23,641 bases of DNA, taken from positions 1 through 23,641 of the IMG/VR virus record IMGVR_UViG_3300005537_000062. One strand, written 5' to 3'. Position 1 is the first letter of the stretch, and every line of letters begins with the position of its first letter. Under the pieces are notes generated by a model. That model saw only the letters and a program-made list of their open reading frames with translations. It did no database searches and was not told the DNA's origin. A program made the translations under genes and the position numbers. This DNA comes from a virus. Below are positions 1 through 23,641 of this stretch, piece by piece.

Positions 1-1154
1 CCTTCCGGTTGAGGACCCATTTCCCAAGGCATCGGACCACTTGGAGGTATGGAGGGTTCAGCACCTTGAGCAGCGAACTTCTGTGCAGCCAGTTCAGCTT
101 CACTAGGACCAGCCTTACCCAAACCTGGACGAGCCATTTCTAATGCAGGGCTTGCCAGTTCACCAAATCGGATACCCGTTTCAGCAGCTTGTTGCTGTGC
201 TGGATTGAGTACTTGCGCAGCAGAGAACGGCGACTCAGGTGTACCAGCAGTAGCCAACTGATGCGGCAACGTCTGGAACAGGTAATCCATTGCCTTTCCG
301 GGCACTTGATAACCAGCAGTGTTGTGAAGACCAGATGTGTCTACCCCTGCTTTATTCAGTAGATTCTCAGGACTAGCAGCGTTAAATTCACCAGCACCTT
401 GTTGGGTAGCTGTTTGCAAAGCTTGTTGAAGACCTTGACCTTGGGCCAAATTCTCGATAGCGTGGACACCAGTACTAACCCCTATTACTGGTGCTTCCAG
501 ACCACCACCAACGAGGTTGGCAGCTTGCATACCCAGACCCTTGATGTTATTCCACAGGGAATTATCAACAGGTTTAGATCCAAAATCTACGTTAGAGGCA
601 GGTTGACTACTTGCCGGGCCGAAGTCGATCTGAGGCTGGCTCGTATTTTGTGCCGGAGAAGTCTGTTGTGGGGTGGTCGGTTGAACGGCTTGGTTCAACA
701 TGTACGGACTATCAACATTGATTCCGGTCGTCGCATTGAAATTCCGGACATAGTTATTTGTCTCCGGATTATCCCATTTGGACTTATCAGTACCGCTGTT
801 GTACGCAGCAACAGATGCCGACGGGTCACCATTATACCGGGAAAGATTCTGATCCATCAGGTAACGATGAATGAACATTTGATCGTTAACATTGTTCGGA
901 TCAAGTTTCTTACCAGTCTGGGCTTCAATCGCCTTCAGAGTTGTGGGCTCTACTTGGGCAATACCCATTGCACCCTTGGGGCTTACCGCACTGTTGTCAT
1001 ACCCACTTGTCTCCTGACTGAGTTGTGCTGCCGACCCACCAGTGGGCCAGCTAGGGTGGTTAGCTTGAAGGATAGCATCCTGTGCAAGCAAAGCCGCAGA
1101 CGTAACAGCGCCCTTGGGAGCGCCGTTGTTGTTACCGAAGTCAATATCTGCCAT
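1..1154 (-). CDS. Virion lytic transglycosylase / internal (ejection) protein, partial
   Basis: The frame is open from an ATG at 1154 to the left edge, so the C-terminus is missing (384 codons seen). Residues about 20-140 look like a soluble lytic transglycosylase (SLT) domain. The putative catalytic Glu is E48 in a QETSGY context, followed by GAMGIAQV (61-68), AAYNSG (116-121) and ETNNYVRNF (131-139), the usual order of SLT motifs. The rest is Gln/Ala/Pro-rich and has no fold I recognise. By analogy with podovirus internal proteins it probably travels in the virion and opens peptidoglycan during DNA entry. It is the last gene of the minus-strand run in the window, 12 nt after the previous stop, with AAAGG about 9 nt before the start. 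The domain call is fairly secure; the virion location is inferred from position. Confidence 0.8.
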   Translation of the reverse strand, partial: MADIDFGNNNGAPKGAVTSAALLAQDAILQANHPSWPTGGSAAQLSQETSGYDNSAVSPKGAMGIAQVEPTTLKAIEAQTGKKLDPNNVNDQMFIHRYLMDQNLSRYNGDPSASVAAYNSGTDKSKWDNPETNNYVRNFNATTGINVDSPYMLNQAVQPTTPQQTSPAQNTSQPQIDFGPASSQPASNVDFGSKPVDNSLWNNIKGLGMQAANLVGGGLEAPVIGVSTGVHAIENLAQGQGLQQALQTATQQGAGEFNAASPENLLNKAGVDTSGLHNTAGYQVPGKAMDYLFQTLPHQLATAGTPESPFSAAQVLNPAQQQAAETGIRFGELASPALEMARPGLGKAGPSEAELAAQKFAAQGAEPSIPPSGPMPWEMGPQPE

Positions 1155-1166
1155 CGTTGTTTACCT

Positions 1167-2216
1167 TTACTTAGGAATACGACCAAGATCCATTTGGCCA
1201 GTGGCCGGATTAAGTGCCATCACATAGGTGTATTTACTGGTATCATATCCACCATTACCCCACTTCTGTGAAGCTGCTGCTTGCAGAGCAGGGGTGTCAG
1301 GAACCGGAGTAGGTTGTGCTTGGGGCTGCGGTTGAGTATTAGGCACAGTCGGCGAGGCACCAGTAGGTGCGCTACCCGGAGCGTTCGGAACGTTGGATTG
1401 AACGTTAGTACCAGTAAGCTGAGCAGCAAACGGATTACCCGACTTGATAAGCTGTTGAGTCTTGTTCGCATAATCAAGAGCATCACGATCAGCTTGGGTA
1501 GCCGTACCATTTGCTACCTTCTGCGTAAGCTGACCAATGACTTGTTGGATACCAGCCATACGAGCGCCAGCAGCAATAGTAGCTGCTTGAGTACGACCAC
1601 CAGCAATTGTCTGTGCTTCACGCTCACGGCTCTGGGCACCAATGTTTGCCACATCACGTTGAGTATCCCCACGTACTGTCTCAGACATAAGTTGGGTTTG
1701 ATACGCTGCCGATGCTTGCACCGCCTTCTGTGAGAAGTTACGCAACATGTCTGGATCACCAGAAGCCAGAGGTCCTAGTTGTTGTGGATCAACACCTTGA
1801 GAACGGAGAATTTGATCCATAGCAGCAGGACGAGCAGCAGGAGGTACACCATCCAGATAACCAGCTACCTGACCTGCCATCTGACCAAGAGTGTTCAACT
1901 TCTGTACTTGATCTTGTGAAATCTTAAGCTGATTCCCAACATTCGTAGCAGCAATGTCAGAACCCAGAGTACCAGCTTTCTGAATATTACCAAGAGTAGT
2001 TCCCTGGGTCTGTGCTTGCTGTTGAGCAGTTTGGGCTTGAGTAAAGAGATTCGCAAGACCAGCTTTCTCAATCTCCGGTTGAACAGTACCCTGAGCTACT
2101 TGAGCCTTTGCGGCTTCTATTTGGTTGGCTGCATCGTTCTGGATACCTGCTTGTTGGGCAGCATATGCCGGACCAACAATATCTGCCAACGACGACATAT
2201 CGTTTTGATATGGCAT
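1167..2216 (-). CDS. Putative internal virion protein (Ala/Gln-rich, helical)
   Basis: This 349-aa protein begins MPYQNDMSSLADIVG. It is dominated by Ala, Gln and Thr and predicted by eye to be mostly helical up to about residue 250, with many AQ/QAQ runs typical of coiled-coil rods. A Pro/Thr/Gln-rich linker follows (about 275-315), then a short C-terminal segment. There is no signal peptide or membrane segment. It lies between the Gly-rich protein and the transglycosylase protein. That position and composition resemble the three-protein sets of podovirus ejection proteins that form a channel through the host envelope. The start has GGGAA about 5 nt upstream. The family is not recognised; the ejection role is inferred from context. 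Confidence 0.75.
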   Translation of the reverse strand: MPYQNDMSSLADIVGPAYAAQQAGIQNDAANQIEAAKAQVAQGTVQPEIEKAGLANLFTQAQTAQQQAQTQGTTLGNIQKAGTLGSDIAATNVGNQLKISQDQVQKLNTLGQMAGQVAGYLDGVPPAARPAAMDQILRSQGVDPQQLGPLASGDPDMLRNFSQKAVQASAAYQTQLMSETVRGDTQRDVANIGAQSREREAQTIAGGRTQAATIAAGARMAGIQQVIGQLTQKVANGTATQADRDALDYANKTQQLIKSGNPFAAQLTGTNVQSNVPNAPGSAPTGASPTVPNTQPQPQAQPTPVPDTPALQAAASQKWGNGGYDTSKYTYVMALNPATGQMDLGRIPK

Positions 2217-2228
2217 ATCTGTTCCCTA

Positions 2229-3749
2229 TTAAAAGAGGTTGGAAAGACCGTTATAAGCGGCACCACCAAACTGCCCCAACTGTTGCAAACTACCAGGAGA
2301 ACTGAAGTTCGAGAACAATCCATTCAGCATATTAGCACCAGCGGTGTTCTGTGCTGCTTGGGAGTACTGTGCGCCACCCAATGCCTGGGCTTGTGACTGA
2401 GCAAGCATTGCTGCCAATTGAACCTGTTGCGGGCCAACCTCAGCATTACGACCTTGCGCTGCATACTGACGAGCAATATTAGATTGCATCTGCTGTGCAT
2501 AAGCACCAGTCGGGCTGTAGATTTGAGAGATCTGGTTAGCGTAGTTATTAGCTGCTTGTTGACGGGCATATTGTTGATATGCATTCAACCCCGTATTAGC
2601 CAGCTTCATACCACCCTGGAGAGCACCACTGTTGTTAGTTAAGAAGTTGTTAAGGGTGTTCATCCAATTCCCACCCTGGGCACCGGAGTTAGCAACCGCA
2701 TCGTAATTCGTACCAATCGACTGTCCAGGAATGTCAGTAGCCGGTTGGCCACCGCCACCACTACCGCCTCCAAAGAGGCTACTTAAATCCATACCCATAT
2801 TTGATCCCTCTCCCAAAGCTCCATTTTGTACACCAGCTTGTGCTCCTGCTGCTGCGTTAGAAATTCCCTGTCCTACAGGACTACCGACACTTGCTGAGTC
2901 GGGACCAAACATTGTTGAAAGACCGCCACCTCCGGTAGAGCCTCCGCCGCCATTAAGTGCGCCCGATGCCATAGCACTATTCAGATCACCACCGCCTGGG
3001 GCACCACCCATTGCCGAAGCACCTTGTGCCCCTTCCATTGACGGTACACCAGTTTCACCTGAACCTGCTCCAGTGATTCCAGTAGCCGTGGGGGAAGTAT
3101 TACCAAGAGTCCCAACAGCACTACCCGTCGGAGTAGCAGATGTACTCGCAGCCATCGGGCTACTCATTGATGCAGGAGCATTAGCAGTTGTAGCACTAGA
3201 AAGATCAGCAGTAGATTGGGCCATGCTACCTGCTGCACCTGATCCAGCTTGTGTTCCAAGACCTGTGCCTTGTGTACCACCACCAAGAGCCCCAAGGAAC
3301 GAACCACCAGTACTGGAAACACCAGACAGCGCATCACCACCAGCAATACCTAACCCACTCCCTCCAAGGGCACTAGAAGCCGATCCAAGTGCTGTACCTG
3401 TACCTGCCCCTAGACCATACATAGCTCCACCACCTGTAGCAGATTCAAGTGCTCCTGTAGTGGCAGGAGTCGCTGCCGCTAATCCCGTGTCAAATCCAGC
3501 AGAGGTAGCACCTACACCAGCACTACCTAGACTGCTAAGACCACTAGCCAAAGAACCACCGCCAAAATACCCACCTACACCACCCATACCCGCACCTTCT
3601 AGGGTAGCGGTTGGATTCCAATGGCTTTGAATACCAGCATTTAAAGCGCCTCCAAGGGCACCACCAGCAGCAGCCCCCCAAGGGCCACCAATCATAAAGC
3701 CCCCAATTGAACCAATTACTGGGAGCGCGTCATCAAGAATACCACACAT
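2229..3749 (-). CDS. Gly/Ala/Ser-rich putative ejection protein with glycine-zipper N-terminus
   Basis: This 506-aa protein has an N-terminal hydrophobic stretch (about residues 10-40) with repeated GxxxG-type spacing (IGGFMIGGPWGAAAGGALGG), the glycine-zipper pattern of membrane-inserting helices. Residues 50-340 are low-complexity Gly/Ser/Ala/Thr. Residues about 370-480 are Gln/Ala-rich and helical. The arrangement fits a virion protein that is stored flexible in the head and inserts into the host membrane on ejection. The ATG at 3749 overlaps the acetyltransferase stop codon by one base (TAATG), so the two are probably translationally coupled. The very high Gly/Ala content produces a long spurious Pro-rich frame on the other strand. 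The function is inferred; no named family is recognised. Confidence 0.78.
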   Translation of the reverse strand: MCGILDDALPVIGSIGGFMIGGPWGAAAGGALGGALNAGIQSHWNPTATLEGAGMGGVGGYFGGGSLASGLSSLGSAGVGATSAGFDTGLAAATPATTGALESATGGGAMYGLGAGTGTALGSASSALGGSGLGIAGGDALSGVSSTGGSFLGALGGGTQGTGLGTQAGSGAAGSMAQSTADLSSATTANAPASMSSPMAASTSATPTGSAVGTLGNTSPTATGITGAGSGETGVPSMEGAQGASAMGGAPGGGDLNSAMASGALNGGGGSTGGGGLSTMFGPDSASVGSPVGQGISNAAAGAQAGVQNGALGEGSNMGMDLSSLFGGGSGGGGQPATDIPGQSIGTNYDAVANSGAQGGNWMNTLNNFLTNNSGALQGGMKLANTGLNAYQQYARQQAANNYANQISQIYSPTGAYAQQMQSNIARQYAAQGRNAEVGPQQVQLAAMLAQSQAQALGGAQYSQAAQNTAGANMLNGLFSNFSSPGSLQQLGQFGGAAYNGLSNLF

Positions 3750-4195
3750 TATGTAAGCTCCTTGGCAAAAATATAACCTTTCATTTGGAATCCAAGTTTA
3801 TTAAACAATTTGGGAGCTTTATTGGTATCGATTCCGGTATTGTGGAATATCGTAATATCTCGTGCTCCATTTTCTTTAGCCCACTTCTCCGCACTGTCAA
3901 GCAGTCGAATGACGAGAGAGCTACCGCGAAACTCAGGGGCAACATATAGACTTAGATCACTTGCCCACTTTACATGATTAAAGAATTCTTCATTCATTGA
4001 CATAATGATAAATCCACGGAACTGGTCATCATAAGCAATGAATCGTTTGTCAGGATATCGAAGAGTACTGTCAAGGACTGCCCAGCACTTCTCGTCATCA
4101 AAAGGTTCGTCTTTGAATCGAGACTCTGAGTGAAGTGCCCTACCTAGATCCATAATACGGAGAGCATCTTCCCGTGTTAGTTGTGTTTTAATCAT
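3749..4195 (-). CDS. GNAT-family N-acetyltransferase
   Basis: At 148 aa this matches the usual GNAT length. The core is visible: an acidic beta strand DLSLYVAPEFRG (about 81-92), where V.PEFRGSS fills the acetyl-CoA pyrophosphate-binding (R/Q-x-x-G-x-G/A-like) position. It is followed by the helix LVIRLLDSAEKWAKENGA, the strand DITIFHNTG and the C-terminal APKLFNKLGFQMKGYIFAKEL typical of the fold. It would transfer an acetyl group from acetyl-CoA to an amine; the substrate cannot be read from sequence. It sits inside the virion block, overlapping its neighbours by 4 nt (ATGA) and 1 nt (TAATG), so it is expressed late. The GNAT call is strong; the role is unknown. Confidence 0.88.
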   Translation of the reverse strand: MIKTQLTREDALRIMDLGRALHSESRFKDEPFDDEKCWAVLDSTLRYPDKRFIAYDDQFRGFIIMSMNEEFFNHVKWASDLSLYVAPEFRGSSLVIRLLDSAEKWAKENGARDITIFHNTGIDTNKAPKLFNKLGFQMKGYIFAKELT

Positions 4196-4695
4196 GTCAT
4201 CACAGTGAGACTGAAGGAACCGTCGGTAGCAGTACCACCCGGATTAGTTGTATGGACTACAACAGCACTTGACGAAGAGAGGTCTATCCACTGCACTACA
4301 ACTCCACTTGTATTCGACGTTGCTGTGGCAGAGATATTTGGAATGGTTATCCCAAGGTTGTGGGTAATGGTGTAGACACCTGTTCCAGTGTGAGCAACAG
4401 ACCAACCCCCTGGAAATCCTGTACCTGCACCAGCCTCAGAAACATAACCACGACCGGACATGTGATAAGCAGAACCCCCACCACCCCTAGCTCCTGAAGC
4501 TGTACCCCCTTGAATGTTGGTTAATTCGTTGTGGTTTCGAGTCAGAATATCAGCAATATCTGAACCAGTGAAGTTTAGACTCGTCCAAGGAATGTTTGTA
4601 CCATTCAAAAAGTTCGTTAAGTTTGTGTACCACTCAAGCCAGTAATAACTTCCATTAGGTGAATTGAGTGGTGGCGGTGGAACTCCAGCAGCCAT
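4192..4695 (-). CDS. Small tail-appendage/fibre-like virion protein
   Basis: This 167-aa protein has an N-terminal part (PWTSLNFTGSDIADILTRNHNELTNIQGG, split here around residues 36-64) resembling the segment that joins phage fibres to the particle. A Gly-rich hinge follows (about 65-75). The C-terminal beta-rich domain carries YTITHNLG (about 107-114), a motif frequent in phage fibre and receptor-binding tips. The start is one base after the gp10-like stop (TAACATG), and the stop overlaps the acetyltransferase start (ATGA). It is short for a complete receptor-binding protein and may be an accessory tip or fibre. The structural role is likely; receptor binding is only inferred. Confidence 0.7.
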   Translation of the reverse strand: MAAGVPPPPLNSPNGSYYWLEWYTNLTNFLNGTNIPWTSLNFTGSDIADILTRNHNELTNIQGGTASGARGGGGSAYHMSGRGYVSEAGAGTGFPGGWSVAHTGTGVYTITHNLGITIPNISATATSNTSGVVVQWIDLSSSSAVVVHTTNPGGTATDGSFSLTVMT

Positions 4696-4696
4696 G

Positions 4697-6154
4697 TTAT
4701 CTCCTTACCTCTTGAATAATGTCTAATTCAAATGACTCCATCCGAAGAGGATAGGGTTGTTGATACACAAATTTAAATGCTCGTCTTCGAGTCAATCCCA
4801 ACTGCATTATCGTGGGATAGACAGCACTCACATCCAACGGAACACCGGTAGTAAACGTATTATAGTCATCATCTGACCACGAGACCATCATATTGATCCC
4901 TTGATTATCTCCAGCAGGAGAGTCGGTAATCAGAGTCAGTCGATACAGACGCTTGCGTTTGATTGTATCAAAGTCAAGTTTAACGGTAACAACCATACAG
5001 TTAATGACATTACCCAGATCGGTATAGGTAGTTGGAGACAGGGCCACAGTGGTGTTTGTCGAGTTAGAACTCAGCAAAACTGGTTGTCCATTCCCAGAGT
5101 CGGCAACATAATCATAACCAAAATAAGCTTGACCTGTTCCGCTTGACCACTCATGCCACATCTGTTCTTCAAAGTCATACACAAATGTTCTAGAGTTTGC
5201 TTTGAGATTCAAGACGTACCATTTATGACCAGCGCATTGGATTGTGAAACCAGTAGCACTAGAGATAGACGAGCCTTCTGCATCAAGTGCTTCTCGAACA
5301 GGAGCAGTAGCAATCTCTGAAGGCTGGAATCCACTCAAGGTCCAGACTGTTCGACCACCATTACCGGTTTGACCAACCAGCATCAATTCCTGTTCTGTCT
5401 GACTAATAGTCTGTGGAGCGGGACAACCAAACTGTGATACCGCTGGAGCATTCCGTTGAAGCGGAGATCCGGTTGAATTAGCGTTGTCGTATAACCACTC
5501 AACTGACCCCATACCGATTGCGGCTAGGTAGTTCTGTGATTTAGACAAACCAACCAGATTATCTGGAAACATTTCAACGTCAATGAAACCGTCTGCGGGC
5601 CATGTCGTTGGATCGTTTAAATTACTGTTGTGAATAGTCTGAGTTCCAGAGGCAGCCAGAAAGATGTAGGCATCTAGAAAGATAGGTTGAGGAATGTGGG
5701 GTATAGGGAAATTCGTTGCTCCACTAACCAGTGTTAGAGAGTTGCTTGTCGTGATTGTCCAAGCACTCATTCCAGTGCAAAAAAACAGTTCATCGACAGT
5801 ATCAGTACGAAATTCACAGAACCCACACGGACCCGTAGTACCGTCCGAGATTGTTAAAATAGCAGTGCCATTGGCATACAGAGTGTTACCAATGACTGTG
5901 TAATAAGTCGTGTTAGATGCCCAGTAAAAAATGGCTCGACCTGTTCCAGTACTTCCAAACGTTCGGTTCGTGGCAACGCCTGGACGTTTCTTTAGATAGT
6001 ACTTCTTTCCATCAGAGATAGGACTCTTAATCAATTCAGGGTACACATTAAGGAATCGTTGATCCTTCTGATATGAACCATCCCGCTGTTGGGGCGAACC
6101 AATGAAAGAGAAGCGTTGTGTATGATACTGTGTAAAATACGGATTAGTTGCCAT
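4697..6154 (-). CDS. P22 gp10-like tail accessory / packaged-DNA stabilisation protein
   Basis: This 485-aa protein is close to the length of P22 gp10 (about 470). It has an N-terminal FLNVYPE and KKRPGV pattern (about residues 34-57) followed by repeated beta-propeller-like strands, which I recognise from the phage stabilisation family. In P22 this protein forms part of the tail tube below the portal and gp4 and plugs the channel so packaged DNA does not leak. The gene for a gp4-like adaptor lies two genes upstream, as expected for this neck type. Its first 11 nt overlap the preceding membrane-protein gene. There is no signal peptide or membrane segment. Confidence 0.82.
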   Translation of the reverse strand: MATNPYFTQYHTQRFSFIGSPQQRDGSYQKDQRFLNVYPELIKSPISDGKKYYLKKRPGVATNRTFGSTGTGRAIFYWASNTTYYTVIGNTLYANGTAILTISDGTTGPCGFCEFRTDTVDELFFCTGMSAWTITTSNSLTLVSGATNFPIPHIPQPIFLDAYIFLAASGTQTIHNSNLNDPTTWPADGFIDVEMFPDNLVGLSKSQNYLAAIGMGSVEWLYDNANSTGSPLQRNAPAVSQFGCPAPQTISQTEQELMLVGQTGNGGRTVWTLSGFQPSEIATAPVREALDAEGSSISSATGFTIQCAGHKWYVLNLKANSRTFVYDFEEQMWHEWSSGTGQAYFGYDYVADSGNGQPVLLSSNSTNTTVALSPTTYTDLGNVINCMVVTVKLDFDTIKRKRLYRLTLITDSPAGDNQGINMMVSWSDDDYNTFTTGVPLDVSAVYPTIMQLGLTRRRAFKFVYQQPYPLRMESFELDIIQEVRR

Positions 6155-6458
6155 CGTCTTCTACTTCCTCTTTGATATCATCCACATCCTTACTAATGTC
6201 CTTTACAGTGTTCCGTATCGTCTCCATCAACTCAGTGTGATAGTTTTCTGTCTGCTCTTGCATCATAGCAAAGAAAGCTAGAGAGACCGACGCCTCCGAA
6301 CTAAGGAGAATGTTGATAAGAGAGAGGTCTTTATCCCACCATGCAACGAGACAGTGTGTCGTTAACCACAGTACAATAAAGCCAAGTAGACCCCAGAGGA
6401 AGGTAGGAGATCCTCGGAACTTCGCATACCACTCTGCAAGATTTTTCTTCTTTGACAT
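6144..6458 (-). CDS. Small two-TM membrane protein (DUF1003-like)
   Basis: I start this gene at ATG 6458 (MSKKKNLAEW; 104 aa) because it follows the upstream TAA by a single base, as elsewhere in this operon; the frame itself is open further upstream. Two hydrophobic spans are visible, about residues 17-41 and 47-68, the second containing INILLSSEAS. A charged, probably coiled C-terminal tail follows (about 70-104, rich in Glu/Asp/Lys). The pattern resembles the DUF1003 and low-affinity iron permease-like small membrane proteins, but no activity can be assigned. Its place between two neck genes is odd for a membrane protein; an accessory lysis or superinfection role is possible but untested. 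Confidence 0.72.
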   Translation of the reverse strand: MSKKKNLAEWYAKFRGSPTFLWGLLGFIVLWLTTHCLVAWWDKDLSLINILLSSEASVSLAFFAMMQEQTENYHTELMETIRNTVKDISKDVDDIKEEVEDDGN

Positions 6459-6459
6459 A

Positions 6460-7215
6460 TTAATACCCACTTGGATTATTTTGACCCATCCCCATGACAA
6501 CCCAATCAGGTTGAATAAAGATACTACCTTCTTCCGTGCCAAAGGAAAGAGCATTCGTGATTAGTGCATTTGCAGTTTCATTCAGTTTGTCAAGCTCACT
6601 GAGAGGCAAACCATACTCAGGTCCAAGGCGATGAGCCAGGGAGTAGATCAGGGGTTCGATCCAGACTTGAGGAAAATCTGGAGTGTCTGTGCTTGCATTG
6701 AACTGATCGAACGCTCGTTGATACACAAAGTAGATAGAACGATTTGTAGCAGTGTACTGATCGGGAGCGGGCCAGATCGTGATCGTGCCTGTTTGGTTAC
6801 CCGGTTGATACCAAAAGTGAACTGGGTAGCCTTGATTAACTTTCGTACTCAGCAAATTGTAGTTGTACTGAGTGTAGATATTCATCGGGATATCTGTGTT
6901 ACTGATATTATCTCGACTGAATGCTTGGGTGATCTTAAGAGGGGCTTGGATATTCAGATTCCCTGTACCAATCCCCAAACCTACTTGATAAGCAGTCTGA
7001 CCCAGAACTGGAGTGAAGAAAGTCGTCGTCATTGCCCAAATAGGCATTCCCTGTGCATACAGAGAGAACACCAGATTATTCAACGCCTCTTGAGCATTGG
7101 TCATCTGTGTCGTAGTAGCTGTCGAACCATCAACACCGATACCGATTTTACGGTGGGCAGCATTGATGATCTGATCTCTTGTATAATTCCAGTTAGCTGC
7201 GCCAGAGATCGACAT
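6460..7215 (-). CDS. P22 gp4-like head-tail (neck) adaptor
   Basis: This 251-aa protein begins with NWNYTRDQIINAAHRKIG (about residues 8-25), an opening helix seen in podovirus gp4-like proteins. ALNNLVFSLYAQGMPIWAM follows, then a beta-rich section and a C-terminal helix (PLIYSLAHRLGPEYGLP). P22 gp4 (about 166 aa) binds the portal and extends the channel; this protein is longer. The gp10-like partner is encoded just downstream, which supports the call. The stop is followed after one base by the membrane protein start. The neck position is likely; exact orthology to gp4 is an inference. Confidence 0.72.
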   Translation of the reverse strand: MSISGAANWNYTRDQIINAAHRKIGIGVDGSTATTTQMTNAQEALNNLVFSLYAQGMPIWAMTTTFFTPVLGQTAYQVGLGIGTGNLNIQAPLKITQAFSRDNISNTDIPMNIYTQYNYNLLSTKVNQGYPVHFWYQPGNQTGTITIWPAPDQYTATNRSIYFVYQRAFDQFNASTDTPDFPQVWIEPLIYSLAHRLGPEYGLPLSELDKLNETANALITNALSFGTEEGSIFIQPDWVVMGMGQNNPSGY

Positions 7216-7217
7216 AC

Positions 7218-7355
7218 TTACTCCTTGTTTTCAGTAGGAACTTCTTCCAGAGATTGAAGTACAGGCATTACTTGATGCACTTCTTGGTACGGGCGAGTAG
7301 CCAGATAGGACAGGAGTGCTTTAACAATTTGTTCAGAAATGATGTAGTTTTTCAT
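7218..7355 (-). CDS. Conserved 45-aa phage protein of unknown function
   Basis: A 45-codon frame starts at ATG 7355, one base after the fibre stop (TAATATG), and ends at TAA 7218, two bases before the next ATG. The peptide is amphipathic and helical, with a central LLSYLATRPYQEVHQV patch, a pattern I recall from very small phage proteins. The exact fit between two genes and the embedded AAGGAG before the next start argue that it is translated. No function can be given. Confidence 0.65.
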   Translation of the reverse strand: MKNYIISEQIVKALLSYLATRPYQEVHQVMPVLQSLEEVPTENKE

Positions 7356-7356
7356 A

Positions 7357-8430
7357 TTAGGCCGTTGTGCTGTTAGTAATTAGACCAAGATTATTTAGAG
7401 CTACAAGTATCTCAGAAATAACGCTAGTAGTAGAACCGCTAATCGAACCGGTAATAGTTGGTTTTCCTGTCGGAGCACCCCCAAAGAAACCCAGTGCTAC
7501 AACGCCAGAGGCATTCTGCATCTTAATAGCAGGTAGAGCAGTGCCAACTGCGCCGCCGACAGCCAAGGTCATCAGAGCACCACTGTAGCCTTGAGCCCAG
7601 GTCATGTTACCCGAAGAGTCAATCACACACTCACCAGCCAATGCGCGGGTGTTAGCGGAGGGATAAAAGTACCATGTGATCGGTTGACTACCGCTAGGTG
7701 AACTACCTGTATTAGTAGCACCAATCTCAATAGCAGTTGAGGCTGCACCATCGTCTACCAGTACCCCACGCGTCCAGGGAATAGCCGGAGTAGCAAAAAT
7801 ACCCAGAGGTGCAATACGAACACCGATAGAATTCGATGACGCAACAGTTGAACCACCAACAATGTCAATACCCATAACTACAGTATTCGGGTTGGTGATA
7901 TTAACATCAATCTCCGCACCCCACACAGTAGTAGCAAAACCGTTATCTTGGGTAACAGTATTCAAACCCCAAACGAGAGCACCAGTTGCTTCAACGTCTG
8001 CCTGTCCAAACAAGGCAACACCGTTGGTAAATAGGTTGCCAGCCCGGCCAGTACCATCTGAAGAGTTCTTAACGTAACCAGCAACACCGATTGCATTAGC
8101 ACCACCAGATGCCGATGCAGGTATATTCATAGCACCAGTGATACCTACGATGTTAGGAATACCGCCGAATGCACGAGCACCATACCCATTGATATCTACG
8201 GCTATTGCCTCATAGTTCTGTCCAGAGGTGACAGAGAACGATGTAAGATTACTAGGGTTGTTGGAAATCTTAATATACCCAGTACTAGGCAAGAAAGCTG
8301 CTGGCACAGTTGCCGGAATACTAAACGCCGTATTAGCGGGGACTGGCGTATTCACAACTGTATTGACGTTATTCAACCAATCAGCGGGGACTGGTGTAAC
8401 AAAGTCAACAAACGTCATATTCGTAGACAT
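7357..8430 (-). CDS. Tail fibre / tailspike-like protein
   Basis: This 357-aa protein begins with FVDFVTPVPADWLNNVNT (about residues 7-24), the short particle-anchoring peptide of many podovirus tailspikes. A beta-rich body follows (Gly/Asn/Val/Thr repeats, about 60-300). It ends with a segment (about 313-357) of the form FFGGAPTGKPTITGS then VALNNLGLITNSTTA, a C-terminus common to phage fibres. No enzymatic polysaccharide-degrading motif is evident. It directly follows the holin gene (TAATG overlap). It is probably the main host-recognition protein in the window, though two further fibre-like genes are present. Confidence 0.78.
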   Translation of the reverse strand: MSTNMTFVDFVTPVPADWLNNVNTVVNTPVPANTAFSIPATVPAAFLPSTGYIKISNNPSNLTSFSVTSGQNYEAIAVDINGYGARAFGGIPNIVGITGAMNIPASASGGANAIGVAGYVKNSSDGTGRAGNLFTNGVALFGQADVEATGALVWGLNTVTQDNGFATTVWGAEIDVNITNPNTVVMGIDIVGGSTVASSNSIGVRIAPLGIFATPAIPWTRGVLVDDGAASTAIEIGATNTGSSPSGSQPITWYFYPSANTRALAGECVIDSSGNMTWAQGYSGALMTLAVGGAVGTALPAIKMQNASGVVALGFFGGAPTGKPTITGSISGSTTSVISEILVALNNLGLITNSTTA

Positions 8431-8852
8431 TAGTGGTTTCCTTGTGCGTTTTTAAGTTTCTCGACAGTCCGCATTCCACCAAGTCCAAGTAGTCCACCAA
8501 GCATCGTAATGAGGGTTGACATATCCAGAGTAGGGGGTACTGGTAGGTGGGCAATCGAAGCACCCCACGTAAGCAGTGGATCAGCTAGATACTGGTAGGC
8601 TAAGCCACTACCACACACCCAACCAATGAATGGTCGCCATCCAGCAACAAACATATTGGTACTTGCAGCTTCAACTTTATTGGTGTCCGTCTGTTGTGCA
8701 GTTTGTGCTAGTTGAGCATCAATCTGTTTGAACTGTTCATTCTGCTGTAGTTGAAGTAGTGCTAACTGCGCCTGAGCTTTCTGAGCCGGATCAGGGATTA
8801 GCTTATTTACAATGTCCATTACTGGACCGACAATCAAATCTAGCAAGGCCAT
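8430..8852 (-). CDS. Holin, three-TM (GTA_holin_3TM) type
   Basis: At 140 aa this has the family's normal size. An N-terminal amphipathic segment and a Gln/Ala-rich coiled stretch (about 20-60) precede FVAGWRPFIGWVCGSGLAYQ (about 68-87), a signature of this holin family. A second hydrophobic span follows (about 110-128, LITMLGGLLGLGGMRTVEK). It would form holes in the inner membrane to time lysis. SD AAGGGA lies inside the last codons of the upstream XhlA-like gene. No endolysin or spanin is seen in the window; these may lie beyond the left edge. Confidence 0.85.
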   Translation of the reverse strand: MALLDLIVGPVMDIVNKLIPDPAQKAQAQLALLQLQQNEQFKQIDAQLAQTAQQTDTNKVEAASTNMFVAGWRPFIGWVCGSGLAYQYLADPLLTWGASIAHLPVPPTLDMSTLITMLGGLLGLGGMRTVEKLKNAQGNH

Positions 8853-8854
8853 AG

Positions 8855-9055
8855 TTATCCCTTATGAAAGAATTTAAATGCGCTGAAGAAGATACCTATA
8901 CAGGAAATCACGAACCAAATAGCTCCTAGAAATCCTTTATACCTATTCAAATTTTCGTCGATTGCTTTGACATGGAGTAGAATCTTCTCAATCGTTTCTT
9001 TGTCTGTTTTATGCGCTTGTTCTAGGGCCGCTACCCGTTCGTGAAGTTCAATCAT
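8855..9055 (-). CDS. XhlA-like coiled-coil/one-TM membrane protein
   Basis: This 66-aa protein has an N-terminal heptad-type coiled coil (about residues 1-40, ERVAALEQAHKTDKETIEKI) and a single C-terminal transmembrane helix (about 43-60). This layout is that of XhlA-like lysis accessory proteins. The ATG overlaps the upstream stop (ATGA), and its own stop region carries the SD for the holin. The adjacency supports a joint lysis cassette. It could also be a spanin-like or tail-anchored chaperone protein. Confidence 0.72.
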   Translation of the reverse strand: MIELHERVAALEQAHKTDKETIEKILLHVKAIDENLNRYKGFLGAIWFVISCIGIFFSAFKFFHKG

Positions 9056-9486
9056 GAGATATAAACCAATTGTGTCCCATCCATCTTGTTAAGGGCTCCA
9101 CCAGTCATGAGGATAATATAGGTGACTGGAGGCTCGTCAGGTATTTCTGGTTGTGGTACTGGAAGCCCATTAGGGAAGCCAAGCCCAGGTCGCATACAAC
9201 CAGCTACAGCAAAAGAAACAACCCCACTTGACCCCTCTTGAGTACAGAACGGATACGCCGGATAATTTGGGCCATTGAACTGATTAAAACTTGTATCACT
9301 TGTGAATGGGACTGAGATTCTCTCTTGCCTTGCACGTAGAAAGTCCATTGGGTGACGGTTCTCATAATCGTCTCTACAGACTAGAAGACCATCCCATCGT
9401 TTCAACATTTCACCGGATTTAATCTTCCGATTACAGACCATGCAAAAGACATTCCACTCACCGGATTTAAAATAATTACCCGGCAT
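9052..9486 (-). CDS. Phage protein with LIM-like zinc site
   Basis: This 144-aa protein has C15-x2-C18, then C37-x2-D40, in the run NVFCMVCNRKIKSG to LLVCRDDYENRHP. Cys-x2-Cys paired with Cys-x2-Asp is the ligand set of one LIM-type zinc site. Residues 41-52 (ENRHPMDFLRAR) are a conserved-looking tail to that motif that I recall from other phage proteins. The remainder is Pro/Gly-rich without recognised fold. It lies among virion genes, three bases after the fibre-like stop, and overlaps the next gene by ATGA. Structural or accessory role; function unknown. Confidence 0.7.
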   Translation of the reverse strand: MPGNYFKSGEWNVFCMVCNRKIKSGEMLKRWDGLLVCRDDYENRHPMDFLRARQERISVPFTSDTSFNQFNGPNYPAYPFCTQEGSSGVVSFAVAGCMRPGLGFPNGLPVPQPEIPDEPPVTYIILMTGGALNKMDGTQLVYIS

Positions 9487-9489
9487 AGT

Positions 9490-10566
9490 TTACCTCACTC
9501 TACGAGCACGAAGCTGACATTGATATGCCATCGTACCGGACGTATATGTTGCAGCACCATTCAAATAAACAGTTGTCGTCGTAGTGACATTTATTCGTTG
9601 TGTCGGAACAAGATACGCAACGTTAATTGCAGCAGCAGTTGACTGCCCAGTTTGTCCCAGATAGATGTTAATTGGGAGAGCAGTACTAGATGTTGTTGTC
9701 GTACCCGCCTCAAGCTGAGTCCAGGTTCCACTACCAGCAACAGCCGCCCAGAAAACACTCCCAGACACATCCCAATCACCAGCAGTAAGACTAATACTGG
9801 TTAGATTACCAATAACTGTGCTGGCTGGTGCCCACGATGTATTTGAGGTAATTTGAGAGACAACATATTCACCAACGTTACCAGCGGTAGCATTACTAGC
9901 GTCCGTTACACCAACAATACCACCAGCTAAAGTCGCCGCGTGCCCGACCGAGAAAGTAGTACCTACAGCAAGAGCACCGCCAATATTAGCACTTGATTGA
10001 ACACCAAGACCACCAGTAATAGTAACAGCACCAGTAGTACTATTAGTCGAGGCTGTTGAGTTTGTTACATTAACAATCCCGCTTGCATTAACTGTAGTAA
10101 ACGCACCTGTGCTAGGAGTCGTTGCTCCAACTGATGTTCCATTGATTGTTCCACCACTGAAGGTAACGTTACCAGTAGCAGAAAGGGTAGTGAAGGCACC
10201 CGTACTTGGGGTAGTAGCACCAATAGACGTACTATTAATCGTACCACCAGAAAGGGTTACAGTAGGAATAACTACCGTACCAGTGAATGTTGGTGATGCC
10301 TTCGGAGCATAGGTAGAGGCTGCTGTAGCAGTCGTCAAGTACCCTTGATTGATAACATATGCACAACTAGCAATCTGCGTCGTATTCGTGTTTACTGCTG
10401 CTGTAGGTGCAGTTGGGACACCAGTAAGCCCTAGGTTATTTACAAACACCGACAGGGACAAACTGGTATCAATAGCACCACCGGTAACTGCATAGAACAA
10501 AGAAGTGGGGTCAGCCGACCCCGTTTGCCTAGTTGGTAGTTGAGTTAAATTCTGATTTGCGGCCAT
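9490..10566 (-). CDS. Fibre-like virion protein with 31-residue repeats
   Basis: This 358-aa protein is rich in Thr, Ser, Ala, Gly and Asn. The N-terminus (LPTRQTGSADPTSLFYAVTG, about 8-27) resembles a particle-attachment region. From about residue 106 there are two copies of a 31-residue unit containing GATTPSTGAFTT, a motif frequent in phage structural proteins with triple-stranded beta rods. The C-terminal 130 residues are beta-rich and probably globular. It may be a head or tail fibre. It is followed after three bases by the zinc-site protein and preceded by a small virion protein. Confidence 0.72.
   Translation of the reverse strand: MAANQNLTQLPTRQTGSADPTSLFYAVTGGAIDTSLSLSVFVNNLGLTGVPTAPTAAVNTNTTQIASCAYVINQGYLTTATAASTYAPKASPTFTGTVVIPTVTLSGGTINSTSIGATTPSTGAFTTLSATGNVTFSGGTINGTSVGATTPSTGAFTTVNASGIVNVTNSTASTNSTTGAVTITGGLGVQSSANIGGALAVGTTFSVGHAATLAGGIVGVTDASNATAGNVGEYVVSQITSNTSWAPASTVIGNLTSISLTAGDWDVSGSVFWAAVAGSGTWTQLEAGTTTTSSTALPINIYLGQTGQSTAAAINVAYLVPTQRINVTTTTTVYLNGAATYTSGTMAYQCQLRARRVR
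10066..10251 (-). repeat. Two tandem 93-bp (31-codon) coding repeats
   Basis: The two units (10159-10251 and 10066-10158, minus strand) encode SGGTINxTSxGATTPSTGAFTT followed by a variable 9-residue tail. Much of the difference at DNA level is at synonymous positions, so the repeat is old at DNA level but kept at protein level. Confidence 0.8.
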
Positions 10567-10569
10567 AGA

Positions 10570-10887
10570 TTAGCCCTGACCAGTAGATTGCAACAGAGTG
10601 ATAGTAACTGAACCAGTACTTGCAGTCACGTTGAGGCGAATTGCTGAGCACGGAATTGTGAAGTTTCCAGAGGCGTTAGCAGACGCCCCAGTAAAAGGTG
10701 CAGCCATTGTGAACCACGTTGGGGTAATAGCTGAATTATAAATATCGTCCAGAGTGTACTGAACATTATACGTTGCAGTAGCGCTCACTGTAACAGCGAT
10801 ACCAACGTTGAAAAATTGTGCCCGCTGATCCATCGGAATTACCGGTGAATTAGCGACGCCAGTAACCGTGTTAACAACTCGACGCAT
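10570..10887 (-). CDS. Small beta-rich virion protein
   Basis: This 105-aa protein starts MRRVVNTVTG and contains YNVQYTLDD and a C-terminal AIRLNVTASTGSVTITLLQ, consistent with a small immunoglobulin-like or decoration fold. GGAG lies 7 nt before the start, in the same arrangement as the other capsid genes. A hairpin separates it from the upstream gene, so its dosage may be set there. Decoration or fibre-base role is only inferred from position after the capsid gene. Confidence 0.65.
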   Translation of the reverse strand: MRRVVNTVTGVANSPVIPMDQRAQFFNVGIAVTVSATATYNVQYTLDDIYNSAITPTWFTMAAPFTGASANASGNFTIPCSAIRLNVTASTGSVTITLLQSTGQG

Positions 10888-10906
10888 TTAAGGTCTCCAA
10901 TGAAGA

Positions 10907-10925
10907 CAGCCCCACAAGGGGGCTG
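10907..10925 (-). terminator. GC-rich hairpin between capsid-region genes
   Basis: CAGCCCC and GGGGCTG form a perfect 7-bp stem around a 5-nt loop in the 42-nt gap. Only a weak U-tract (TCTTCATT) follows on the minus strand, so it is a partial terminator or an RNA-stabilising end rather than a full stop. Confidence 0.55.
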
Positions 10926-10929
10926 CTGT

Positions 10930-11409
10930 TTATCGAACGTACTCGATGACAAAGTACCAAGGACCACCAGCACTAGAAACCGTTCCCGTTTCTGCATACG
11001 TTGCATAGATAATCATATCACCTTGCGTTTGCGTAGCAGGAGCACGTTCCAGATTAAACACACCAGTGCCCGAGGGGCCAACAGTCGTGTTCAACAGGAC
11101 AGTACCAGGAGTAAGGTTACCAGCAGCTAGAACGTTGAACGTACCAAAGTTCATGGCTTGCCCATTAGGTCCAATGCCTTGACCCGTCAAAGCAATCGTA
11201 GCAGTCGTACCAGCATTAGATGCTGCCGTACTGTACATCCGAATACCAAGAATCGTTGCATCAGCCGGAAGAACAGCCACTTTCGTAGCAACAGTCGTAG
11301 TACGAAGAACCTGAAAGGGAACTACGAGATACGCTTTACGAACCGGGTTCAATGCATCTGGATAAGACGGATTAAGCTGAACAATATCAGCTACGTTTTT
11401 AATACCCAT
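10930..11409 (-). CDS. Virion protein of unknown fold (159 aa)
   Basis: This 159-aa protein follows the major capsid gene and is flanked by hairpins on both sides. It starts MGIKNVADIVQLNP, has a central strand-rich part (TTTVATKVAVLPADATILGIRMYSTAAS) and ends WYFVIEYVR. No signal, membrane segment or catalytic motif is seen. Composition and location suggest a head-decoration or head-completion protein. GGAGATTTAA precedes the ATG. Confidence 0.65.
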   Translation of the reverse strand: MGIKNVADIVQLNPSYPDALNPVRKAYLVVPFQVLRTTTVATKVAVLPADATILGIRMYSTAASNAGTTATIALTGQGIGPNGQAMNFGTFNVLAAGNLTPGTVLLNTTVGPSGTGVFNLERAPATQTQGDMIIYATYAETGTVSSAGGPWYFVIEYVR

Positions 11410-11420
11410 TTAAATCTCCA

Positions 11421-11443
11421 GAAAAGAACCCCCGAAGGGGTTC
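11421..11443 (-). terminator. C(UUCG)G hairpin terminator after the major capsid gene
   Basis: On the minus strand GAACCCC-TTCG-GGGGTTC forms a 7-bp stem with the very stable C(UUCG)G tetraloop, followed by TTTTC. It lies 7 nt beyond the capsid stop and directly before the SD of the next gene. It probably reduces read-through and protects the 3' end of the capsid message. Confidence 0.75.
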
Positions 11444-11450
11444 GTGTTCA

Positions 11451-12365
11451 TTAAACTCCAGGCGAGCCATAGATGGCACGGGGATCGGTCCAGCCAAAGC
11501 TGTAACGCGACGTTGCCTTGAAGCGGGCGTTTTCAGTGTCGAAATCGTTATCCATTTCGAACTCATCAGCGCGACGCTCAAACATCTTCAGACCATTCTT
11601 ACAATCCGTGCGGATGAACCATGCAAGCGGGTTGGTGAAGTAGTGGTTGAGGATGATACCCTTCGGGAAACGACCCGTCTGCTTAAGAGCATTCAGATCA
11701 TTCAGGTTCGAACCAACACGACGTTCCGTCTTCAGGATACGCTCAGCTTCGAATTCAAGTTGAATCGGAAGAATAAGCGACTGCGGACGAATCGCGATAC
11801 GGAGACCACGATCATTCGTGAAGTTCGCAATGTCGATACAAGCTTGCTCAAGCGAAGCTTCCGAGAGGTCAGCAGCAGTGCTGATCTGGTTCGACCACGT
11901 ACCGCCAGCAAACAACGGATGCGACGAGCTAATCATCGCCACGCCATCACCACCAATGTACGAGCTATTGAAAGCACGGTTGTACACGTTGGCAGCAACT
12001 ACTTCCTTCGTCTGACGCACCGAGAAGGCAAGACCTTGAGCACGACGCTGACCAACTACGTCATACTGGTCATCTTCCATGATTTCTCGCGTGATCTGGA
12101 AGCCAATTGCGTACACGATATGCGTATAGCGAGTCGTGAACGTTTGGTTTTCCGAATCATACGTGATCGGGCTACCTTCAGGTTTCACCGAAGCAAGGCC
12201 GAACGAAGTAATACCAACATCTTCTTCGTACTGCTTACGCGAAGTGAAAGACTCAAACAACTGATCCCATTCGACTGGGTACTCTGCATACTCCTTACCG
12301 TACCAAGCATTTACGCCAGGCCAAAGAGCTTTTGCAAAGCTTGAACTATTAATAATACCGGGCAT
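11451..12365 (-). CDS. Major capsid protein
   Basis: This 304-aa protein has a pattern I associate with Mu gpT / HK97-fold capsid proteins: YTHIVYAIGFQITREIMEDD (about 81-100), an Ala-rich spine-type helix (about 108-130), and ISSSHPLFAGGTWSNQ (about 145-160) typical of the peripheral domain. There is no N-terminal protease or delta domain; a separate scaffold gene is present upstream. The SD (GGGGGAA) is strong. A stable hairpin lies just after the stop, as expected for the most abundant protein. Confidence 0.88.
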   Translation of the reverse strand: MPGIINSSSFAKALWPGVNAWYGKEYAEYPVEWDQLFESFTSRKQYEEDVGITSFGLASVKPEGSPITYDSENQTFTTRYTHIVYAIGFQITREIMEDDQYDVVGQRRAQGLAFSVRQTKEVVAANVYNRAFNSSYIGGDGVAMISSSHPLFAGGTWSNQISTAADLSEASLEQACIDIANFTNDRGLRIAIRPQSLILPIQLEFEAERILKTERRVGSNLNDLNALKQTGRFPKGIILNHYFTNPLAWFIRTDCKNGLKMFERRADEFEMDNDFDTENARFKATSRYSFGWTDPRAIYGSPGV

Positions 12366-12381
12366 TTTCTATTCCCCCTAA

Positions 12382-13029
12382 TTAGACGCCAACCGAGCCA
12401 GTACCGGCATTCAGTTGATGGTTGTTAATGTAGACCAGAATCTTGGCATTAGCCGACGTAATGTCGTTATCCACTTTCTGGACTGCACCGTGAGCACGCA
12501 GCGGCAGAGTAGCCGTTGTGGCTGCCGAGGAGGTCAGAACCTGCTCGCCCGAGAAACCAGTGACAGTGCTACCACCAGCATCCGATACGTTAAAGTTCTT
12601 GTTGAAACCAGCAGTAGGGATAATACCTGCCGAACCACCCGGATAAGTCGTACCATCGACTTGAACTTCAAACACCGTGTCCGGAGCGTCAGCAACGAGA
12701 ACATACATTGCCGTCGAAGCCGTACGATATTGAGGGCTGTTCAGGTTCAGGGGGTTAATCATGAAACCAACTGCAACACCAACCGCAGCAGAATCAGTAC
12801 CAGCAACAAACTTCGTTACACCGGGAGTACCACCAACCGGGGAATTAACACCACCCAAAAGTGCTTGACCTTGGGTGTCAGAAACAGCAGCAAGCTTGAC
12901 CAGATCACCGTTAAAAATCGGCGTTGCATCGGATGCAGCGGCAAAATAACGGGTAACTTGGCCATTAAAGGGGCTACCGTCGATATGAAGTACCGGACGG
13001 AAGCCGTTAATGCGACTAACGTTAGCCAT
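12382..13029 (-). CDS. Capsid decoration-like structural protein
   Basis: This 215-aa protein begins MANVSRINGFRPVLHIDGSPFNGQVTRYF, a form I recall from proteins encoded next to phage capsid genes. It is beta-rich, with Gly/Thr/Ala turns and no catalytic motif. GGAG lies upstream of the ATG. Position immediately before the capsid gene and probable high expression suggest a capsid-stabilising or head-decoration role, not proved here. Confidence 0.7.
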   Translation of the reverse strand: MANVSRINGFRPVLHIDGSPFNGQVTRYFAAASDATPIFNGDLVKLAAVSDTQGQALLGGVNSPVGGTPGVTKFVAGTDSAAVGVAVGFMINPLNLNSPQYRTASTAMYVLVADAPDTVFEVQVDGTTYPGGSAGIIPTAGFNKNFNVSDAGGSTVTGFSGEQVLTSSAATTATLPLRAHGAVQKVDNDITSANAKILVYINNHQLNAGTGSVGV

Positions 13030-13079
13030 TTAGATTTTCTCCAAAAGAGATTGAAAATTCAAGATGGCTAGTTAGGGTT

Positions 13080-13526
13080 TTAATTTCGTCTACCAGAACG
13101 ATCAATTTCAACTCCACCATATTCGCCATCAGATGTGTTTGGTCGGAGACCGGCTTCGGCGCTGGCTACTTCAGCTTCATGTTCATCCATGAACTGCTCG
13201 TACCATTCCTTCCTGATCTTCATGACATATGCCTTAAGACCAGTGCCACCATCCACAATAGCGTAAGCAAGAGAGCCCATTTCAGAGGCTTCTTCGGCAC
13301 GGAAATTACCCGTGTCTACTTCGCTGTTTGTGACGGTTTCCCAACCGCTATGTTTAAACATTGCAATACGTCCCGGAGTGTCGTTGACCCAACGATATTC
13401 AAAATTTGGATCTTTGCCAATCAGAGACAGTTTCGGGCGTAAACCAACCGACACCCGTTGTGGGCGGACACTCGTCGCCTCGGAATCTGTACTTTTGATG
13501 TTTGCGTTTCTACGGTTCGTTGTCAT
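13080..13526 (-). CDS. Conserved phage head-region protein of unknown function
   Basis: This 148-aa protein has a basic N-terminus, then LRPKLSLIGKDPNFEYRWVNDTPGRI (split around residues 29-54), a pattern seen in phage proteins encoded between scaffold and capsid genes. An acidic helical segment follows (EWYEQFMDEHEAEVASAEAG) and a charged tail. There is no membrane span. It probably assists head assembly or is a minor capsid component. AGAGGA precedes the ATG. Confidence 0.65.
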   Translation of the reverse strand: MTTNRRNANIKSTDSEATSVRPQRVSVGLRPKLSLIGKDPNFEYRWVNDTPGRIAMFKHSGWETVTNSEVDTGNFRAEEASEMGSLAYAIVDGGTGLKAYVMKIRKEWYEQFMDEHEAEVASAEAGLRPNTSDGEYGGVEIDRSGRRN

Positions 13527-13543
13527 TTAGGTATCCTCTGGGA

Positions 13544-14326
13544 TTAATTACGTTCTTTAACTGCTTTCAACTGCTCAATGTATTGCTCTTCAGTCAAGAC
13601 TTTTTGCTTGACGAGAGTATTCATAATGGTCCTCTCGGTATCCGTCAATTCATACTGGGCCTTGCCACCAACGGCAGCGCGGGGTTGAACACCCTCAACT
13701 GCGCCCGGCTTTTCCCGGTTAGGATTGCGGAACTTTTCTTTATAGCGTTCTTTAACTTCCTTTTCAACTTCACGAAGGACTTCAGTCGGAGACATAGTAC
13801 CAGCAAGTTGGCTACCTAGCGAATCAGCAAAGGCGCGCATCTTCTTATCCGTCTCATACCAAGGATTCTTAGAAACCCAGTTAGCCAGTTCCGGATGAAT
13901 TTCATTCGGTACAACACGGGCCACTTGTTCTGCTTGAAATTGGCGTTGTTGATCTTTCACGAGATCGATTTTATCATCGAGGTCTACAACACGTTCCGCA
14001 TCGCCCTCGGCCAGAGCAGTCTTCTTCTCGGCCTTGAGTGCCTCAACAGCACGGGCGTATTCAACTTCACGAATCTTAGCGTTATGCTTTGCTAGTTCAG
14101 CAAGAGCTTTACGAACATCCTTCAGTTCCTTGGATTGAGATTCAATCTTACGGAACAATTCTCCACGACGGAGAAATTCACCAGCATCAACAAAACGCTC
14201 AGGATCACCATCATACTCAGACTTGGGAACCCAACCTTGTGCCAGTGCTTCTTGTTGAACAGGACTGAGTTCCTCTCCGGGAACGTGTGTACCTTGTTCG
14301 TTTTGTGCAATATTTGTATCGGCCAT
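13544..14326 (-). CDS. Capsid scaffold / assembly protein
   Basis: This 260-aa protein has a flexible acidic N-terminus, then WVPKSEYDGDPERFVDAGEF (about 32-51), and a long charged coiled coil (about 55-135, with repeating KALAEL, EALKAEKK and DKIDLVKDQQ segments). A Pro-containing linker leads to a C-terminal helical part (about 225-260) that is charged, as needed to bind capsid protein. This layout is that of phage scaffold proteins, which guide procapsid formation and leave before packaging. The location between portal and capsid genes agrees. Confidence 0.82.
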   Translation of the reverse strand: MADTNIAQNEQGTHVPGEELSPVQQEALAQGWVPKSEYDGDPERFVDAGEFLRRGELFRKIESQSKELKDVRKALAELAKHNAKIREVEYARAVEALKAEKKTALAEGDAERVVDLDDKIDLVKDQQRQFQAEQVARVVPNEIHPELANWVSKNPWYETDKKMRAFADSLGSQLAGTMSPTEVLREVEKEVKERYKEKFRNPNREKPGAVEGVQPRAAVGGKAQYELTDTERTIMNTLVKQKVLTEEQYIEQLKAVKERN

Positions 14327-14332
14327 CTCTGT

Positions 14333-14674
14333 TTATTCCTCTGTATGGATTGCGAGAATATCCTCATCATTCAGGATCACGACTTCATCACCAGTACTTG
14401 GGTCTTTGATGTATTTTCCACTATGCCGTGCATAGGTAACAAGCATTCCAACCTTTACTGGGATTTCAAGATTGTACTTCTGTACATAATCTCGAAACGC
14501 TGTAGGACCAATATCGAGAACATAGCCTTGGTCAATCTGAGTCCGGTGGTATTTGGTGTCTTCCGTAATACCCTTAATCAGACCGAGTTCTTTTAGTTTA
14601 GCATCAACTTCGTCGTATTGTTCCAACTCAACTGGCTTGATTACAAGCCGATGGATCACAGCTTTTACAGTCAC
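14333..14674 (-). CDS. GroES-like (Cpn10) co-chaperonin
   Basis: This 113-aa protein (GroES is 97) starts with GTG at 14674, with GGAGAA 5 nt upstream and overlap with the previous TGA. It has the GroES plan: an N-terminal strand HRLVIKPVE (about 8-16), an expanded mobile-loop region (about 17-46, with LGLIKGI in place of the GGIVL contact), and the GYVLDIGPTAF strand (about 50-60). The barrel closes with VKVGMLVTYARHSGKYIK (about 73-90) and a C-terminal VVILNDEDILAI (about 97-108) matching the GroES ending. It probably caps the host GroEL chamber to fold the capsid protein, as T4 gp31 does. The family call rests on these motifs only. Confidence 0.8.
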   Translation of the reverse strand: MTVKAVIHRLVIKPVELEQYDEVDAKLKELGLIKGITEDTKYHRTQIDQGYVLDIGPTAFRDYVQKYNLEIPVKVGMLVTYARHSGKYIKDPSTGDEVVILNDEDILAIHTEE

Positions 14675-14850
14675 TCTAGTTCTCCTTCTTCGATTAGATC
14701 AGATGCTCGCATATTGAGCACTTCATTAATACCGGCAAGGATACCTGCATTGTAACGATCCTGTAGAGCATCTTTGCCCGCATTAAACTCAAGGTCTTGT
14801 AGAATATTGATTCTCAACTGTTTGAGATATTCAAAGACTGCTGTAGTTAT
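14671..14850 (-). CDS. Small ORF between portal and co-chaperonin with no canonical start codon
   Basis: The frame is open through the portal end to TGA 14671-14673, which overlaps the GTG of the co-chaperonin gene. Its last 50 or so residues look like a real protein (EYLKQLRINILQDLEF, then DRYNAGILAGINEVLNMR), a pattern I recall from small phage proteins after portal genes. There is no ATG, GTG or usable SD at the expected start. Candidates are AUA at 14850, which overlaps the portal TAA, or TTG at 14817, or a -1 slip near the portal end (AAGAAGAAA). The coordinates given assume AUA. Confidence 0.5.
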   Translation of the reverse strand: MTTAVFEYLKQLRINILQDLEFNAGKDALQDRYNAGILAGINEVLNMRASDLIEEGELE

Positions 14851-17120
14851 TTCTTCTTTGCGCCAGTCTGAGAAGGCGCGTGTCGCGCTGCTTGTGCTTT
14901 CGATTTCATCACCTCTTTGGTGTTTTCGAGATTAGCCTTATGCGTCTCTTGTTGTTGTTGAAGTTGTTGCTGATGAACTTGTGCTTGTGCATGTTGTTTC
15001 ATCAACTCACCTTGAATCTGAGCCTCGACTTGGTGTCGAGAAGCGTCAGCTTTCATTTGTGCTTCTTGAGCCATCATCTGCATCTTCTGTTGATGCTCTT
15101 GACCTTTCATTGCCAACTGAGCTTGCTGACTCTGTTGTTCCATCTGCATCTGACTCTGGGCTTGAGCTTGTTGAAGTTGCACTTGCTGTTGCTGAGCTTG
15201 CATCTTCATCTGAAGTTCTTGAGCCTTCGGATCAGGGGGCGGCGGTGGCATCTGTCCAGTCTGTTGGACGGCTTTGTTAAAGAGTTGCTCATAATTCGGA
15301 ACTTCCTGAGCTTTGAGTACTCGCGTAATAACCTGTATTGGGTCAAGTACTCCCAAGGGAAGAAGCTGGAGAAGTCCTTCTGCTTTTTGAAGCTTTTCCT
15401 GCGCGCTGACAGCATTCGGGTCCGCTGCTGGGATAACGCGATACGTTTTTTCATCAAAGTCATCTGGACCAATCGGCTCATTAATAACTGCTGAGTACGT
15501 CTGTGGATCAAGATACGTTGCATTCAGCTTGAAGAGTTTACAGAATTCTTCACTCAGAGCACGGTAGATACGCTTATAAATAGCCGTAAATACCTTCATC
15601 CCTTGTTCAACCGAAGCCATCGTGGTAGTAGCCGGAGTATTTTGCCCCGGCATCTTCCCAGTGAAAATCTCAGCGACCGATGCCAGTTCCTTACCAGAAG
15701 TGATAAGGGTTCCCATAAGTTGAAAGAGAACAGGTGACGGTTCCTTCGTGGGAAGGGGGAAAATCTGCTTCTTGAGGTCATCACCAACAGCATTAACTGC
15801 TTGCCATTGTCCGGGCATAAACCGCATATCGCCCATCCGGAGACGAAGACCTTTACCAATGAAACCACTTTGAAGGTTATTCAGTGTACCTGAGTCAATT
15901 AGTTGATTGATTAAGGTGTTAACGCTTTCGTTAAGAGGTCCAAGCAACATTCCGAAACCAATATCATAGAAGCCACCATCAGGACTAGGAATGAACCCAA
16001 ACTTTGTGTAATAATGAATTGGCTCAATGCCAGCAAGAGTACCATCATCATTAAAGAGCATCGTGTTTTCATCATATCGTGCCGTGATTCTGAGAACTTT
16101 CCTGGTTTGTCTGTGGAATGTTACAATGTAAGGCTCAGCATAACCGTCCTCATCAAGATCGTGATAGCAGTGCTGTTCAATAATCTCAAAGGGAGTTGTG
16201 TCATCATTTGTGGGCATCCACTGCGTTTGCTTAGGGTGGAAATCAAATGGAACACTAGGTGCTGTGCCCAAATCAACATCTTTTAGGAACAACTTGCTCA
16301 TCTGACGTTGTTTGACCATTCGTTTGGTCATCGGGATCATTTCACTGATCCGCTCAACATCGTGCATGTTTGTTGCCCAGTAGTTCACAACTACGTTTTT
16401 AGGCAGCAACACATGACTACAATTCTTCTTCTTGATTGAATCCCAGTAGGTCTTCTTGAACATGCAACCAACAATCGGAAGCATGATGAGAAGCTTGTCC
16501 ATCCCCTCTTCCCAACCTTCCATCTGGTGCATAATGTCGTAGGACATATATGTCGAGATACGGTCAGCTTGGTCTTGCTTCTGGTCATCAGGATCTTTAC
16601 CAATCACCTGACCGAGAACAATGTGTCCATCACTGGGAACAAGAGTAGGGTAAGCCCGAGCAGCGAACTGCATAGCAGCAGTAGACAGCATGGGATACTT
16701 AACGTTTGAAGCCTTCGGCCACGGATATGCTTTCTGTTCTTGAATTTGGAGTGCAAGTTTGGTGTATTCATCAATCTTTTGTTCCCAAACATCACGAGAC
16801 TGGAGGTCAACTTCAAATCCTTCAGCACAATCATACCCAATCTTACGTAACTTTTCTTCATCAAGATGTTCTGCAATATTCACCGATTCGATGTAACTAC
16901 GAAGTCGTTGGTGAGTTTTTTGCGTATCTGGATGAGGAATATCAGGTGTTTGTGGCGGTTGCGGCATCGCATTCATCTGCTGTTGCTGTGCCCCCGCTTG
17001 TTGTGCTACGTCCTGAAGGTTGTATGGATCTTGATTCGGGTCCATTCCTTGAGGTTGACCACCCTGGGCACCGGAGGCCATTGCTTGCATAGCCCCACCG
17101 GGCGTGTTATTAATTGGCAT
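14847..17120 (-). CDS. Portal protein
   Basis: This 757-aa protein is similar in size to P22 gp1 (725). The N-terminal 60 residues are Gln/Gly/Pro-rich. The core (about 60-600) includes YPWPKASNVKYPML (about 132-145), MPIVGCMFKKTYWDS-like hydrophobic-aromatic segments, and PIHYYTKFGFIPSPDGGFYDIGFG, a recognisable portal signature, plus GTLITSGKELASVAEIFTG before the crown. The last 140 residues are a Gln/Met/Ala-rich helix, comparable with the long barrel of P22 portals. The dodecameric ring at one capsid vertex binds terminase and the neck. It starts 5 nt after the terminase stop. Confidence 0.88.
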   Translation of the reverse strand: MPINNTPGGAMQAMASGAQGGQPQGMDPNQDPYNLQDVAQQAGAQQQQMNAMPQPPQTPDIPHPDTQKTHQRLRSYIESVNIAEHLDEEKLRKIGYDCAEGFEVDLQSRDVWEQKIDEYTKLALQIQEQKAYPWPKASNVKYPMLSTAAMQFAARAYPTLVPSDGHIVLGQVIGKDPDDQKQDQADRISTYMSYDIMHQMEGWEEGMDKLLIMLPIVGCMFKKTYWDSIKKKNCSHVLLPKNVVVNYWATNMHDVERISEMIPMTKRMVKQRQMSKLFLKDVDLGTAPSVPFDFHPKQTQWMPTNDDTTPFEIIEQHCYHDLDEDGYAEPYIVTFHRQTRKVLRITARYDENTMLFNDDGTLAGIEPIHYYTKFGFIPSPDGGFYDIGFGMLLGPLNESVNTLINQLIDSGTLNNLQSGFIGKGLRLRMGDMRFMPGQWQAVNAVGDDLKKQIFPLPTKEPSPVLFQLMGTLITSGKELASVAEIFTGKMPGQNTPATTTMASVEQGMKVFTAIYKRIYRALSEEFCKLFKLNATYLDPQTYSAVINEPIGPDDFDEKTYRVIPAADPNAVSAQEKLQKAEGLLQLLPLGVLDPIQVITRVLKAQEVPNYEQLFNKAVQQTGQMPPPPPDPKAQELQMKMQAQQQQVQLQQAQAQSQMQMEQQSQQAQLAMKGQEHQQKMQMMAQEAQMKADASRHQVEAQIQGELMKQHAQAQVHQQQLQQQQETHKANLENTKEVMKSKAQAARHAPSQTGAKKK

Positions 17121-17125
17121 TCTCT

Positions 17126-18643
17126 TCAGTATCCTGTCGTGTCAGAGCGTCCGTTATCAGACATTCCAGAGGCTTCGTATTCTTCTTGGTACGCATCCTC
17201 TTCCAGTTCATCCTTTGTTGGAGCTTCAATAATCACATCAAGCATAAGGCCAAGATAACTAAATGCATCCACCTGATCGTCATGCTTATCACGTGGAAAT
17301 CGCATCAGTTCGTCCTCGAAGGGTTGATACCAGTCCCCCGATTTATCGAATTTACATCCTTGAGCCCTCATGCGAGCCTGAATGCTACGGGCTCTTGTAA
17401 TTTTATCTTTGCCGCCGTGTTTCAATGGATACAGGGAAATGTAGTTATTGTGCTTAATCATTTCTTCCCGAAGGAACGGTCCAATAGCTTTGGACACCTG
17501 CATCTCTTCAATTCCTATTGCTTCAGGTTTATAGAGCTTCTGTAGAGCTAGGATTGTATCTACAATTTCTCGACCGTCCATTCGTTCCCGAATAACATTA
17601 CGAACCTGTATCCTTTTATCTTCATCCACTGCTCCAACAACGAACACGCTGAAGTCTGCTGTTTCTTTGTCAGAGATTGCCAAGTCGGCAGTAATATAGT
17701 AACGTACCGGCTTTTTGAGGTCATCGTCTCGAACAGGGAGAAAGTCAGCGCGTCTAAAGTAAGTCGTGGATTCGTCGATAGGAATATTGAGATATTCTTG
17801 GCTGTATCCATCTTGTGTACCATCCCTAAAGGCTTCGTCACGAAGCATACGGAACTCTTCCACACTCTTCTTTTGAGGCCACAGAAGGGCCTTAAAATCG
17901 TCTGTATGGGCACGATACTTGATCGAGGTCCACATACCACGGCGAGTCGAGTATTGTCTCAGAGGCTCTGTAATCGTCTTTTTATCGTATGGCCTAGGCA
18001 TGAGATTCTCAAGCATAGAGTCCATGTGCAGAATCGTTCCAACAATACGGACGATACCAGTATCAGATCGGCAAGGGAGAAGGGCATTTTTAAACCATTT
18101 TTTAAATTTGGATCGACGTTCCTTGTTCATCACAAGTTCATCGTTCTCCATATCGTCGCCAATAATGATATCAGGACGAGAGTTATTCCAAAGCAGACCA
18201 CGTAGTTTTTGTTCAGAGCCTTTGGCAATAATTCGAAAACGATGACCATCATTGAACTCAACGACAATATCCGTTTCACTGTCCTTAACAAACTGAACAA
18301 GACCTTTGTCATTTCTTTTCAAACCAAACAGTTCAATCAGTTGGTTGTTGTCCTGGAGGGCATTCTTGATATTCCCGAGGAAGAGTGATGCCTGGGCTTC
18401 CGTATCCGAGACAAGGAGCATGAATTTCCTTTCCCGAAAGAGTAGTGTGGCAAGGCCATACCCTAGAGTCACTGCGGTTGATTTGGCATGGCCTCGGGGA
18501 GCCGCAATAGCTACAAACTTGTTGTTCGAGCAGCATAGGTTCCACATTTCCTTGTGAAAGTCAGGTGAGGCACAGGAGTCTTCAAACGTTGGTGCCAGAA
18601 TACTTCCGACAAACCCACTCACCACATCTGCTGTGACTTTCAT
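17126..18643 (-). CDS. terL: Terminase large subunit
   Basis: This 505-aa packaging motor has an ATPase and a nuclease domain. Walker A is APRGHAKST (about 48-56). Walker B is PDIIIGDDMEND (about 157-168), whose acidic pair D163/D164 precedes E166. The coupling motif is VGTIL (about 201-205). The RNase H-like nuclease carries D320 in ITADLAIS, E379/E380 in IGIEEMQ, and D455/D456 in KHDDQVDAF. It cuts concatemers and pumps DNA through the portal using ATP. The start overlaps the HNH stop (ATGA), and the portal follows. All key residues appear intact. Confidence 0.95.
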   Translation of the reverse strand: MKVTADVVSGFVGSILAPTFEDSCASPDFHKEMWNLCCSNNKFVAIAAPRGHAKSTAVTLGYGLATLLFRERKFMLLVSDTEAQASLFLGNIKNALQDNNQLIELFGLKRNDKGLVQFVKDSETDIVVEFNDGHRFRIIAKGSEQKLRGLLWNNSRPDIIIGDDMENDELVMNKERRSKFKKWFKNALLPCRSDTGIVRIVGTILHMDSMLENLMPRPYDKKTITEPLRQYSTRRGMWTSIKYRAHTDDFKALLWPQKKSVEEFRMLRDEAFRDGTQDGYSQEYLNIPIDESTTYFRRADFLPVRDDDLKKPVRYYITADLAISDKETADFSVFVVGAVDEDKRIQVRNVIRERMDGREIVDTILALQKLYKPEAIGIEEMQVSKAIGPFLREEMIKHNNYISLYPLKHGGKDKITRARSIQARMRAQGCKFDKSGDWYQPFEDELMRFPRDKHDDQVDAFSYLGLMLDVIIEAPTKDELEEDAYQEEYEASGMSDNGRSDTTGY

Positions 18644-18897
18644 TTTGACCGATTGCCCTTCGCTCGGTTTGCACTGGCGCTAATAGCTCGCAGATTGGTC
18701 CGCTTGTTAGTACCACCTTTAGATACCGGCTTGATATGGTCCACATCTTTGCCATCACCTTTCGAAACTTTGCCTTCCTTTGCAAGTTCTCGGCGGGCAA
18801 GATCCCGTTCAACACGGGCGGCTCGTTGTTTAGGCGAGGATTCGTACTTTTTATCGTAGGAGTAATCGCGGGTTCCATCAGGATTCTTTCTCGGCAT
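18640..18897 (-). CDS. Small HNH-like endonuclease
   Basis: I start this gene at ATG 18897 (MPRKNPDGTRDY; 85 aa), since AGAGGA lies 9 nt upstream; a longer frame would need a TTG. Most of the N-terminal half is basic and helical. The C-terminal half has DVDHIKPVSKGGTNKRTNLRA, the DHI.P...GG...N.L pattern of HNH nucleases, and ends NRAKGNRSK, as in many phage proteins of this type. No zinc-binding cysteines are present. Phage HNH proteins encoded next to terminase can assist genome cutting during packaging. It overlaps TerS by 20 nt and TerL by 4 nt. Confidence 0.82.
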   Translation of the reverse strand: MPRKNPDGTRDYSYDKKYESSPKQRAARVERDLARRELAKEGKVSKGDGKDVDHIKPVSKGGTNKRTNLRAISASANRAKGNRSK

Positions 18898-19480
18898 TGT
18901 GGTTGTCCTCTTGGCCAAAAATCACGTCAGTCACTTCGACTGGCTTTGTTGTTGTTGGGGAGTTTACTTGGTTAGCAATCCGGGCAAATTGTTCTGCCAG
19001 ATTGGCTAGTGTCTTTTCGATCTTGTCTTCGGTCACTGTTTGACCCCCTAGATGACGATCTACAAGGTCTTGGCGCTGCTGGACGAGATCCAGTGCTACC
19101 TTATGTGCATCTCGCATTGCAACCGGTTTACGACGCATTTCACCCGTTTTCTGGTCAAATACGAAATCACCATTCTCAAGTCGATCTTCAAGTACATCGT
19201 ATGACTTGGTAATGATCTTTTTGAGTCGGTTACTGAGTTGCAGATCTTCTTGGAGACGAAGCTCTTCAATGAGAGTCTTCCACCATTCACTGGCTTTCCA
19301 GACCTTGAGAGTATCAAATGGGATAGAGAGAGCACCAGCAGTCAACTTAAGAGAACCAAGGATCAGATAAGTCTGTACTGCTTCAATTTTTTGACTGTCT
19401 GACCAGTGCCCCTTGCTCTTAGTGACTGCTCGCCGCCTACCCGTTGGCTTGTACTTCATCCGTGGATTATCGGTAAGCAT
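18878..19480 (-). CDS. Terminase small subunit (putative)
   Basis: This 200-aa protein opens with a basic arm (RRRAVTK, about 15-21) and a helix-turn-helix (about 26-70, QKIEAVQTYLILGSLKLTAGALSIPFDTLKVWKAS in two parts). A long charged helix for ring formation follows (about 72-155), then an acidic C-terminal tail that could contact TerL. Size, domain order and position as the first gene of the leftward operon agree with a TerS. It would recognise the packaging site, not identified here. AGGAAA lies ahead of the ATG after a roughly 140-nt leader. Confidence 0.78.
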   Translation of the reverse strand: MLTDNPRMKYKPTGRRRAVTKSKGHWSDSQKIEAVQTYLILGSLKLTAGALSIPFDTLKVWKASEWWKTLIEELRLQEDLQLSNRLKKIITKSYDVLEDRLENGDFVFDQKTGEMRRKPVAMRDAHKVALDLVQQRQDLVDRHLGGQTVTEDKIEKTLANLAEQFARIANQVNSPTTTKPVEVTDVIFGQEDNHNAEKES

Positions 19481-19513
19481 TTATGTTTCCTATGTTCGGT
19501 CCCAGCCCGGATT

Positions 19514-19561
19514 TTACACGGCGGCCAGGTACTCCGTGAGATATTGGATCACCTCCTTCAT
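19514..19561 (-). CDS. Possible 15-aa leader peptide in the late leader
   Basis: ATG 19561 opens a 15-codon frame reading MKEVIQYLTEYLAAV, ending at TAA 19514. The start codon lies in the loop of a hairpin and directly precedes the AAGGAGG tract. There is no SD before it, so translation is uncertain. It may simply be a consequence of the 16S-complementary stretch. Confidence 0.25.
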   Translation of the reverse strand: MKEVIQYLTEYLAAV

Positions 19562-19583
19562 GAGGTGGTAAACCCACTACCAC
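19544..19583 (-). promoter_or_regulatory. Late leader switch: two exclusive hairpins and an extended 16S-complementary tract
   Basis: On the minus strand, hairpin 1 pairs GTGGTA (19583-19578) with TACCAC (19570-19565). Hairpin 2 pairs CACCTC (19567-19562) with GAGGTG (19555-19550). They share 19565-19567 and cannot coexist fully. AAGGAGGTGATCC (19558-19546) is the exact complement of the 16S rRNA 3' tail, extending one or two bases further. No start codon sits at a normal distance after it, so it is not an ordinary ribosome binding site for a gene. Hairpin 2 would hide it. Confidence 0.6.
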
Positions 19584-19624
19584 ATGTAGTAAAGATTGTC
19601 AACAACTTTTACAACAGATCTACT

Positions 19625-19653
19625 ATCTTATACACTCTTAAACACTTTGTCAA
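19625..19653 (-). promoter_or_regulatory. Leftward sigma70-type promoter for the virion operon
   Basis: TTGACA (19653-19648), a 17-bp spacer and TAAGAT (19630-19625) predict initiation near 19618, giving a leader of about 140 nt before TerS. A second TTGACA (19602-19597) lies downstream with only a poor -10, so it is doubtful. Confidence 0.75.
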
Positions 19654-19656
19654 GTC

Positions 19657-19887
19657 CTATCTCACTTTGTTCGTATCTTTTTTACAACATGATAGAAAAC
19701 ACTTGACAAACTCATTAAGATAGCATAAGATATATAGTTCTTTCTTCTTTACAGAAGAGGTTTTCTTAAAAAAAGAAGCTTCTTCTGTTTCTTCTTTCTG
19801 TTCCATGTCTTTTATAAGTTCCCTAAAAAGTAAAATAAATGTAGAGACTACTGCTGAGCTTTGCTCTGCGAGGTATGGCTTCATCAT
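19657..19887 (-). CDS. Doubtful 76-aa Lys/Glu-rich ORF in the control region
   Basis: ATGATG at 19887 follows GAGGGGGAG at 7 nt, a strong SD. Upstream, ATG-ATA-TGA and a 15-codon frame starting near 19934 chain into it by stop-start overlaps. The product is AT-rich in codons and very charged, with KKK and EE runs and four Cys, and looks unlike the other proteins. A rightward promoter and its hairpin lie inside it. It may be non-coding; it is listed because of the SD. Confidence 0.25.
   Translation of the reverse strand: MMKPYLAEQSSAVVSTFILLFRELIKDMEQKEETEEASFFKKTSSVKKKELYILCYLNEFVKCFLSCCKKDTNKVR
19703..19731 (+). promoter_or_regulatory. Rightward sigma70-type promoter
   Basis: TTGACA (19703-19708), a 17-bp spacer and TAAGAT (19726-19731) predict a start near 19738. 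It shares TTGACAAA, TTAAGA and ATAAGATA with the leftward promoter; their -35 boxes lie back to back with 49 bp between, probably holding operator DNA. Confidence 0.7.
19738..19795 (+). ncRNA. Candidate short RNA: promoter-proximal long hairpin
   Basis: ACAGAAGA (19751-19758) pairs with TCTTCTGT (19781-19788). The stem continues inwards through G-U and G-C pairs and a TTCTT/AAGAA block, about 16 pairs with one bulge and a 5-nt A loop. TTTCTTCTTTC follows. From the upstream promoter this gives a roughly 58-nt hairpin RNA if termination occurs. It could instead be an attenuator or an antitermination element for the rightward genes. Confidence 0.45.
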
Positions 19888-20166
19888 ACCGAGCTCCCCC
19901 TCAAGGTAACAATCCTAGTTACTCTACTCATATCATATCAACTATCCCCCCTCCCTTTAGAAAAGTACTAGAAACGTAGTTTAGAGGGTTTCGAGCTTTT
20001 TGATCGCGTCGCTTTTCCCCCCTGCCCCCATCAAGAAATACATGGTTCATTTTAAATATTGGTGTGAATGAGAGTTATTCTCACTTAGATTTACCCTGGT
20101 TCTAAGCCATAATAGCAATCATTCTTATTTTCAATCACTTAGCCCTCATTGCGAATAGGTAACAAC
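19888..20166. other. Control-region spacer without a convincing gene
   Basis: This stretch contains pyrimidine tracts (CCCCCCTCCC near 19945 and TTTTCCCCCCTGCCCCC near 20016), several very short frames, and a TGAGA-GTTAT-TCTCA inverted repeat near 20070-20084. No strong consensus promoter is seen on the plus strand. It may hold operators or a packaging site, but nothing identifies either. Confidence 0.4.
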
Positions 20167-20259
20167 ATGGGTACTTTATCCTCTCATCTACGTGTTTTCC
20201 CTGATTGCAAGCCCCCATTTATCACCTATGATTTAGGTACACATTCACCGGGGGTTTAA
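20167..20259 (+). CDS. Putative 30-aa peptide
   Basis: ATG 20167 has AGGTAA 6 nt upstream and opens a 30-codon frame (MGTLSSHLRVFPDC to GTHSPGV). It ends at TAA 20257, two bases before the next ATG, so the pair look translationally coupled. No domain, signal or membrane segment is visible. Support comes only from SD quality and spacing. Confidence 0.45.
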   Translation: MGTLSSHLRVFPDCKPPFITYDLGTHSPGV

Positions 20260-20261
20260 CT

Positions 20262-20426
20262 ATGCCAGACGTTCTTGTTTTGATTGGTGTCTGTTTTATC
20301 TTCGCGTCACTAGGTGCGATTCTGGCACTAGGTGCAATATGGTCTGCATTGGGTTCTATTGACCATAACGACAACGGTTTTGAAATACCCAATGAGGTGC
20401 GGACTACTGACTACCATTGGAAGTGA
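20262..20426 (+). CDS. Small single-TM membrane protein (54 aa)
   Basis: ATG 20262 is preceded by GGGGG at about 7 nt and opens a 54-codon frame to TGA 20424. Residues 4-31 (VLVLIGVCFIFASLGAILAL and on) form one transmembrane helix, followed by a polar tail ending TTDYHWK. Such tiny membrane proteins at the start of early regions can act in host takeover or exclusion, but no family is recognised. Confidence 0.6.
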   Translation: MPDVLVLIGVCFIFASLGAILALGAIWSALGSIDHNDNGFEIPNEVRTTDYHWK

Positions 20427-20464
20427 AAGCGCGCAGTATCCTTTTTATTCATCTGGAGTATATT

Positions 20465-20728
20465 ATGGCTATTCTCGGTACGATCGTTCTTGAAGACACA
20501 ATTATTCACTTTGAAGTTCTGGGTGATAGCACCACTACCCGCGTGAAATACACCGTTGCAGATGGACGCACGGGCGAAAGTGAGCGTAAGGCAGTAGATG
20601 CACGGGCTTTTATGACGGCGTTGGGAATCGCTCTTGATTTTGAAGGAGACGAAAACGCTACTGTAGCGGAATACAGACAAGCGGAAAGTGTTCAGCCTGA
20701 TAACAAGAACCTGCGTTTTATCCCATAA
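20465..20728 (+). CDS. Hypothetical early protein (87 aa)
   Basis: I use ATG 20465 (MAILGTIVLEDTIIHFEV) because GGAG lies 6 nt upstream; an upstream TTG in frame is unlikely. It starts with alternating strands, then a helix (KAVDARAFMTALGIALDF, about 38-55), then an acidic loop and tail. There is no membrane span or known motif. A strong terminator follows 27 nt after the stop, so it is the last gene of this short unit. Confidence 0.72.
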   Translation: MAILGTIVLEDTIIHFEVLGDSTTTRVKYTVADGRTGESERKAVDARAFMTALGIALDFEGDENATVAEYRQAESVQPDNKNLRFIP

Positions 20729-20755
20729 GTAATAGGGTAGTTATTTACCTTACAG

Positions 20756-20774
20756 ACCGCCTTCGGGCGGTTTT
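20756..20774 (+). terminator. Intrinsic terminator with UUCG loop
   Basis: ACCGCC-TTCG-GGCGGT gives a 6-bp GC stem with a C(UUCG)G tetraloop, followed by TTTC. It ends the unit encoding the 87-aa protein. Confidence 0.85.
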
Positions 20775-20838
20775 CATTTACCTTACAATTAAGTAAGTGT
20801 TTAATAAATGTAACAGTTGGTATGTCCCCATTAAACTG

Positions 20839-20847
20839 TGCTATACT
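20839..20847 (+). promoter_or_regulatory. Extended -10 promoter candidate
   Basis: TGC-TATACT at 20839-20847 fits an extended -10 element. The nearest -35-like box (TTGGTA, 20817-20822) is 19 bp away and poor. What it would transcribe before the stronger promoter at 21035 is unclear. Confidence 0.4.
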
Positions 20848-21034
20848 TACTATGTAGTCGGAATTCCGCAATCGAATAGGTACACTATCGGAATGAAAAA
20901 CCGATTAAAAAATAGATTAGTTTTTCCTGGTAGATCGTATAAAATGACAGTTCATGCAATATTTTCCGACCCTTGTTTAACCCTGCCTTTCGGGTTGTAA
21001 GCAAAGTAACAAGGGTTAGTACTCAAAAAAGTTC
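20848..21034. other. Gene-free stretch with nested inverted repeats
   Basis: It holds a perfect 10-bp palindrome CGGAATTCCG (20859-20868), an ATCGG/CCGAT repeat (20888-20906), and a larger nested inverted repeat (20969-21016). A 35-codon frame from ATG 20893 lacks an SD and is not called. It looks like regulatory DNA ahead of the main early promoter. Confidence 0.45.
20969..21016. repeat. Nested inverted repeat upstream of the main early promoter
   Basis: ACCCTTGTT (20969-20977) is inverted as AACAAGGGT (21008-21016), enclosing AACCC (20979-20983) and GGGTT (20992-20996). The right arm ends 18 bp before the -35 box. There is no T-run, so an operator or cruciform is more likely than a terminator. 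Confidence 0.6.
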
Positions 21035-21062
21035 TTGAAAATCTGTTTGGAGTGTGTATAAT
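21035..21062 (+). promoter_or_regulatory. Strong sigma70-type early promoter
   Basis: TTGAAA (21035-21040), a 16-bp spacer and a perfect TATAAT (21057-21062) predict initiation near 21069. It drives the 297-aa gene and possibly the two small genes beyond the ribozyme. Confidence 0.85.
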
Positions 21063-21069
21063 GGGTTTC

Positions 21070-21089
21070 AGAGACAAACACCTGTCTCT
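21070..21089 (+). promoter_or_regulatory. Hairpin at the predicted 5' end of the early mRNA
   Basis: AGAGACA (21070-21076) and TGTCTCT (21083-21089) form a perfect 7-bp stem with a 6-nt loop, beginning within a base or so of the predicted transcription start. Hairpins at the extreme 5' end slow RNase E attack in enterobacterial mRNAs such as ompA. Confidence 0.65.
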
Positions 21090-21117
21090 TTTCCTGGAAC
21101 ATTCAAAGGGGTATATG

Positions 21118-22011
21118 ATGGATACGGCAACCAATGCGGTAGTGTCTGGCAAAATGGAACCTGTCGGCAAACAAGAGGCGAAGCCTCAATTGCTCGTGAC
21201 TGGGCAATGGCTGTATGACAATTTCGTGCAGTCTGACGAAACACAAATCACGCGTATGCACTCAATTCGCGCATTGGTTGAAAAAGACGTTGATGCATTC
21301 CAGATCAACGGCGCGTGCGAAAAGATGATCGAAAAGGCCAAAGAAGTAGACAAGGTCAACGGTTGCCCGGAAAAGGTAGTTGACGAAAAGACGGGCAAAG
21401 AGCGCGCGTATCGTGGTCCGAAGACGCAGCAAGCAATGAACGTTCGTACGATCATTCAAAATTCATGGGGGGCTCTGAAGTTCGCACGAAAGGAACTTGA
21501 AGCGCTCGGGTATGATGACCGGACGGGCTACAATGCAATGCAGGTGCTTGCCAAACGTGCACTTGATGCAAAGCACATTAAATGGCTCGGCACTCCGCTT
21601 GCTACGCCAGAAGAAAAAGAGCGCAAGGCGATTGCCAAGTCGCAAAAGGCGATTACAGGTGTACGCGCTCAAGTTATGAGTGATAACCCGCAAAACGCGG
21701 GCGAAACAGACGAAGAATACCTTGCCCGGATTCTCAAGCTGTCGAATAAAGAAGTGGAAAAGGCAAGGGAAGAGAACGAACAAGCGGCAGTAACGGCTAT
21801 CGTTGATCTTCTGTTCTCGAAGCATGACAAGGCTCGTATGTCGCGCGTCATGCAAGAAATTGCTAACCGTCTTGGTTTGGAATTGACGGATGACAGCGAA
21901 GCCGATACGCACGCGGAAGAAATAGCTGATCAAGCGAACATTGACGCAATACAAGAGGCTGAAGCCAACGCAGTAACGCAGGAACAAGTGGAAGAAGTTC
22001 ACCACGAGTAA
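21118..22011 (+). CDS. Main early protein of unknown function (297 aa)
   Basis: I choose ATG 21118 (MDTATNAVVSG) since AAAGGGG lies 6 nt upstream; ATG 21115 is possible, and upstream starts fall inside the -10 box. The protein is highly charged and mostly helical, with no membrane span. Residues 90-150 include RTIIQNSWGALKFARKELEALGYD. A Lys/Arg-rich helix follows around 165-180. ETDEEYLARILKLSNKEVEKAREENE (about 199-224, shown in two halves) looks coiled-coil, and the C-terminal 40 residues are acidic (Glu/Asp/Gln/Ala). I do not recognise a family. A strong promoter, a 5' hairpin and a ribozyme two bases after the stop suggest high and carefully limited expression. Confidence 0.85.
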   Translation: MDTATNAVVSGKMEPVGKQEAKPQLLVTGQWLYDNFVQSDETQITRMHSIRALVEKDVDAFQINGACEKMIEKAKEVDKVNGCPEKVVDEKTGKERAYRGPKTQQAMNVRTIIQNSWGALKFARKELEALGYDDRTGYNAMQVLAKRALDAKHIKWLGTPLATPEEKERKAIAKSQKAITGVRAQVMSDNPQNAGETDEEYLARILKLSNKEVEKAREENEQAAVTAIVDLLFSKHDKARMSRVMQEIANRLGLELTDDSEADTHAEEIADQANIDAIQEAEANAVTQEQVEEVHHE

Positions 22012-22013
22012 TA

Positions 22014-22071
22014 GGACGAAATAGGGTGCGCAAGCGCCCTATATATGCGTTATGCGCATACTGACGAGTCC
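22014..22071 (+). ncRNA. Type II hammerhead ribozyme
   Basis: All core parts are present in type II order. Stem II is GGAC (22014-22017) with GTCC (22068-22071). GAA of the GAAA core is 22018-22020, and A22021 starts stem III. Stem III has 9 bp (22021-22029 with 22034-22042, one U-G) and a GCAA tetraloop. The cleavage triplet is AUA (22041-22043), which obeys the NUH rule. Stem I has 6 bp (22044-22049 with 22055-22060) and a 5-nt loop. CUGACGA (22061-22067) fits CUGANGA. Cleavage is predicted between 22043 and 22044. It begins two bases after the TAA of the 297-aa gene. Confidence 0.9.
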
Positions 22072-22115
22072 GCAGAGAATGACCGGATAAACCCTTTTTA
22101 TAGCGGAGAAATTTT

Positions 22116-22337
22116 ATGTTTTCCGTTCTTTTTGGTGCGGTAATGGTGCTGCATATGCAAGCAAATCATGCGATACATGAGAACGTATTACGGCAAGAAT
22201 TAGCCGTTAACGGCATGTATAGCGAAGATGCAGCTAACAGCATATGGTATTTACAACGGCACTCGTTTGCAGCGAAACCCGTTGCAACCCAATGGACATA
22301 TTATGATCCTGAAACGAATACTTTCCGTATGGTGTAA
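22116..22337 (+). CDS. Hypothetical small early protein (73 aa)
   Basis: ATG 22116 has GGAG about 8 nt upstream. The N-terminus (MFSVLFGAVMVLHM, 1-14) is hydrophobic, either a short signal-like helix or a buried helix. The rest is polar, ending TYYDPETNTFRMV. It lies 45 nt after the ribozyme, so cleavage would leave it on a new message with a 5'-hydroxyl end and a stem I half-hairpin. The family is unknown. Confidence 0.7.
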   Translation: MFSVLFGAVMVLHMQANHAIHENVLRQELAVNGMYSEDAANSIWYLQRHSFAAKPVATQWTYYDPETNTFRMV

Positions 22338-22455
22338 TACCATCTGGATTGAAAAGGACGGGTTTTGGTCCGTCCGTTTAAAGTGTTTAAATGGGGAACC
22401 CCTAGGGGTTTCGTGCGGCAAATGGGTGTCTTACAAAAACATACCCTGGTGCTAA
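22303..22455 (+). CDS. Hypothetical small early protein (50 aa)
   Basis: ATG 22303 starts a 50-codon frame that overlaps the previous gene by 35 nt. The sequence (MILKRILSVWCNTIW, later LKCLNGEPLGVSCGKWV and a C-terminal WC) is Trp- and Cys-rich with four Cys. The SD is weak (GGAC), so translation is likely coupled to the upstream gene. A strong terminator follows after 5 nt. It contains the perfect palindrome AACCCCTAGGGGTT (22397-22410). No domain is recognised. Confidence 0.55.
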   Translation: MILKRILSVWCNTIWIEKDGFWSVRLKCLNGEPLGVSCGKWVSYKNIPWC

Positions 22456-22460
22456 ATGAG

Positions 22461-22488
22461 AGCCGCTCTTTATGAGTGGCTTTTTTTT
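22461..22488 (+). terminator. Strong intrinsic terminator
   Basis: AGCCGCTC pairs with GAGTGGCT (8 bp, one G-U) around TTTAT and is followed by eight T. It ends the transcript of the 297-aa gene, ribozyme and two small genes. Confidence 0.92.
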
Positions 22489-22544
22489 CGTCACATGGTG
22501 TAGTAGGCGCTTAATAAAAAACAGTTGTAAGCTTGTTGTAATTC

Positions 22545-22564
22545 AAGTACTAATATTAGTACTT
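22545..22564. repeat. Perfect 20-bp palindrome, probable operator
   Basis: AAGTACTAAT is followed by its exact inverse ATTAGTACTT with no spacer. It lies in a gene-free stretch after a terminator. The size and symmetry suit a dimeric repressor site. Confidence 0.65.
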
Positions 22565-22578
22565 TGCGGATTACCGGG

Positions 22579-22598
22579 GGCATGGTTTTAGCCGTGCC
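22579..22598 (+). other. Stable hairpin in the early spacer
   Basis: GGCATGG and CCGTGCC form a 7-bp stem (one U-G) around TTTTAG. It lies 38 nt before the start of a putative micropeptide and 14 nt after the palindrome. No U-tract follows, so it is not a terminator. Confidence 0.45.
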
Positions 22599-22636
22599 AA
22601 GTAATAAAAAGCTAGTGCATGTAATAGGTGGCGAAA

Positions 22637-22729
22637 ATGTTTGCAACGATCAAGAGCATTACAGTTCTTTTCCTTCTGTCTACTCTTCTCTCCTCAACAG
22701 ACCTATTGTTTGGTCCTGTCATCTCATAA
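22637..22729 (+). CDS. Putative 30-aa hydrophobic micropeptide
   Basis: ATG 22637 is preceded by AGGTGG at 5 nt, a strong SD, and encodes 30 residues with a hydrophobic core (ITVLFLLSTLLSS, about 8-20) and no charge beyond one Lys and one Asp. It could insert in the membrane. An overlapping 60-codon frame from 22581 has an SD too close to its ATG. Called on SD and hydrophobicity only. Confidence 0.42.
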   Translation: MFATIKSITVLFLLSTLLSSTDLLFGPVIS

Positions 22730-22917
22730 TAGATAAACTCGTTTTATCTAATCCTTCGCTTTAACTTCCCTGTAGTTTTGTTTTAGTTGTTTTTGGTTTC
22801 ACCCCCTTTTTTGTCCATTTTTAGGGGGTCATTTTCAGGTTTAATTGCGTCACTCGGCTAAAAGCCACAATACGATCTTTTTCGTCCATTTTTAGTTACT
22901 CGTTTTCGGAGAAAATC
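22730..22917 (+). other. Gene-free, T-rich regulatory spacer with repeats
   Basis: TAGATAAA-CTCGT-TTTATCTA (22730-22750) is a perfect 8-bp A/T hairpin directly after the micropeptide stop. ACCCCCT (22801-22807) inverts as AGGGGGT (22823-22829), with a T-rich flank, and may be a terminator. GTCCATTTTTAG occurs twice in direct orientation (22813-22824 and 22884-22895) within a wider T-rich match. Promoter consensus is not obvious. Confidence 0.5.
22813..22895 (+). repeat. Direct repeat pair GTCCATTTTTAG
   Basis: Two copies of the 12-mer start 71 bp apart, each preceded by a T-run and followed about 5 nt later by a TC-containing, TTTTC-containing segment. They may be binding sites or an iteron-like pair; two copies are too few to judge. 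Confidence 0.45.
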
Positions 22918-23118
22918 ATGCCCACAGCCATGCAATTAGCGTTTGTCAAAAGCAAGTCTGTTACCACCAAGTCAGACCTTGGCAAGCGTATTCTCGGCAT
23001 CGCCGTGCATCAAAATCAGCGTGAACGTGAACATATCCGTGATATCGCTGTGCGCAAGGCTGAAGAGCGGATTGCCCGCGAGAATGCAAAACTGTTGAAA
23101 GGGGTTCTTGGATCATGA
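22918..23118 (+). CDS. Small basic helical early protein (66 aa)
   Basis: ATG 22918 follows CGGAG by 7 nt. The protein (MPTAMQLAFVKSKSV at the start, later REREHIRDIAVRKAEER) is Lys/Arg/Glu-rich and mostly one long helix. It may bind nucleic acid or a partner protein. It overlaps the next gene by ATGA, so this begins a coupled set of four. The family is unknown. Confidence 0.75.
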   Translation: MPTAMQLAFVKSKSVTTKSDLGKRILGIAVHQNQREREHIRDIAVRKAEERIARENAKLLKGVLGS

Positions 23119-23354
23119 CGAACGTTTGGATTGTAAAGTGTATGCGGGTTAAATTCCCGTTCGACACTTACGAACACAAAGTTGAGGCTGAAACGCCGAA
23201 AGAAGCGCTGGCAGCCTTCCCGAATTCCATGAGTGCTCGATTGGAGAGTTTCAATCATGTCGATGAACATTGCACAAGCTCTGTTGAAAGCGGAGCAGCT
23301 AGAGCAAACAGGTGTTATAACGCCGCTTGCGCTTGCCCTCATTGTGTTGGCTAA
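23115..23354 (+). CDS. Hypothetical early protein (79 aa)
   Basis: ATG 23115 overlaps the previous stop (ATGA); AAAGGGG lies about 13 nt upstream. Residues 1-47 (MTNVWIVKCMRVKFPFDTY, then KVEAETPKEALAAFP) look like a genuine small alpha/beta protein. The last 30 residues (Ser/Ala/Cys-rich) read the next gene out of frame and look less protein-like. Either the overlap of about 98 nt is real or the natural C-terminus differs. Confidence 0.62.
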   Translation: MTNVWIVKCMRVKFPFDTYEHKVEAETPKEALAAFPNSMSARLESFNHVDEHCTSSVESGAARANRCYNAACACPHCVG

Positions 23355-23433
23355 GGAATTCCAAAACTTGGTTGGTGGTGAAGCTTACTGCCATATCATC
23401 GAAGATCACCTGAAAGCGGAGAAACGGAAGTGA
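23257..23433 (+). CDS. Hypothetical early protein (58 aa)
   Basis: I start at ATG 23257 (MSMNIAQALLKAEQLEQ) since GGAG lies about 10 nt upstream; ATG 23263 is also possible. It is helical with a hydrophobic centre (TPLALALIVLAKEFQNL, about 21-37) that is more likely a buried helix than a membrane span, and a charged end. It overlaps the previous frame by 98 nt in the +1 phase, and its TGA overlaps the GTG of the next gene. No family is recognised. Confidence 0.65.
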   Translation: MSMNIAQALLKAEQLEQTGVITPLALALIVLAKEFQNLVGGEAYCHIIEDHLKAEKRK

Positions 23434-23641
23434 GTCAAAAACCAATTACATTTCAGGCCGGTAATGTAGTCTACCGTAACACCTGGAAGAACAGTAGCGG
23501 CAACATTCGTACTAACCTGTACTTTAGCCGAGAAAGGGCAGAACAATCGGCTCGGAATAATTGGTCAGCGCGGTATCAGGAAATTGCAACACCTGTAACG
23601 CAAGAAGATTGTTTGATGAACGCCACCGAGGGTAATTATGA
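23430..23641 (+). CDS. Hypothetical early protein, partial at right edge
   Basis: GTG 23430 overlaps the previous TGA (GTGA) and has GCGGAG about 8 nt upstream. The frame stays open to the window end, giving 70 codons (VSQKPITFQAGNVVYRNTW, later RERAEQSARNNWSARYQE). It is polar and Asn/Arg/Gln-rich. The frame's own stop is not seen; a possible next ATG with GAGGG upstream lies at 23638. No family is recognised. Confidence 0.65.
   Translation, partial: MSQKPITFQAGNVVYRNTWKNSSGNIRTNLYFSRERAEQSARNNWSARYQEIATPVTQEDCLMNATEGNY

Follow-up and report, generated by a model that had tools for sequence, protein, structure and literature searches.

A candidate type II hammerhead ribozyme flush with a stop codon between two phage genes

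Introduction

Why do phages keep hammerhead ribozymes between their genes? A 2017 review that ties these RNAs to phages leaves the reason as an open question (PMC6155905). The kind itself is already known, type II hammerheads between prophage genes having been reported in 2011. In that survey (Perreault 2011, PMC3088659), tandem hammerheads flanking prophage genes cleave in vitro and in E. coli, and 4 of 18 candidates that conformed to the consensus were inactive when tested. The same question is raised by a site at 22014-22071 on the plus strand of a 23,641-nucleotide viral stretch (hereafter the window), where a hammerhead-like element lies between two genes.

Results

A type II hammerhead arrangement at 22014-22071

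A preliminary description, made from the sequence alone, had placed a type II hammerhead at 22014-22071, and direct reading, folding and model scoring confirm it base for base. Together with its two shoulder nucleotides, the element occupies 22013-22072. It opens with the GGAC strand of stem II (22014-22017, partner 22068-22071) and the core GAAA (22018-22021; G12, A13, A14 and A15.1), followed by the stem III hairpin (22021-22042), in which 22021-22029 and 22034-22042 form 9 bp, counting A15.1-U16.1, under a GCAA tetraloop. A22043 is H17 of an AUA triplet. The stem I hairpin (22044-22060) has 6 bp between 22044-22049 and 22055-22060 and a UUAUG loop (22050-22054) of the consensus U-N-A-N-G, and it is followed by the core CUGACGA (22061-22067; C3 to A9) and the GUCC strand of stem II (22068-22071). 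On direct reading all core positions of the hammerhead are present: C3, U4, G5, A6, N7, G8 and A9; G12, A13 and A14; A15.1-U16.1; and A as H17. The fold and our scanner both place three gap-free helices at this core, with core-adjacent mispairs absent. The order of GAAA, stem III hairpin, NUH, stem I hairpin and CUGANGA, with stem II closed by the two ends, is that of type II. Scanning the window for a second hammerhead, or for a type I or III arrangement, found none. Hammerhead cleavage follows H17 of the NUH triplet, and by this rule and the AUA triplet the cut predicted earlier at 22043/22044 holds up.

The minimum-free-energy fold of the 58 nucleotides is exactly the hammerhead three-way junction (-25.3 kcal/mol, z -4.5), which none of 200 shuffled sequences equalled. 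Our scanner, which demands the hammerhead core, the NUH and all three helices, returned one match in the window (score 20) against one (score 13) in 100 Markov shuffles, both strands being searched. We additionally built a covariance model, R1, from 49 ungapped, non-redundant phage elements, leaving out the window and its relatives. The model gave the window 50.9 bits (E 5e-12), and it gave 59.9 and 55.5 bits to elements in two related viral contigs, L001 and L128. The L128 hammerhead had been missed by the strict scanner because of an extra U in its core, and was detected by the model. Across the 49 elements, which were selected on pairing of stems I and III with diversity of pair types not a criterion, 99.9% of the cells are paired and both sides have changed in 14 of 16 pairs, compared with at most 42% pairing in slid controls. 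The helices are also backed by covariation in relatives, including the orthologous elements of L128 and a third contig, L303. Covariation in homologous phages had been put forward as a check, and orthologous as well as unrelated phages indeed keep the core while changing both sides of the stems. On its sequence, the segment 22014-22071 is almost certainly a complete type II hammerhead and a candidate for cleavage.

Rfam describes a different subgroup

A search of the window against Rfam returned no family at threshold. RF02276 (Hammerhead_II) gave no window match at any threshold used, and its gathering threshold was not reached. When a 62-nt slice was searched, RF03152 (RAGATH-1-hammerhead) matched the first half (18.1 bits) and RF00008 (Hammerhead_3) the second (12.3 bits), as expected because the element is a circular permutation of their order; RF03152, RF00008 and RF00163 (the latter two being types III and I) share the core with the window, differ in which helix is open and score far below threshold. 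RF02276 has the topology and core of the window element, and differs from it, as an alignment of the model to a phage element in contig L107 revealed, in that stem II has 2 bp and loop I is larger in the model. Rfam is silent on the window because RF02276 describes a different subgroup, one that has a pseudoknot and just two base pairs in stem II, and the absence reflects the model rather than the RNA. The preliminary description would have taken the lack of an Rfam hit as a refutation; the lack is real, but it refutes nothing, given that RF02276 covers another subgroup. Across eight loci holding 38 scanner elements, a single element passed the Rfam threshold and a second did so with more permissive filters, and 18 further loci had no Rfam hammerhead match.

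A short-loop subgroup is abundant in viral contigs

We defined a short-loop phage subgroup by a stem II of 4 bp preceded by A, a stem-loop I of 17-18 nt, a U-N-A-N-G loop and a stop codon at most 12 nt 5' of the element. All of these are found in the window, which has A22013, GGAC/GUCC, a 17-nt stem-loop I, UUAUG and a TAA 2 nt before. The pattern GGACGAAA-N30-60-CTGANGAGTCC occurs in at least 120 stretches of viral contigs, and so does the compensated stem II form GGTC/GACC, whereas the core-mutant control CTCANGA (G5C) has 6 viral stretches. Among the viral matches listed, all stems form in 132 of 146 for the GGAC pattern (against 1 of 2920 shuffled sequences), and both hairpins form in 105 of 119 for GGTC/GACC (against 1 of 2380). 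The 257 Gb of bacterial and archaeal genomes yielded 44 stretches, with stems forming in 16 of 43 unique matches. The short-loop form is thus present in at least hundreds of copies in viral contigs and is rare in genomes. Type II had been called the rarest topology, which does not stand: it is very common in the viral contigs searched here and, according to PMC3088659, occurs in bacteria as often as types I and III.

Within the subgroup stem II has 4 bp and stem-loop I is mostly 17-18 nt long. A stop codon overlaps stem II or lies within 12 nt of it in 218 of 290 elements among the matches listed; in the same matches the next start codon follows the element at a median of 22-24 nt, and 265 of the 275 starts found have a Shine-Dalgarno-like motif. 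Up to nine hammerhead elements occur per contig. The AUA triplet of the window is rare in the subgroup (2 of 281). As a separate observation, one operon in contig L107 (4957-7550) alternates both kinds of type II element, those with a large pseudoknot-type loop I and those lacking it.

Loop I covaries with the nucleotides flanking stem II

In PMC3088659, type II hammerheads have an open stem II, closed stems I and III and an identical core, and lie between phage genes, often several per operon, as in the window. The type II consensus given there has a pseudoknot between loop I and the 3' tail; the window's subgroup has instead a loop I of 5-6 nt, a 4-bp stem II and no excess of pseudoknots. 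We scored a pseudoknot where loop I forms at least 4 Watson-Crick pairs with the tail immediately 3' of stem II. Such pairing showed no excess in 277 short-loop elements (6.1% compared to 7.1% in shuffled sequences), and inspection of the window found no such pairing. We also considered a pseudoknot of loop I with a tetranucleotide 15 nt after GUCC (UUAU/AUAA in the window, UAAG/CUUA in L001) and rejected it, as it is absent by inspection from L128 and L303 and pairing within 12 nt is not in excess in the population.

The loop is nevertheless constrained. In 207 five-nucleotide loops I, position 1 is U in 204, position 3 is A in 156 and position 5 is G in 154. An A precedes stem II in 204 of the 207, and the base after it is G in 28, as it is in the window, A being commoner. 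Position 1 tracks the 5' shoulder, with U accompanied by A in all 169 cases and the three cases of A accompanied by U, U or C. Position 5 tracks the 3' shoulder (U5-A in 33 of 33, A5-U in 11 of 20, G5-A in 121 of 154), with p 0.0002 after dereplication, relatedness being reduced rather than modelled. These patterns fit a compact contact between loop and shoulder that would replace the pseudoknot. The window follows them with A22013 and UUAUG, but has G rather than A on the 3' side. Perreault 2011 (PMC3088659) refers to hammerheads that lack pseudoknots and to other stem I-stem II contacts in supplementary figures, so some of these features may have been described before.

A core variant with an extra U

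Elements in which a single additional nucleotide separates A9 from stem II were observed at L128:4782-4836, L303:3919-3962 and L303:4174-4228. The extra nucleotide is U in 10 of 10 cases in the loci examined, and insertions of two nucleotides were not found among them. An Rfam search of eight extra-U loci found none, and we found no mention of the variant in the text of Perreault 2011 (PMC3088659). The pattern GGTCGAAA..CTGANGATGACC matches 97 viral stretches; both stems form in 91 of 103 unique matches, compared with 0 of 2060 shuffled sequences, and 79 of the 91 lie at a stop codon.

Genes and signals around the element

Upstream of the ribozyme lies a 297-aa gene (21118-22011), preceded by a sigma-70-like promoter (21035-21062; TTGAAA-16-TATAAT, 11/12) that is a pattern match only, the consensus scan giving 3 in the region against 6.4 expected in shuffles. 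Like the ribozyme, the genes and signals around it all lie on the plus strand. The 297-aa gene ends in tandem in-frame stops, TAA TAG (22009-22014). The TAA ends 2 nt before stem II, and the TAG overlaps it, its A being the conserved shoulder base A22013 and its last G the first base of stem II. Downstream, a 73-aa gene (22116-22337), whose L001 ortholog is 66% identical, starts 44 nt after stem II behind the Shine-Dalgarno sequence GCGGAG (22104-22109). A hairpin at 22102-22127 holds this Shine-Dalgarno sequence in its stem and the start codon in its loop, and initiation at the 73-aa gene may be weak or regulated given this predicted structure. A terminator-like hairpin with a T-run (22458-22484; consensus scan) would close the transcript. 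Pfam and PHROG searches of the 297-aa and 73-aa genes gave no match, and the window had no DNA similarity to named phages.

The same site holds a ribozyme or a terminator-like hairpin in relatives

Relatives of the 297-aa gene were found in five viral contigs and one named phage: L001 (74% identity), L128 and L127 (41-42%), L302 and L303 (about 40%) and Alcaligenes phage QDWS535 (32% over 70%). In L128, where the protein is 41% identical, a hammerhead follows the orthologous stop codon (GAGTAATAGGCCGAAA, compared with GAGTAATAGGACGAAA in the window), and its stems I and III differ in sequence and are still paired. L303 likewise has a hammerhead at the orthologous site, and a second one after the next gene. 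In the closest relative, L001, a terminator-like hairpin occupies the site; its hammerhead lies beyond the following gene, flanked by two small genes that are related to each other. Terminator-like hairpins also lie just after the stop codon in L127 and QDWS535. In L127 an extra gene has been inserted, and beyond it comes a hammerhead's 5' half, its stem III having become a hairpin that carries a T-run. In L302 the terminator scan lists none at the site, and exchange there is unproven.

From pattern matches in these six genomes we infer that ribozyme and terminator-like hairpin interchange at the site as two ways to form the upstream 3' end. The presence of one or the other at the same position suggests a role in processing the mRNA and forming its 3' end. 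In L001 and L302 the sequence following the upstream gene may contain hammerhead remnants, but the signal is too weak to claim them.

Discussion

We consider it very probable that this RNA functions as a type II hammerhead, which would cut the nascent transcript, yielding separate messages with structured, exonuclease-resistant ends. This reading draws on sequence, fold, covariation, conservation of position, population context and the exchange with terminator-like hairpins. The promoter-like and terminator-like signals would delimit a transcript about 1.4 kb long, cut between A22043 and U22044 as it is made. Hammerhead cleavage leaves 2',3'-cyclic phosphate and 5'-hydroxyl ends; applying this known chemistry, the 297-aa message would run just past its stop codon and finish with the 9-bp hairpin of stem III, bearing a 2',3'-cyclic phosphate. 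The 73-aa message would carry a 5'-hydroxyl and open immediately with the hairpin of stem I. One read-through transcript would so become separate messages, with protection of both messages at their new ends and stabilisation or uncoupling as the presumed benefit. Separation of the 297-aa message from what follows, as proposed earlier, is supported. Against this reading stand the rarity of AUA, competing pairings of GUCC, the terminator-like hairpin at the L001 site and the 4 of 18 candidates that proved inactive in Perreault 2011 although they fitted the consensus.

Several other explanations must be weighed against cleavage into separate messages. The strongest, which we still regard as unlikely, is that translation gates the ribozyme: a ribosome at the stop codon or the next Shine-Dalgarno sequence would cover stem II, and cleavage would report low translation. 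Most phage elements have the stop codon right beside stem II or running into it, in many cases with the shoulder A in common, and in the window the second stop of TAA TAG overlaps stem II; compact phage spacing alone, however, could put a ribozyme flush between genes, and the gating idea, though appealing, is unproven. That the element is an inactive relic, with stem III now serving only as an mRNA 3' hairpin, is very improbable. A hammerhead 5' half in L127 (TAACAGGTCGAAACCCCT..AGGGGCTTTTTG) did become a terminator-like hairpin, but relics would decay first in the core, and in the window the core bases and all three helices are intact. Chance resemblance, meaning two hairpins flanked by core-like words, is hardly credible. 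CTGANGA alone is no commoner than chance in the window, yet the scanner comparison with shuffles, the stem formation in the population and the model score all speak against it, and the elements at the orthologous site in L128 and L303 contradict it.

A switch is the remaining alternative, with GUCC alternating between stem II and either CGGAU or the Shine-Dalgarno sequence, so that cleavage and 73-aa gene expression would be linked. The preliminary description had proposed the hairpin of GUCCG (22068-22072) with CGGAU (22084-22088) as an off-switch, and on paper it is real: its fold reaches -27.4 kcal/mol against -26.7 for the ribozyme, marginally better once 22090 is transcribed. UCCGC (22069-22073) can also pair with GCGGA of the Shine-Dalgarno sequence (22104-22108), and in longer transcripts alternative GUCC pairings are predicted to be as stable as stem II. 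The near-equal energies favour a switch. By inspection, however, neither pairing occurs in L001, L128 or L303, which leaves the proposed hairpin a feature of the window only, and predicted accessibility of the Shine-Dalgarno sequence is low in every state. As had been noted, the competing hairpin emerges later; the ribozyme would be complete before either competitor is transcribed. We therefore rate a switch as quite unlikely.

For the preferred reading, cleavage into separate messages, the comparison offers a concrete answer to why hammerheads lie between phage genes: mRNA end formation, interchangeable with terminators and flush with the stop codon. More tentatively, and with real doubt that every part will hold, we propose a large, database-invisible class of phage type II hammerheads in which the ends of loop I (U1, G5) would contact the nucleotides flanking stem II without a pseudoknot, placement flush with the stop would let the ribosome gate cleavage, read-through to a ribozyme would be an alternative to a terminator for making 3' ends, and the extra-U form would be a widespread sister. 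The window copy is a new member of the known kind, and the pseudoknot-less subgroup and its placement are a variant unrecognised by Rfam. A covariance model now exists for this subgroup, which Rfam misses almost completely, and phage annotations therefore probably undercount ribozymes. A known parallel is HHphage of haloviruses HF1 and HF2 (PMC3088659), a hammerhead that immediately precedes an early gene of the phage and has its cleavage site close to a mapped RNA 5' end; unlike the window element, it has a core insertion near C3 and belongs to an archaeal virus.

Small genes beside the elements

The preliminary description had counted two small genes downstream of the ribozyme; ahead of the terminator-like hairpin at 22458-22484 we find one clear gene, of 73 aa, and a short ORF with an ATC start. 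This ORF (WIxKxGFW...IPWC; window 22338-22455, L001:6867-6977) is conserved and begins with ATG in L001, and a search of named phages found no homologs of it or of the 73-aa gene. In L127, the half hammerhead turned terminator-like hairpin (5112-5145, TAACAGGTCGAAACCCCTGAAGTTTAGGGGCTTTTTG) follows the inserted 103-aa gene, whose product resembles, by eye, the C-terminal domain of ribosomal protein L7/L12. In addition, a family of 57-62 aa proteins (FFGxKxGQ..xFMxEIxELSP; L001:6074-6247 and 6391-6576, L303:3981-4169) is encoded next to hammerheads in two phages, and in L001 one hammerhead has a copy on either side.
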